Source of the DNA: Tritrichomonas foetus | Lineage: Eukaryota; Parabasalia; Tritrichomonadida; Tritrichomonadidae | Length of the DNA stretch: 64,000 nt | Direction: 5' to 3' | NCBI GenBank assembly: GCA_001839685.1 | Contig: MLAK01000673.1 | Span: 962 to 64,961, forward strand | Shown: positions 1-64,000 of the stretch, piece by piece | Layout: every line of letters starts with the position of its first letter | Numbering within the stretch: the stretch's first letter is position 1 | Translations under genes and position numbers: made by a program | Notes under the pieces: generated by a model | What the model was told of the DNA's origin: nothing | What the model saw: the letters and a program-made list of their open reading frames with translations, nothing else | The model's database searches: none

Positions 1-524
1 TCATACTACCACCAATCCTTCACTTATGAGACATATATCCATAACTCCTCAGCACCCCCTCTAATGCGACTATATACTCTCTAATAAAATTGCTTCGATA
101 TTTTCTTAATGAAGAGCAATCCATTTACTTTTACTCCTTCATCGAAATTTCCTTTGACTCTGACAATGAATATCCAAAATCTTCAAAATTTCACAATATA
201 CGCATCTAAAAAGACCTATAAGTACAGATTACATGGTGTTGTATCATTTAACTGAATTAAATTTAATTTTTATTCTTGAAAACACTGATCTAAACACTTT
301 TAATTATGATTTTGAAGATCATGAATTTCAAATAATTTGTGTTTTTTTTTTTATTTTGAAGCTGCTAGTATAAATGTTAATAATATGAATATTTTTCATG
401 ATATTGCAGAAGATATATATGAACATCAAATATAAAGAGCTGACGAAAAATATCTGAGAAAGAAACCAGTTGAAGAATCATTTGATTATCGTAACAATTT
501 ATAAATAACTAATTCTTCATCAGG
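1..524. other. gene-free AT-rich flank
   Basis: No open frame of useful length begins with ATG here and no RNA gene was recognised. It is probably the more decayed 5' side of the ankyrin gene remnant that follows, since short patches on the + strand read like protein but are broken by stops in every frame. Confidence 0.4.
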
Positions 525-2398
525 CCTGATGACATTCAAAAAGCTATAATGGGATCAATTTGGCCATATTCTAAATGTAATTTTCGTGAAATAGTTTTCA
601 ATATCGTGAAATTTATTCAAAATAATATGATGTTACATCCTTAATTATTCGATCTTTGTATTTTGATTGATATGACTAAAAGCAACTTCTATTTTTTGAT
701 TCATTTCATTTTATTTCTTACTCAAGTATTACTTTCAAAATTTCATTCAGATTACTCAGTAGTCACTTTCTGATATTTACCTTGGAAGCACACTTTCTTA
801 TTTAATTATTTCCACGGTATTTAATAGTTCTGTTATTCATAACTAGATGGATATTTTTCAATTTTTGATTGAGAAATGGGGAAATAGTATTGTGGAATGG
901 GATAGAAATCAATATGACAGTAATCAAGCTAATTTCTTTGTATGTAATGTATCAAAAGAAAATAGAAATGACGAAATGCTCTTACTAATATGAGATCTTT
1001 TTATAATTTTGATCATTTTGAAGCATTATGATACACCTGTAACAACGAAAAAAGAATTGGTTCATGAAATGATGAAAAATATCATATGCAAATGTACTTC
1101 TATTTATTTTACACAAGTTTTGATAGTATCTGCAGCGTCATGTTCAGAAAATGTTTTCCTGTTCTTCATTGAAAATAAGAACTTGACATTTTCTTATGAA
1201 GCTATTGCTAATTCTGCAGCAGGAAATGTTTCAATAGGACATAAGAATATTTTAGATCGTTTGATGGATACATTTGATTCTGAAGAGAAAGAAAGGTTTA
1301 TTTCCGATGTAATCAATGAATCTATTAATAATATGAACCAAGAATTAAGCGAATATTTAATTATTCAAAGAAACAATCTTAAGGATGCTGTATTCTCATC
1401 AATTTATTATAATAACCTTTAAAATGAGAAATTAATTACTTCGATAAACAGTAGTTCATCTTTTCTTAACTCTACTTCTACTCATTTTTTGTATGCAGCA
1501 TCATTGAGTCGTACTGAGATCGTGTAACTTTTGCTAATTTTGCCCAACATTAATGTATGTAACTCCAATTTATTAGAAATTCCTGTTGGCAAGTTATATT
1601 ATAAAATGGTTGATATTCTGTTTCAATTTTATATTAAAAATATTCATCTTTACATACCACAAATATATCGATCTCTAAAGCTCATATTGAATATAATGAT
1701 GAAATGTAATCTAATTAACAATAGATTAAACGATTCAATTAAACATCATCTAAAAATTAGTCATGAATTCATAATCCCAATTTTATTATTTTTTGTAAAT
1801 GTGAAGACATCAATCAACAAATTAATTTCTCCTCATTACTTCATACTTCCATTATTCAGAAAAGTGTTGAACTTGTTTCATTACTGACAATATTGATGTG
1901 TATTGTTACCCAAATTCCCCACATGATAGTGACGGTTCGTATAGTCAAATTCGTGACCCTAATGGAAGTCCTTTATGTCTTGCTGTCCTGGAAAATGGTA
2001 AAGAAATTATTGATCTTTTACTAAATCATCAATTAATTGATGTTAATTATGCCCATATAAATTCTGGTAGTACTCCAATAATAATTACAATTCAACATCA
2101 TAATATTTTAATAGCTGAAAAATTGTTATATTATCCGAAGATTGATGTTAATATGACTAATTTTGACAATTCAAATGCTTTGTATGAAGCAATTTACATT
2201 GCAATTGCAAATAGCCACATTTACATTTTTAAAATGTTACTTCCAAACCAAATTGGTCAAGCTGCAAATTTCAAATTTGCATGCAAAGATTTTATTGATC
2301 TGATTTTAAATGATTTCAATAATTATTCTGAAGATGATTTGATTTCGTTATTTTCATCAAATGGTAATAGTGATCTCATGAAAACAATTTATAATTAA
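525..2398 (+). pseudogene. decayed ankyrin-repeat gene (trichomonad DUF3447 type)
   Basis: Three open stretches (about 525-641, 1009-1422 and 1531-2398) read as pieces of one protein, but stops and a frame change separate them and none of the longer ones begins with ATG. The last piece, from 1898, has clear ankyrin features: NGSPLCLAVLENGKEIIDLL, then LIDVNYAHINSGSTPIIITI, then KIDVNMTNFDNSNALYEAI, each fitting the ankyrin helix-turn-helix with DVN before the next repeat. The 1069-1290 piece looks like the weaker repeats and N-terminal region of the large DUF3447/ankyrin families of trichomonads. Ankyrin families are expanded in these genomes and dead copies are expected. The exact 5' limit is uncertain. 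Confidence 0.7.
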
Positions 2399-2607
2399 CA
2401 TCTGATTGATCTATTCAGGCAACCATCAAGCATTTCTTCTTATTTTTCATCGAAGATGTGATTCATTAAAATATAATTTAAAATCATCTTTGTTATCATA
2501 TATGATGTTGGAAAACTTGAAAAAATGAGTAATATATCGTCTTTGATACTAAAATGTAAAAATTCGCCATGATTTTTTTCCCTCGAGTTTTTATATTGCC
2601 ATTTGAT

Positions 2608-2785
2608 ATGGGTTTATGTGATGTGACTTTGCGAGCCCCTTCGACTCATTCGGCCATTGGAGGAGGCGCTTGCAAGTGAACACGGCTTCAGTTAGCTTCG
2701 CTCCATCCGCCGTATTCACTCACCACGCCTCCAACAAGTCGAAGTGACCCAAAGAACCAACAAAGTTCACATCACATAATCCCAT
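2608..2785. repeat. 178-bp imperfect palindrome, relatively GC-rich
   Basis: Outer arms: ATGGGTTTATGTGATGTGAC (2608-2627) pairs with GTTCACATCACATAATCCCAT (2765-2785). Inner arms share nearly the same centre (about 2692-2698): CTTCGAC/GTCGAAG (2639-2645, 2738-2744), GGAGGCG/CGCCTCC (2662-2668, 2726-2732) and GTGAACACGGC/GCCGTATTCAC (2676-2686, 2709-2719). The loop is about 22 nt. Much richer in GC than its surroundings. It has no open frame. It could be a foldback/MITE-type element or a structured RNA. No clear target-site duplication is visible. Confidence 0.6.
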
Positions 2786-3042
2786 TAGATTATTTCGATT
2801 TTGACCTTTATTTGACCTTTCACTTCACTATTTCAAAACTCATAGGAAACTGAAAATCTACCAAAAAATCCTCACACCAATATTTTTAAAGGGTTAGCGC
2901 TAAAAATATGAATAAAAAACAAGATTCATAAATTCGTGACAAAGTGAGTAGCGATCACTTCATTCTATCTTCAATCCTTAGACGAACGTTTAAAAATAAT
3001 TTTTTCTATAATTTGTAAACTATAGAATTTATCGACCTTCAA

Positions 3043-6021
3043 ATGACATCAGATCCACCCCCTCCTTCAGCCCCCAAAACAACATTAGCGCATACTGAGG
3101 AAGAAGAGTTCGAAGAAGATTCTGATAGTTTTTATGAGGAACAACTCGCTTTTGCTGGATTTTCAGATTCTGATGACGACGAAAATAAAGATTATATTAC
3201 ACCTTCAGTTTTGCCCGACGATGCGGTTAAATCATGTGACCAAGTAGTGGAATTTGAAATTCCATCACTTGCCGAAATTTCTTCAGAAAATCCAATCCAA
3301 GGTAAAGATATCCAATTCGATCGATTTACACTCCAAACGCGATTTGAGATCAATTTAGCACAAGAAGGAGCCGTTTATTTTTCATTGAATTGCGAAGAAA
3401 ACTTCATTTTGGATATCTCATTAAATATTCCATCAATTCATCGAGTTATATATAACCGCTATTGCTCATTCAATAAAGGGTCATCAGTTGCAACCTTGCA
3501 TCCAGCACTTTTTGCACCTTCTGAAATTCTTGATCAGCCCCTACAAGCATATATTTCCATTCATAAGCAGCCACCTGAAAATTTCTCACGGCAGTACTTC
3601 AATTGTGTTGGCCTTGTAAATTCTGGTATGACATGTTACCTGAATTCCTTAATTCAATGCCTCTTTCATATCAAGTTATTTAGAAAAACTGTTTATAATT
3701 GTGTTAATAAATCCAAAATAATGAATGCAATGAGAACATTATTTGGTCGGATGCAACTTTCTTATATTCCTGTTTCAACTCGTGATTTAACAATCGCCTT
3801 TGGTTGGAAAGACCAGGACTATCTTTTCCAGCAGCATGATGTGCAGGAACTCTTAAGAATACTTCTTTCGAGATTGGACGATAAATGTGAAGGTCAAGCA
3901 TCAAAAATATTCAAAGGTAAGAATTTGATTTCAATTGTCACAAGTACCATGACAAAATCTCAAGAAGAAGAATTCAACGACCTTTCATTAAGTGTGAAAG
4001 ATTTACATAATTTAAACGAATCTCTATCAAAGTTCTATGAAACAGATTATTTAAGTGGCGATAATCAATACACACTCGACGATAATTCCAAATGTGATGC
4101 TGAACATCAAACAAAAGCTATAGAAAATCCAACAATTTTGTGCCTCCATTTAAGGCGTTTTGAATACGTTGATGGTGCTATTATGAAAATTTACTCACGT
4201 TTTGAATATGAAGAAGAATTGGAATTTAATGGCGAAAAATACGAACTTATGTCAGTTGTTTCTCACTATGGATCAGTTTATGGTGGACATTATAATGCTT
4301 TTGTCAAAATTGATAATGTGTGGACTAATTTTGATGATGAAACTGTTCGTCATTGTGAACCATATGAAGCCCTCGAAGATAATTTCGGTGATGAATGTCG
4401 AAATAAATTTACTGCTTATGTTCTTTTCTATGCCAAAGTCGGTGCAAATGATATTAAAGAACCACAAGTACCACAAGATATTATTGATGCAGAAAAAGAA
4501 AGAATATCACATGTTAAGGTTTTATTTTATTATGGAACACATGAAGAACCTTTTGAAATTGATCTCGACAAAAATATGGAATCGAAAGATTACATTGAAA
4601 AATTGAGTCAAGAGACTGGAATCCCTGCAGATAAACTTGTAGTCAAAACAATCGATGAAAACTACGGCACTACTGTTGTAGAGAATCCAAAACCTGAACC
4701 ATATCCATTTTTAATTGATGATTCTCCACTAACAGCTATTTGGGTAAAATTCTGGATTCCTAACTATGATGTTATTTACTTGGGCGTCTTTCACATCAAC
4801 GAAGGCGATACTGTTGAAAAACTAGGCTCAGAAATTTTGAAGAAATTGGAACTTCCTGAAGCTTCACTTGAATGTCTTTTCATTCTTGATGAAGAAATGG
4901 AAGGAACACCAGCCAGTGGCAAAATTGAACAAGGATGTCTGCTTCTTTTCCAATATTCTGAAGAATCAGCAACTCCAGATAATTTTAAAGCTTTTGAAGA
5001 AGCTGCCAAAAAGATTACAACTTTGAAGCCTTGTAAAATGCCACAATATGAAAGTCATTTAACTCTTCTTGATGATGAAATTTCTATCAAGAACCACTCT
5101 GATTACTATAAGTATATTAAAGAAACAGACAAACTCACTTTTCGTTCATGCACCGATCCTGATAATGAATCAAAAACATTCACTTTAGAATTGTCTAGGC
5201 ATTTAACTTTCGAACAGGTTGTCAAATGTCTTTCTAAGAAACTCAACGCTGATCCAACACATGTCCTTTTGTATCTACCCGATCGATTTTCTCAAATACA
5301 TGATCCACGACCATTAAGTAAAGATGTTTACCATCTTTGCTTTAGTATTACCGAAATAACTGATATTGTTTACTATGAAGTATTCGATGAAGATATGAGA
5401 TTTGCAAATAAAGCTGACATTACCATAATTACTGAAAAGGGTGAACTACAAAGTCGCAATTCCATTATTATGAAGCGTGGCCCACCACAAACACTACAAG
5501 TGCTCGCTGAAAAAGTTGTCGAATTAATTAATACCACGAATTTCTTAATGTATTATATAGTTGATGCTGTTCCAGTGTTTATTCCTGATGATAAAAACAG
5601 CGACGTTTCATTTGATCATAGAATCTTTGTGCAACTTTACCCATCAGAATTGGAAATTCAAAATTACATAAAATTACGAGTAATCCGATGTGATGATCAA
5701 TTTTTCTTACCAGCGATGTCACATGGATTGCCTTATGTTGTATTTACTGAAAAAGGAAGCAATTGGAATAACATCAAAGAAAAGTTTGCCGATGAAAAAA
5801 TTCAATTAATGAGGCTTTTGAAAAGAAGAGTGACACCAATTGATGTAACAGAAGATCAAGAAATAACAGAAGAAGATATCTTGGCTATTACATATTCGAG
5901 GGATTATTCATGTTCACTGTTTTCAACAAGTGGTGCAATTGAAATTACGAAAGAAGATGATGAAGTTTTCAATGAAGAAGAAGAATTTTTCGAAGAAGAG
6001 GAAGAAGGAATAGAGGAATAA
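3043..6021 (+). CDS. USP7/HAUSP-type ubiquitin-specific protease
   Basis: Cysteine protease that removes ubiquitin from proteins. The 992-residue product has an acidic N-terminus (to about 70), a region resembling a degenerate MATH/TRAF-like domain (about 90-180), and a USP catalytic domain (about 190-450). The Cys box is GLVNSGMTCYLNSL with Cys198, followed by QQHDVQELLRILL, the LHLRRFEY strand, and the His box YGGHYNAFVK with His416. WTNFDDETV supplies Asp431/432, and EALEDNFGDE and TAYVLFYAK close the domain as in human USP7. The long C-terminal part (about 460-960) fits the chain of ubiquitin-like domains of USP7/Ubp15. The protein ends in a Glu-rich tail. All catalytic residues are present. 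The first ATG of the open frame is taken. Family assignment is from motif order; ubiquitin-like folds are inferred. Confidence 0.88.
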   Translation: MTSDPPPPSAPKTTLAHTEEEEFEEDSDSFYEEQLAFAGFSDSDDDENKDYITPSVLPDDAVKSCDQVVEFEIPSLAEISSENPIQGKDIQFDRFTLQTRFEINLAQEGAVYFSLNCEENFILDISLNIPSIHRVIYNRYCSFNKGSSVATLHPALFAPSEILDQPLQAYISIHKQPPENFSRQYFNCVGLVNSGMTCYLNSLIQCLFHIKLFRKTVYNCVNKSKIMNAMRTLFGRMQLSYIPVSTRDLTIAFGWKDQDYLFQQHDVQELLRILLSRLDDKCEGQASKIFKGKNLISIVTSTMTKSQEEEFNDLSLSVKDLHNLNESLSKFYETDYLSGDNQYTLDDNSKCDAEHQTKAIENPTILCLHLRRFEYVDGAIMKIYSRFEYEEELEFNGEKYELMSVVSHYGSVYGGHYNAFVKIDNVWTNFDDETVRHCEPYEALEDNFGDECRNKFTAYVLFYAKVGANDIKEPQVPQDIIDAEKERISHVKVLFYYGTHEEPFEIDLDKNMESKDYIEKLSQETGIPADKLVVKTIDENYGTTVVENPKPEPYPFLIDDSPLTAIWVKFWIPNYDVIYLGVFHINEGDTVEKLGSEILKKLELPEASLECLFILDEEMEGTPASGKIEQGCLLLFQYSEESATPDNFKAFEEAAKKITTLKPCKMPQYESHLTLLDDEISIKNHSDYYKYIKETDKLTFRSCTDPDNESKTFTLELSRHLTFEQVVKCLSKKLNADPTHVLLYLPDRFSQIHDPRPLSKDVYHLCFSITEITDIVYYEVFDEDMRFANKADITIITEKGELQSRNSIIMKRGPPQTLQVLAEKVVELINTTNFLMYYIVDAVPVFIPDDKNSDVSFDHRIFVQLYPSELEIQNYIKLRVIRCDDQFFLPAMSHGLPYVVFTEKGSNWNNIKEKFADEKIQLMRLLKRRVTPIDVTEDQEITEEDILAITYSRDYSCSLFSTSGAIEITKEDDEVFNEEEEFFEEEEEGIEE

Positions 6022-6370
6022 CGTATTTTATTTTATTTTAAGTTTATTATTAACTTAAATATATATAAAAAATATTATATTGGCAATCAAAAAATATTTA
6101 TTTTTATTTAATTATTTGGTATTCGTTTTTGATCCTTTCCAAATCATATTTTCGAAGCATGCATTAATCATCTTCTTTATAAAGAACCTAATCTTAAAAT
6201 AGTAATCGCCTCATGGAATGAATATTCGAATTTAACTAAGATTGTGTCACAAAAAGTGGATGACACACAAAAAATGATGTATTTTCATTCTGAATTCGTT
6301 CATGTCAAGTAAATTTTGAATACAATGTGACATTAAGCCATTTGAAAGGTTGAGTTCATCTATTATTAAT
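6022..6370. other. intergenic, no feature recognised
   Basis: About 350 bases of AT-rich DNA between two same-strand genes. TAAATATATATAAA-type runs follow the USP stop and may serve 3' end formation. No gene or repeat was seen. Confidence 0.4.
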
Positions 6371-9300
6371 ATGGCATTTACACGAATTTTTAAAAGAAAT
6401 AATATAGCTGACCATTACGAAATTCCAGATATGTTTAAGACATTAATCAAGTTTATGCTTACTAATTTTGATGACGAACTAAGATATATAAACAAAGAAC
6501 CATTTTTCCAATTTTATCGACAATTTAATATTAATATGATATCTCGAAAAGAAATAAAAAAGAATGCGCCACTAATTCAATCAACACCATTTGACTCAAT
6601 ACCAAAAATATTCAATTTTGATATTGATCTATCACCATCATACTTTGAACTTTTACTATTCTTATGTGGGACAGAAAAACCTTTCCAAAATATGCATGAT
6701 ATCTTAAATGAAGTAATACCATTTTATATTCGCTATATATATTACATTTCATTTCAATTTATACATTTAGATGAAACTAAAAATGACAACACTTCAGTAT
6801 ACAATATGTCTCTATTTATTGATACAATAAAAAAACTGATATGGCTCTTTTTTGCGAATCAGCATGACTATTTTGACGAATGTATTTCTGCTTTTTCCTA
6901 TTTATCATTTGAATTGTGTAACTTACTAAAGAACAACAAAAATATGAAAATTAAATATAAAGATTTCTTATTAGCTCTACCTTATGTTGCTGAGCCATTA
7001 ATAGCTTTTTTATCAAACACATATACACAAAACATCAATATTTCCCCTTTGATATATTTTTTATCATCAATGTTCTCATTTATTTTTGAGCAAAATTTAG
7101 CAAATGATCAGACAATGGCTATTGTTTTTACATATTTATGTCTTTTTTCAAAAGTTCCTAATATTAGAATGATTCTTGATGAAGAATCATACATTTCCTC
7201 ATATGTTTTCTTTATCTATTTGATGGGAAGAGAAAATTCCTCACAAATTGGTATCAAGCAATATGTTTTTGTATCACTTCAGAATCTTCTTCCTCTCAGA
7301 GTTTTTAGAGATAATTATAAAAGCATGTTATCATACGAACCATTATGCTCATCAATCTTTCAATATATATGGCAAATAGTGTGTCATGTCAATTCCAACA
7401 TCGAAATAACTCTTCCTAAAACTGATGAAAAAGTCGAACATTCACCCGCCGAATATACAGGGGACATTTCCAAATTATTAATTTCAGATTTTTTCACTAC
7501 AAATACTCCTAATAAATTTAGCAAAAAATTACCCAAATTTGAAATGAACATCAAATTTGCTAAAGACATTACTTGTATGTCTTTTTTATCAAATGTCATT
7601 CTTTTTATTAAATCTGATATCAATTTTTTGTATTCCTTATTTTCAGTTTTTGAACAAAAACAAAGTTGTTGTGATAATCCACTCCATAGAATGTTCATGG
7701 CATTTTTACTTAAAGAGCTTCCTTCTCAAATGGTATTAGAATTTATGAATAAAGGTAGATTAAAAGCGTTATTTAACTCCAAAACTATTAATATTATAAA
7801 ATATGCCCAAGATCCAAATTTATGGATGTTATTTGATTCATCCGTTGCAACTTTTGATCTAATCCATAGTCTTATGAATGCAAATAATTCAATTGAACTA
7901 AAAATGACAATTGCGCATTTAATCCAACATATCATTAGAAAAAACGAATATGGATCGACATCATCAATATTGTATTTCTTATCAAATATATTCAAAGATA
8001 TTAGTAAAGATTTTGGAACCATTTTATTCAATAACGATTTCATTTATGCATTGATTTTTACTGATTTAGTACTAATAAAAGAACTAATCGTTAAAAGAAA
8101 TGATGATCTTTGTTTTGTTCACTTGTGTATTCTCAAATTTTTTTCTTTGTTTCTAACAAGAAAAATTTCGAATATCCAAATGTTTTATGAAAATGTTTTA
8201 GGCGTTCCATATTACTGGACAATTATTTTTGATGAATCAACTCAAAATATTGGGACTAAATGCATGTCACAATCATATGATGTGAAAGGAGCATCAAAAA
8301 TCGTTGTTGAATCAATAAACACATATTTTATTGATATTTTAAAGCACAATCGAGTGAACATAAAAATAGCTAATTTATTTCAAAAGTTCCTCAACAGCAT
8401 GATTCAGACTATAAAAAGTAGCACAGAAAATTTTATAGAAACATTACAATCAACCAAATTTTTGGCAACATCTTCAAAAGTCTGCGCAGAAATAGTGCAA
8501 ATATTCGGCAATTCAAAAGAATACTCAACAAATAATCCAACAGTTGATATCATTTATTCTACATTAAACTTTTATTCAATAATTTCCAGAGTTGCTATTT
8601 TATCTCCTTTTGAAACCCCAGAAATGGAGAAAAATTTACTAGACTTTATTTCATTACAAAAGTTTTTTCAAATTAATGAAAGTATAGTAGATATACTTAT
8701 TTCTTTCTCCATGGGTGCAGAATTGAAAATATCTGATGAATTTTATCATATCCAAATAAAAAATACTTCAGCTCTCAGTATTTTGATTTCATGGTGTGAA
8801 GGAACTAGATACTTATTGGATGTTTTTACAATGATTCAGCAACTTATTAAATTTTCTGTAGCTAACAGATATTTATTATTTAAAGGAAATATTGTTTCAT
8901 TGTTATTGCACAATATAACAGAAACTACCAATATAATTGTGATGGACATATTAACAGACATCTTTTCATTCTATTTCCAAAAAACAGAATTAAATGAGTT
9001 ATTTAATACATTAATTAAATCATCGGCAACAATTCAACTTTCCTTATTTCAAATGATTAAAACATGTATTTGTCATGATAATACTGGAACTCCTTCTGCT
9101 TTTTTTCACATTTCACAGAAGAATCATAATCATCATTTTACAATTAATGGTTTTCATTTTGATTACCCAATAAATATTTCATTTTTTGCGCGTTTTGAAT
9201 CATGCAAAGATTCTACATTGATAATTATATCCAATTCCGAAGAATTATTAAAGATTCAAATGAGAAATTCTGCAATGATTATCAAAACTGAAACAGAGAT

Positions 9301-11311
9301 CCTTCATCTTTTTGATAGCATTCCCATTCTTGGATGGCAGAAAGTTATATTATCTATAAATAATAATGCAATAACCATTTCAATATGTGGTATAGGGTCA
9401 TCATATATGAATAATCAAGATTTTAAAATGACAAACATGGTAGTACTTAAAAAAACTTTATTTGAATCAAATAATAAATTAACAATATCAGATTGTGATT
9501 TGGACTTTGATGAATTCATTATAGAAAATTTAGGGTATTTTTCTGCAAAAATGGTGCAGAATCAAAGATGTATAAACAAATATCAGTCAAAAGTTAAAGC
9601 AAATTTTTTTGGGATTATTATTCCTTATTCATTAACAATTAATGAAGTTATTGCTGCATCTGGAGGGATACTTATTATGCTTCCACTGTTTTCAATCATT
9701 CCGAAAAATTCTTATGAACATTTTTCCATTGTTATTGATTTATTGATTCATGTCCTTGACAACCAAAAATATCATAGTTATCAGCCGAATTTAATAAGAT
9801 CACTATGTGCAATATTTAAGAAATTTGATTTTTCCTTATCTCCAAAAAGTATCAGTAACAAAATTCTCAATTTAACACAAATCTTGTCATCAATAGAAAT
9901 AGATCAATATAAAAGAGAACTAGAACAATATTTCTTTTCTGACTTTGAATTGACATCAAAATTTCCTGGAATATTACCACAAAGCTACATCGAAAATCCC
10001 AAACTTTTGAATGAAACACTTTCTTTGAAAGAAATTTTCATTCACATATCATTACTTAAAGATGAAAACAAAATTCAATATCTCCCACTTTTACAAAGTT
10101 ATGTTAAACAAGATTTTTTGAAAGAAGAAATGGGAACATTTTATTATTTTTCTCTTGTTCCTGATATGGTCGAATTAACAATGACTTTTCTCATAAATAA
10201 TTGGGGAAAAATTCCACATTTCAACTTTGCAAAAATATTTTCCAGTGAGAGCACAAAAATTCTATTATGGGGAATAAAAGCACTATCTATTTTGGTATCT
10301 AAAGGATTAGAAGAAGAATTATTGGAACAATATATTTTATCTATTCCTGCTGTCTGGAATAATATTCAGAGACCTGATTTCTTTTTGGAAACATTATTGA
10401 GTTATTTATTTCACACTAGTTCAGATGAAATGCATGAGAAATTGTCTTTTACTTTCAATTTTTTGGAAATATATCCATTTCACAACATCCAATTGCTACC
10501 AATTTTTTGTCATGTTTTGCCCAACTCAACAATCTCAAAACAAGCTGTTGAATATATATTTGCTAGATTGGAACAAAATACAGGCGAAGAAATATTTAAA
10601 GCGCCGATATGGTTTACTTGCTTATCATATATGTCTACATTTCTTGAAAAAAATAATAATAATTTCTTAAAGATATTGGGAAGAATTGTTGCATCTAATC
10701 CAATCAAGCTTTTTGAACCAACAATAGTTCACTCATTCATCATCTGTCAGATATGTGGCACTAGTTTTGAACAAGTTGTATGGCAATTGTCAAATGTTAT
10801 TCTATCTCTTCCAAACGAAAGTGTAATATCCTATGATTTTATTTTATCCCTTCTACTATGTCTACCAAAATATAGTATAAAAATAGAGAAACCAGCTGAC
10901 TTTCTATCATTTGTAAATGAATCACTTTTATTTTCTATAGATAAAATAGAATATAATCCAATTATTCAAGAAAACACTCATGGATTATCTGAAGTACTAA
11001 TTCATTTGTTTTTATTATTACTTCAAGCACTTTATAAATTCCATAATAATTTTCTTGAAAATGCTTTTTCTCCTTTTGATAATTTAGGTGAAGCTGTGGC
11101 AGCTATACTATATTATTCACCAGAGGAAAAGGTTCTAGAATATCTATTTTCAATTGATATTAGTATGCCAGAATATATGAAGAGGATAATGAAATGTAGA
11201 GACAAAATAGATCGAGATTCGATCAATCATATCGATATTTCCACAATTGAACTGATAGTGAAACATTCTGATCAATTTATCACTACTTTTTCTAAGTGGT
11301 TCAAAAGTTAG
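6371..11311 (+). CDS. N-terminal part of a BEACH-family giant protein, ended early by TAG
   Basis: 1646 codons from the first ATG; the open frame starts a little earlier at a TTG. The product is a mostly helical armadillo/HEAT-like scaffold with a concanavalin A-like segment (about residues 935-1080, beginning FHFDYPINISFFARF), the usual layout upstream of BEACH domains in LRBA/neurobeachin/ALFY relatives. The frame ends in SKWFKS at TAG (11309-11311). The same frame continues on the other side with AASWQESLRPLFVSMVSRVS, which is the expected conserved linker leading into the PH-BEACH module. The stop therefore looks like an interruption within one ancestral gene. Roles of BEACH proteins in vesicle traffic and lysosome biology are family knowledge. 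Whether this fragment is expressed is unknown. Confidence 0.7.
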   Translation: MAFTRIFKRNNIADHYEIPDMFKTLIKFMLTNFDDELRYINKEPFFQFYRQFNINMISRKEIKKNAPLIQSTPFDSIPKIFNFDIDLSPSYFELLLFLCGTEKPFQNMHDILNEVIPFYIRYIYYISFQFIHLDETKNDNTSVYNMSLFIDTIKKLIWLFFANQHDYFDECISAFSYLSFELCNLLKNNKNMKIKYKDFLLALPYVAEPLIAFLSNTYTQNINISPLIYFLSSMFSFIFEQNLANDQTMAIVFTYLCLFSKVPNIRMILDEESYISSYVFFIYLMGRENSSQIGIKQYVFVSLQNLLPLRVFRDNYKSMLSYEPLCSSIFQYIWQIVCHVNSNIEITLPKTDEKVEHSPAEYTGDISKLLISDFFTTNTPNKFSKKLPKFEMNIKFAKDITCMSFLSNVILFIKSDINFLYSLFSVFEQKQSCCDNPLHRMFMAFLLKELPSQMVLEFMNKGRLKALFNSKTINIIKYAQDPNLWMLFDSSVATFDLIHSLMNANNSIELKMTIAHLIQHIIRKNEYGSTSSILYFLSNIFKDISKDFGTILFNNDFIYALIFTDLVLIKELIVKRNDDLCFVHLCILKFFSLFLTRKISNIQMFYENVLGVPYYWTIIFDESTQNIGTKCMSQSYDVKGASKIVVESINTYFIDILKHNRVNIKIANLFQKFLNSMIQTIKSSTENFIETLQSTKFLATSSKVCAEIVQIFGNSKEYSTNNPTVDIIYSTLNFYSIISRVAILSPFETPEMEKNLLDFISLQKFFQINESIVDILISFSMGAELKISDEFYHIQIKNTSALSILISWCEGTRYLLDVFTMIQQLIKFSVANRYLLFKGNIVSLLLHNITETTNIIVMDILTDIFSFYFQKTELNELFNTLIKSSATIQLSLFQMIKTCICHDNTGTPSAFFHISQKNHNHHFTINGFHFDYPINISFFARFESCKDSTLIIISNSEELLKIQMRNSAMIIKTETEILHLFDSIPILGWQKVILSINNNAITISICGIGSSYMNNQDFKMTNMVVLKKTLFESNNKLTISDCDLDFDEFIIENLGYFSAKMVQNQRCINKYQSKVKANFFGIIIPYSLTINEVIAASGGILIMLPLFSIIPKNSYEHFSIVIDLLIHVLDNQKYHSYQPNLIRSLCAIFKKFDFSLSPKSISNKILNLTQILSSIEIDQYKRELEQYFFSDFELTSKFPGILPQSYIENPKLLNETLSLKEIFIHISLLKDENKIQYLPLLQSYVKQDFLKEEMGTFYYFSLVPDMVELTMTFLINNWGKIPHFNFAKIFSSESTKILLWGIKALSILVSKGLEEELLEQYILSIPAVWNNIQRPDFFLETLLSYLFHTSSDEMHEKLSFTFNFLEIYPFHNIQLLPIFCHVLPNSTISKQAVEYIFARLEQNTGEEIFKAPIWFTCLSYMSTFLEKNNNNFLKILGRIVASNPIKLFEPTIVHSFIICQICGTSFEQVVWQLSNVILSLPNESVISYDFILSLLLCLPKYSIKIEKPADFLSFVNESLLFSIDKIEYNPIIQENTHGLSEVLIHLFLLLLQALYKFHNNFLENAFSPFDNLGEAVAAILYYSPEEKVLEYLFSIDISMPEYMKRIMKCRDKIDRDSINHIDISTIELIVKHSDQFITTFSKWFKS

Positions 11312-11674
11312 GCTGCATCATGGCAGGAGTCTCTTCGTCCTTTATTTGTTTCGATGGTGAGTAGAGTATCAGATGCTGAAGAATCAAATGAAATCGATCA
11401 AATTATTTCTGATTACAATAGAATGCTTCTGCATCATGATAAAATATGGAATCATACGATGGATTCGATTCAAAATTTACCAAATAGTGTATGGTCTAAG
11501 GGATCTCAACGTGAACTTCATTATAAGCTTGATTCTACATTTGACGGAATTGGAAGACATTCACGACTGAAAAGAAACAAAAATTTCACGAATCATATAG
11601 ATGCTTCAATTTTACGTGATAAAGGGATAAGAGTTAGTGATTCATTAGTGGCTGAATTGATTATCTCGATGTGA
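11312..11674 (+). pseudogene. linker fragment of the broken BEACH gene
   Basis: This stretch is in the same frame as the upstream 1646-codon piece and begins directly after its TAG. It encodes the pre-PH region (SQRELHYKLDSTFDGIGRHS, then NHIDASILRDKG), typical of BEACH proteins just before the PH-like domain. It ends at TGA (11672-11674), while the PH-BEACH sequence continues in the -1 frame, which is open from 11656. The overlap has no X-XXY-YYZ slippery heptamer, so a simple indel is the likeliest explanation. The internal ATG at 11354 could only make a 106-residue peptide. Confidence 0.65.
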
Positions 11675-11712
11675 TTAATTCGTATTCTAATTCCATATCT
11701 TGTAAAAAATAT

Positions 11713-13881
11713 ATGTGCAAATTGGTAACAATTGACATCATTTATATAGGGTCTTTATATATTTTGAATTCAACAATAGTGATTGAATCTAATCAAGCAA
11801 GGAATGTTGTATCAGGAGATGAAGTATGCAAACAAAAGATATGTAATATTCAGATGCATAATATCAAAATAATTTTATGGAGAAGATATCATCATCTTCC
11901 TTCTGGAATCGAAATATTCATGAATAGTGGAAAATCATATTTAATAAATTTTGATGGATCTGCAAATCGTTGGGCAGTTCTCAAAGTATTAGAAAATTAT
12001 AAAACTAAATATAATTTTATTATTCAGAATAAACCACCAGCAGAATTTATGGTACAAACTAGTAAAACTAAAGAATGGCGTCATGGTGAAATATCGAATT
12101 ATGAATATCTATTTTGGGTAAATATGATAAGTGGTAGATCATTTCATGATATATCTCAGTATCCGATTTTCCCATGGATTTTGAAAGATTATGGAAGTTT
12201 AAGTCTCGATTTAAATGATCCAAACATATATAGAGATTTAACAAAACCTGTTGGTGCTTTAAATGAGTCCCGTCTTGAATCTTTAATTGAAAGAAGGAAT
12301 GAACTTTATGATGGTCCTGATAAATGCTTGTATAGAACACACTATTCAGCTCCATCATTTATTATGTACTACTTGGTCAGAGTTGAACCTTTCACGTCAA
12401 TGCATATTGAATTACAGAAAGGTAGATTTGATAATCCAAATAGACTGTTTAGAAGCATTGAAGATTCCTGGAAAATTGTGAATATTTTTGAGCAAAATGA
12501 TTTTCGTGAACTAATCCCAGAATTTTTTTCTCTCCCTGACTTCCTTATAAATTTTGAGAACTTCGATCTTGGTGTTAGTGCCATTACAGAAGAAAAAATT
12601 AATGATGTTGAGCTTCCAAATTGGGCGTCTAATGCTAATCAGTTTATTTATTTGCACAGGCTTGCTTTAGAGTCTCCATATGTTTCATCAACTATACATG
12701 AATGGATTGATTTAATTTTTGGGTTTAAAACGCGTGGGAGAGCAGCAATTGATGCCCATAATGATTATCATCATTTTACCTACTTTGAATCTATTCGTGA
12801 ACCTGGAGCAGTTGTTCCCGATATTCAGGATTATGCAGTTAATTTTGGTATAACTCCAGAACAAGCTTTTACTGCACCTCACCCACAAAAAATTATCAAT
12901 AAAGCTATCAAATCGTTGGCTTGTTGTTCAATAGAATTCAATAATATTAGAACATTTAATGAATTAGATATGCCCATCAAAATAGAATTTTATGATAATA
13001 CCTTATATTCTTTTCATTTCCCAAATGTTATAAATAGATATAAAATAAATTCTATAACTTCACCATCAAAAAAAGTTGTTTCTGAAGTTAATAGAATTCT
13101 GAAATATCAAAATATTGTTCATGAAATGAAAGCCGAAAAATCAGTAAATTTCATCGAAAAATTGTTTGTACCACTAATTAAAGAAAAGAAAATAGTTTTA
13201 TCAGCACCATGGCTGAGTATGTTTCGTGTAACTGATTTTAAAAATAATGATTTTGATGATTATACTACAGGTACAGCTCAAATATCTGCTCTGGCAGTTG
13301 ATTTGCCACTTGTTATTGTTACTGGCTCAATTGATTCTATTGTGCAAGTATGGGATTCTGTCGATGATATGCATCCACATTATTTACCAGGGCATAATGA
13401 TGCAGTTTTGAATATTAGCGTATCTAAAAATCTCGATCTAATTGTATCAGTTGATTCCAACAAACTTGTTATATTTTCATCATTAAATCAGCTCAGACCT
13501 TTCAAATTATTTACTGTAAATGTTCTCCCAAAAAAAATTTGGATATCAAATCTTGGAATTATTATTTTTATATATGACTCTTTTAATCAAAATAATGCCG
13601 CAATAGAATTATATGATTTATCCGGTAGATTAATCAAGAATTTCCCCTTAAAAGCAAATATTTCAACCTCATGTTTGTGTAAATTTCCTGATTATTCGGA
13701 ATTTTTATTTATCTGTTGTGACAAAAATGCGATGCTATTTCGTATATATGATTTTAAAGTAGTCACAATTAAAAGATTACCTTCAAACTATATCTATTCT
13801 GCTTTCAATCCTGATACTGGTGATATTGTTCTATGTGGAAAAATGATTAATTCAATGATACTATCAATTGTTCCGAGTTAA
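11713..13881 (+). CDS. PH-BEACH-WD40 C-terminal part of the broken BEACH gene
   Basis: The frame is open from 11656; 11713 is the first ATG, but it lies inside the PH-like domain, so this is not a natural gene start. Visible: PH end (IILWRRYHHLPSGIEIFM), BEACH entry (WRHGEISNYEYLFWVNMISG then FHDISQYPIFPWIL), KPVGALNESR, HYSAPSFIMYYLVRVEPF, a PDFLINFENFDLG stretch, LPNWASNANQFIYLHRLALE, and the WIDLIFGFKTRG box. WD-type blades then run to the C-terminus (VTGSIDSIVQVWD, LPGHNDAVLNISVS). The BEACH domain is complete and well conserved, suggesting the lesions upstream are recent, artefactual or bypassed. Either a broken gene or an assembly error is possible. Confidence 0.75.
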   Translation: MCKLVTIDIIYIGSLYILNSTIVIESNQARNVVSGDEVCKQKICNIQMHNIKIILWRRYHHLPSGIEIFMNSGKSYLINFDGSANRWAVLKVLENYKTKYNFIIQNKPPAEFMVQTSKTKEWRHGEISNYEYLFWVNMISGRSFHDISQYPIFPWILKDYGSLSLDLNDPNIYRDLTKPVGALNESRLESLIERRNELYDGPDKCLYRTHYSAPSFIMYYLVRVEPFTSMHIELQKGRFDNPNRLFRSIEDSWKIVNIFEQNDFRELIPEFFSLPDFLINFENFDLGVSAITEEKINDVELPNWASNANQFIYLHRLALESPYVSSTIHEWIDLIFGFKTRGRAAIDAHNDYHHFTYFESIREPGAVVPDIQDYAVNFGITPEQAFTAPHPQKIINKAIKSLACCSIEFNNIRTFNELDMPIKIEFYDNTLYSFHFPNVINRYKINSITSPSKKVVSEVNRILKYQNIVHEMKAEKSVNFIEKLFVPLIKEKKIVLSAPWLSMFRVTDFKNNDFDDYTTGTAQISALAVDLPLVIVTGSIDSIVQVWDSVDDMHPHYLPGHNDAVLNISVSKNLDLIVSVDSNKLVIFSSLNQLRPFKLFTVNVLPKKIWISNLGIIIFIYDSFNQNNAAIELYDLSGRLIKNFPLKANISTSCLCKFPDYSEFLFICCDKNAMLFRIYDFKVVTIKRLPSNYIYSAFNPDTGDIVLCGKMINSMILSIVPS

Positions 13882-13964
13882 AACTTTGAAATAAAATTAT
13901 ATATTTATATATCGATATATCTAGATTTACTTTTGCTATATATATAACATAATACTGAATAAAC

Positions 13965-16742
13965 TTAGGTGCAATCAATTGAGCATGGCTCATGATTCTT
14001 CAAAAGGGCTTGTTCATCCATTCCTAAATAACTTTTCTCATTTTTGCTCTTTGAAAACAAAACGCTGCCTATGATTATAGCAACTAGAGCAACTAATCCA
14101 AATCTTCCTGATACAATAATAAGTGTGGTCATTGTAAAAATTCCTTTGTTGCTTTTTGGTACATAATAAGGAATGGTTAATGTAAGTGCAATTCCATTGA
14201 CAATAAAATTGTGTCGACTATCTTCATTGAAAAGTGATCCATTGATAGATTCAGGACTTTTTTCTGCACCATAAACAGTTATTTTAGTGATAGTAATTTT
14301 TTCATATTGTATATCTTCATCATGAATCGTTGTTGGTTTTTGTGTATTTATTAAGAGTTTGGAATTGGAAAACATAAATGAAGTATTTAATGCATCTCCT
14401 TTTTCATAATCCATTGTTCTCCCATCATCAAGATATAAGTCACCTTGGGCAAACCCAGAAGAGTCTAATGCAATAATGATATGCATTGGCTTAAATAAAG
14501 TATCTATTGTGGTATTTCCTGCTTCTGAAAATGTGGGTATTATTGTGCCAGCCTTAATAAACACTGGAATACTAGTTATGTTTACATTTAATGTGTTATT
14601 TGTAAGTTCTCTTCCAGTTCTAATATCATACCATTTTCCTGGAGGAATATAAATATTTCTTATATTTGCACCAGGTTCTAAAACAGGAGCCACCATGATT
14701 TTTTTGTCAATAATTATTTGATCTTCAATATCATGTGCTTTTTCTTCATCTGGGAATGATAAAAACAATGACTGAATTAGTGGAATCCCTGTTAATGTTG
14801 TTCTTCTCATGGCTGTATACCAAAAAGGTAGGAAACGATATCTTTCTGTAATAGTCTGCTTTATGATACTATAAATTGTATCATTATATAAATATGGCTC
14901 TCTGAATGGTGTGGTACTATCACTATGCTCACGGAAAAATACATAACACCATGCGCCAGTTTGAAACCATCTAACCAGTAATTCTTCATTTTCAGGTTGC
15001 CCCCAACACATATAACCTCCAACATCAGAACCAGTAAATGGCATCCCAGTAAATCCTGATGTGATAATCATTGGAAGTGATTTTTGGAGATGATCAAAAG
15101 ATGCAAAATTATCACCTGACCAATGCCAAGCGTATTTTTGTGATCCAGCAAAGAAAGATCGAGTTAAGATAAATGGACGTAAGTGATCTTCTCCCCTTTT
15201 TATAAGACCTTTTTGAGTTGATGCAGTATGTAAAAGTCCGTATAATGAGTGTATTTCCCTATTTTCATATTTTCTTCCATTTTGATCTGTGTGAAGTAAA
15301 TAACGAGGAAAAGTATTCTCTGGAGATGAAAATACTGATGCTTCATTCATGTCATTCCAATAAAACACGTTTGGGCCAGATATCTGGGCATTATAAGAAT
15401 ACTGTTTTGAATACCACTCAATAGTTTGTGGATTTAGAAAATCTGGCCATGCAGAAATACCTGGCCAACATTCGGCGTTGTATTCTAATTCTTGGTTTGG
15501 TAACTCATTTAATTGAGAGATATTTGGTGGAAGTTGAACATACAATTTTTTATCATGCAATTCATTATATTGTTTCAAATTTGTAAACTTTGGTATATGT
15601 GGATCAGATATCCGCACAATAAATCGATTATGATTTCCAAAATAATTAATCATTTTATTTGGATCAGGAAAAGAAGTTTCATTAAAAACAAATGGAGCGC
15701 GATCTTTTAGATGATCAATGTCTAACCATATTGAATCAAATGGTATTCCAGATTCAGATAAATTACGTTCGACTTCTTCCACCTGCTCTTGAGTTTGATA
15801 GCCCCATTTTGATTGATGATATCCAAGAGCAAATAGTGGTGCAAAACTTGGAAATCCAGTTATCTCATAATAACTCCGATATAGATCATGATAAGGGCCG
15901 GTAAACAATATCATATCAATATAACCTCCTTCACTTAACATTTTTATTTCTCGACTTTTATCTGTGCTATTAATAAATGCCCATGTTTCAGATGGATTAA
16001 TCCAAAATAACGACGATTGATGATATGGTCGATGAGCATAAACCAATGGAATTGATCCATAATTTGGGAATTGATCCATGTTAAACAATCTAATTGGAAC
16101 ATTATCTACTAAATTCATTCCCATTAGCTTTTGAGAAAATCCTGTTAATCTTGTTTGATTAGATGGAAATGATAAATCAATACCAACTGAAGTTGCACCA
16201 TTTGGGAATTGATCATTATAACAGATTGAATCATCATCATCCTCACAATACTGTTCGTTTGGAATTGGTGTTCCTTGTTCGAACGTTAGTTTTTGATTTT
16301 TATTGAACTGAAAAATTAAGATCATATTTTCATATAAAGAAACTTCAAATGGATCACAACTAACATTTATATGAACATTATTTTGTCCATATGCAATAAT
16401 GTTGTTTTCTGTTTGATGAAAAGATAATGGAGAATGTGTTTTGATTTTTTTTCCATCAATCACATGCATATTCTCTGATGTATCATATCGAAAGTTTTGT
16501 CGAATATTTGGTTCAACTCTAATTCTAAATCCTCCTGTTTGTATTTGATATGTGTGAAATACTAGAACATCATTTGTTAAAGTCGAATAGATCTGTGCTT
16601 TTATTTCATTATTTTGCAAAACTATTGATGACTGGTTTAATATCCAATAGTCCGTTTTGTCACAATTTTCTCTACAGTATCTAATTTCATCGCATGTACG
16701 AAAATGTGTGAATAATGAAATGCATGAGAGGAACACCAGCAT
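13965..16742 (-). CDS. GH31 alpha-glucosidase, glucosidase II alpha-like, membrane anchored
   Basis: 925 residues from the first ATG (M-L-V-F-L-S-C...), which starts a signal peptide; upstream codons would need a GTG start. Glycoside hydrolase family 31: nucleophile Asp464 in YWNDMNEASVF and acid/base Asp544 in HWSGDNFASF. RPFILTRSFFAGSQKY and VRWFQTGAWCYVFFREH are closest to the ER enzyme GANAB, as is the N-terminal TCDEIRYCRENC. After the C-terminal beta domain comes a transmembrane helix (FGLVALVAIIIGSVLF) and a short cytosolic tail, SKSKNEKSYLGMDEQALLKN plus nine residues. The tail holds YLGM (YxxPhi) and DEQALL ([DE]xxxL[LI]), both endo-lysosomal sorting signals. Soluble GANAB has no such anchor. 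The enzyme could trim glucose from N-glycans or act as a lysosomal maltase; the tail favours the latter location. Confidence 0.9.
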   Translation of the reverse strand: MLVFLSCISLFTHFRTCDEIRYCRENCDKTDYWILNQSSIVLQNNEIKAQIYSTLTNDVLVFHTYQIQTGGFRIRVEPNIRQNFRYDTSENMHVIDGKKIKTHSPLSFHQTENNIIAYGQNNVHINVSCDPFEVSLYENMILIFQFNKNQKLTFEQGTPIPNEQYCEDDDDSICYNDQFPNGATSVGIDLSFPSNQTRLTGFSQKLMGMNLVDNVPIRLFNMDQFPNYGSIPLVYAHRPYHQSSLFWINPSETWAFINSTDKSREIKMLSEGGYIDMILFTGPYHDLYRSYYEITGFPSFAPLFALGYHQSKWGYQTQEQVEEVERNLSESGIPFDSIWLDIDHLKDRAPFVFNETSFPDPNKMINYFGNHNRFIVRISDPHIPKFTNLKQYNELHDKKLYVQLPPNISQLNELPNQELEYNAECWPGISAWPDFLNPQTIEWYSKQYSYNAQISGPNVFYWNDMNEASVFSSPENTFPRYLLHTDQNGRKYENREIHSLYGLLHTASTQKGLIKRGEDHLRPFILTRSFFAGSQKYAWHWSGDNFASFDHLQKSLPMIITSGFTGMPFTGSDVGGYMCWGQPENEELLVRWFQTGAWCYVFFREHSDSTTPFREPYLYNDTIYSIIKQTITERYRFLPFWYTAMRRTTLTGIPLIQSLFLSFPDEEKAHDIEDQIIIDKKIMVAPVLEPGANIRNIYIPPGKWYDIRTGRELTNNTLNVNITSIPVFIKAGTIIPTFSEAGNTTIDTLFKPMHIIIALDSSGFAQGDLYLDDGRTMDYEKGDALNTSFMFSNSKLLINTQKPTTIHDEDIQYEKITITKITVYGAEKSPESINGSLFNEDSRHNFIVNGIALTLTIPYYVPKSNKGIFTMTTLIIVSGRFGLVALVAIIIGSVLFSKSKNEKSYLGMDEQALLKNHEPCSIDCT

Positions 16743-16749
16743 TATGTGA
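16743..16749 (-). promoter_or_regulatory. initiator-like box TCACATA before the GH31 ATG
   Basis: On the minus strand TCACATA lies directly against the chosen ATG. It fits the trichomonad Inr (TCA+1YWWW, known from T. vaginalis), which sits within about 20 nt of the start codon. It supports the internal ATG as the true start. The motif is short and could occur by chance. Confidence 0.4.
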
Positions 16750-16847
16750 TATATATTCAATTCAAAATTTGAATGAATCAGGCATATTTTTGAATTGTAC
16801 GTCACCTGATAAAAAGATTTGAATATTATTCAATAATTTACATTTTT

Positions 16848-17060
16848 TCACCTCATAAAGCATTTTCCGCATACCACTCTTTCATTTCTATGAAATTCAT
16901 TCCTAATATGAGATTTTTCTTTTATACATAAAGCATCATTGTATAATGTGTCTAGTTCATTTTCATCTTTGATGTTAAAAAGTGGAAATGGAAGAGGTAT
17001 TTTGAGATAAAATTCTAATTTACGAGGTATAAAAGATGAAATTGAATTAGATGCTCTATT
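16848..17060 (-). pseudogene. possible gene relic with protein-like frame but no ATG
   Basis: A 70-codon minus-strand frame, preceded immediately by a stop and lacking ATG, reads like real protein (PRKLEFYLKIPLPFPLFNIK and a C-terminal VVCGKCFMR). Farther upstream on the same strand (to about 17260) short protein-like pieces such as LEQMDHYIDLSMRLKLIF are broken by stops. I do not recognise the family. It may be a relic of a lost gene between the GH31 and DAW1 genes, or chance. An intron was considered, but no trichomonad 3' splice motif was found. Confidence 0.25.
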
Positions 17061-17335
17061 TTATTCATTAATCATCATTGTATTATTTATAAAGCATAAT
17101 TTTATGTTGTTATTTAGGAGTCGTAATCAATGACTATTGAAATGATAAACATTTGATTGGCATTTTCTAGAAGATGAGTTTTAGTCTCATTGATAAATCA
17201 ATATAATGATCCATCTGTTCAAGGCAAAAAAGTAATAGTTACATTTTTTTCGTTTTTGTTTTATTCATTTTTATTTTATGTAAAAAAGCATGAATGTTTA
17301 ATATCGTATATTCAAATCCATCTCAAAGTGCATCT

Positions 17336-18607
17336 CTAACATCGGAAGTCTGTCCTCGACGCTTTCCACTGTATGACTGTGTTATCGTGTGAAGCAGTAA
17401 TGATCCACTCACCCGAATAGTTGAATGCGCAGCTCATGATTTGGTTTGTGTGCCCCTTCAACGTTTCAACGTCAAGTCCAGTACAAACGTCCCATATTCT
17501 GCAGGTTGAATCATCTGATGCGGTCAACATTTTTGTGGATTGTGGAGAAAACATCACACGTGACACTTCGCCAGTATGGCCAACACAAGTAAACATATGT
17601 TCACCATTTTCATCCCAAATTATCGCTGTTGTGTCAGCTGATGATGTACCGATCAATTTTCCATCAGGTGACCAAGCAACGTCCAAAACTGCTGCTTTAT
17701 GACCTTTCATTTCTTTTGTGGTTTGACCGATTCGCAGATCCCACAAGCGCGCTGTTCCATCCATTGATGCAGTTATTGCTCGCTCGCAGAGCCTATCGAA
17801 ATGTGCAACTGAAACTTCAGCTTTATGGCCAGACAATTCACTGATTTCATTTCCACTTCGAATATCCCAGAGCTTTGCAGTTCCATCAAACGATGAGGTT
17901 AAAATGACATCATCATCTTGTGAGAATTCAACATGTGTTACGTCTTTCTTGTGGCCGGTCAAAGCAACATGAAATTGGCCTGTTTCAACGTCATAGATTC
18001 TGGCGGTTGCATCAAGCGACGCTGTAACAATTGTGTGTGACTCATGGTCAAACTGAACAGCAACAACATCCTTCGAATGGCCAGAAAGCTGGTAAAGCTT
18101 ATTTCCAGTGTTGACATCCCATATGATGGCTGTCTTATCAGATGAGCCTGTTGCGACAAGATTTCCGATCGGGTTGTTAAAACGACAGCAGTAGACGGCG
18201 TTTGTATGTCCGCTTAAGCAGTGGAGCTGTTTTCCGGATTCGGTTTCCCATACTCGGCACGTTCGATCGTTTGAAGCTGTGATGAAAAGTTCGCCCATTT
18301 TGTTGAAGGAACAGTCCGTAAGAGGCATCTCGTGAGCCTTATGGATTCTGGAAAGTTCGAAAGTATTATAATCGACGCCTTGCATCTTGATTAACTTTTT
18401 GATAGTGGCAACAAGTTTTGCTCGATGCTTCTCCTGAAGAACAGTCTCGCTTTGCATAATGGTTTCTGCTAGCTCTTCTGGATCTGTATCAATTGTAATT
18501 TGTTGGAGATCGACGATGCTTTCTGTAACTTCGCCGTTTTTTTCGACTTCAAACGTCAACGAAGGTGGGTAGAATTTCATGTGAATTTGCTTTAGTCTTT
18601 CCGCCAT
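17336..18607 (-). CDS. DAW1: dynein assembly factor with WD repeats (DAW1/ODA16/WDR69)
   Basis: 423 residues from the ATG of MAERLKQIHMKFYPPSLTF. The frame is open 27 codons farther up but only to a TTG. The N-terminal KFYPPSL...VEKNG and DLQQITIDTD block matches the DAW1 head domain (human IMLEYEKSGEL), and the remainder forms eight WD40 blades (for example GHTNAVYCCRFNNPIGNLVA, ASNDRTCRVWE and GTSSADTTAIIWD). The length is almost that of human DAW1 (415). In algae and animals this protein is an IFT cargo adaptor that brings outer-arm dynein into cilia. Its presence fits a flagellated cell. The stop is TAG immediately after the final blade, showing that TAG is used as a normal stop here. Confidence 0.87.
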   Translation of the reverse strand: MAERLKQIHMKFYPPSLTFEVEKNGEVTESIVDLQQITIDTDPEELAETIMQSETVLQEKHRAKLVATIKKLIKMQGVDYNTFELSRIHKAHEMPLTDCSFNKMGELFITASNDRTCRVWETESGKQLHCLSGHTNAVYCCRFNNPIGNLVATGSSDKTAIIWDVNTGNKLYQLSGHSKDVVAVQFDHESHTIVTASLDATARIYDVETGQFHVALTGHKKDVTHVEFSQDDDVILTSSFDGTAKLWDIRSGNEISELSGHKAEVSVAHFDRLCERAITASMDGTARLWDLRIGQTTKEMKGHKAAVLDVAWSPDGKLIGTSSADTTAIIWDENGEHMFTCVGHTGEVSRVMFSPQSTKMLTASDDSTCRIWDVCTGLDVETLKGHTNQIMSCAFNYSGEWIITASHDNTVIQWKASRTDFRC

Positions 18608-20098
18608 TTTTATAAATAATTTCCTTGAATCAAGAAGCAAAAACTGATCAAGCAAATAATTCACAGGTTTATTTTCGGTTAAATTCAAAAATTCATTTTA
18701 TAAATCCAAAAAATATATTATTCAAATATTCGAACAAATATACTCTGAAATTGAACAAAAAAATTGTGTGAATATCGATAACTTGATATCTCTGCTTTGC
18801 CACAAAGCTTTTGTGCCGTTTAAAAATATTTTGAATGATTTATCAACATTGAATTTGGAAACTGTGTCACCGCGGTGATGCTCGCTCATAATTTAAAAAA
18901 TAAATGTTTTTGTGGAAAAGATGAAAATTCTCATTGTCTCCATTGAAATTCTTTTTTGTTTTTCCACAACTTGCACATTTAATGACAAATTTGTCAAATT
19001 GTATTGATGTATACTATTGCTTGTATAACGATTCATATAATAGCATCAGAACTGAAAAGGATTTTTCATGATGAAACAAAAAACTCATTTTATTTAATAT
19101 TTTTAATTTTTGTTTTATTTGAAGATAAACGCTTTTATATCATACAGATATTTTAAAATAAGTTTTTAAAAATAAAATATCCAATATCACTTGTATCAAA
19201 ACGAATCAGGTTTCATTCTCTATTTAAGGGTCAAACGAAAAAAAGGGAAACTCTTCAGTAATAACTATCTCTGAGCTTATGAGCTCAATGCAACCACATT
19301 TTTGAAATGTCAAAGTATTTCTGAATCCTCAGCTATTTTCAAGCACTGTGCACTAATCTTCGAAATTATCGAAACCATTTGGCGAAGTCATATTAAAAAT
19401 ACAGTCATTTTGTCCAACAGTAACCGAATTTAAAAGGAGGAGTAAATAGTGATATAATGTGATTTAAAAAATCTTGGGCAAGATTTTCGATACTTTAAAT
19501 TACATAAATTACTTGAAATTGATGTAAAGCGATTCTACTCATCTTGAATTGCATGAGTCTTCTTGTCTGTAATTTTAGTGATTACTTTCCTATCATACTT
19601 TCACGAGTATTCAATAAAGAAATATTGCTAATTCTTTATGAATATCTTTTTGATTTACCATAAAAATAATATTGGAATAACCCATCCACCATTTTTCTTT
19701 TGAAGGAAATGATTTTGATATAGCATTACCATCAATTTGCCTTTTTATATCAGCTATTATTGATTTTTTTTACTATTCATCTATCATTACGAGTGCTGAA
19801 ACAACTCTATGACATATAAATAGCTCGCTTTTCAAGCGAATCCAAATTCTACATCAGAATCAAACATTTCTTTCATTTAGGATTTCAATGTGAAACCAAA
19901 GAAAAACATACAAAAATATCACGGAAAGAAAGACAGACATTATATTTATAGATAACTTACGTATGATATTTAAATAAAGCGTATAAAATAAGTAGAACAA
20001 TAATGTTTATTATTTTATAAAATAATATTTCCCCATTTTTTCATATTTTTTTTCTGTTTTTCTGTTTTTTGAGTATTTTTGTAAAACCATCTAAATCT
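18608..20098. other. 1.5-kb intergenic region
   Basis: AT-rich, no convincing open frame or RNA gene. It holds one notable site, the perfect 12-bp palindrome TCACCGCGGTGA at 18867-18878, about 260 bp upstream of the DAW1 ATG. It is unusual for its GC content. Nothing else was recognised in about 1.2 kb from 18880 to 20060. Confidence 0.45.
18867..18878. repeat. perfect 12-bp palindrome TCACCGCGGTGA
   Basis: Reads identically on both strands and is GC-rich within AT-rich intergenic DNA upstream of DAW1. It has the shape of a dimer-binding DNA site, but no factor is known. Confidence 0.3.
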
Positions 20099-20677
20099 TT
20101 AAAGATTTTCCTCTTTCAAATTGATGCCGTTGAGATCATTTTCCAGTTTGAGCATTCTGCCAATTTTATACATCGTGACTGGAAATCCTTTGCCTTCGCA
20201 AAATATGGCCCACAAAATGCCAATAATCACACCTGGAATGATGCTAATTCCATCATACAGCCAAGTTAGGTAGTTTATGAATGGATGTGCAACAAATGAG
20301 CAAATTGCAGCGATCGCCCATCCGGTAAGAGAAAATCGATCCTTTGGAGCATAGAATAACATGCGAGCAATGTAAAGTGTAACAGAGGCAAATCCCATGG
20401 CCACTAATGTAGATGGTGCATAGCATCCGGAGAAGCAGGAGTCGTCAAGGGGAGGAACGGCGAGAATCGGTTTGAGTATAATTTCGTTCACCCACGCGGT
20501 CAGTGCGAGACATAATAAAAGCGATAAGTAGCTGATTTTTTTGGTATTTAAGAATCGATTTATCTCACAAATGATGCCCATTGGTACAAGTGGAATCATT
20601 AATGAGAAAACTAAGGTCCATGGTTTGTCGTTATTCCAGCAAATTTTCCAGAACCAAAGGAAGGTAATCGTACGCAT
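20099..20677 (-). CDS. multi-pass membrane protein, degenerate PAP2/dolichyl-diphosphatase-like
   Basis: 192 residues, ATG start, with about five hydrophobic helices. The middle segment NEIILKPILAVPPLDD, followed by SGCYAPSTLVAMGFASVTLY, resembles the PAP2 phosphatase core (K...RP, then PSxHS-helix), and WLYDGISIIPGVIIGILWA resembles the third motif (HxxxD-x-x-xG). However, PSGH is replaced by PSTL, so the catalytic His is missing, and the motif-3 Arg/His are not obvious. If it is a PAP2 relative it is probably a pseudoenzyme. Dolichyl-diphosphatase of the ER is the closest shape. The alternative is an unrelated small membrane protein. The C-terminal tail is cytosolic-like and charged. Confidence 0.45.
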   Translation of the reverse strand: MRTITFLWFWKICWNNDKPWTLVFSLMIPLVPMGIICEINRFLNTKKISYLSLLLCLALTAWVNEIILKPILAVPPLDDSCFSGCYAPSTLVAMGFASVTLYIARMLFYAPKDRFSLTGWAIAAICSFVAHPFINYLTWLYDGISIIPGVIIGILWAIFCEGKGFPVTMYKIGRMLKLENDLNGINLKEENL

Positions 20678-21241
20678 TATTTTTTAGATAAATATTTTGA
20701 AATTTTTCTGAATTTTCGAGTATTAATCAAGTTTTGTATAATTTATTGAGTTATCGTCATTTCAAAAAGCTGTTTGTTTTATCGATTTTTTTTTATTAAC
20801 TTTTTATATGGTTAATTAACCAAACAAATTCAATTTTTTCGCAATAGAGACCAGATAAATATTAAAAAAGTTATACAACTGGTTTTTTATCTCAAATTAA
20901 ATGGAGGAAAAAAATACGATTCGTCATCGTGAAATTTGATTTTATTGGTTGAAAGGTATAATTTTCAGATGAAACTTGGAGAGAAAAAAGGTTTCAATTA
21001 TTAAATATTTTTGATTTCCCCTGGGTTTAACAATCACATCAAATATATGTTTATTTTGAATCAAACAAATTTGTCAATTTATTCTTTTGCACAAATCTTC
21101 TAACTTACACGAAATCATCTGTCCTTTACAAAATTAAAAAGAAGAAGAAAAGAAGGAAGAAGAAAAAGAATCCATTAAAGAAGAGTTTTGGCATATTCCG
21201 TTTGTTTGTGTAGTGTTTAGTATTTTTAAAAAATAATTTAA
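20678..21241. other. intergenic, no feature recognised
   Basis: AT-rich with a purine stretch (AAGAAGAAGAAAAGAAGGAA, about 21140-21160) just 3' of the surface-protein gene. No gene-like frame, tRNA or repeat family member was found. Confidence 0.4.
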
Positions 21242-24223
21242 TCAGTTGTTGGGATTTTCTTCATCGTCGTCTGTGTTTAAGAAGTTTGCAAGTTGGTCAT
21301 CTTCTTCATTATCATGTTCTGGAGCCATTCTCATCTTTGGCATTTCTGTGTCTCCTCTTGGTCTTCTCATGAAGATTATGAAGGCAACAACGGCAGCAGC
21401 AACACCTAAACCGATTAAAACATATTTAACAATTGATGATTTTTCGTCTTCATCATCGTCAGAAAATTGGTGATTTCCTGGTGCGAAGACAGAAACCTGT
21501 TTTACATCATTTATGTAGTAGTCAGCATCACCAACTAGTGCAACATGTGGTGGCTGTCCTGAATAACTTCCATCTTGTTTAAGTTTTGTCAAAATGTGAA
21601 TATCAACTTGGCCATGAACAACTGTGACTCTTTCAGAAATATTATGGAAATCGTCAGTCCATTTGCGGCCAATGAATTGAACATATGCATCATCTCCATC
21701 TGTTCCACTAACATCAATTCTCATCTGTGGAATCATGTCATGGTTATTAATAGTATCATGTGCATTCCACTGGACAACAAGCGGATTATCATCACTTTGT
21801 CCAAGATGTGAAATAAATGTTGGAATTGAATCAAGAAGTCCGCTTAAATCAACAGTAACACTTTTATCTTCACCTTTAAAGAGTGTTACTTTTTCGGAAT
21901 CATCGATTCTAATCTTTGTAAGCTCATGATCACCATTTACAGTGAGATAAAGACTGCATGGTGATAAAAGTCCGAGCTTATCAAGTGAAAATAAGGAGTC
22001 TAAGTCACTTGTCATTCCATCTTGATGAACAAGATAGTTTTCTTTATTGTCATTGGAACTTTTAGAGAATTCACAATTATCATATTCTGCATTATTGAAT
22101 GAATAGAAGCCAGGGTTGGCAAACATTATGTTGACGTCTCGGAAGATGTGTGAAACAGATGAAGTTGTTTCGAAATCTTCTTTAGCACCTTCAATAGAAA
22201 TATATTGACGATGCTCGCCTGATGTCACCAAGAATGAACGTTGTGTGTAGTCATGAAGACCAAAGAATGGACGTTTCTCAGCAGCACTGTTGAAAACAAC
22301 GTATTCAATTAAACGTGTTGGATTTCCAATGGCTGTCTTTGAGATTGAGGTTTCATCAAATGGAATAACTGGTCCAATTGGCTGGCATTTTTCTTCGCAA
22401 TTAGATCCTTCACAAAGGCAATATTTAGATTTGAAGTTTGAAAGAACTCCGTTTTCAAAGAAAGCGCCAGTTCCTTCATGTGCAATAAGTGGTGGTTGGA
22501 ATTTGTATTTTTTGCCATCATAGTCACCTGTTACAAAACATGGATTATTATCATGAATAACTACAATTTTTGCTGTAAGTTGATTTAATTCTGTTGGCCA
22601 TGTGCCAACAAAGTTGATAGTACTTTTGTCGCCTTCAGCATAAATTCTAATTTTAGGTACAGCCGAAACTTTCTTTGGAAAAGATTCCGAAATGGCAAGG
22701 TTAACAGCACCACTGCAATAAAGATACAAATTTGTATGATTTAAGATTGAAACAACAACATCATTAATTTCAATTTCAGTTGGTGAAAGAATTTTCATAC
22801 TAAGCTCAGTTTTAATGATATTTGTTGTATGAAGTTCAACACCTTCTGATGTTGGAATGATTTTTACATCTTGTGAATTTGCATTCTTAAGGGTTGTAAA
22901 GTCAAGACTAAGCTTAGTTGAATTTAATGCAGCTTTTTCTTTGCCTTCATATGAAAAATCAACAGCTTTGAGAATAACATCAGGGAACAAGAAATTGGTT
23001 TTGGAGTGGATTGTTAGAGATGAATATGTATGGAATCCAACATCATCTGTTCCATCGCCAATAACTTCAATGTGTTGTAGGTTATTGCGGCCAGTAACAG
23101 TTAGATTTCTACCACCAAAATGTTCAAGATCGAAAATTGGCTTCTTTGTGGCTTCGGAATTTACAATCAAATATTCAAGTGTTTTATGTGGATTGCCAAT
23201 GATTGTACGATCAATTTGGCCAAATGGGACAATCTTTTGATGTTGACAATAGAAAATGCATTTTTCATTTTCACAAAGGCAATATTTGTTCAAGAAGAGA
23301 ACTTTTTCGTCATTTTTTAAGTATGGGCCTGTGCCAATGTGGTTGAATGTTGGTGGAATAGTACCATTACGGGAATCAATATATAGCCCTCGCCTGCCAT
23401 GATCAAATGTGATTTTTTCAATATACATTAAATCATCATTAAATTGATCTTCATTTATAAAAACATGACATGTTTTCATCATTTTAAAAGTTATATTTGG
23501 AAAATAGTCTTCTGATGTTGGTGGTGAATTAAAAGTGAAATTGATACGACGAGAAGAAAGCTGAATGATAGATTCTCCATGTCTTTCAATTTGGCTGAAA
23601 TCAAAATGAGCTTCAGATTTCGAGCTTGCAAATATTAAATGATGGTCTGACCAAAATTCAACCTTATTGATATCTTCGTTACATATCAAAAATGCTCCTG
23701 ATGTTGGTGGTGAAAAATCGATTGAAGGTGCGATATCATGAAGAGACTGGAAATCGATATCCAAATAATCTTGCTCTAATTCGACAAGGCCGGACGTTGA
23801 TGATGTAATTGATGATTGACGAAGTGTGAGATTGTAAAAATCGTAAACGCCTTTTTTATCTAAATTGATATCGATATTCTGGAAATAATGCGTCAAATTG
23901 GTATCAACGTGTCCTGGTTTGAGTTGGATTGTTTCTCGGCGGTTTGGATCGAGCGATTTGATTTGGAAATTTACATGAGCGAATGACGTGAGATTGAATT
24001 CTGGTTGATAGTCTGTATCATTTTTCATAGTTCCTGCGACTAAAAACAATATATCTTTAGATTTCTTTTGAAGAACTGTTTCAATACTTGTTTGTGAAAA
24101 TGAAAGAACTTTTAAACCGTCACAAACGCTTTCGCAATCAATATACTTCTTCCTGCAAACACAGTAAGAGGCGCCAATGTAGCTGCGGGCGAAAGAGAGA
24201 AATAATGGTAGGCAAAGAATCAT
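21242..24223 (-). CDS. type I surface membrane protein with three cysteine-led modules
   Basis: 993 residues from the ATG of MILCLPLFLSFARSYIGA, a signal peptide; the open frame reaches back 7 codons only to a GTG. The ectodomain holds three modules, each opened by a four-cysteine motif CxCx(4-6)Cx3C: YCVCRKKYIDCESVC (from Cys21), YCLCENEKCIFYC (Cys315) and YCLCEGSNCEEKC (Cys602). Spacing is about 290 residues. Modules 2 and 3 also share a following IGNP-x4-EY-x3-NS-x-A box. The ectodomain is rich in NxS/T sites. A transmembrane helix (VLIGLGVAAAVVAFIIFM) and an acidic 40-residue cytosolic tail close the protein. I recognise no named family. The layout suggests an adhesin or other cell-surface protein, which is inference. 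Confidence 0.75.
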   Translation of the reverse strand: MILCLPLFLSFARSYIGASYCVCRKKYIDCESVCDGLKVLSFSQTSIETVLQKKSKDILFLVAGTMKNDTDYQPEFNLTSFAHVNFQIKSLDPNRRETIQLKPGHVDTNLTHYFQNIDINLDKKGVYDFYNLTLRQSSITSSTSGLVELEQDYLDIDFQSLHDIAPSIDFSPPTSGAFLICNEDINKVEFWSDHHLIFASSKSEAHFDFSQIERHGESIIQLSSRRINFTFNSPPTSEDYFPNITFKMMKTCHVFINEDQFNDDLMYIEKITFDHGRRGLYIDSRNGTIPPTFNHIGTGPYLKNDEKVLFLNKYCLCENEKCIFYCQHQKIVPFGQIDRTIIGNPHKTLEYLIVNSEATKKPIFDLEHFGGRNLTVTGRNNLQHIEVIGDGTDDVGFHTYSSLTIHSKTNFLFPDVILKAVDFSYEGKEKAALNSTKLSLDFTTLKNANSQDVKIIPTSEGVELHTTNIIKTELSMKILSPTEIEINDVVVSILNHTNLYLYCSGAVNLAISESFPKKVSAVPKIRIYAEGDKSTINFVGTWPTELNQLTAKIVVIHDNNPCFVTGDYDGKKYKFQPPLIAHEGTGAFFENGVLSNFKSKYCLCEGSNCEEKCQPIGPVIPFDETSISKTAIGNPTRLIEYVVFNSAAEKRPFFGLHDYTQRSFLVTSGEHRQYISIEGAKEDFETTSSVSHIFRDVNIMFANPGFYSFNNAEYDNCEFSKSSNDNKENYLVHQDGMTSDLDSLFSLDKLGLLSPCSLYLTVNGDHELTKIRIDDSEKVTLFKGEDKSVTVDLSGLLDSIPTFISHLGQSDDNPLVVQWNAHDTINNHDMIPQMRIDVSGTDGDDAYVQFIGRKWTDDFHNISERVTVVHGQVDIHILTKLKQDGSYSGQPPHVALVGDADYYINDVKQVSVFAPGNHQFSDDDEDEKSSIVKYVLIGLGVAAAVVAFIIFMRRPRGDTEMPKMRMAPEHDNEEDDQLANFLNTDDDEENPNN

Positions 24224-24605
24224 TTGGCGAACGTTTATTTTCACCAGACAGAAACCGAAAATTTAATTGGCCAAATGAATATTTTGAAAATGATTTTGCA
24301 CTTTTCAAAGCTTTACGAATATTGCTTGATTTTTTTCCTTTGACAAATATTTCGGAAAAATTGAAAACATATTGAAAACAATCACTTAACTTTTTCAAAT
24401 TTCTCGAAGATAAACTGAGTATCAGAATTATAAAAGTGACCATTTTTTTAAAGATATGGTAAACCAAAAAAAATTCAAATAATAGACACTTAGCAGAAAG
24501 TTTTGTCAGATTTCTATATCCAGCTGTTGTGGAAAAACTTGTCCAATGAATTGAGAAAATTGAAGATTTAAATGATGATTTACAAACATTTTATTAATAG
24601 TATAT
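24224..24605. other. intergenic, no gene recognised
   Basis: Upstream region of the surface-protein gene. A protein-like + strand reading across the signal-peptide region is a shadow of that gene. No RNA or promoter box stood out. Confidence 0.35.
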
Positions 24606-24715
24606 TATACCTCTGCATTACAACCAAACTTGAACAAGATTACTACCTAGCTTGGTCAATTCTAAAGGCGAATCTGAATATATGGCTTAACTTTTGGTCG
24701 TATTGCAGAGGTATA
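24606..24715 (+). mobile_element. MITE-like element, copy 1 (110 bp)
   Basis: Ends are TATACCTCTGCA (24606-24617) and TGCAGAGGTATA (24704-24715). The inverted repeat extends to about 25 bp with few mismatches (TACAACCAAA versus TACGACCAAA). The outer TA on each side fits a TA target duplication. Internally it shares the 17-bp block CAATTCTAAAGGCGAAT with copy 4. It has no coding capacity, so any movement would need a transposase in trans, as for Tc1/mariner-type MITEs. Confidence 0.75.
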
Positions 24716-24776
24716 TAGTATGTTTAAAATAATAAAACTAACATCACTAAATGGTGAAATTAATTCATAGTATGTA

Positions 24777-27700
24777 TTAGCCAATAATTTCTAGAGAAAA
24801 GTTCAGATGAGCTGACTTATTCCAGAGATAAGCATTTCCTTCGATATCAATTGAAACAAACGCTCGTTTCTCAGAATCAATAGTAATCGATCGAATTCTG
24901 TTCTTATGTTTTGACATGAGCGGTTTAACATCAACACCTTTATTGTCAAAATATATAAGTAAAATTCTTCCAGATTCAGTACCACAGATCACCGTTCGTT
25001 TTTCATCACGATTTTGAAGCTGTATAACCGCAACAGCTGTTATTAGATCTTGTAATTCAAAAGATAAGTGAAGATTTATATTGTAATCAAAAATCTGAAT
25101 TCCATTTGCAGTAGAGATAACTAAATTTCGGTTATACTCGTCAAATGCAATTGTGGTAATTTTTGATTGAAGTTTTATTTTTTTAATAGCTAACCCATTA
25201 ACTGCACAAAACAAAATAACCGTTTCATCAGTGAATGATGCACATGTCATATCTTCACCTGAAATAATGGTATAAGGATTTTCGAGAAGATTAAATTCAC
25301 AAATTTTTTCAATTTTGGATGGTATCAAATTTTTAAATATTACACGATATACTTCAGTATAGCCAAACGAATAATCAATATTGAAGAAAACACCATTTGC
25401 AGATACAGAAATATGTGTAGTATATTGGTATCTAGTTCCCGACTTTTCAATTATCTTTTCAAAAGAATCAGATGAGCTTTTATATTTTAAAAGTAAAGTA
25501 TATTTATTTGCATCTATTTCTATAGCATAATATCGGCATGATCCACAGATTGATTTCGTAACTATAGCTTTATCTTTGATTAAATAAATATTTCTATGTA
25601 TTTGAATTGATTCATTGAATAAGTTATGTTGAATAATTCGAGATTTAGTTACAATGAATGGAACAGGCGGTGAAACATCAATTTTTTCTACATTGTTTTT
25701 CATAAGAAAACTTTCATCATAAACTAGATTTAATTTATCAAGAGAATTTATTTCTTTATTTGTTAGGAAGCTAAGCATTGAAAGCATATCATTAGTCGAA
25801 ATAATTCTATATTGCCATTGCTGAAATACTTCTTTTTTGTTTGGAATTGGAAAAGGAAAAGGATTGGTGAATTTTATTGAAACAGGCGAAAAGAAAACTA
25901 GCTCAAAATGACCATTAAAAATCGTCGAAATTTCAATATGATTTTTCGTATAGTTTTTGATATAGATAATTGAATTTCTTTGTATAGTTAATAAAATTTG
26001 AGATCCATAAAGTTCGGATTTTCCAAAGTTACCACAAAAAACATTCTGTAAAAAAATATCTCGATTATTTGCGTCATTATCTCTAATAAAGTAAAATTCA
26101 TTATCATTTAGCATTTTGGTATATGTCTGAATCAAAATTTTATTTTTATATATAAATAAAATAGATGGAATTTCAATATCATCAAATCTAAATATGCAAT
26201 TGGAAAATGAGTTTGGAGCTCCATAAAAATCTTTAAATATATCTAGCAAATTGACTGGAGTATCGCTTAAAAAATGATATTGGAATTTAATAGTCTTTTT
26301 AAAATGTTTTATGGTTTCACTTTTTGTATTTTGATTGTTAGTAGCTAATTCATTAAATACTGACTGCAATTTAATTGGAGTCTTCATATTATACCAATGA
26401 TGCTTTGAGTCTATTTGGAATTTTGGGTTAAATCGACAAATTTTCTTGCTAGTTTTCTTCAATAAATTTTTCCATTCGTTTCTTTCATCAAATAAAGACG
26501 AAATAATTTCAAAATATTTTAAATTTTGACAAACAAAAAAGGCTAACATTAAATGTTTTACATTTGTGTAATATTTGAAATAATTAACATCAAATGAAAT
26601 TCGATTAATTTCTTGTGCAATTCTTTGCTTTTCTGTCGGAATTCTATTTTTGCGTTGTTGTGCAAAAGTGTGAAATTCGTTAGAAGATTCTTTCCATTCT
26701 TTTTCAATCATTTTTAAGCTATTAACACTCATTTGAATGGTTTTATTCAGAATTTTCTTAATTATTACTGAATCATTCTCATTTGGAATATAGTTAAGTG
26801 AAAACTTTTTAATAAATTCACTGAATAATTCACTTTCGTTATGCGAGAAAACGATAAAAGCAAAAAGCCAAGAATAAAGTGATCCTGAGCATTTTACAAT
26901 AAATGAAAAAAGATTCATATTTACTGTTAATAATGAAAAAGCCATTTTGAAATGTGAATATGGTAAAGAATTAAATAGACTAATCAAGATAGGATTTATT
27001 TGAGATGCTATACTGGCAACTTCTTTTTCATTATAACGTGACTGAACAATTTTGAGAACAGCGAAAATATCAGACATTAAAATAATTGTATTTTGATTAA
27101 GTAATTGAAGGGCACTCAAAACACTCACATATTCAATAATATGTGATATTTTTTCGATAGAATTTGATGGAATTCTACCTAATAAAGAATGCACAAATGT
27201 TGATAATAAGGGATTATTATTATCATCTGAAACCATTGAATATAAAAGCGAGTCAATATTCTGAATCGAACAAATGGAAATAATAGACATAATAAAATCT
27301 AAAATTGGAGATTGAGCAAACCAGTCGTTAATCACTTCATTAGATGTAGCAAAGGTAATTGGAAGAGGAAAATCAAAATTAGTAAGAATCGTTGATATTA
27401 TTTGTTGTAAAAAAGAAGAGTAAGATACTGGGCTTGATGATGATGGGAAATTAAACTTTGCTAGTACTTTTTCTTTGGATATCCAAAGCTCATCGCTTAC
27501 TTCAGGAAATTGATTAATGGTTAAAATAATTGGCTGTGAAGAATTATCTCTAATACTTTGAATATTATTAAAAAGTGATTGGTAAGTAAAGATAAATGGA
27601 ATGAAATTTAATATAAAGGAAACACATAAATTATCTTCAAATATATTATTAATGTTTTCAATACAATATGTAATTGCATTATTGGTTAATTCTCCGATTT

Positions 27701-30700
27701 CACTGATGACTTTATTGATACTTGTACTGTTTTTAGAATAAAAATAAATTAAAGCTAATGATGCGGACCAAATCAAAGAAATGATCACAGAATAATTTTT
27801 TATCTTTATTGCAGAATTCCATACACTTTTTAAATGTGACAATTGTGATAATTTGGAAAGAAATATAAAATCAGGTTCAAAATAAATTTCATCACTTTCA
27901 GAATGAATCACAATTTCTGTAATAAAATCAAAAAGTAATGAACAGAGTGAATTTGATGATACAATGAATAACGACTTTATTTCACTAAAAGGAAAATAAG
28001 CTTTAAAAAACTTACAATTTTCTGTGGTAATTACCGACGAGATTGTTAAAACCAAAATTTCCTGTATATTTGTACTTTCTCGAAATTCAATTTGACTCCA
28101 CGTTGGATTCAAATGGGTTAAAGTCGGTGCAATTTTAATAATTGATGAAATATACTTCGTAAGATTTGGAATATCTTGAAGATATGAACAAATTATTTGA
28201 GCGACATTGCATTCATCTGAATAAACCAGAGTAGCATTAGCAATAAAAGTTACAAGCATGATCTCATTTTTCCACATATGAATTGGGAAATGATTTAAAA
28301 TTGAGCTAAGTAATAAATCAGGTGCATATATATGCCAAAGCTTTGAATCAAATACCAATTCGAATAATAATGTGATTGTTGGTTTTTGAGTTTTAAGCGC
28401 TTTTAAAAACATATTACTGTTTAGTTTTTGTTGTGACTTTTTAATAACGGAGATAAATTCATACCAATTTAATATTGGATTGATTTCATGCATTGCCATT
28501 AAAAGGTTAAAAAACGATTCAAACAGTGAAAAAGTTTCACATTTTGCAATTAGTTTTAGAACAACTTGAAATGAAGCAATATGTTTTGGAAATCCAAAAT
28601 AAGGAACAAGAAAAGAATTTGATGGGATTTCTTGATTGATTGATAAATTCAGAATTGATGAACAGTCATATTTATTGCAAAACGAAGGACCTTTTTCATA
28701 TAAATCATGGATTGATTGTGGAAAACTTTTGAAAACTCTGATTGCTTTCCCAATAAATAAAATGGAATCTGTATGATTCATAAAAGTGAAATTATTAAAT
28801 GCTTGTACTTTTTTCTTAGTTTGTAATTGAATAGTTTTAGAATTAACAGAAAAAGTCAAATAATTATTCATTACAGTGCCAAGGAAAATAAGGTTCCATT
28901 TAGAAGGATCAATATCAATACTATATTCTATCTCATCGTAACTTATTTGTAGCTTCTTTGATGATATAAATATCATTAAGGACTCATCACATCCAAACAT
29001 TTGGGTAAGCTTTAAGCAGGGGTTCTTAATTTTAAACCAAAAAGAAAAAGCAGGTGAAGCAGATTGAAAGGTTAATACATCATCATCCATGTACATTTGA
29101 TAAAACGAGAAATGGTCAAGAGTTTGATCACAAAATTGGATTAGTTTTAATGGATATTCAAATAAAAGTGGATGATGTTTGGCAGTTATATATCTATTTC
29201 CAAAAAGATTTATAAATGGAATATTATATATAGAATTTGTGAGATTCCAATCAATAAATTTTTCACCTAGAAATACGATATTTTGTGGATCAATACTTTG
29301 ATCTTTATCATCAAGATACATAAACAATGATCTAATTCTAATTGGTGAATAAACTAAAATCCTATTTCCAAAAACCATTTTCCTCATCGAATCTTGGGAA
29401 ACTTTGAAAATTGGATGATTTTTATTAAGTGAAAGAATTTTATCTTCAAGTTGTTCATAACCTTGATACTTCACCATATGAGATATCAATTCAACAACCA
29501 AATCTATGAATGTATTATCATGAATTGAAGAATTCAGTGAGTTAATTGACTCAAAATTAAACATTTTGGAATCAAATATCCAATTAACTCCACCGCTTAA
29601 AACAAAAGAATTTTGTGAAGTTTTTGATTCTAAAAATGCATTAATTAAAATTTGTATGTATGAAGAATCATTTTGATAATCAATTGCAGCAAAAAGAGTT
29701 TTCATGTTTTCAACTGTTGGTGATTCTTTAATAAATGTTGAACAAATTCCAATGAATTGACTTTTTTCAATTTGTGAAATCATTCCGCATAATTTTGCAA
29801 AATAACAATTTTGTTCTGTTGATAATAAATATGTTGAATGGCAAATATTATAAAAATCAGGATTATTTATAATTGATAAAAATGCATCTGATGTAGTATG
29901 TAAGAAAAATACTTCTAAAAATAAAGAATCATTAAGATTTTGATAAGTTAACAAATTTTGGGTTATTAACTTAGATATCATGGTTAAAATTCGATTAGCT
30001 GTATCAGTTTTTAGTGAACAATGTTTTAAGGAAATAAATAAATAAGGAAGTGATAATGAAACTAATAAAGGTGATTTGGTATTTAAAAAGGTTAAAAACC
30101 CTAAAAGTTTGTTTATTTTTGGATGAGCCATTTTAAACCATAAAGTAATTTTACATTTTTGTAGAAGTTCAGGTTGAATTCTAATTATTTGATACATCAT
30201 GTCAAAATATATGTGCTCATTTTTTGGATTGTTTTGATAAAGCTTCAAAAGATGATCAATCAAAGATGCTTCACAACTTGATACTACAAAAAATGAATAA
30301 TAGCTTGGTCTTGTATTTTCTGGAAGTAAAGAAACTAATGAATCATATGCATCAAAGCCTCCTAATTTAAAAAATAAATCAATTGTTCCAAGTGAAACAT
30401 CAGAAACTTTAGATATAAATGTTGCAACAAATTTTGTTATGATTTCACATTGGGAATTTAAAGAAATGATATATTTGTTGATTAGTTCAACAAAACATGA
30501 AATAAATGTCTCAATTGAAATGTTTTTGAAATAAATTGGTTTTGGACAAACAAAACACAATTCAAAAAGTGTCTTTTCGTAATTAAAAAAATGGGATTTC
30601 ATTAAAATTTTGGTTAAAATAAATTCAAATAAGCCAGATTTGAACAATTTCATAAAATAATCTTCATTCGAAATATGCTGTGTTAAAATTGGATTGATAG

Positions 30701-31100
30701 TCATCAAAATTTCTGGGCATTCTGCGAAATTAAGGCAACTTCCTTTGAAAATTGATTTTATTACGAGTGTGTTGAAAGTTGTATTGTAAATTTTGTGGAT
30801 CAAAGATAAAGATTTTGCTGTTTCGAGAGCAGATGCAACACTCTTCATCCCAAAATCAATGTTTTCATATATGAAATTTTTGCAAGTATTTAGCTTGTCG
30901 TTTGGTAAATCTGGTGTATCATGATTGTTCATTAAATAAATGAAATTCATTAAGAATTTTAAATAATGATGATTTTTTTGATCCATTTCATTAGAATTAC
31001 GAAAATTCGATATTTCCTCAAAAACCACTTCACAGGCTCTTGCTAATGACTCTGAATTGTCGATAAAGCATGGATTGCTATTTAAGCATTTCTGGCTCAT
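24777..31100 (-). CDS. BEACH-family giant scaffold with most of the BEACH domain missing
   Basis: 2107 residues from the first ATG (MSQKCLNSN). N-terminal armadillo/HEAT-like helical region (1-650), concanavalin A-like domain (about 670-810, from MDDDVLTFQSASPAFSFWFK), a second helical region, a PH-BEACH-like domain (about 1620-1750, with ILLTIQRNSIIYIKNYTKN), then BEACH entry QQWQYRIISTNDMLSMLSFL at Trp1762. In intact relatives this continues for about 280 residues. Here it breaks off after about 35, without any GALN, RVEPF or GxKxRG boxes, and goes straight into WD-like blades (PFIVTKSRIIQHN to the C-terminus). The frame is unbroken, so the loss looks like a clean in-frame deletion tolerated by selection. 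Likely a trafficking scaffold without BEACH activity. Confidence 0.75.
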   Translation of the reverse strand: MSQKCLNSNPCFIDNSESLARACEVVFEEISNFRNSNEMDQKNHHYLKFLMNFIYLMNNHDTPDLPNDKLNTCKNFIYENIDFGMKSVASALETAKSLSLIHKIYNTTFNTLVIKSIFKGSCLNFAECPEILMTINPILTQHISNEDYFMKLFKSGLFEFILTKILMKSHFFNYEKTLFELCFVCPKPIYFKNISIETFISCFVELINKYIISLNSQCEIITKFVATFISKVSDVSLGTIDLFFKLGGFDAYDSLVSLLPENTRPSYYSFFVVSSCEASLIDHLLKLYQNNPKNEHIYFDMMYQIIRIQPELLQKCKITLWFKMAHPKINKLLGFLTFLNTKSPLLVSLSLPYLFISLKHCSLKTDTANRILTMISKLITQNLLTYQNLNDSLFLEVFFLHTTSDAFLSIINNPDFYNICHSTYLLSTEQNCYFAKLCGMISQIEKSQFIGICSTFIKESPTVENMKTLFAAIDYQNDSSYIQILINAFLESKTSQNSFVLSGGVNWIFDSKMFNFESINSLNSSIHDNTFIDLVVELISHMVKYQGYEQLEDKILSLNKNHPIFKVSQDSMRKMVFGNRILVYSPIRIRSLFMYLDDKDQSIDPQNIVFLGEKFIDWNLTNSIYNIPFINLFGNRYITAKHHPLLFEYPLKLIQFCDQTLDHFSFYQMYMDDDVLTFQSASPAFSFWFKIKNPCLKLTQMFGCDESLMIFISSKKLQISYDEIEYSIDIDPSKWNLIFLGTVMNNYLTFSVNSKTIQLQTKKKVQAFNNFTFMNHTDSILFIGKAIRVFKSFPQSIHDLYEKGPSFCNKYDCSSILNLSINQEIPSNSFLVPYFGFPKHIASFQVVLKLIAKCETFSLFESFFNLLMAMHEINPILNWYEFISVIKKSQQKLNSNMFLKALKTQKPTITLLFELVFDSKLWHIYAPDLLLSSILNHFPIHMWKNEIMLVTFIANATLVYSDECNVAQIICSYLQDIPNLTKYISSIIKIAPTLTHLNPTWSQIEFRESTNIQEILVLTISSVITTENCKFFKAYFPFSEIKSLFIVSSNSLCSLLFDFITEIVIHSESDEIYFEPDFIFLSKLSQLSHLKSVWNSAIKIKNYSVIISLIWSASLALIYFYSKNSTSINKVISEIGELTNNAITYCIENINNIFEDNLCVSFILNFIPFIFTYQSLFNNIQSIRDNSSQPIILTINQFPEVSDELWISKEKVLAKFNFPSSSSPVSYSSFLQQIISTILTNFDFPLPITFATSNEVINDWFAQSPILDFIMSIISICSIQNIDSLLYSMVSDDNNNPLLSTFVHSLLGRIPSNSIEKISHIIEYVSVLSALQLLNQNTIILMSDIFAVLKIVQSRYNEKEVASIASQINPILISLFNSLPYSHFKMAFSLLTVNMNLFSFIVKCSGSLYSWLFAFIVFSHNESELFSEFIKKFSLNYIPNENDSVIIKKILNKTIQMSVNSLKMIEKEWKESSNEFHTFAQQRKNRIPTEKQRIAQEINRISFDVNYFKYYTNVKHLMLAFFVCQNLKYFEIISSLFDERNEWKNLLKKTSKKICRFNPKFQIDSKHHWYNMKTPIKLQSVFNELATNNQNTKSETIKHFKKTIKFQYHFLSDTPVNLLDIFKDFYGAPNSFSNCIFRFDDIEIPSILFIYKNKILIQTYTKMLNDNEFYFIRDNDANNRDIFLQNVFCGNFGKSELYGSQILLTIQRNSIIYIKNYTKNHIEISTIFNGHFELVFFSPVSIKFTNPFPFPIPNKKEVFQQWQYRIISTNDMLSMLSFLTNKEINSLDKLNLVYDESFLMKNNVEKIDVSPPVPFIVTKSRIIQHNLFNESIQIHRNIYLIKDKAIVTKSICGSCRYYAIEIDANKYTLLLKYKSSSDSFEKIIEKSGTRYQYTTHISVSANGVFFNIDYSFGYTEVYRVIFKNLIPSKIEKICEFNLLENPYTIISGEDMTCASFTDETVILFCAVNGLAIKKIKLQSKITTIAFDEYNRNLVISTANGIQIFDYNINLHLSFELQDLITAVAVIQLQNRDEKRTVICGTESGRILLIYFDNKGVDVKPLMSKHKNRIRSITIDSEKRAFVSIDIEGNAYLWNKSAHLNFSLEIIG

Positions 31101-31248
31101 TTTCTGAGCTTTTGCCAAATATATTGAAAATTGAATACATTATGAACTTTTTAAATAAAAACAGATCAAAGTCGAGCATAGCGGAATAACAAAATAAAAT
31201 ACATTTTATAAAATATACAGTCGCATTAAATTCATGCAAAACATTAAA

Positions 31249-34170
31249 TCATGTTAATTCGCGAATTCTATCTTTCAAAGCAATAACAAGTTGCTCAAGT
31301 TGGCATATTTTTTCTGATTGATCTTCTTCCTCCAATAATTCATTTGTTTGTTTTTCCAGTAAATCAAGTTTTAATTGTGCTAATTCATTTTGTTTTATTA
31401 AACCATCTTTTTCTTTATTTAATTCATCAATTTTTTGTTTGTCTTGTTGAAATTTTTGAATGAGCTCTTCTTTTTCTTGTTGGATTGACCGAATTTTATT
31501 TTTAAGATCTTCAACAAAACACGTAAGGACGTTGATTTGTTCAGATTGGTCTTCTTCTTCAAGTAATTCATTCGTTTTCTCTTCAAGTAAATGAAGCTTA
31601 AGTTGTGATAATTCATTTTCTTTCCTTAATTGACTAATTGTTTCTTGATTATCTGTATTTTTTAGAATGAATTGTTCTTTTTCTTTTTCAAAGTTTTGAA
31701 CTTTTCCTTGAAGTTCTTTAATTATATTGTTGAGCATATCTAATTGAGTGGTTAATAAATTGCATTTTTGATTAGATGATTCGAGTTCTTCTTTGAAACT
31801 TTTGTTTTCTTGCGTTAATTGGTTGATTAAATTCTGATTTTTAGTATTTGTCTGAAGGAAACTTGTTTTATCTTGATCATATGTTCTAATTTTTTCTTTC
31901 AATTCTTCAATTATTTGATTGTTTTCTGATTGATCTAATGTTTCCTGGTTCTGTAATTGTTCAGTTAATAAGCTGCATTTTTGTTGTGATAATTCAAGTC
32001 TTTCAGATAGGCTTTTGTTTTCTTGAATTAAATTCTTGTTCTGTTGAATATTAGTTGTCACTAATTGTTTATTCTTTTGTTCAATTGATCTAAACTTTGT
32101 TTTAATTTGTTCAATAATATACTCAGGATTAGTGATTGTATTAATTATATTTTCATTAAGGATTCCTTTTAATTGATTTTCGTAAAATGTGCTTTTTCTC
32201 TCAATTTCGTCAAATTTTCGCTTTAGAACAAGATTTTCGTCTTTGTGATTTTGACAAGATTGAATAAGTTGATCTAATTTAATTTGTTGAGTATTATATT
32301 GATTGGTAAGCTGGGATAACTCATGAGTCAGATGGTCATTTTTTGCTTGAAGATTGTTAATTTCAGTTTCTTGTTCTTGATAGTTTTCTGGTGGTTTTTC
32401 AGGTTTCTGTTCAAGTCTAGTATTAATATTATTGTATTCTATTTTAAGGTCTTTATTTTCTTTTTCAAGTTCATTAATATGAGCTTGAAGTTCAGAAATA
32501 TTTCTTTCTGACTCCTGTTTGAATTGGAGAAGAATTTCATTTCGATTTTGGAGATCAGTGAGATTTTGGAGATTGTGTTTAAGGATTTTATTCGCTTTTT
32601 CATTTTGATTTAATTTTTGTTGTTGTTCGTTAATTGTTTGTTGCTGCTTTTGTTTCGATTGTTCAAGTATGTTTATTTGATTTTGCATTTCTGTTATTTG
32701 TTGTTGATTTTTCAAATCATTAGCACGAAAATGTTCCAATTCAGATGAAATTGATTCGCTATTTTCATATTGTGCTTGTTTTTCTTGTTCAAGTTGTAAT
32801 ATTCGTTTTTTATAATCAGAAATATTTTTTCTTTGTTTGAGATTTGATTGTTCAAGAGTAGTATATTTATTTTGTAAATTTACAATTTTTTGTTGAAGCT
32901 CCTTCTCAATTAGTGAAATAGATTCTCTATTTTGATTCTGAAGAGTTGAAATCATTGATTTAAGCTGTTGATTTTCACTTTGAAGATTCGCATTTTCTTG
33001 TTGAAGTTCCAAAATGTGTGAATTATTTTGATCATGGTTCAACTCATTAGTTGCTTTTAGATGCTCAATTTCTTTTTGAATATCTACGATTTCTTTATTT
33101 TGTGTTTGCTTCTCTTGTTCAAGTTTCGCCTTTTGATTTTGAAGGGAGTAAATCAGCTGGCTTTGCTTTTGATACTCTTTTTTAATATTTAGATTTTCTT
33201 GCTCAAGGGTTTGGTATTCTTTTTTAAGATTATGATTTTCTTTTTGAAGATTTGTTAAACCTTGTTGAAGTTTGTATAACTCATTTTGAAGTGATTGTAT
33301 ATTTCCATTATGATCTTTCTTCAAAGATTCTTTGAGTTTTTTGTTCTTAGTTTCGAGGTCCTTTATTATATTTTGATAATGTTTTAATCTAGAAAGGGCC
33401 TTTTCCAATAAACTGCGAAGTTCTGATTCTTGTTGAGTTTTAGATTTATCTTTTTTCAAAATTTCTATTGATTTGTTGAGCTTTGAGTTTTCTTGTTGAA
33501 GTTTTGAGTTTCCTTGTTGAAGTTTTGAGTTTTCTTGTTGAAGATTTGAGTTTCCTTGCTGAAGTTTTGAGTTTCCTTGTTGGAGATTTGAGTTTTCTTG
33601 TTGGAGATTTGAGTTTTCTTGTTGGAGATTTGAGTTTTCTTGTTGGAGATTTGAGTTTCCTTGCTGAAGCTTTGAGTTTCCTTGTTGAAGATTTGAGTTT
33701 TCTTGTTGAAGCTTTGAGTTTTCTTGTTGAAGCTTTGAGTTTTCTTGTTGAAGCTTTGAGTTTTCTTGTTGAAGCTTTGAGTTTTCTTGTTGAAGCTTTG
33801 AGTTTTCTTGTTGGAGTTTTGAGTTTATATTTTCATTATAACGAATAGCAAGTTTGCACATTTTCTTTTCCTTTTCCAACTCTCCAATTATCCTTTTTAA
33901 TTCGTCTTTTTGAATCTGATAATCATTCAAACGGTTATTTTCATCGCGCAATTTATCATTCTCATCACAAATTCGATGCGCCTCGTCATTGAATCTTTTA
34001 ATTAATTCAATAAATGAACTTTTGCGCAAATTGAATTCCATCTGCTGGTCTTCAATTTTTTTAGCTTCAGTATTTAATTTAATTAATAAACTCTTCATTT
34101 TTAATTGAACGTCGGGTGAAATTGTGTCGTTTTGCTTTTCCTTGTTCCTCGGCGAGAAAAAATCACTCAT
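31249..34170 (-). CDS. long coiled-coil protein with heptad tandem repeats
   Basis: 973 residues, ATG start (MSDFFSPRNKEKQND), almost entirely coiled coil rich in Gln, Asn, Lys and Glu. Near the N-terminus (residues 116-227) are sixteen consecutive seven-residue units NS[KN]LQQ[EG], each from a 21-bp DNA unit. The C-terminal 350 residues contain about four longer repeats of some 75 residues. The last two are the most alike (both contain KTNELLEEEDQSE or QTNELLEEEDQSE, with KLHLLE/KLDLLE before and RI[RS]-like endings after). There is no membrane segment or catalytic domain. Role unknown: cytoskeletal, Golgi-tether or centrosomal proteins have this shape. Homology by composition alone would mislead. 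Confidence 0.8.
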   Translation of the reverse strand: MSDFFSPRNKEKQNDTISPDVQLKMKSLLIKLNTEAKKIEDQQMEFNLRKSSFIELIKRFNDEAHRICDENDKLRDENNRLNDYQIQKDELKRIIGELEKEKKMCKLAIRYNENINSKLQQENSKLQQENSKLQQENSKLQQENSKLQQENSKLQQENSNLQQGNSKLQQGNSNLQQENSNLQQENSNLQQENSNLQQGNSKLQQGNSNLQQENSKLQQGNSKLQQENSKLNKSIEILKKDKSKTQQESELRSLLEKALSRLKHYQNIIKDLETKNKKLKESLKKDHNGNIQSLQNELYKLQQGLTNLQKENHNLKKEYQTLEQENLNIKKEYQKQSQLIYSLQNQKAKLEQEKQTQNKEIVDIQKEIEHLKATNELNHDQNNSHILELQQENANLQSENQQLKSMISTLQNQNRESISLIEKELQQKIVNLQNKYTTLEQSNLKQRKNISDYKKRILQLEQEKQAQYENSESISSELEHFRANDLKNQQQITEMQNQINILEQSKQKQQQTINEQQQKLNQNEKANKILKHNLQNLTDLQNRNEILLQFKQESERNISELQAHINELEKENKDLKIEYNNINTRLEQKPEKPPENYQEQETEINNLQAKNDHLTHELSQLTNQYNTQQIKLDQLIQSCQNHKDENLVLKRKFDEIERKSTFYENQLKGILNENIINTITNPEYIIEQIKTKFRSIEQKNKQLVTTNIQQNKNLIQENKSLSERLELSQQKCSLLTEQLQNQETLDQSENNQIIEELKEKIRTYDQDKTSFLQTNTKNQNLINQLTQENKSFKEELESSNQKCNLLTTQLDMLNNIIKELQGKVQNFEKEKEQFILKNTDNQETISQLRKENELSQLKLHLLEEKTNELLEEEDQSEQINVLTCFVEDLKNKIRSIQQEKEELIQKFQQDKQKIDELNKEKDGLIKQNELAQLKLDLLEKQTNELLEEEDQSEKICQLEQLVIALKDRIRELT
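33490..33825 (-). repeat. 16 x 21-bp tandem repeat inside the coiled-coil gene
   Basis: On the + strand the unit is TTCTTGTTGAAGCTTTGAGTT with small variants (GAAG/GGAG, CTT/TTT/ATT, TTCTTG/TTCCTTG). Sixteen units fill exactly 336 bp. Each unit is seven codons, one heptad, so gain or loss of units keeps both reading frame and coiled-coil register. Variant units are interspersed, suggesting repeated local duplication. Confidence 0.9.
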
Positions 34171-34338
34171 GACAAAATTAGGAAATACTATTCAATTTCT
34201 GGTGGTGTAAAATGGAAAATAATAAATCAGAATTAAAAATCAAAGTTATAGTTAACTACTTGATTATTAACTTAAAAAATATTGAATAAAAAAACTTTAT
34301 CATTATTTAAATCGTCGTTAAAAAACTGTCATTTCGAA
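34171..34338. promoter_or_regulatory. short divergent promoter region
   Basis: 168 bp between the divergent coiled-coil and IPP isomerase genes; it must carry both promoters. TCATTTC lies just before the IPP isomerase ATG and loosely fits the trichomonad Inr (TCAYW). Nothing else was recognised. Confidence 0.3.
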
Positions 34339-34962
34339 ATGGATCCAAATCAAGTTCAACAAGTACAAATGGCCAAGAGCCAGGTCATTCTTGTCGATGA
34401 AAATGACCTACAAGTCGGTACGTGTGACAAATACGGTGCTCATCGAACTAATCCAGCTCCAAAGCTGCATCGAGCCTTTTCGCTATTTTTATTTGATTCG
34501 AATGGACGATTACTTCTACAACGGCGCAGCTCATATAAGCTCACTTTCCCGCTTATCTGGGCAAATACTTGTTGTTCACATCCAGAGCCAAATGAAGAAA
34601 TAATTCCAGCGGCATTACGAAGAGTCAAATTTGAACTTAATCTCGAGACGGAAAAAATCACGGATTTGAGAGAAATTGGCGTATTTTTATATCAGGCGCC
34701 ATGGGGTGAATGGACTGAATATGAAATCGACCATGTTGTTTTCGGCTTTTATGAGATTGAAAAAGTCGATTTTAATACTAATGAAGTCATTGAAACAAAA
34801 TGGGTGACATCTGACGAACTCACTTCACTTGTGGAAAACCAACCAGATACACTTTCACCTTGGCTTAAGAAGATTTATGCCCAGTGGTTAATTCCAAACT
34901 GGAAAAAGTGGGTTGCAGATAAGACTTTGGTTCAATCATCAACAGAAATTGTTAGATTGTAA
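34339..34962 (+). CDS. IDI1: isopentenyl-diphosphate delta-isomerase, type I
   Basis: 207 residues from the first ATG (MDPNQVQQVQ); the open frame reaches 19 codons farther to a TTG. It is a Nudix-fold enzyme converting isopentenyl diphosphate to dimethylallyl diphosphate in the mevalonate route. Visible: LHRAFSLFLFDSNGRLLLQR, the catalytic-Cys motif NTCCSHP, the Nudix-like helix AALRRVKFEL, GEWTEYEIDHVVF with the catalytic Glu region, the KWVTSDEL segment and LSPWLKKI near the end. Length matches the eukaryotic enzyme (about 230) without an organellar leader, so a cytosolic location is inferred. Products would feed dolichol and protein prenylation. Confidence 0.92.
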   Translation: MDPNQVQQVQMAKSQVILVDENDLQVGTCDKYGAHRTNPAPKLHRAFSLFLFDSNGRLLLQRRSSYKLTFPLIWANTCCSHPEPNEEIIPAALRRVKFELNLETEKITDLREIGVFLYQAPWGEWTEYEIDHVVFGFYEIEKVDFNTNEVIETKWVTSDELTSLVENQPDTLSPWLKKIYAQWLIPNWKKWVADKTLVQSSTEIVRL

Positions 34963-35431
34963 TGTTAATTAACTTTACTTTTATTTCATTACTGCTAATT
35001 AAAAAAAAAAGGAAAAAACTGATTTTTCTCTTTTTTTAAAGATTTTTATTGTTTTATTAATCAAATTTACAACTTAATAAATTTATTGGTTTTACAGTGA
35101 ACATTCAAGGTCAAATAACAAGTCAAATTAATGAAAAGTGTTCACGCATATACTTTGCGATGATGAATTTCAAGTCGCATTTATTTTTCATATTATTGTT
35201 TGGTCATAATCCTTTTATCATGTCTAATTTGAAATACAAGTGCGCATTTTTACGATTTACAATAAGCTAAGAAAGTTTAAGAGATTTTTTTCGTACTTCA
35301 TACATTAATGAATAGATGTGAATCATATACACCAAAATTGACCTTAATATATGGTGAATTAATTCACCAACGCATCGAATGTAGAAGTTAAAATGTAACA
35401 AATTAAAATAAAAAGTGATTGAAATATTATT
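34963..35431. other. convergent 3' intergenic region
   Basis: Lies between the converging ends of IPP isomerase and the MYST gene. It holds a perfect 18-bp palindrome (35352-35369) and a weaker inverted pair, GTGAACA (35097-35103) with GTGTTCAC (35139-35146). No gene was found. Confidence 0.4.
35352..35369. repeat. perfect 18-bp palindrome TGGTGAATTAATTCACCA
   Basis: Identical on both strands, about 60-80 bp beyond the MYST stop in a convergent gene pair. As RNA it would form a nine-pair stem without a loop, so a DNA-level site or 3' end signal for both transcripts is more plausible. Function unknown. Confidence 0.4.
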
Positions 35432-36589
35432 TTACATGTCATATAAGTCATCGTCAGGCATCCAAATGAGTTTTCTTGGAATAAACCTCATTTCTGTCTT
35501 TTTACTTAAAATGTTGAGTTCCCGCGTCAAACTGTTATGATTGATTGTGATTTTAGTCTTTCCAAGTACCACGTGTGCCAATTGGTACATTTCTAAAGTA
35601 TTTTTGATATCTTCCTCGGCAATTCCAGTTAATTCCACTAGATTTTCTATTGTCGAGATTGCGCCTGGATGATCCCTAAGCATTTCGACTATTTTATCTC
35701 TCCAAAATGACGTGAAAGCTCTTTGGCCGAGGTCACTGAGCGGCCTTTCTGGCCCGCCAGGCATCCTCTTTCGTCTCGCAATTTCATAACTCAACGAAAT
35801 TAAAAGCCTCCCGTATCCCCTTTTTTGAAAAGGTGGAAAAACAACAATACAAGCAAGCACGTTTTGATCTTCTGTATCTACTTCTCTCGATGAGTAAGCT
35901 GCAAGATGGCAGCCATCATCGTCACATTCGCAAAGCAAATAAAACGAAAACTTTTCAACATCATAGTAAAGTGTTTTGTGGTCAAGAAACAGCTTTCCTA
36001 GTAGACATAAACATTGGCATGGAACTTTTTGACAGTTTCCTTTCATTTCATATATATTAATTTTTCCATCACGATATATTTCTCTGCCGTATGGTTCAAA
36101 CCGTTTATTTTTGGACTGGTGGCGGGCAAGGTCTTCCTTACACTGAAAATATTCGAAGCAGTACTCGCAGATGTATAAATGAGGCGTATTGTGGAATTGA
36201 TGTGGATATGGCGAATAATACCAAGTTCTCATTTTGTGGGCACCAAGCGTGATACATTCGATGTTGCGAATTTTGGTGACTTCTCGATGAACTAGTTCGA
36301 ATTGATTTGATTCTGGCTTATCGTCATCGTCAAATCTGGAGTCTTGGCTTGCATCATCTTCATCGTCAGATGATGAGATCACTTTAAGGGAATCGACTGG
36401 AAACCAATCATCAAGTCGTTTGTCTTGTCCTACAAAAGTAATATAAGCGAACGCGGTATTATCTTTTTGTTTGAAATCGAGGATTTGTGCCTTCATATGG
36501 CTGCCTAAGCTTTCGCAGTAGCATGAAACGTATGAACCCTTTTCGAATTGCAGATTTGAATCTACATCCAAATCAAGGGAATCGCTCAT
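35432..36589 (-). CDS. MYST-family histone acetyltransferase (Esa1/Tip60-like)
   Basis: 385 residues, ATG start. An N-terminal chromo-barrel/Tudor-knot (about 15-75; DDWFPVDSLKVI) is followed by an acidic linker and the MYST domain (about 110-385). This has the C2HC zinc finger (CEYCFEYFQCKEDLARHQ), LFLDHKTLYYDVE with Lys205 at the position of the autoacetylated lysine, a conserved Cys in ACIVVFPPFQ, the acetyl-CoA loop QKRGYGRLL, and GPERPLSDLG with Glu281 as general base. All catalytic residues are present. Domain order and size match yeast Esa1 (445) closely, so an H4 acetyltransferase of a NuA4-type complex is likely. The bromodomain or PHD seen in other MYST groups is absent. Confidence 0.92.
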   Translation of the reverse strand: MSDSLDLDVDSNLQFEKGSYVSCYCESLGSHMKAQILDFKQKDNTAFAYITFVGQDKRLDDWFPVDSLKVISSSDDEDDASQDSRFDDDDKPESNQFELVHREVTKIRNIECITLGAHKMRTWYYSPYPHQFHNTPHLYICEYCFEYFQCKEDLARHQSKNKRFEPYGREIYRDGKINIYEMKGNCQKVPCQCLCLLGKLFLDHKTLYYDVEKFSFYLLCECDDDGCHLAAYSSREVDTEDQNVLACIVVFPPFQKRGYGRLLISLSYEIARRKRMPGGPERPLSDLGQRAFTSFWRDKIVEMLRDHPGAISTIENLVELTGIAEEDIKNTLEMYQLAHVVLGKTKITINHNSLTRELNILSKKTEMRFIPRKLIWMPDDDLYDM

Positions 36590-36826
36590 TCTTACTTCAG
36601 ATCACAATTCATCATGGTATTTCATCTAGCAATTCATATATGAGAATTTTCATAGTTTATGACCATATATTAATTCAATATTTGATACACTTATCGATGC
36701 CTCTGAAATTTTATCGCAATTTAAATATAAAGGCCAAATATTTGATAAAGTAAGGTGAATAAAAATTGCTGACCGAATCATTTTGATTTTCAAAAGAGCA
36801 ATGAATAATTTTCAAATTGCATTCAT

Positions 36827-38158
36827 TTAAACATTTTTATTAATACTAATACCTTGCATGATCATGAAACGCACTGAATTCAATTTCGGTGAAAGGTATT
36901 CCGAAATCGTGTAATCTACAATATATTGAAGAAAGGCTTCCCATTGACTTGTGTAAAGTTTTGTTGCTTCAATTACACGGTTAACTGCATATTCAAGTGG
37001 TTTATTGATATCAGTGTTGTCGGATATGAATTTGAGAGATGACACTGGATCACAACAAGCGAATAATTCGAGTCCAAAGAGCATTAAATCATCAAAATCA
37101 GCCGTGCCTGTTCCATCTGTCTTTATTTCGGGCAGAGAAACTTGTGTGAAAACCATTGAGCAAAGTGAATTAATTATAGACATTTCTTCCATGCTTTTGA
37201 TGCTAAAGAGTTCAACAATTCGCTCAACAAGGAGATTGAAAGCAGCTGGTGTTGGATTATTATAATACACTTGCACATCTGAATAGGCGATACTTTTTGG
37301 ATGTGCCAAAAAGTCAAGAAATACAGATGGATCGACAGCAAAATTCAAACACTTGCAATCCAAATCATATTGAAGACGATAAGAAGCAACAATGGTATGA
37401 AATCTTGCGTTTTGTATTTCTTTGGAATCATCATACTTCTGATAAATGTCATCAATCTTCTTAAAAAGTGCCATATTGCTATTTGAGTATTTTGTGGTTT
37501 GTTCAAGAAGAAACATGCAACGCTCATTTCGAGCATAGATGACTTCACTTGGCACATCCAAATTAGAGAAGTGAATGTATGGAATGAAATTCAATGGAAC
37601 TGCATCAATTGAAGCCAAAAGTGAAATCAAATGTGCTGCAAGTTGCTTATTTTGAATTAAAATTTCATTTCGAAATTCGCAAATTTCGAATTTGAGAAGC
37701 TGTATAATAAAATCTTGTTGGACAGCTTGTTGCCAGTATTTATGATACTCATTCAAGTGGCTGATTTCCATATGAGGCGGATCTGATAAGATCGAATTCC
37801 CTTCGGATCGTTCGTTGATCATTGCCTCCAATTGAGAAATAAACTTAAACCCTTCTGTTATTTGTGATTTTAAAGCGTATTGCCGAAATTCGTGATATTT
37901 TGGATCTAGCTTTTTCGTGTAATTAAACAGTGTTATATATTTGGCGGTATTTGGATGGAACTTGAGCCAGTTTAAAAGCTTCGTGAATAGTGGAAGTAAT
38001 TCAATATTTGATGCGATAGAATTGGCTGGGTATTTTGGTAGAGCTGAAAGAAGTGGGTGGTTCTCTGAAATTGATACATCAAGATATCCCCCCTTTGACG
38101 CTGGGATTGCCTGAACTGAGGCCCTCTTCTTGAAAAATCCTTTCATTTTTGATGTCAT
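36827..38158 (-). CDS. unknown helical protein, possibly VPS9-like C-terminus
   Basis: 443 residues, ATG start (MTSKMKGFFKKRASVQ), with a basic N-terminus, no signal peptide and no membrane helix. Predicted mainly alpha-helical. The C-terminal segment FDDLMLFGLELFACCDPVSS, followed by LEYAVNRVIEATKLY, is faintly reminiscent of the VPS9 Rab5-exchange fold, but the diagnostic Asp and Tyr pattern is not clear. I do not recognise the family. On the minus strand a TCATACG lies 3 nt before the ATG, partly like the trichomonad initiator. A conserved trichomonad protein of unknown function is the safest reading. Confidence 0.6.
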   Translation of the reverse strand: MTSKMKGFFKKRASVQAIPASKGGYLDVSISENHPLLSALPKYPANSIASNIELLPLFTKLLNWLKFHPNTAKYITLFNYTKKLDPKYHEFRQYALKSQITEGFKFISQLEAMINERSEGNSILSDPPHMEISHLNEYHKYWQQAVQQDFIIQLLKFEICEFRNEILIQNKQLAAHLISLLASIDAVPLNFIPYIHFSNLDVPSEVIYARNERCMFLLEQTTKYSNSNMALFKKIDDIYQKYDDSKEIQNARFHTIVASYRLQYDLDCKCLNFAVDPSVFLDFLAHPKSIAYSDVQVYYNNPTPAAFNLLVERIVELFSIKSMEEMSIINSLCSMVFTQVSLPEIKTDGTGTADFDDLMLFGLELFACCDPVSSLKFISDNTDINKPLEYAVNRVIEATKLYTSQWEAFLQYIVDYTISEYLSPKLNSVRFMIMQGISINKNV

Positions 38159-38659
38159 CTCGTATGAGATTATGGTGTAAACTTCTGAATTTATATAAAT
38201 TCGCTTGTTTTTTGAATAATTGAATAATTATTATGTAAACTTCTGAATAAATCAATTGATTTACAAAATCTTCCTCTAATTCTATCGGCCTCAAATAATC
38301 TAATACTAGTAAATCTTCCAATTATATAACATGAATCATTTACTATTTTGCACAAAATATCTGGTTAGATCAAATCACATATGAGTCAAATTGGGATTAA
38401 TTCGTGCAAAATGGAGTCAATTATGAATTCTATGAAGGAACTTTTTGAATTATTCAGTCAATCTTTTTAAAAAATTATCTAGATTTGACTATTTATGACT
38501 TTAAAAAGCGATAGACATTCAAAAAGTGTTTTTAATTCTAATTTTGAGATCATTGTCATTTTCTGACTTGATAATTTAGCTTTTCAATGTATGGGGCCGT
38601 TTTTCTTCAGAAAATATTTCATTTCATAATGTCAGCAAATTTCATATCATTCCTAAAAA
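38159..38659. other. divergent intergenic region
   Basis: 500 bp between the divergent unknown gene and the serpin-fusion gene. GTAAACTTCTGAAT occurs twice in direct orientation (about 38177 and 38235), 58 bp apart, just upstream of the minus-strand gene. No gene was found. Confidence 0.35.
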
Positions 38660-41600
38660 ATGAATTCCTATTTTACAGATTTAAATTATCTTTATTCAAA
38701 ATATATCGATATTCCAGCACTAGTAATACAAGCCATCTACGACTCTCATGATGATCGATCTCTCGATGATGTCGAATCCGTTTTAAATTCAAGAGATAGT
38801 TCCGATTTTATCATGGAAAGTGAAGAAGCTAAACAACTTCAATTAGTTTATCCATTAGCAACAAAGAAAGAAATTGATTCTGCAATTTCCGATCTAAATG
38901 ATGATATGTTTATGTCTTCAAGATTATATGCGAAATATTTCATTAAGAGAGAAACTTCATTGTTCACCAATTTGCCAGAAAACGTGAGTATTTTGAAAAT
39001 CAAGAAAATCAGAATAATTCAATCCAATGTTATTAAAGATGCTTTTAAAAACATTATTAAAGAAATTTCACAAAATTTGAAGTATGATGAAGCTTGGTTT
39101 CTTAATTCGACTATTTCCAATATTTCATCAATAGCCAAAACTTTTGGATTCAATCATGTTTATGAAAGTAAAGCACTTCCTGGAATTGTCATCGTTTCAA
39201 TACATGATTATAAAATAAATAATTTATTTTCTTTCTTCAATAAAAAGAAAATTTCGAAATTGGGATTGGAAGAAAATAAAATCCATGAAATTTCTGAATC
39301 AAATTCTTTTAAGCGTTTATTTGAAGTTCACTCAAATTATGATCCATCTGTTCTAATTAAAAAGTATATCATACGTAAATTTAACCTTTTGGATACTTTG
39401 AATTCCACGCCATGTAAAGATATTAAAGAACTCACAAAATTGAAAGATTCTGATGAATCAACTGGATTTATTATTGATTTAAGTCATTTTGACAATCAAT
39501 CGGCATACAAACTCTTCAAAAAGTTGTTTAATCATATCCAAAATCATAGAGTTGCCATTGTTCATTTTGTTTTTCCACGTTTTTGGAAGGGAAATTGCAC
39601 AAGAAATAGTATTCTGAAATTCTTGAAAAATAGTTTGGAGAAAACCCAAATAAAAGTAAATACTCAAGTGCCTTGCCTCTTGAAACTTGAGTTTATTCAA
39701 CTTGTTTCACCTTCTCGTACATTTCAATTTGCTCCACCACAAAACTATAATGACATAAAACCTAAAAAAATACCAACAAGACCATTTAAATTTATTCCAC
39801 CTTCGGCTGTGAATGCTGATGATACCACACCAAAACCAAATGCAGCAGCAGATGGAAATCCGCCATTTTTCACCCCACCAAGTGACGCTAAAACTTCACT
39901 AATTTTCACTCCACCAAATAAAGTTAATAATGATGCTATTCCTAAAAAGAAATTAGACTTCATTCCACCTGAGAATGTGAATAAATTACAGCCAACATTT
40001 TCTAAAAAGACAACGAATGTTGCAAATCGAAAAATTTACAAAGTTCTCGATGATATTTTTTCAGTTTTACCTGAGTACTTCAAAGATATTCGCAACATGG
40101 ATAATTTTATAATTTCACCAACCACTTTTCTTCATGCAACTGCTGCTCTTTATTCACTCACCAACAAGAAATCATCAAACTCAATTGTCAAAGAAATAAA
40201 TTACATAATTCAGAATTATAATGGCAATTTTGATTATAAATGTACAGTCTTTCAAAAAAAACTTAGAAAAGTTTCACTTCCTGAAACTGTATTTGTTCAA
40301 TTCAATCAAACAAAACTTATTCCAGAAATAAATAAAATAGCTAAAACAAATCTTGGTGCTAATTTTGATATATGTGACATTAAATTAGATCCACATCGAA
40401 TTCAATCATTGGTCTTATCAACAGCAAAAATCCAACCTAAATTAAATATGACTTTTGTAGAAAATAATGAAATTTCTAATATTTACAATTCTTGGTTCAC
40501 TTTCAATAATGATCTCATTCCAACACATTTTTATGTCGCTTTTAATCAAAAATTATTATTCTCTGCCCAAAAAAACTATCAAATTGTCTCATTGCCGTTT
40601 GAAACAGGAGATCTTGGAATTACAATTTTTTTGCCATCGACTCGACTTACTTTACAGAGAATCTCTAAAGAACTGAGCCTTAATTTCCTGTTAGGTAAGT
40701 TTGAAACGATGACAGAACATTATTTTGGTAAAGTTGTGATGCCTTTTATCGATTTTGAATATACTTCTTCTAATGCAACTAAAAATGTTGAAAAAATGAA
40801 GAAACTGGATTATGTTGTTCAAACTATGAGGTTGGTTATTAACCCTTTAAATTCCACATCTCCAACTAAAGGAACAAAAAGCGAGAATGAGAATATATTC
40901 GTTATCAATCATCCATTTTTGTTTATTATACATGAATATGAAAATCAAAAGCCAACATGTAATATTAGATTCATTGGAACATGTACTGAACCTGCCACAT
41001 CATCTCCACCCCCAGTATCCCCTAAATGGCCACCTCAATTCATATCACCATCTAAGCCTGAAACCAAACATGAGTCTCTTCAATCAGAAGATTCAAGTGT
41101 TGGTGTTCTGAAAAGACAACATTCCCAACCTGTTAATCTACTATTGGTTATTGAAAAGCTTCAAAATGAATTTCCTTACTATTCAAAAGAAGTCATTCAA
41201 AAAGTAGTTGAAGCTTTCACTGTTCCTAATTATCATGGCGCTTTTAACATTTTGGATCAGCATAATCCAAGTGACTTCGACTGCAATACTCGTAAAGGAA
41301 AACTTTTGCTCCTCTTTCCACTAGCAACAGAAGAACAACTCGAAGAAACACTGTTACAAGATTTTCCTAATGAAGAACTCTATATTAACTATTTGAATGA
41401 AAAGATATTTGGGAATACTTTTGGAATACAAATTGGTACTACTGATAGCATAAAAATCAAAACTATAGTGGAGTTCGACATGCATGGCATTCGTCCTCAA
41501 GAAATTGAAAAACAGATTTATAATCTTATTATAAAATGCGATGAAAGTTTGGTTGATCAAATTCATTTTATTCCTGGAAAAGGTATACATTCTGCAAATA

Positions 41601-42310
41601 TGCCAATTTTTAGACAATTAGTTTTTTGTGTATGTGCAATGAAACATTTAGAAGCTTTGCCATGCCCACTTAATGCAGGAGTGTTTATTGTCCGAATGAA
41701 ACACTATTTTCAGTATCCAGAAATTGAAAAAACTAAAGAAAATAAAGCTGTACAAAAACTTTATCCAAACTTGCCGTTAATTGTGTGTGACTTTTTAACA
41801 AAACCAACTAGAACGTTTGAAGAAATAAAGAAAATTGGTGACCGAATTTCCAAATTATTTACTGACTCTAAAGTTGTCCGAAATAAAAATACTGAACTGA
41901 AACAATTGGATAGTTGTCAAACTATAAACATGGTTGGATTTGTGGAAAACGAGTTCAACTCACTTGAAGATTTAAATTTTCAAAAAAGAGATGATAAAAC
42001 TGATATACTTCAAAAAATTGTGAAACTCGATTTAACTTATACTTCACAAACAAAAGCTGAAAGAAATATAACAAGATTTGTGGTTGCTTTAGGTAACAAT
42101 CAGATTCAAGAACTCATTCTTTCCTTTGAGATGGATGAAATCGGTAAACAAAAAGCAGAATATATTGTTGGTTTTGTTAATAACCAAGTTAATCTTCTTA
42201 AAATAAAATCTAAGATTCAACTTATCACAGATACATTTGGAAATGTTCACTGTACAAACCAGCATAGATCAAAACTTTCAGTGCAATCTAATGCGAAATA
42301 TTGCAAATAA
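38660..42310 (+). CDS. serpin domain between duplicated CUE-like/Smr modules
   Basis: 1216 residues, ATG start, no signal peptide or membrane segment. The centre (about 460-780) is a serpin: NFIISPTTFLHATAALY, YQIVSLPFETGDLGITIFLP, and FVINHPFLFII (747-757), a full match to the serpin signature, then IRFIGTCTEP. The reactive-loop region, between RLVINP and the signature, is short and lacks the small-residue hinge of inhibitors. The C-terminal part has a CUE-like helix bundle (829-865), an Smr domain (935-1015; FDMHG and PGKGIHS) and a weaker Smr-like unit (from IVKLDLTYTSQ, 1120). The N-terminal part repeats this order: YPLATKKEI against FPLATEEQL, then degenerate Smr-like units at about 112-190 and 268-345. 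Pro-rich FTPPS/FTPPN linkers precede the serpin. Function unknown. Confidence 0.82.
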   Translation: MNSYFTDLNYLYSKYIDIPALVIQAIYDSHDDRSLDDVESVLNSRDSSDFIMESEEAKQLQLVYPLATKKEIDSAISDLNDDMFMSSRLYAKYFIKRETSLFTNLPENVSILKIKKIRIIQSNVIKDAFKNIIKEISQNLKYDEAWFLNSTISNISSIAKTFGFNHVYESKALPGIVIVSIHDYKINNLFSFFNKKKISKLGLEENKIHEISESNSFKRLFEVHSNYDPSVLIKKYIIRKFNLLDTLNSTPCKDIKELTKLKDSDESTGFIIDLSHFDNQSAYKLFKKLFNHIQNHRVAIVHFVFPRFWKGNCTRNSILKFLKNSLEKTQIKVNTQVPCLLKLEFIQLVSPSRTFQFAPPQNYNDIKPKKIPTRPFKFIPPSAVNADDTTPKPNAAADGNPPFFTPPSDAKTSLIFTPPNKVNNDAIPKKKLDFIPPENVNKLQPTFSKKTTNVANRKIYKVLDDIFSVLPEYFKDIRNMDNFIISPTTFLHATAALYSLTNKKSSNSIVKEINYIIQNYNGNFDYKCTVFQKKLRKVSLPETVFVQFNQTKLIPEINKIAKTNLGANFDICDIKLDPHRIQSLVLSTAKIQPKLNMTFVENNEISNIYNSWFTFNNDLIPTHFYVAFNQKLLFSAQKNYQIVSLPFETGDLGITIFLPSTRLTLQRISKELSLNFLLGKFETMTEHYFGKVVMPFIDFEYTSSNATKNVEKMKKLDYVVQTMRLVINPLNSTSPTKGTKSENENIFVINHPFLFIIHEYENQKPTCNIRFIGTCTEPATSSPPPVSPKWPPQFISPSKPETKHESLQSEDSSVGVLKRQHSQPVNLLLVIEKLQNEFPYYSKEVIQKVVEAFTVPNYHGAFNILDQHNPSDFDCNTRKGKLLLLFPLATEEQLEETLLQDFPNEELYINYLNEKIFGNTFGIQIGTTDSIKIKTIVEFDMHGIRPQEIEKQIYNLIIKCDESLVDQIHFIPGKGIHSANMPIFRQLVFCVCAMKHLEALPCPLNAGVFIVRMKHYFQYPEIEKTKENKAVQKLYPNLPLIVCDFLTKPTRTFEEIKKIGDRISKLFTDSKVVRNKNTELKQLDSCQTINMVGFVENEFNSLEDLNFQKRDDKTDILQKIVKLDLTYTSQTKAERNITRFVVALGNNQIQELILSFEMDEIGKQKAEYIVGFVNNQVNLLKIKSKIQLITDTFGNVHCTNQHRSKLSVQSNAKYCK

Positions 42311-42413
42311 AATTTATAAAAACAGTTATTAAGCAACGAAATTGGACTGAGCATTAAAATGGAGTAATATTATTATAAAATAAATTGTGTATAATGGTAT
42401 ATTTTATTAACAC

Positions 42414-43820
42414 TTATTTTTTGTTTTTTATCGTGCTTGACTTTTGTGCTTGTTGGTCGTACAATTGTTTTAATACTGATGAAGATACATCGTCATCTAA
42501 CATAAAAATCGAACTTCTTGAATCTCTTTTGATTTCAGGATGTATTAGAAAGGTTTTCCTTTTTCCTTTTCCTTTCAACTCTATTTCACCCCTTTCTTCA
42601 ATATTAAAGTCCATATTCGCTACTAAATTATAAGTACTTTCGGATATTTGAACAAGCCCAGGAATGCATGTGCTTTGTAACCGTGCAGCGACATTAATTG
42701 GATCTCCTATTATATCAAACATTGGTTTATCAGTTCCAAGTACACCTGCAATTAATGGACCATCTGTATTAATGCCAATTCGAACTTGAAGAGATGAGTT
42801 TAACAAAACATTTAATTCTTCTAATGCCTCGAGACATTGAAGAGCAAATTGAATCATTTGCAAGGCATGTCGTACAGGAATAATCTCTGGAGTAAATAAA
42901 CCAGCAGCAGCCATATAATCATCACCAATTAATTTAATTTTGGTGATTAAATTAAATGTAGAACAGATTTTATCGAAGACTGTGAATATCTTACTTAGAT
43001 TTAGCATGATATCTTTGGTTGATAATGTTGCTGAATATTCAGAGAATTTTTCTATATCAATAAAGATAATGGTTGAAGATTTCACTGTAAAATCAATATT
43101 TTTATCACCTCTATTTAAACGAATAATAATATCTTTGGGAAGAATTTGAAGTAAAATTAGTTCTGCCTGCTTTTTTGCTTCTTCAACAGCTAATCTTTGT
43201 TTTTCCTCTTCAGTCATATCTTTCATGAGAACAGCAAATGTTGTAACCAATCCACTTTCATTTTTAAAGCCAATAACGGATAAATGCAATGGAACTCCTT
43301 TTGAGTCATCAGTATTTCCATTTGCATCGCACTCAAAAACTAATGAAGTCTCCCCTGATTTCATTAAATCAAATACTGAGTATAATCTTTTATTAATTTG
43401 GTATGAAATTAGGAAATTTAAGTCTTGCTCTGGAGTAAATCCAAAAACATCGGTGACAGCAGGATTTACATTTTCGATTACTAAGTCAATATTAACAGAA
43501 ATCATTGCATCATGTGATGCATAAAAAGCTGCATGAGAAGAACTGGAAATCATTTTTTCATTTTTTCGATTATAGAATAATTCGATAAGTTCCGGATTAG
43601 ATACAAAATAAACAGGATCAACTCTTAATATTAAGGTTTTAAAAGCTTTAAATTCCCGATCAAATATTGATAATGTTATATTTTCTACTAAATAGGAGGC
43701 GATCGCTAATATCATAATGGCAATGAAAAATATCATAACAATAACAATATTCAGAGAATTTACTTCTTCAAATTGATTTTCATAGAGATTAATAATGGCC
43801 AAAAAATCATTGCTAAATCT
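42414..43820 (-). CDS. PAS and class III adenylate cyclase half of a receptor cyclase
   Basis: This frame is open directly from an in-frame TAG to its own TAA. The next in-frame ATG is at 43736, just inside a transmembrane helix (MIFFIAIMILAIASYLV). A PAS-like sensor (DLVIENVNPAVTDVFGF) follows, then a helical linker and the cyclase domain: IIFIDIEKFSEYS with the first metal Asp, KIKLIGDDYMAAAGL with the second metal Asp and the adenine-selecting Lys, and FDIIGDPINVAARLQ with the partner Asp, the Asn and the Arg. These residues predict ATP as substrate and a working homodimeric site. Natural partner is the multi-membrane half upstream in the same frame. Confidence 0.85.
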   Translation of the reverse strand, partial: RFSNDFLAIINLYENQFEEVNSLNIVIVMIFFIAIMILAIASYLVENITLSIFDREFKAFKTLILRVDPVYFVSNPELIELFYNRKNEKMISSSSHAAFYASHDAMISVNIDLVIENVNPAVTDVFGFTPEQDLNFLISYQINKRLYSVFDLMKSGETSLVFECDANGNTDDSKGVPLHLSVIGFKNESGLVTTFAVLMKDMTEEEKQRLAVEEAKKQAELILLQILPKDIIIRLNRGDKNIDFTVKSSTIIFIDIEKFSEYSATLSTKDIMLNLSKIFTVFDKICSTFNLITKIKLIGDDYMAAAGLFTPEIIPVRHALQMIQFALQCLEALEELNVLLNSSLQVRIGINTDGPLIAGVLGTDKPMFDIIGDPINVAARLQSTCIPGLVQISESTYNLVANMDFNIEERGEIELKGKGKRKTFLIHPEIKRDSRSSIFMLDDDVSSSVLKQLYDQQAQKSSTIKNKK

Positions 43821-46800
43821 CTAATTGACAATATCAATCAGATAAAGTATTTCGTCACTCTCAATTGAAAAAAGTTGTGGGGAATGATGTATTTCTTTGA
43901 TTTGATTTTTAAAATACGATAATAATCTATTAAATGAAAGGCACTGATAAAATTTCGATGCTAATGTGCATTTCTCATTTTCTTTGAATTCGTCAATTTT
44001 GTCATTATAATTATTAATTCGTGGGATTAGATGATCATCATATCCTTCTTCCATCAGTAATTCCAGTGTTTCATAAATTTTTAAATCATATTCGACTTGT
44101 TTGAAATTAACATCATAGCTAGATATCGGGGAATTATTAATATGTCCTTCGCTCGTATGGAAACCTTCATTCTCTAGCTGATAAAAAAATACAGAATACA
44201 ATGTGTCTCTGGCAAGTTCATATATTAATGATCGCTGAAGTATAGAAAATATGGTGTGCTGAGTAATAATAAGATGATCATTATAATTCACAAGTCCATA
44301 AAAAGATTGCACAATGAAAAGAACAATTACAATTATTGCCATAATCATATTCCAAATCCATGATAAATTCCTGTAAGAATGTGTATTCATACGAGCTGTG
44401 GGAACGGGCCCTTTGGATTCCTTAGCAATCAGGAATTTTGATGCTTTTTTCATTTCTTCGTTTGAAACTCGTATAAGATAGTTACAAAATGATTCTTTAA
44501 CATGAATAATGGCAGATGCCATTAAAATAAGGGCAGGAAGTGAAATGCATCCAATTGCAATGGGAGAAAAAGACCTAAAAAAATTAAAAGCAAATGACTG
44601 ATCAATTTCTTGCATAATCTGAAAATCAAATGTATCCTCCTGATTAGTCGTTCTTTTTGCAAATATTTCTGATAAAGTAAGCTCCAATAATGATAAACCA
44701 GAAAAACTATCTGATTTATCTGATTGACTTGCAATTTTTTTCGTGTTATTAGTAGTGTATACACCAAATAAAGATACAGGACTCGAGGAAAGTAAAGAAG
44801 ATGTGCGATTTTTGATAATATCAGATGTCATTGCCTTAAATCCACCATTAAAAATTCCTTTCCATGATGGTGACAAATATGTAAAGAGATTTAAAATGGT
44901 TTTTTGGTTTCCATAATTTCCATGATATGAGTTACAAAAGTTAGTGTCAAATAACCAGTGTTGTTTTTCTACATCACTATTTACCATCAGAATTAGAGTC
45001 TCATAGATAAATCCACGTAATTGAAAATCTGGAGTTGATCCCATTTCTTTATATACAGGTTTGAGTGTGTCCAAGATAGAACATTCCACTGTATCTACCA
45101 AACTACTTGAAAAGATTCTGTTGAATAAAATAAGATCTTCTTTGTCGTTATTAGAATAGAGTTGATCCATAAAATTGGATAAATCTATAAGTGCTTTATT
45201 GGAGTCATTATAAATCAGATAATCTTGATTTTCTTTTTCATATTTTTGGGAATATGACGAAAAAAATAAGCTTGCAAGATTTATTGACATCCTCTCAAAA
45301 TCGTCAATGACATTAGATAACAGTAAGATATCTTTAAACAAGATTTTATTGGAACCATAACTAAAAATAATCCAGATTGTAATTCCAATAGCATATCCAA
45401 ATGTGAATACAAGCCTAAATATTGCAGCAAACCTAAGTTTTGTTGAAATGGGAATCCCAACAGTATTAAGAGCTTTTTCCATTGTTAATCTTATTTCTCC
45501 TTTGGGCAAGATTTTATTTGCTTCCCCTTTAGTTAGGGATTCAATTGAACTATCTGATGATGTTGCATAAAAATCGGATAGGCTGTCACTAATTTCAAAA
45601 ATGTCCAGTTTTTCTAAAATAATATTGGCTGTTCCAGGAAGAAGCTTCCCAGAGGTATTTACTATTCCATCTTTCAAATAAAATGGAAATGTATGTAAAA
45701 AACTTTTAAACATATTATCAACAAAAGATTTTTGCGTTTTTTCCATTATATTCGATTTGATCAGCCAATTCGTTCCCTCATTAAATTTACATTCTGCATC
45801 AATCAGATATCTGGAATATTCTTGTGCAAATATATAATTATTTGGATATTTTTCAAGAATCTCAGACCATTTAACTTGGGCTGTTTTCGTTGCATAAGCT
45901 ATTCCAGTAAATATAGATGAATTCAGTTCATCTGTATTATTCGCTGCAATCGACCAGAATGTTGTTGAATAACTTATTGTTTCATTTGTTAATAGAGAAA
46001 TCATTTCTAAATCTTCAATAGATTCATCAGATGAATCTGATTCTCTAAGAAAATAAATCCGCTGTAATTGATGAAGAAAAGCACGATTTGAGAAACTTAA
46101 ATTGCATAGTTTTTTACTATAGGCTAAATATTTGTTTAGTTCACCTGTAGTTGAAGGGAAAATTGCAGAAATCCATGCTAAAAGAATCATTAAATCGGAA
46201 TTTGATCGATATTTCAACAACAAATAGTCATTATAGCAAAATGTTAAAACAAGATAACATCCATTTTGAATTCCTGTTTGAAGAAAGAAGAATGAGTCAT
46301 TGTAGCTAATATTTTCATCAGAAAAATATTGATCTTTTCGTTTCTCGAGAAAACTATCATCATTCGATAAAAATTGAATTATATAATTTTGCTTTTTCTT
46401 AATAATAAAGAAATAAATTATGTGCGATATTATGAAAATGCTGAGTGGAATAAAAACATATAACAATGAGGGGATATTTAAATATTCTTTCAATATTGCG
46501 ATAATAGTACAAGTGGTGATAAATACTGGAAGTGAGACTGCAAATGAATTCAAAAAAAGAGAAAAAAATGGTTTTTGATTTAGTGAATTCACTATTGGGA
46601 AGCAAACAAATAAATATGCAATATGCGGCCAGAATTTTGCCCAATTATGAAAAATATCAGTTAATGGCATTAGCATTGAAGGAATTGAAAGGGAAAATAG
46701 AACAACAAAAATAACTTTTGGTCTCCAAACATTGAAGAAAGAAGGTGATAAAAAAGGATTCATCTTTAATATAATTGATGTATATTCAATATTACTGAAA

Positions 46801-47339
46801 ACAATTAAAATGCCAACAAAATGTAGCACTATCCATAATATGGTTAGTGATTCATTAGTTTTTCCATAATATGAAAACGAACTAAAAAATAATACAAAGT
46901 TTGGAATTATTGTTATATTGAATAAAGATCCATGCCAAAATCGTAGAATGTAAAGCCACCATGTCTGAATTTTCCTATGCATTTGATAATGTATTACAAA
47001 AATCATTGTTGTGATGAATGTGAAAGTATTTGAGCAAATTACTATCAATCTCAGGTAATTAGAAAATGATTTTGGCGAATAACCAAGATAAAAGAATTGA
47101 ATAAACACATCAAGGAATGATGAAATCTCAGAATCCGGGAGTAACAAATAATAACAGGAAATGATTATTTGGACAATAATAAAAAATGTTGAAAATAAAC
47201 TGATGAAACCACTTCCAGATAAACGCCGATTTGTTTCGTATAATATTGGTGATAAGTATTGATCCAAAAATGATTTCGAATTAGCATTAGATTTGCAAGA
47301 TGCTGATGATGAACTTAACGAACTAGGCACATTCGACAT
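43821..47339 (-). CDS. multi-membrane sensor half of the receptor adenylate cyclase
   Basis: 1172 codons from the first ATG (MSNVPSSLSSSSASC); the open frame has one further TTG codon. It has about ten hydrophobic helices: a block near residues 45-330, further helices near 655-690, 935-970 and 1010-1040, and a large presumably outside loop. It ends at TAG (43821-43823) after EILYLIDIVN. The same frame continues after the TAG with RFSNDFLAIINLYENQFEEV and the cyclase half, so both halves were one gene of about 1640 codons, the usual size and layout of trichomonad PAS/cyclase receptors. The stop may be a nonsense mutation, sequencing error or readthrough site. Confidence 0.8.
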   Translation of the reverse strand: MSNVPSSLSSSSASCKSNANSKSFLDQYLSPILYETNRRLSGSGFISLFSTFFIIVQIIISCYYLLLPDSEISSFLDVFIQFFYLGYSPKSFSNYLRLIVICSNTFTFITTMIFVIHYQMHRKIQTWWLYILRFWHGSLFNITIIPNFVLFFSSFSYYGKTNESLTILWIVLHFVGILIVFSNIEYTSIILKMNPFLSPSFFNVWRPKVIFVVLFSLSIPSMLMPLTDIFHNWAKFWPHIAYLFVCFPIVNSLNQKPFFSLFLNSFAVSLPVFITTCTIIAILKEYLNIPSLLYVFIPLSIFIISHIIYFFIIKKKQNYIIQFLSNDDSFLEKRKDQYFSDENISYNDSFFFLQTGIQNGCYLVLTFCYNDYLLLKYRSNSDLMILLAWISAIFPSTTGELNKYLAYSKKLCNLSFSNRAFLHQLQRIYFLRESDSSDESIEDLEMISLLTNETISYSTTFWSIAANNTDELNSSIFTGIAYATKTAQVKWSEILEKYPNNYIFAQEYSRYLIDAECKFNEGTNWLIKSNIMEKTQKSFVDNMFKSFLHTFPFYLKDGIVNTSGKLLPGTANIILEKLDIFEISDSLSDFYATSSDSSIESLTKGEANKILPKGEIRLTMEKALNTVGIPISTKLRFAAIFRLVFTFGYAIGITIWIIFSYGSNKILFKDILLLSNVIDDFERMSINLASLFFSSYSQKYEKENQDYLIYNDSNKALIDLSNFMDQLYSNNDKEDLILFNRIFSSSLVDTVECSILDTLKPVYKEMGSTPDFQLRGFIYETLILMVNSDVEKQHWLFDTNFCNSYHGNYGNQKTILNLFTYLSPSWKGIFNGGFKAMTSDIIKNRTSSLLSSSPVSLFGVYTTNNTKKIASQSDKSDSFSGLSLLELTLSEIFAKRTTNQEDTFDFQIMQEIDQSFAFNFFRSFSPIAIGCISLPALILMASAIIHVKESFCNYLIRVSNEEMKKASKFLIAKESKGPVPTARMNTHSYRNLSWIWNMIMAIIVIVLFIVQSFYGLVNYNDHLIITQHTIFSILQRSLIYELARDTLYSVFFYQLENEGFHTSEGHINNSPISSYDVNFKQVEYDLKIYETLELLMEEGYDDHLIPRINNYNDKIDEFKENEKCTLASKFYQCLSFNRLLSYFKNQIKEIHHSPQLFSIESDEILYLIDIVN

Positions 47340-47953
47340 CAAACTTTTTATTCAATTTTCTGAGAAATTTTATTTCATGTTTTCAAAATCATCAAAACTT
47401 CGAGGTTGAAATAAGATTCTGAAGATTTCAAATATTCGATCAGAAATCAAAACGAAAAAAATTTCGTCTCATTTTTTCCCAATTCAAAAAAAGAAAAACA
47501 TCTTTAGAAATAAAATCTTATTCCAATACACAATTCAATTTTCTTTGAAAGATATATCAAAATGGGTTCTTGCATATTGTCAAAATATCTAAGGATATTT
47601 CTCCTTGCTTAATGAAAGAATTATGCAAATTATAAACATATTTGAAATTGTTGAATATATTTCGAAAATCACAGTTTTATATTTCAAAATGTGAAATTCA
47701 TATTTTCGTTTTTCAAGAACATCTCACAACAAGATTACACCTTGAAGATGTTTGCTAAAGAAAATCATTTACAGATTACAATTTGATTCTACAATGAAAT
47801 AGAAAAAGAAAGAAGTAGTGGCATATAGAAATATTTAGCAAACAATTTTTTTTTCTTTACTGGATTTGAACGATCCAGTTGAACAAATTATATCAAGATC
47901 TTTCTATATATTTGTTAACGCAATGCTTTGACCGCATCTCATATGATCACAAA
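47340..47953. other. intergenic, no feature recognised
   Basis: About 600 bp upstream of the cyclase gene and downstream of the Dbf4-like gene. AT-rich; no open frame, RNA gene or element copy was found. Confidence 0.4.
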
Positions 47954-49072
47954 TCAAGATGAGAAGTTTTCAATTTCAGGGAAACTCAGCGCGAGCTCGT
48001 CAACTTCCGAAAACAATTTGGCCACATTTTGTCTATGCTCCAATGAGTTCCTGTGAGCATATTCTTCATGAACCATCTTTTTGCAGATATCGCAGTACCT
48101 CGTTAAAGTGATTTTTTCACGAATCATCTCCTTCTGTTCAGCAATATTATTAGTATTATTAAAAACATTATTACTAACACCATTATTGTCATTATTATTA
48201 TTAGTATTATTATTAACGTTATTATGAAGATTTATATCAACGTGAGGATGATTGATGTTGGTGAAGTGATTAACATTAGGAAGATTGAGAGCATTATTAT
48301 CTTGATGACATGTGAGGTGAGAAGTCGAACAATTCTGATTGTTTTTGGCCTCAATTGATCGTCTTTTTTGTTCACGATAGTAATGGAGAATCCTTTTAAT
48401 TTCTTCGTCGTTTATAAACGGTGAGAAAGTGCAACCTTTCGGAACCGCTTTTTGACGAAGTTCGGGCAATGCATCTAATGCGCAATATATCGGTCTCGCT
48501 TTATGGGAAGCGTCAGCGACAACGATCATCAGTTTCTCGTTGCAATTCGAATTACAAATACTACTACTATTTTGATTCGCATTATTTATCGTATTGTCAA
48601 TGGTAGATTCGTGGGTCAAATTCTGGTGCTGAACTGGCGCGTTTTGTGGTCTGGAGGCGAAGGCCCATGGAATTTGAGCCGAACTGATGACGTGCTGTTT
48701 CTTCCCGTGAATATTATTTTTTCCTTTGATTCTATTGTTTATTCGGGCTGGCGACGTTCCAGCTGACTTACCGTCATTTTTGCAGTTATCGTTGATGATT
48801 ATTATGTCAGTTGCTTGCTTTGGATCTTGAATAATTGAAGCGCCTGAATTCTTAAGAACGTTTTCGGCTGTTTTCTTTGGACCACCATCCGGCAAATCGA
48901 TGAACACCTTCAATCCTTTGAAAAGCAAAGGATCAATTTTCATGTTGATGCTCGTCTGAAAGAGATCATCGGTGTGAATACTTTTTTGTGCCTGCTGAGT
49001 CACCCCCCGCTTAGCCCTTGATCTAGACCTTGGATTAACCTGGAAGAATGAGATCTGTTGTGATTCAATCAT
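47954..49072 (-). CDS. Dbf4-like regulatory subunit of Cdc7 kinase
   Basis: 372 residues, ATG start. Three Dbf4 motifs occur in order. Motif N is BRCT-like (51-92; FKGLKVFIDLPDGGPKKTAE). Motif M (180-219; LMIVVADASHKARPIYCALD then CTFSPF) is like the RPF box of human DBF4. Motif C is the DBF zinc finger (327-346), with spacing C-x2-C-x9-H-x5-H exactly as in DBF4 (YCDICKKMVHEEYAHRNSLE then His). In other eukaryotes the Cdc7-Dbf4 kinase phosphorylates MCM to fire replication origins in S phase. An Asn-rich low-complexity stretch (about 275-312) sits before the finger. The basic N-terminus (PRSRSRAKRG) suits nuclear import. Family assignment is from motif order, as overall identity is low. Confidence 0.78.
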   Translation of the reverse strand: MIESQQISFFQVNPRSRSRAKRGVTQQAQKSIHTDDLFQTSINMKIDPLLFKGLKVFIDLPDGGPKKTAENVLKNSGASIIQDPKQATDIIIINDNCKNDGKSAGTSPARINNRIKGKNNIHGKKQHVISSAQIPWAFASRPQNAPVQHQNLTHESTIDNTINNANQNSSSICNSNCNEKLMIVVADASHKARPIYCALDALPELRQKAVPKGCTFSPFINDEEIKRILHYYREQKRRSIEAKNNQNCSTSHLTCHQDNNALNLPNVNHFTNINHPHVDINLHNNVNNNTNNNNDNNGVSNNVFNNTNNIAEQKEMIREKITLTRYCDICKKMVHEEYAHRNSLEHRQNVAKLFSEVDELALSFPEIENFSS

Positions 49073-49119
49073 CTAAAGCTTCACACAAAAGTGAACCTAT
49101 CCTTCTTTTTTCTAAAAAT

Positions 49120-49266
49120 GGCGCTGAAGGTGAAAAAGAAAATCATCAAATTGAATAAACGTTCTCAAATTATTGAGAGAGGTATTACAAAAAAGGCGCC
49201 TTCGAAAAGCTGGTGATGTAACGGCGCCAAATTTGAATTAACCATTCAATTTGAAAAAATGGCGCC
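49120..49266. promoter_or_regulatory. cluster of four GGCGC(C) sites upstream of the Dbf4-like gene
   Basis: GGCGCT at 49120 and GGCGCC at 49195, 49223 and 49261, that is 48-194 bp upstream of the minus-strand ATG at 49072. The site at 49223 reads TTTGGCGCCG on the minus strand, matching the E2F/DP consensus TTTSGCGC. Such GC hexamers are rare in this AT-rich intergenic DNA. The region serves no other gene. E2F control of S-phase genes is established in other eukaryotes; its use here is inference. Confidence 0.5.
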
Positions 49267-49650
49267 GTTTCTCAAAACAATTCACCTTGTCTATCGTCGA
49301 AATAGGCAATTATGTTAATTAAATTATCGTTAACTGCCTCATTTATTTTGAATATATCGTTTTTTTGCAATCATATTAGCCCAAAATGATCATTTAAATA
49401 TATTGTTTAGTTGAATTATTTGTTTTTTCTTTCTTTTCTCTTTAGAAAAATAACATTCCTTATGTATGATTCATATTTCATATTTCATTTTTGACAAAAA
49501 GAGAATGCTGAATGCAACATTTCGATCTACATTATAACAAATGCTTAATATATATATAAACATATATATAAAGGGAATAACTCTAACTGTAAGAATTGAT
49601 CTCGGTTTTCGATGAAAGTTGATTTGAAATTTCTCTTTTAATGATGTAAA

Positions 49651-49760
49651 TATACCTCTGCACTACGACCAAGCTTGAAAAAAGATTACTCCCAAGTTTG
49701 GTTAATTTTAAAGATGAATTTGAATTTCCGGTTTAAGTTTTGTTCGCAAGGCAGAGGTAC
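49651..49760 (+). mobile_element. MITE-like element, copy 2 (110 bp)
   Basis: Left end TATACCTCTGCA (49651-49662); right end GCAGAGGTAC (49751-49760), with slight decay of the last base. Interior ACGACCAAGCTTGAAAAAAG and TTGGTTAATTTTAAAGATGA parallels copies 1 and 4. Also shares TTGAATTTCC-GTTTAA with copy 3, which lies 116 bp away in inverse orientation. Confidence 0.72.
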
Positions 49761-49876
49761 AGATGTATATATATATATATGCTGATGACAATTATCCTAC
49801 AAAATAACAAACTTCCATTTAATATTAAAAATATTCGGATTCCAACAAACCACACAAATAATTCATTTTTAAACTA

Positions 49877-49992
49877 TATACTTCTGCATTACAACAATAG
49901 GTTAAACTGGAAATTCAAAAACACCTTTGGAATTGAGCAAGCCTGGTATTTATTTAGTTTTTCATCAAGTTTGGTTGAAGTGCAGAGGTATA
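49877..49992 (-). mobile_element. MITE-like element, copy 3 (116 bp), inverted
   Basis: Left end TATACTTCTGCA (49877) and right end TGCAGAGGTATA (49981-49992). Its interior matches copies 1, 2 and 4 only when read on the minus strand (CAACCAAACTTGATGAAAAA, then GCTCAATTCCAAAGG and TTGAATTTCCAGTTTAA). Together with copy 2 it forms an inverted pair that could fold into a long hairpin if transcribed. Confidence 0.7.
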
Positions 49993-50051
49993 TAGTTAAC
50001 TAATGCGCCAAGAAAGAAAATTAAAGAGAATGTATGAAGCCAATTTTTTTA

Positions 50052-51020
50052 TTAGCTGAAGAGTAAAGATGTGGTGTTGGTATCACCACCTGAATCATCT
50101 CCTCCTGATGATCCACCAGACTTCTTTCCTTTCTTAATTAAAATAATCACTCCAAGAATTAAAATTAAAACTATCATTCCAATTAAATAAACATAAAAGC
50201 ATTTGTTCTTTTGGTGTGTTTCAGCTTTTTCTAGTTCTTTGTTTCCTTCTTTGACTTCATCAACGGCAGTTTCGATGAAATTATCAATTCTATCCAAAAT
50301 CGTGCCTTGCTCTTGAATAAGTTGACCAAGATCAATAAATAATGTTTTAATTTCATCCAGCTGTTGTTGGAGCCTTAAAATTTCTTCATTCCTTCGTTGA
50401 ATCATTATTTCATTTTCCATCACCATCGCGTTTTGTTCGCCTGTGAAAGAAGTATTAAAATCAGTAAGTTCGATATCGTTTTCGTCTTCCATTGAGCCAG
50501 AAATGGAGGCTGTTTGCGCGCGAGATCTGACGCTGTCCAATCGTCTGAGATAGTTGGTCTGCATCTCCCTGAAGCGAACAGAGAGGTCCCTCATACGTGC
50601 GAGATAACCTTTTTGCATGTTTGCTTGAATTTGGGCTCCTTCTTTGGATGGGGCGATATAATCATTTTTCGTAATTTTTCCTTTGAGAGAAATAAGCATT
50701 TTTGCGATTTTCGTTGACATTCCTTCGATCTGTGATTCAATTTGAACTTCGTCGGCAAAAGATGTTAATGCGGCGATTCGACTATTGTAGAGACCGTTAA
50801 GTTGATCGAGGTGGCTTTCAACTTCCATAAATTGGGATTCTACAGAGTTAACCTGTTGTAAAATTGTAGTGTCGTGTCCACGGCTTGACATTTCAGGTTC
50901 GATCAGACCGGCTCCCATATTCGCTGTTGGTGATGTTCGTTGGAAAGTATTTCGGAGATTGGAGAGCGCACTCATACGATCTCGGAAAAAACCAAGCTTC
51001 TGCTGATTCTTCGAGCTCAT
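50052..51020 (-). CDS. Qa-SNARE, syntaxin-16/Tlg2 type
   Basis: 322 residues, ATG start. N-terminal Habc-like helices (about 50-170), a SNARE helix (about 205-265) with LGQLIQEQGTILDRID, which matches syntaxin 16 (EQGTVLDRID) including the zero-layer Gln, and a transmembrane anchor (VYLIGMIVLILILGVIILI). Qa-SNAREs of this type act in fusion at the trans-Golgi network with early endosomes. Unusual: about 25 residues follow the anchor (KKGKKSGGSSGGDDSGGDTN and on), whereas most syntaxins end right after it; yeast Tlg2 is one exception with a lumenal tail. Confidence 0.87.
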   Translation of the reverse strand: MSSKNQQKLGFFRDRMSALSNLRNTFQRTSPTANMGAGLIEPEMSSRGHDTTILQQVNSVESQFMEVESHLDQLNGLYNSRIAALTSFADEVQIESQIEGMSTKIAKMLISLKGKITKNDYIAPSKEGAQIQANMQKGYLARMRDLSVRFREMQTNYLRRLDSVRSRAQTASISGSMEDENDIELTDFNTSFTGEQNAMVMENEIMIQRRNEEILRLQQQLDEIKTLFIDLGQLIQEQGTILDRIDNFIETAVDEVKEGNKELEKAETHQKNKCFYVYLIGMIVLILILGVIILIKKGKKSGGSSGGDDSGGDTNTTSLLFS

Positions 51021-51224
51021 TTACGATAAAAATCTTTGGGAAATAAACGTTCTCCATGGAAATCTTTATGAATGAAATCTGAAATTTTTGTGTAAATTTA
51101 CCATTCACATCAAATGTCATTTGAGGATGACTTTTTCAATGATGATCAAAAACAAACGTGCTCCAACTTCACCAAGGAAATGACTCAGTTCTTTGATGCT
51201 CCTTTTTCTATATCCATTTAACAT

Positions 51225-52199
51225 ATGGATGATATTGGCATTACTTCCACTCGAAAATCAGATAACAATGATTCATCGTTTTCAAAACCATACTTTCCAT
51301 TAATTATTCCAGGCGATCTTAATTTTGCATTGAATGATACAACCTCAGAGCCATCTTATGTGAATCTCTCACCAACACTTCTCTCAACACGCCGTACTAA
51401 AGGCGAATACAATCAAATTGCTGATGAAGCATCCTCCAGCCCTTGCTTATCTGAATTATTACAGCTAAACTCTGATCTAATCAGGTCAAATGTTGGAATT
51501 ACATGTCCGAGTGAAAGGAGTATACTTGATTCTCTTCCTTCAAATCCACAAACATATCTCCAAACAGATATCACACCTTTTCCAGAGATCAATTTTCCAG
51601 CCCTAGTTTCTTCAAATAATCCAGGACACTCTCAGGGATATATTCAGGGGTATATTCCAGAAGATGTTCTAGGATATGTTCCAGAATGTGCTTCAAGAGA
51701 TGCTCCTCTAACATTTCCACTCGATATTGACATCAAAAATCCATTTAATATTGACAGTCTACAGTTGGATCTTCAAAATATCACTTTCCTCGAATCAAGC
51801 ATGATGAATTTTCCAGGAATTAAAGATATGCTAATGAAGGAGGTCATTAAGCAGGCGAAAAACTCAAACAAAAAGACTCGCACAAACTTCACAAAGGAAA
51901 CACGCAAAATTTTGTATGAGTGGCTTGAAAAAAACGCATCAAATCCTTATGCAACTGTAGAGGATTATAAACATTTGATGAGCATGACAGGACTGACCAA
52001 AAAACAAATATCAACTTTTTTGGTAAATAACAGGTCGAGGGTACTTGGAAGAACACCTAAAAATGGGAAAGCACGAATATCTAAGAAACGCTTACAACAA
52101 TTACAAGTAGAGCATGAAGAATTTCCTATAATGGAAACCAAAGATAAAAATGGTAATGAAGAATTAAATGAATCATTACTACCAATTTTGATTGACTAA
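51225..52199 (+). CDS. TALE-like homeodomain protein
   Basis: 324 residues, ATG start. The first 200 residues are low-complexity with no recognised domain, containing a short repeated GYxP pattern (SQGYIQGYIPEDVLGYVPE). The homeodomain (about 215-272) is KN/TALE-like: RTNFTKETRKILYEWLEKN, NPYATVEDYKHLMSMTGLT, then KKQISTFLVNNRSRV. The insertion between helices 1 and 2 (NPYA) is the TALE mark. Helix 3 keeps Asn51 and Arg53, but Trp48-Phe49 of the usual WFxN is Phe-Leu. A basic stretch follows. A nuclear transcription factor is likely; targets are unknown. It shares a 204-bp divergent promoter region with the syntaxin gene. Confidence 0.82.
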   Translation: MDDIGITSTRKSDNNDSSFSKPYFPLIIPGDLNFALNDTTSEPSYVNLSPTLLSTRRTKGEYNQIADEASSSPCLSELLQLNSDLIRSNVGITCPSERSILDSLPSNPQTYLQTDITPFPEINFPALVSSNNPGHSQGYIQGYIPEDVLGYVPECASRDAPLTFPLDIDIKNPFNIDSLQLDLQNITFLESSMMNFPGIKDMLMKEVIKQAKNSNKKTRTNFTKETRKILYEWLEKNASNPYATVEDYKHLMSMTGLTKKQISTFLVNNRSRVLGRTPKNGKARISKKRLQQLQVEHEEFPIMETKDKNGNEELNESLLPILID

Positions 52200-52559
52200 T
52201 TCTGAGCTTTTCTGATATCTTTAGCCATATATCAATAAAGTTTGAAAGTTAACTCTTTTTACTTATACATAGTTTTACAAGTTTCCTTCCACTTCTTCTT
52301 TAAAAATCATAGTTGCCTTTGTCTTCAACATTTTTGATTCAATCAAGATGAAGTTTTCATATTAAATTAAAATTAAAAAAACAGAATGAAAAATCAACCA
52401 AAAGAATTCATTATTTAAATTGTTATAAATGTTTACATTACAATTTTGGTTACTCGAATTGTTTTGATTAAAATCATCATTTCTAAATTTTATATCTTTT
52501 GATTTTATTCTTGAAATAAAAACATGTGTTTAAAATTCAATTGATAAAATGATGGATAA
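52200..52559. other. convergent 3' intergenic region
   Basis: AT-rich, between the homeodomain gene and the DnaJ gene, which converge. No gene or repeat was found. Confidence 0.4.
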
Positions 52560-53543
52560 CTAATCAGGAAGAATCTGAAGAAGTACATCTTTTATCTCTG
52601 GATCGATTTTATCTGGATAAACAACATCAAACTTCACGTAGAGGTCACCTCGTCCACCTTGTCTTCTGGTCATTCCTTGTCCGGCGTATTTCACTGAAGT
52701 TCCAGGCTTGATTACTTGGTCGGAAATTTGAATGGGTATCTTTACTCCATCAATTCCTTGAATTTCGAATGAAACCCCACATAGCGCTTGTTTAATGGAA
52801 ATGGAAGCATTGCAAATCAAGTTATCTCTATCTCTAGCGAACGTTGAGTGCTGCATCTGGTTGATGATGAAAATCACATCCTGATCCTGATATCCTTGGA
52901 TGATATTTCCTTGTCCTGTAAACTTGAATTTCGTTCCGTCTAAAGTGCCTGGTAGAATATCTAATTTTATGATACTTTCGACAGTATCGTTATTGACTTT
53001 CTTTGTAATTCGTAGATTTTTCGAATCGCCTTTAAATAGTTGTTCGAGGGTGCAGGAGACTCTCAACTGGAGTGGAGCTTGCTCTCTGAGCGGAGGTGGA
53101 CCAGCGGGGCCCCTCCGGCTGAAACCGCTTGAGAAGAAATCGTCATCGTCAAATGGCGATCCCATTCTGAAGAAACCACCGAATGGCGAACCAAATCCTC
53201 GACTGTGAAATGAAGAATGAGCCCCAAAAGATGCAAAAGGATCTTCTCCGCCGAAGAATTGTCGAAATATTTCATTGGGATCCAAATGTTGGAATCTTGT
53301 GCCGGAATCGCCTGGCCCTCGAAGACCTTCTTCTCCGTATTTATCGAATAATCTCTTTTTTTCTGGATCGCTGAGGATTTCGTAAGCTTCAGAAATTTCC
53401 TGGAATTTTTTGCTTGCCTCTTCTTCATTTCCGCGGTTTTTATCGGGGTGCCACTTCATTGCAAGACGACGATATGCTTTCTTGATTTCATTTGCATCGG
53501 CTGTTCGAGGGATTTCGAGTATCTGATAATAATCTTTCCCCAT
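52560..53543 (-). CDS. type II (class B) DnaJ/Hsp40 co-chaperone
   Basis: 327 residues, ATG start at MGKDYYQILEIPRTA. J domain 1-70 with HPD at 32-34, which stimulates Hsp70 ATPase. Then a Gly/Phe-rich linker (about 72-155; PFASFGAHSSFHSRGFGSPF) and the two-part C-terminal substrate-binding domain (about 160-325; LDILPGTLDGTKFKFTGQGN, and PGTSVKYAGQGMTRRQGGRG). There is no Cys-rich zinc region, so it belongs with DNAJB1/Sis1 in the cytosol and nucleus. Length is near that of DNAJB1 (340). The stop is TAG at the natural C-terminus (VLLQILPD). Confidence 0.94.
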   Translation of the reverse strand: MGKDYYQILEIPRTADANEIKKAYRRLAMKWHPDKNRGNEEEASKKFQEISEAYEILSDPEKKRLFDKYGEEGLRGPGDSGTRFQHLDPNEIFRQFFGGEDPFASFGAHSSFHSRGFGSPFGGFFRMGSPFDDDDFFSSGFSRRGPAGPPPLREQAPLQLRVSCTLEQLFKGDSKNLRITKKVNNDTVESIIKLDILPGTLDGTKFKFTGQGNIIQGYQDQDVIFIINQMQHSTFARDRDNLICNASISIKQALCGVSFEIQGIDGVKIPIQISDQVIKPGTSVKYAGQGMTRRQGGRGDLYVKFDVVYPDKIDPEIKDVLLQILPD

Positions 53544-53554
53544 CAGTTTTTGAT

Positions 53555-53561
53555 TAAGTGA
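53555..53561 (-). promoter_or_regulatory. initiator-like box TCACTTA before the DnaJ ATG
   Basis: TCACTTA on the minus strand, with the putative +1 A about 16 nt upstream of the ATG, an exact fit to TCAYWWW. The spacing is in the trichomonad range. A short motif, so chance cannot be excluded. Confidence 0.4.
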
Positions 53562-53984
53562 CCAATTTTACTGTATTTCAATTTTCATTGTAAATTTTGT
53601 GAATTTAAATGGTCTATTTCGATAAACAATTTATTTGCCACACTATTATGGTTCTCAGATATCAATTTGTTGACCAATTTTACTCACAATCAGTCTAGAA
53701 TAATTTTTTATACCAAAATGTGACTTCATCCATCTCAAATGATCTGTGTCTCGCCCACATCATATAAAAACACTGTTTGCGTATGATAGCTCCCTTTCTT
53801 TAGTAAATAATAAATGAATTAATATTTCGAAATTTATCATTTTTTCATATTGAATATTTAAAATTGTGAAAACTATATATAAACATACTACTTTAATTAA
53901 CAAATCAGAAAATGATCGAATTTCTTTCCTTTATCTAACAAAGATGATTATCAGAATTCTATTCAAAAAGTGCTCGTTTAAAAA
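53562..53984. other. divergent intergenic region
   Basis: About 420 bp between the divergent DnaJ and armadillo genes. No gene-like frame or recognised element. Confidence 0.35.
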
Positions 53985-55352
53985 ATGATCAATGACAAAA
54001 ACACTTTTGAAGACTATCTCCTGAACATTCAAATAGACCGAGACAAAGAAAATTATGTCTTGAAATTTGCTCAAGATAATTCTTTATCATCGCAATGCTC
54101 GATTTTCATTGAATCTTTTTCAATCATTATCAAATCTGTAGTATTCGCTGTTCCTCCTGAGGTGTTTCAATTTGTGCAGCTTATAAAAACTGATAACTCA
54201 CAAATCACTCCAGAAAATGCCATAAAATATGAGATAATTCCATTTATAATTCAAATGCTTACACTTGATACACCATTAACAGTTTTATCACAATCTTTGA
54301 ATATAATTAACACATTTTGCTATTATTCTGATATTCTTTTAAAAGTCATCTTGCGAAACCATATTTTAGAATTCCTTCCACAAATTTTTTCATATCCTGA
54401 TCCAAGTTTTTGTATTCAAACGCACATTTCAATTTTATTTGTAAATCTAACGAACTATATGGACATTCCGCATGAGGTAATACTTGAATGTGCCAGAATT
54501 TTTACTGAGCAGGCTATTATCTGGGCTGTAAATGATAAAGAAGAGAATTTTGAATGTCAAAAAAACTGCTTAACGTTTTTATTTAATGTTATTGTGGGTT
54601 CAGAGAAAAATCTCACCATTGAATATGTTCGACACATTTCCAAATTTGCATTTTCAATATTGGTTAGTAATAACATAGCTTTACTATCATTAGCTGCATA
54701 TATTCTTGTTCAAATAATTTCAAATTATGAATTAATTCTCGAACCATCTGATATATTTAATTCTATTTTATGGAACTACATCAAAACAGAAGCAGCTTCT
54801 CCTGTTCTTCGTCTTGCATGTGAAACATTAAATACTTCTACAGAATTTCCCACAGATATTAAAATTATTTGGGAGTTACTAATCGAAGCAATGCTAAGTG
54901 AAAATATTGAAGTTTCTTCACTGGCTTGTCGACTTGCAAAGTGTTTAATTAATGGCGGGATTGAAGTTATTGAAGAAGCACTTCAAAAAGGAATACTTGA
55001 TGTATCTACTAGAATAATGAATGATGGATCTTTTAAAGCAATGAAGGCAATTACAATGATGATTCGCAATATTTTGATCATCGGAAATATTCAACAACAA
55101 AAACTGATTTTTAATCATTCAATTATTATTAGTTTTTTGAAATTTATTGAAGGCTATGATTCTGATGAAGCTGCACTTTGTATGTCTGCAATGAATGAAT
55201 CAGTTAAAGCAATTATTGGCATAGATACATCATTTGTAAATACATTTAAACAAAATATTCCTTTTGAACTCATGTCAACTTTACTTGTTCATTCAAATGA
55301 CAATGTATGTGTTTATACAAAGATGATATTAGAATCACTAGGGGTAGAATAA
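53985..55352 (+). CDS. armadillo-like repeat protein
   Basis: 455 residues, ATG start, no signal peptide or membrane helix. The sequence is a run of paired helices with armadillo/HEAT spacing (for example YEIIPFIIQMLTLDTPLTVL and the stretch around LACRLAKCLINGGIEVIEEA). Overall size and shape recall importin alpha or similar solenoid proteins, but there is no importin-beta-binding basic region at the N-terminus, and the Trp/Asn ladder typical of cargo-binding importin alpha is not evident. Function beyond protein binding cannot be assigned. Confidence 0.65.
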   Translation: MINDKNTFEDYLLNIQIDRDKENYVLKFAQDNSLSSQCSIFIESFSIIIKSVVFAVPPEVFQFVQLIKTDNSQITPENAIKYEIIPFIIQMLTLDTPLTVLSQSLNIINTFCYYSDILLKVILRNHILEFLPQIFSYPDPSFCIQTHISILFVNLTNYMDIPHEVILECARIFTEQAIIWAVNDKEENFECQKNCLTFLFNVIVGSEKNLTIEYVRHISKFAFSILVSNNIALLSLAAYILVQIISNYELILEPSDIFNSILWNYIKTEAASPVLRLACETLNTSTEFPTDIKIIWELLIEAMLSENIEVSSLACRLAKCLINGGIEVIEEALQKGILDVSTRIMNDGSFKAMKAITMMIRNILIIGNIQQQKLIFNHSIIISFLKFIEGYDSDEAALCMSAMNESVKAIIGIDTSFVNTFKQNIPFELMSTLLVHSNDNVCVYTKMILESLGVE

Positions 55353-55587
55353 TAATATTTCACTTGTTAATGATATTACTAAATGTTTTTATGGAGTTTT
55401 CTAATATATAGTTCAATTTGTTACATATTCTATTAATATTACTGATATTAATGATAATGCAAGTAGATGAGATGTTAATCAGAAATTAATGTGAACAAAA
55501 GTATATTAATACCATTTTTTTCATATCCTACAAAGATACATCGAGTTGTTTCATAAAAAATCTCAGATTTATATATTAACTTTTTCA

Positions 55588-57360
55588 ATGTTTATTCGGT
55601 TTTATCAAATTGAACATGTTTGTTTGATTTTCTTGGTCGTGGAAAATTTGATGCAAAATCTTCATTTAGATTCACTCGTCGTTGGAATCACATCTCATAA
55701 ACAATCGTTTGCATTTTGCTTAGAAGATGGCTCAGTGTGCATAGGAAACTCCAAAAACGGCACGGTCGATCTCGAAATATCTTTGCCGGCAAATAGCGAT
55801 AAAATTAATCGCATTGTCTGGTCGATGGATGGCGATTTTATATACGTTTCGTCACATGACACTCTTTATTTCTTCAGACCGGCCACAAATTATTCTGTAG
55901 AATCAATCAAACTTCCCAAACCAATAGAAAATGTTTTCCCACATAAAGATGGCTATTCATCTATTGTATTATTTGTTGATAGCTCATTTTGTATTGTAAA
56001 TCCTTCTCCAACGTTCAATCCTAATATTCTCTCTCTTGTATCCGAGTCAGAACGAATCGTTTCTTTTGTCGTTTACAAACAACAAATCGCTATGGTTGTT
56101 GATGGACCAAACCCGCAGATCAGATTCCTCGATTCCAAATCCATTTCAATCGATACTCAAAAAGTCATCGAAATCGAACAGCACGACGCCGTAATTTCAT
56201 CCGCAGTATCCAGCGAAGCCGGAATTGTCATCCAGAGGGCTGACGGCTTTTGGACCAGATATACAGATATATCCTCAATTTCTGGAAATTCTGCATCTTC
56301 TCTGTTTATCGATGTCCAGGGAACCTATATGTGCGCCTCTTGTGGAGATTGCGTTCGAATTTACGATTTGAAATTTGATGCAGAATTACAAAAGATTGAT
56401 GTAAACGCACAACAAGCTATAATTTTTGAGTCCAACATTGTTGCCATATCAGAAACAGAAGTTCACTTCCGCGAATGGAAAGGATTAAAATCTACATCAA
56501 CACGTGATCTCATTCTTAGCCATATCAATGGTCAAAATGAAGGTGAAAAAGACGATACAAAAAATGATGATCAAATTGAATGTGAAGAAATAAAAATCGC
56601 TTTCCAAGAAATTGAAGCTGATAATTCACATCCAATTATTACAGAAGTGATTCAATCAAAGGCAGAATCAAAATTCAGATCAGTCAGTAGTGTCATAAAC
56701 AATATTATGGATAATAAATTTGTTCCAATCAATCTTCGTCAAAAAGTTCATGAAATTATTCAAGATCCAGCATATGATGATGTTCGAGATTTGGCACTTT
56801 TCCATTTATCTACATCTATTCCATATAGCGATGTTGAAAAAGCTCTGCTCGAAGGGAAAGCCTTAAATGTTGTAATGATGCTCAAAAAAATTGAACCACT
56901 AAATGGTCAACAAATCGCATCATTTATTAAACTGGCATTAAAGTCATTAGATGATAATGAAATTGTTCTTGCACATTTTCTAACGCAACCATTAAACGAA
57001 GTTGCTGCTGCAGAAGCCGCCAAAATTTTGAATGCTGATGAAGTTGATTCACTTTTGGAATTTTTAGCCAGAATGCTAGCATCAAGACGTTACTGGCGCG
57101 AATTCGAGGCATCCCTAACTGCACTCGACTCTGTAAATCGATGGGCATCAATCCTAATTAAAGCAAATGTAACAGTTTTGGCACTCCAAAAGAAAACGAA
57201 AGGTTTAGTGATGCTTCAGGACGAACTGAAAAGAGAAACAGAGAGAATAAAGGCTGCTGCTACTTGCTGGTCAATTGTGGAAAACATCACCGAAAACCAA
57301 ATGGATGCAGTTCCACCATCTTTCATGTATCTCGTTTCAACAATCAACATTCCAGAGTAA
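55588..57360 (+). CDS. WD-propeller protein with Utp12-like C-terminus
   Basis: 590 residues if begun at the ATG at 55588; the next ATG at 55651 (MQNLHLDSLVV) gives 569 and may be the real start, because the 21 residues between are hydrophobic and AT-rich. The open frame itself begins at a TTG. A TCATAAA initiator-like box lies about 37 nt upstream of 55588. The first 330 residues look like beta-propeller blades (KINRIVWSMDGDFIYVSSHD, YMCASCGDCVRIYDL). After an acidic linker, the helical C-terminus (LLEFLARMLASRRYWREFEA, then VNRWASILIK and GLVMLQDELKRET) resembles the Utp12 domain of small-subunit processome proteins such as WDR43/Utp5. A nucleolar rRNA-processing role is plausible, not shown. 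Confidence 0.65.
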   Translation: MFIRFYQIEHVCLIFLVVENLMQNLHLDSLVVGITSHKQSFAFCLEDGSVCIGNSKNGTVDLEISLPANSDKINRIVWSMDGDFIYVSSHDTLYFFRPATNYSVESIKLPKPIENVFPHKDGYSSIVLFVDSSFCIVNPSPTFNPNILSLVSESERIVSFVVYKQQIAMVVDGPNPQIRFLDSKSISIDTQKVIEIEQHDAVISSAVSSEAGIVIQRADGFWTRYTDISSISGNSASSLFIDVQGTYMCASCGDCVRIYDLKFDAELQKIDVNAQQAIIFESNIVAISETEVHFREWKGLKSTSTRDLILSHINGQNEGEKDDTKNDDQIECEEIKIAFQEIEADNSHPIITEVIQSKAESKFRSVSSVINNIMDNKFVPINLRQKVHEIIQDPAYDDVRDLALFHLSTSIPYSDVEKALLEGKALNVVMMLKKIEPLNGQQIASFIKLALKSLDDNEIVLAHFLTQPLNEVAAAEAAKILNADEVDSLLEFLARMLASRRYWREFEASLTALDSVNRWASILIKANVTVLALQKKTKGLVMLQDELKRETERIKAAATCWSIVENITENQMDAVPPSFMYLVSTINIPE

Positions 57361-57646
57361 TTCACTTGTTTTTGATCGTCTTTTTTTGATAGATATTTTT
57401 AATGATATTGATGTGAGTGTGTTTCATTACGCTAACTTTTATTTCTGTTATATTCTAAATAATATTTTATTATAATTTCTTTTACGACAAATTTTTTGTA
57501 TCTATGGAACATATTGATTTTGCATTCATAGAATTGGTATTATAAAACAGAAAAACTTTATAAAAATTATGTTGCCGTCAACCATGTTTTCTCTTCTATG
57601 TACCTTCAGAGAAGATGATAAAAAGTTAATGATGCAACAAGATTTC
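57361..57646. other. intergenic, no feature recognised
   Basis: AT-rich DNA between the WD-propeller gene and the tRNA gene. No gene or element copy was seen. Confidence 0.35.
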
Positions 57647-57664
57647 AAAAAAAAAAAAAAAAAA
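57647..57664 (-). terminator. Pol III terminator of the tRNA gene
   Basis: An 18-A run on the + strand is an 18-T run on the minus strand, starting four bases after the tRNA discriminator base. Runs of four or more T end Pol III transcription; this one is exceptionally long. Confidence 0.8.
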
Positions 57665-57668
57665 GTCG

Positions 57669-57740
57669 TGCGTCGTCCGGGAATCGAACCCGGATCTCAA
57701 GCTTGGAAGGCTCACATGATAACCACTACACTAACGACGC
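57669..57740 (-). tRNA. tRNA-Gly (anticodon UCC)
   Basis: 72 nt on the minus strand. Acceptor arms GCGTCGT and ACGACGC pair over seven bases and are followed by discriminator A. The anticodon stem TGAGC/GCTTG encloses loop CTTCCAA, giving anticodon TCC at positions 34-36. The T arm (CCGGG-TTCGATT-CCCGG) is perfect. Box A and box B promoters are present as in eukaryotic tRNA genes. No intron; CCA is not encoded. The anticodon reads GGA. Confidence 0.95.
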
Positions 57741-57871
57741 TTACGTTACCATTCTCAATATTTCCCTAATCTGTAAAATTCTTGAAACTCAATCGAAATT
57801 CCAAATTGTTTGCTTCTTTTATGTAAAATGTAAAACTATCCCCATGCATAAGAATTTATAAAGCAAATCAT

Positions 57872-57964
57872 TATACCTCTGCATTTCGACCAAGCTGAAA
57901 AAGAAAACCGCCACGTTTGGCCAATTCTAAAGGCGAATTTGTTTGTTCGTCGTGCAGAGGCATA
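57872..57964 (+). mobile_element. MITE-like element, copy 4 (93 bp)
   Basis: Ends TATACCTCTGCA (57872) and TGCAGAGGCATA (57953-57964, one mismatch). Interior TTCGACCAAGCTGAAAAAGA and CAATTCTAAAGGCGAAT (57922-57938), the latter identical to copy 1. Shorter than the other copies by an internal deletion near the right arm. It lies 130 bp from the tRNA gene. Confidence 0.72.
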
Positions 57965-58065
57965 CTCATCATTTATCTCAGTACTCATGTTTGTCATAAA
58001 ATCTCATTTAAATTCAATTCAAGTTTATTTGTTGTAAATAGCTCTTATATTTCAAATGGTAAGTC

Positions 58066-58878
58066 TTAAACCCTTCTCGGAAATCTCTCTCTCGGTATTG
58101 TAATCTTCTCTCCGGGCATCGGGAAAATCACAGTTGTCGCAATGTAGGGGTATTCTGGGAGCCTCGTGATGAGGTACTCGGTGTCCCTGAAAGCCGCGTC
58201 ACTTTCCTGACTTTTGTCTATTGATTTCAGAAGACGATAGGCGGAAACCGTTTCGTCAACCATTGGCTGCCACAAAACGGTCGCCGTGAAGTCCTCGCTG
58301 TTTGTGACTGCCGCCTGCACGCCGCTGGTCTCGTAGTGGCTTGAGATGAGGTGCCTTCTTAGATCTGGAATCAAATCCTCCAATCTTTCGCCTTTTCGGA
58401 CGGCGAAATTTCCGTGGACTCCGTTGTGGTTCATGTGAAAGACGAGTTTCGAGTGAATGATTGAGCCGATTCTGGATGCGATTGACGAATATATTTGATG
58501 TTTCTCTTCAGGAATATGCTCCGTCCAATAAGTAAGAACCGAGTCTGTTAATTTAGCGATATTCATCATATTTGAAAGCTCCTCCTGGTACTGAAGGAGG
58601 ATTAAAATGATGTATAAACATTTAGCAGCAATTCGTGCGTCGTTTCGCCATGGCCTCTCTTCGATGAGGTAGCGGGAAACGTTGTATGGAGAAATAGAGG
58701 CGTCACGGAGGGAGGCTACAAGAATGCGTCGGACATGCTTCGCTTTGGGAGGATCGTACTTTGCTTTAGTTGCTTTGGTGAGCCAGCTGCTGAGAGATGA
58801 CGATGTCCATTTGTGGTATGACCCTTGTAGCTGACCGAGCCACGTCCAGTCTTCACCAGGTGGAGTTGATGCAAACAT
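58066..58878 (-). CDS. ANTH-domain endocytic adaptor
   Basis: 270 residues, ATG start. The ANTH fold of AP180/CALM and Sla2/HIP1 proteins occupies roughly residues 25-250: SLSSWLTKATKAKYDPPKAK followed by HVRRILVASLRD matches the phosphoinositide-binding K-x-T...PPKxKH region, and AAKCLYIILILLQ the next helix. Such proteins bind PI(4,5)P2 and link clathrin to the membrane. The protein is almost only the domain: there are no long tails with clathrin or AP-2 boxes, so any partner must be bound otherwise. Codon use is richer in G and C than in its neighbours. Confidence 0.8.
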   Translation of the reverse strand: MFASTPPGEDWTWLGQLQGSYHKWTSSSLSSWLTKATKAKYDPPKAKHVRRILVASLRDASISPYNVSRYLIEERPWRNDARIAAKCLYIILILLQYQEELSNMMNIAKLTDSVLTYWTEHIPEEKHQIYSSIASRIGSIIHSKLVFHMNHNGVHGNFAVRKGERLEDLIPDLRRHLISSHYETSGVQAAVTNSEDFTATVLWQPMVDETVSAYRLLKSIDKSQESDAAFRDTEYLITRLPEYPYIATTVIFPMPGEKITIPRERFPRRV

Positions 58879-59314
58879 TTTTTTATTCCTGTTGTAAACA
58901 TCACAAAAGTTTAATATATCAAATCACGGTAATTTTGTCAATTTCAGGATTTGATAACTTTATCTGTGTAAAAATTGAAAAAGTTGAAATGCACCATCAT
59001 TTGTGAAAATTCACAGGAACGATAACATATAGAACAAATTTGAATGACGGTAAATCAAATCACCGAGTTTGTGGAAGGAAACTATATATATATTATCACT
59101 GTGTAATTTATATTTACGAGAAGTATGGCTATTGGATTTTCAATGAATAAACAACTCATATCAAATCTTCAATATATCCAATTAATTCATTGGCGTTTTT
59201 TTTTTTTTTTTTGACGTGAAAATTAATTAATGAATTCATTCTTGCTGATATGATTTAGTTGGTTTTGAAAAAGAACTAAGCACAAATAATAATTAATAAT
59301 AGGTTTTTATTCAT
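58879..59314. other. intergenic, no gene recognised
   Basis: AT-rich. Holds a 17-T run at 59196-59212 that is not preceded by any tRNA-like sequence, and ATTAATTAATGAATTCATTC-type simple sequence. No gene was found. Confidence 0.4.
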
Positions 59315-62300
59315 TCACTCAATTTGTGGAAATCCAAAAGACCGCTCCATCTTCATAACCGAAGAAAATTTCGCATATAAATCCAAAGTTGTATCGTTCA
59401 ATCCCTTTTTACCAGGAATTGGAATGTTTGCAATGTTGAGAGGTGTTATCATTGCGACTTTTACAGGTGGTTTCAGATTCTTTTCTAGACTTTCTAATTT
59501 CTTCAATTGAATCTGGAACTTCTTAACAAGCCACTGTTTTGCCATTAGTGTGAGGATTGATGCATACCAAATATTTGGATTAACACCTTCTGGCTTTTCA
59601 ATTTCAGGATCTGATAAATGCCTCATTAGTGCTTTTGCATCAGTGTATGCTGATTTGATATAAGTGGAAATAGAGCTTTGTGAAAGCTTTGAAATTATAT
59701 AAGATGGTTCCCATGAATAAGCAAATGGAAAATTACATAAAGACTTCACTACCCAATATATAAAAAGTGGATCAACACTATCAGAAATTGCTTCTTTCAA
59801 AATATCAATAAAAGCATTCATATAAAGTTGTTGTTGTGGGGGCTGCATTAATGAAAAAATATCACCAACTCTGAAGGCATAATCATCATTTGGTAATTCA
59901 GTTAATGGCTTTATATCTTTATAATAGTTCTTAACAAATTCAAAAGCTTCTTTAATTCCATCCTTCATTCGAACATTCAAGTAGTAAGAATGATCATAAA
60001 TCACATTTTTAAGTGTTTCCATTGCATAGTCATGTTGATCTTTTGAACATTGCATGGAAATTATGTATTGTAGAATATCTGGTGGATTTACAACACCATA
60101 TGAAAGTGAAATTGTTGACAGCTCGAGTGCAGCTGATCGAATTGATGAATCAGAATAACTGAAGCATTTTTTGAAATCTTCCATGAATTCTCGAATCAAT
60201 GCAGATGAATACATCGGTCTAATTTCATCAATTTTTGTACTACTTGTGTCTGCTTTCGCTTCTTCTTCAATCAAACATTTCAAGAAAATAACAGCAGAAA
60301 TATTTTCAGGGGGTCCAAGCATAAAAGCTTGTTTAACCAGTAATTTTGTTTTTTCAATTCGATCCATATCTTTTATACAAATATCACAAATAGTTTGAAG
60401 CACCATTGATCGAATTTTTGGTACTGGCACAGAAAAATAATGACTAATTGGTCCCCAAATCATTCCAATTTGCCGACTTGTTATATTTTGATCATATCGA
60501 CAAATACAACCAACTGAATACAATGCTCGACAGATGCTGTTGACTTGTTTTATAAAATCTGGTGATTCATTATCAATTTTTTGATGGCGTATATTCAAAT
60601 TTTCCCTTAAGAATTTAATAAAAATATCATAAATTCGCTTCAAACAATCATTTTCTAATAAAATATTATTTGTTATATTAGCAGCAAGTTCAATCATAAC
60701 TCGAATTATTGCTGATGATTTTGAATAGATACAATTTTCAATTGATTTCATTAGCAAACTAAACATTGTAATACTTGGGTTTGTAATACTATTAATTACT
60801 GCATTGATCGATGATGGCAAAATAGTCAAAATCACATCATTATTACATACATTTAACATTGAAATTAAAGTTTCATGAAATGGTGCACAAATTTTTGGAA
60901 AAGTTTCACAAAATTCTCGAATTAAACAAACATTTTGATAAGTAGGGGTATCATTTGCAATTTCAAAAACTTTTTGGATAATATTTTTGATCGTTTGGCT
61001 ATACTTTGGCTTAATGAATAATTGTTTGAAGAATTTTGAGAACCATTTTGGTCGATCACTGGTTTCACCAATTACACTTATTAAAATCTGTGCTGGATTT
61101 TTAGAATCTTCAAATAAAACTTGAATAAATGCTTCTCTTGCTGTTTTTGAAACATTGCTTGATTCATCATTCAACTTAGTACTAAGCAAATAACAAAGTT
61201 TTGCCAAACATTCATCATCTGCACTTCTAGAAAGTTCACCAACAATAGTTAATGCCCTTTTTACAACCATTGGTGACTGATCTGCCAGACAGTTTACAAC
61301 AACATTGAAATAAGGTGAACTACTTTGTTCGTTCTGGAAAATGTATTTCGAAATGATTTGAAGGACAGAATCTCGAATTGGTGCAGATGGATCTTTAAAA
61401 GCATCTTTAATTTGGGATACAAGAGCAGGATGAAAAAGCAAATTTGGATCGATTTCTATGATGCTTGAAAGTCCACGTAAAATTTGTGCTCGAACATTCG
61501 AGTTTTTATTTTCAAGGCCTTTCAATAAATGCTGCACCAAAAGATGTACATGTGTAAACATTGGCAAAGTACAAAGTTCATGTAAGCAAATTTGTTCAGC
61601 AATTTCAAGTGTCCACTCGAAATTAATATTAGATGGAAGCATTCCTCTCCACCAAAGGAGATAGTTGTCCATCTCTTGCTGTGACAAAGCTTTCATTGAC
61701 CACTGAGTGATGCTGTAGGGAATAGAAGTATTGATAACTTCAGAAAGCTTCATTGATTGCTGCAAATAAAGGGCAATGATTAAATGTGCAGTCAGTTCTT
61801 CAAATTGATTAGAGGGGAAAGTTGAATCAATTTTTATTGCACAGTTTTCATCATCAGTAATAACTAAATGCGAGTTTGGACTTTCAATGAAGTTTTGAAT
61901 TTGATCATCATCAAACCCTGCCAGTGTTTTTAAGACTAAAATTGGAAAGGCGATAATTACTTCATTTTTCGCGCGCGCTGAACAGGTTAAAATGTGTGTT
62001 AAGGCAGAGCTCAGCAATTTTACCGAAATTCGTGTATTATCATCTTTTGTAATAATTGAAGGGAAACACATTTCAACTGCAATCTTAAGGAAGACTTTTG
62101 AAACCGGATAAAATGGATGAGAAACAACGATACAGATATCTTCGACAAATTTCTCAAAGATCCTTCCAATAGTTGTAGAAGATCTCGATTTCGATGCAAA
62201 CTTCTCGAATATAAATGTGACGTTTTCTTTTGTAATACTTTCAGTATCACATGGAAAGCTTGTAATAGATTGGATCAATTCGATGAACAATCGAGCAACT

Positions 62301-63010
62301 GCACTGATGGATTTTCTCACATCATTTGGGAATGCAACGTATTTTGGCGAGCCTTGATTTTTCTCTATTGTGTCAAAAATGTCAGAAATGATATCTCGTC
62401 TCATCGATGCATATTTTTTGAAAATGGCCGTCAAAAGTGAGCATGATGCAGTTTGTAGCGATGGTGATGATGCTGAATGGAAATACGCAGGTAAGGACAT
62501 AGCGATAAGCTTGTAGAGAGATGGATCAGACAAATGAATCTGCTGGACTACGTGCGACAAGTGGCGATATAATGGGAAAAGGCGATGAATTTGCGTCTTT
62601 TTATCTGAGTCTTGAAAAAGATTATTGCAAAGATCGGAAAATTGATCGATTATTTTTTTAATCCATTCGTCATTATAGAGTCGTAATGGCATATCTGGTT
62701 CTGCCAATATTTTGAGAGCGATTTCAACGAGGTCAAATGGAAAATTGTCTTCTTTCATTAGATCATTCTGAAGTTTAAGAAAACTGTAGATCTGTTCTTC
62801 GTCAGCTGTGTAAAGAAGCCCACTATCAGCAAGTTTTGTTACTGCTGTTCCAATTGCTCGAATTGCCGTGGGGCCAAGTTCCTCATTTTCGGAACAATAT
62901 TGCGCCAAAACCGAGTTTAGTTCTTCAGCCGGATGGACACGAGTTCGTCCTGGCCTTTCGAGAGATTTGAGAGCCAGCGTATCTGCGCTGGCTTCGGCAT
63001 TTGTTAGCAT
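59315..63010 (-). CDS. Scc2/NIPBL-type cohesin loader (HEAT repeats)
   Basis: 1231 residues, ATG start. A continuous HEAT-repeat solenoid. The central part has the most telling match to NIPBL/Scc2: NSNVRAQILRGLSSIIEIDP, then DAFKDPSAPIRDSVLQIISK, VVKRALTIVGELSRS and KLNDESSNVSKTAREAF, parallel to human VRTKAMKCLSEVVAVDP, NSTSVREAAVELLG, and so on. Scc2 loads cohesin onto chromatin for sister-chromatid cohesion and loop formation. It is shorter than animal NIPBL, lacking the long disordered N-terminus, and near yeast Scc2 in length. Other giant HEAT proteins (Pds5, condensin subunits) are the main alternatives. Confidence 0.72.
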   Translation of the reverse strand: MLTNAEASADTLALKSLERPGRTRVHPAEELNSVLAQYCSENEELGPTAIRAIGTAVTKLADSGLLYTADEEQIYSFLKLQNDLMKEDNFPFDLVEIALKILAEPDMPLRLYNDEWIKKIIDQFSDLCNNLFQDSDKKTQIHRLFPLYRHLSHVVQQIHLSDPSLYKLIAMSLPAYFHSASSPSLQTASCSLLTAIFKKYASMRRDIISDIFDTIEKNQGSPKYVAFPNDVRKSISAVARLFIELIQSITSFPCDTESITKENVTFIFEKFASKSRSSTTIGRIFEKFVEDICIVVSHPFYPVSKVFLKIAVEMCFPSIITKDDNTRISVKLLSSALTHILTCSARAKNEVIIAFPILVLKTLAGFDDDQIQNFIESPNSHLVITDDENCAIKIDSTFPSNQFEELTAHLIIALYLQQSMKLSEVINTSIPYSITQWSMKALSQQEMDNYLLWWRGMLPSNINFEWTLEIAEQICLHELCTLPMFTHVHLLVQHLLKGLENKNSNVRAQILRGLSSIIEIDPNLLFHPALVSQIKDAFKDPSAPIRDSVLQIISKYIFQNEQSSSPYFNVVVNCLADQSPMVVKRALTIVGELSRSADDECLAKLCYLLSTKLNDESSNVSKTAREAFIQVLFEDSKNPAQILISVIGETSDRPKWFSKFFKQLFIKPKYSQTIKNIIQKVFEIANDTPTYQNVCLIREFCETFPKICAPFHETLISMLNVCNNDVILTILPSSINAVINSITNPSITMFSLLMKSIENCIYSKSSAIIRVMIELAANITNNILLENDCLKRIYDIFIKFLRENLNIRHQKIDNESPDFIKQVNSICRALYSVGCICRYDQNITSRQIGMIWGPISHYFSVPVPKIRSMVLQTICDICIKDMDRIEKTKLLVKQAFMLGPPENISAVIFLKCLIEEEAKADTSSTKIDEIRPMYSSALIREFMEDFKKCFSYSDSSIRSAALELSTISLSYGVVNPPDILQYIISMQCSKDQHDYAMETLKNVIYDHSYYLNVRMKDGIKEAFEFVKNYYKDIKPLTELPNDDYAFRVGDIFSLMQPPQQQLYMNAFIDILKEAISDSVDPLFIYWVVKSLCNFPFAYSWEPSYIISKLSQSSISTYIKSAYTDAKALMRHLSDPEIEKPEGVNPNIWYASILTLMAKQWLVKKFQIQLKKLESLEKNLKPPVKVAMITPLNIANIPIPGKKGLNDTTLDLYAKFSSVMKMERSFGFPQIE

Positions 63011-63312
63011 TGATTTTTATGAATCCTAACTTGATGTTGGATTTTGATGCTTGTTTTGATGAAATAACCGCTGAAAACCGAAATTTAAATTCAATTTACT
63101 TCCCTGCATTCAAGTGAAGAAAAATCTCGATAAGTTTTTTTGAATAGTTTAATCTTCTAAAGATCATAGTGAACATTCATCATTCATTCTACCATCTTGA
63201 TAACATCTCAAATATTTGTGTACTTTTATTCTAGAATCGAATAGAAAAAACAAAAATGTGAATTACAAATAAAGGGTTTAAAAATAGTTTATCATAGCAG
63301 ATTTTCTAAATA
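63011..63312. other. intergenic, no feature recognised
   Basis: 300 bp upstream of the Scc2-like gene and downstream of the partial coiled-coil gene. Nothing recognised. Confidence 0.35.
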
Positions 63313-64000
63313 TTAATATGCATTTTCATCATCTTCTCTAAAAGCATCCATCGCAGTCTTTGATCTCTGTCGGCAGAGCGCAAGTTCTCTTGTTAATGAT
63401 TCTATTCTTGCGTCCTGATCGTTCAGTTCTTCATTATTTTGGTGAATCCGCATTTTCGCCATATTGAGCTGCTCTATTCTTTGTGCATAGACATCCTTCA
63501 GTTTGTCCAAGCTCTGGTTATTGGCATTCTGTGTAATCTGGCTTTGATTTGATATACTGTTGCATTCATTTCGAAGTTGATTTATTTCTGCTTGAATTGC
63601 AATGAGTTCTCTAGAAATTTCTGTTTGTTCTTCATCATTTCTAAGTAAATCATCTCTCATATGAATTGCAATTGATTGTGCCGATCCAAGCTTTTGTTTA
63701 ATTACAGACATTTTGCTTTGAAGTGCTTCTTGTGATTCATACAAAGTATTATTTGTGATTTTCTTCGCTTTTTCTTGTTGTGCCATTCTTTGGCGACCTT
63801 CTTCAATTTTTTCATGAATGAGATTGATTTCATTGCTGAGTGACATTCTGAGTGTTGCGATTTGGTCTTTGTAATCATGATCAATGCCTTGCTTCAAATT
63901 CATAATTCTTTGATTTTCCATTGTTGCGTCTTTTATCTCATCTTCGATTCTGGAATATTGTGATCTATTTTCACGGATAACCGCTGTAACGTCAGAAATT
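63313..64000 (-). CDS. coiled-coil protein, 5' end beyond the window
   Basis: The frame ends at TAA (63313-63315) and is open to the window edge: 26 further codons lie before the internal ATG at 63921 (...NRSQYSRIEDEIKDAT), without a stop. So that ATG is probably not the start and the gene is partial. The visible 228 residues are continuous coiled coil with heptads (YAQRIEQLNMAKMRIHQNNE, DQDARIESLTRELALC) and end in an acidic DDENAY. No family is recognised; intraflagellar-transport, basal-body and tether proteins are possible. Confidence 0.75.
   Translation of the reverse strand, partial: ISDVTAVIRENRSQYSRIEDEIKDATMENQRIMNLKQGIDHDYKDQIATLRMSLSNEINLIHEKIEEGRQRMAQQEKAKKITNNTLYESQEALQSKMSVIKQKLGSAQSIAIHMRDDLLRNDEEQTEISRELIAIQAEINQLRNECNSISNQSQITQNANNQSLDKLKDVYAQRIEQLNMAKMRIHQNNEELNDQDARIESLTRELALCRQRSKTAMDAFREDDENAY

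Follow-up and report, generated by a model that had tools for sequence, protein, structure and literature searches.

Serpins are chiefly known as inhibitors or carriers made of a single domain, and loop insertion and protease trapping by serpins need small residues in the hinge of the reactive loop. Hsp47 and ovalbumin are non-inhibitory members of the family, and both are single-domain proteins, unlike the serpin domain described below. An expanded serpin family has been named in a genome paper on Histomonas (PMC8529796), and the main texts of two T. foetus genome papers do not contain the word 'serpin' (PMC11415386, PMC12428144).

Another described system is yeast Cue2, which has one Smr domain, a pair of CUE domains and another two domains that putatively bind ubiquitin and which, as described in PMC6598757, cuts mRNA at stalled ribosomes, with cleavage being abolished when D348 and H350 are changed together. 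Ubiquitin binding by Cue2 involves the first two CUE domains and is required in one of two modes (PMC9841427).

In a stretch of 64,000 nucleotides of T. foetus DNA, analysed as a whole and called the window here, a gene was found that combines elements of both systems. Its serpin domain is located between two copies of a CUE-like/Smr module, as a first-pass annotation had proposed, and this architecture is known from one gene in one genome. Among the literature matches listed, no fusion of a serpin with an Smr or CUE domain was described, and those pairing a serpin with an Smr domain concerned, judging by title, tomato pollen and potato genomes. The reading preferred here, tentatively and at slightly less than even confidence, is that of an intracellular, internally duplicated protein of the Cue2/N4BP2 type, in which a non-inhibitory serpin would act as a binding or spacer domain and for which a role at the ribosome is suggested by kinship.

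The reading frame and its duplicated module

The gene is a single reading frame of 1216 codons without internal stop in the scan for open reading frames (Table 1), and third-position G+C stays at 0.18–0.23 across all five gene parts, as expected for one gene. These parts follow each other in the order N-copy module, proline-rich linker, serpin, second proline-rich linker and C-copy module, with each module made up of CUE-like units, an Smr domain and a second, less certain Smr-like unit. All motifs from which this layout had been drawn up were located, namely FVINHPFLFII at residues 747–757, NFIISP at 482–487 and FIG at 771 in the serpin, FDMHG at 939–943 and PGKGIHS at 972–978 in the C-copy, and the proposed counterparts YPLATKKEI (64–72) and FPLATEEQL (886–894), which are paired in the alignment of the N-copy with the C-copy. 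An intracellular form without a signal peptide had been proposed as well and agrees with the Kyte-Doolittle averages, as the top 15-residue stretch near the N-terminus averages 0.94, so that the start is not strongly hydrophobic, and no 19-residue stretch exceeds 1.2. These low averages make it unlikely that the protein has a signal peptide or a membrane segment.

Five F-[AIT]-P-P motifs (39728–39973) stand ahead of the serpin at a spacing of 12–26 residues, and a similar FISP lies past it. The set in the linker may provide several short binding motifs in a row.

The assembly is split over 1064 contigs, and a fusion of neighbouring genes by the assembly or the gene model might be suspected. 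Such an artefact is nevertheless extremely unlikely, as the frame is unbroken, homologous copies flank the serpin, and none of the parts, including the serpin and Smr parts named in the first-pass annotation as those that a fusion would have joined, had a second near-identical copy among the scored genome matches. In addition, no TCAYW lies within 25 bases ahead of an internal in-frame ATG before codon 1158, in a promoter check that is weak, with TCAYW found within 40 bases upstream of the first ATG in 8 of 24 frames.

Table 1. Features of the serpin-containing gene, with positions in the window
Feature	Residues	Position	Strand	Basis
Whole open reading frame, 1216 aa plus stop		38660..42310	+	frame and third-position G+C
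N-copy, two CUE-like helical units	~3–103	38666..38968	+	profile match; helical model
N-copy, place of first Smr, without DxH/GxGxH	~110–185	38987..39214	+	alignment position
N-copy, second, possibly Smr-like unit	~265–348	39452..39703	+	
First proline-rich linker, five F-[AIT]-P-P motifs		39728..40033	+	frame translation and motif scan
Serpin domain without reactive-loop hinge	459–783	40034..41008	+	Pfam, model, fold matches, alignment
Second proline-rich linker	784–820	41009..41119	+	frame translation
C-copy, two CUE-like units with FP motifs	~829–915	41144..41404	+	BLAST, alignment
C-copy, Smr with DMHG and GKGIHS	931–1025	41450..41734	+	profile 40.5 bits; motif
C-copy, second, possibly Smr-like unit	~1108–1190	41981..42229	+	BLAST; 7.4 bits

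A diverged copy of the module upstream of the serpin had also been suggested, and profile comparison confirmed that the upstream and downstream modules are related, as by internal duplication. The profile of the C-copy and its relative on contig C811 scored the N-copy at 25.0 bits, compared with 9.2 bits for the best of 1000 shuffles (882 scored, 118 without score). Searched against 142 pieces of real frames, taken from the window and from 14 fetched loci of the same genome with C811 and C137 excluded, the same profile reached 4.2 bits at best outside this gene and the Smr loci.

A well-kept nuclease motif had been expected in the C-copy only, and this is how it was found: the N-copy is without DxH/GxGxH, and the C-copy retains them. 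The Smr place of the N-copy scored 1.3 bits with the Smr profile, a value matched by 26 of 1000 shuffles. The Smr domain of the C-copy scored 40.5 bits against a profile built from the five further Smr domains in the genome (best shuffle 8.8 bits) and 14.2–16.4 bits, below the cut-off, with Pfam Smr. By BLAST, residues 831–992, which cover the CUE-like part of the C-copy and most of its Smr domain, matched residues 476–636 of the C811 protein at E 1.9e-11.

The CUE-like part of the N-copy was recognised by a profile match of 22.5 bits across residues 7–112. Its residues 1–60 were modelled as helices, with pLDDT of 52–85 per 10-residue block and low values beyond, in an N-terminal model that is poor as a whole (pLDDT 41). 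Pfam CUE had no match in this protein, neither in the whole chain nor in cut-out parts, and residues 831–881 of the C-copy aligned with the Pfam CUE stretch of the C137 protein at just E 0.03. Other Pfam matches in this protein, such as Cac1_C and Med27, were all below the cut-off. When the C-copy was compared with the PDB as a single sequence, the matches looked like chance, with no Smr or CUE structure among them.

A second Smr-like unit had been claimed after each Smr domain. The unit as such stood for the C-copy and the C811 protein, which have it in common (18.8 and 7.4 bits, with 0 of 1000 shuffles as high in each case; for the C-copy unit, at 7.4 bits, shuffles reached 7.1), and residues 1121–1173 matched residues 862–914 of the C811 protein by BLAST at E 7e-4. 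The claim did not hold equally for the N-copy, in which the unit is barely present (0.2 bits, 36 of 1000 shuffles as high), and the kinship with Smr is weak. With the profile of the first Smr domains, the second units went unrecognised in all three cases (0.5 bits, -1.5 bits and no score), and profile-profile comparison of the unit with Smr gave a probability of 18.8% (P 0.0013). The model of the N-copy second unit had the Smr domain of MutS2, not that of N4BP2, as its first fold match. An Smr-like nature of the second unit is less certain and rests mainly on this low-confidence model.

The serpin domain and its hinge

The presence of a serpin domain, as claimed in the first-pass annotation, was borne out by fold, signature and the NxxxSP and FIG elements. 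The cut-out of residues 441–799 scored 33.6 bits with Pfam Serpin (PF00079, inhibitor family I4), over the gathering cut-off of 27. Pfam Serpin was unlisted when the whole protein was scanned, and the locus was also missed by the genome-wide family search. The C-terminal serpin signature, in the form of the PROSITE pattern, had a single match, the one at 747–757. A structure model had been proposed as a check on this part; the model of the cut-out is a serpin fold (pLDDT 73) with serpins as fold matches, and it leans to this fold because an alignment with 39 other serpins was its input.

The alignment used for the comparison of serpins (A6) comprises 40 rows, namely this serpin, 34 of 80 fetched prokaryotic loci and 5 of the 8 open frames of the same genome, and excludes the serpins of C377, C229 and C712, which have long insertions. 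It replaced an earlier alignment of same-genome serpins only (A4), the middle of which was apparently out of register, and an alignment that combined serpins with CUE-Smr sequences (A3) was left unused, as it placed serpin ends on the Smr domain.

At the hinge position, this protein has NPLNSTSPTKG, not a stretch of the EEGTEAAAAT type. A small-residue hinge is present in 36 of the 39 other rows, a count in which canonical loops may be favoured, as the prokaryotic loci were found by two patterns, of which one lies near the end of the loop; the three exceptions (C106, C996 and C21) are all from the same genome. From the start of the hinge to the DHPF motif there are 22 residues here versus 26–34 in the other 39 rows, the shortest distance of the 40. 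Out of 360 well-filled serpin columns, 299 are filled and about 60 are absent, 20 of them together at LVLTNAIYFKADW and 19 further ones in the GMKTAFSG-ADFSG stretch. The gap at LVLTNAIYFKADW presumably corresponds to strand 3A, and the short stretch KLNMTFVEN at this gap could represent that strand, shifted out of register.

Judged by these sequence features, the serpin domain is most likely non-inhibitory, and a protease-trapping switch is unlikely, since the small-residue hinge is absent and the loop region is the shortest of all rows. The suggestion that the serpin is a regulated switch was not upheld, with the hinge gone and about 60 of the 360 columns absent. In its fuller form, this explanation makes the serpin a working conformational switch, flipped by a protease or ligand so as to activate or silence the Smr nuclease. 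The retained fold and the place of the domain between the module copies would suit such a device, but the altered hinge, the 22-residue loop and the 20 and 19 absent columns make it very unlikely. The domain resembles the serpin family in fold, signature and the NxxxSP and FIG elements, whereas the absent hinge, the short loop, the incomplete set of columns and its embedding in a protein of 1216 residues set it apart. Hsp47 and ovalbumin, both among its fold matches, are alike in having a serpin fold from which protease trapping is not expected.

Relatives in the same genome

Six places in the genome matched Smr at E ≤ 1 (C287, C137, C651, C496, C811 and this gene), and three of these matches exceeded the cut-off. 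The C137 frame has Pfam CUE and Smr both over their cut-offs, the C811 frame has CUE over and Smr under, the C287 frame has Smr over and no CUE match, and C651 has CUE over, with Smr at 23.7 bits (under) in the frame and 26.9 bits (over) in the genome search. Pfam serpin was not listed in any of these four frames. Several CUE/Smr proteins, not one, are thus present in this genome. All six Smr rows, this gene included, agree in the D, H and G of DxHG and in the two glycines of GxG, and the residue before GxG is threonine in the other five and proline in the C-copy. The C811 protein (950 aa) has CUE units, Smr and second unit in the same order as this gene, but is without a serpin match, and its self-comparison gave the full self-match only, without doubling of the module.

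Cue2, NONU-1 and N4BP2, which are CUE + Smr endonucleases of no-go decay, share with this gene CUE-type units ahead of an Smr domain in which DxH and GxGxH-type motifs are present. In contrast to them, the module is doubled here, the N-copy is without the motif, an extra unit lies past Smr, a serpin is inserted and CUE is unreported by Pfam. Compared with the PDB, the joint profile of the six Smr domains found N4BP2 and nothing else at E ≤ 0.01. Together with the CUE+Smr frames in the same genome, this supports the kinship behind the ribosome-linked kind of factor that the first-pass annotation had in mind, and a ribosome function is what we infer from that kinship only. Also in favour of this kind of factor, four places in the genome matched eRF1 domain 3, and one of the frames is Pelota-like by inspection.

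The same kinship would also allow a CUE+Smr protein outside ribosome quality control, with an Smr domain that binds or nicks other RNA or DNA in the manner of MutS2. Smr domains of different proteins act on DNA or RNA, as stated in PMC6598757, a more standard CUE+Smr protein on C137 would leave this gene free to differ, and MutS2 provides the first fold match of the N-copy second unit. As N4BP2 is all that the Smr profile finds among solved structures at E ≤ 0.01, a non-ribosomal role is considered unlikely, and the Cue2/N4BP2-type reading is retained.

Genome-wide, Pfam serpin matched 11 times at 9 places, of which 8 have open frames and one has three TAG, and the nine serpin contigs do not overlap with the six Smr contigs. 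A small-residue hinge was recognised by alignment in 3 of the 8 open frames (C174, C428 and C229); C229, with the hinge, and C377 and C712, without it, were judged by eye in alignment A4. Three same-genome serpins (L003, L004 and L005) are without a small-residue hinge, and on this basis the genome seems to harbour a group of serpins that are probably non-inhibitory. Another locus (L006, 667–2538, reverse strand) has a 624-residue frame in which a serpin (110.7 bits) precedes a charged tail that contains KRKR and is about 190 residues long; its hinge is not canonical by eye, and it is perhaps another non-inhibitory intracellular serpin.

Broken relatives of the gene were found as well. C376 matches residues 821–923 with two TAA inside, at a contig end; it is absent from the Pfam serpin matches of the genome, and a frame on the opposite strand starts about 300 bases past this relic. 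C72 matches residues 927–1046 and 1103–1188, with no stop inside these matches and stops between them, also at a contig end. Both ends carry the same repeat in opposite directions. This repeat of about 130–150 bases (L022 1–150, L023 92–223) occurs in many locations, including a number of contig ends, and 40 of 40 scored matches, from 52 candidates, are 98–100% identical. It probably represents the end of a mobile element with recent activity, and, because the same near-identical repeat stands at both relic contig ends, this element probably split the relative of the gene.

With broken pieces of a related gene in the same genome and very low similarity to every relative found, the gene might be taken for a decaying paralogue, its copies and serpin being drifting remains without a job. 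This is distinctly unlikely, as 1216 stop-free codons, even third positions and a retained Smr motif speak against decay. In viral contigs, one stretch matched a pattern and no relative was found in a search that could reveal close relatives only.

A possible role at stalled ribosomes and neighbouring genes

In the preferred reading as a Cue2/N4BP2-type protein, the CUE-like units of the C-copy would bring the protein to ribosomes that are stalled or collided and carry ubiquitin marks, and the Smr domain of the C-copy would cut or grip mRNA there. The N-copy would be a pseudo-enzyme keeping only binding, and it is the kinship with CUE+Smr proteins by which the C-copy is taken as the active or RNA-gripping half. 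The serpin, without protease trapping, would serve as a rigid interaction or spacing domain, like Hsp47. Beyond this, a more specific and fairly unlikely proposal is that the serpin fold was recruited into translation quality control. The protein would then be a CUE-Smr factor that is specific to its lineage and bound to ribosomes, with a non-inhibitory serpin as the bridge from a dead sensor copy to a live nuclease copy. It would be the first serpin on ribosomes or in mRNA decay. If true, a serpin fold inside a Cue2-type protein can serve RNA quality control, and the gene would provide a ready test of what collision nucleases need besides CUE and Smr.

Elsewhere in the window, genes for a USP7-like ubiquitin hydrolase (3043–6021) and a DnaJ-type co-chaperone (52560–53543) were noted, with no sign of a link to the serpin gene. 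A coiled-coil-like protein is encoded on the reverse strand (31249–34170) and has about 17 tandem 21-base repeats (SKLQQEN) at 33473–33826, which probably account for the strong AT skew of this region.
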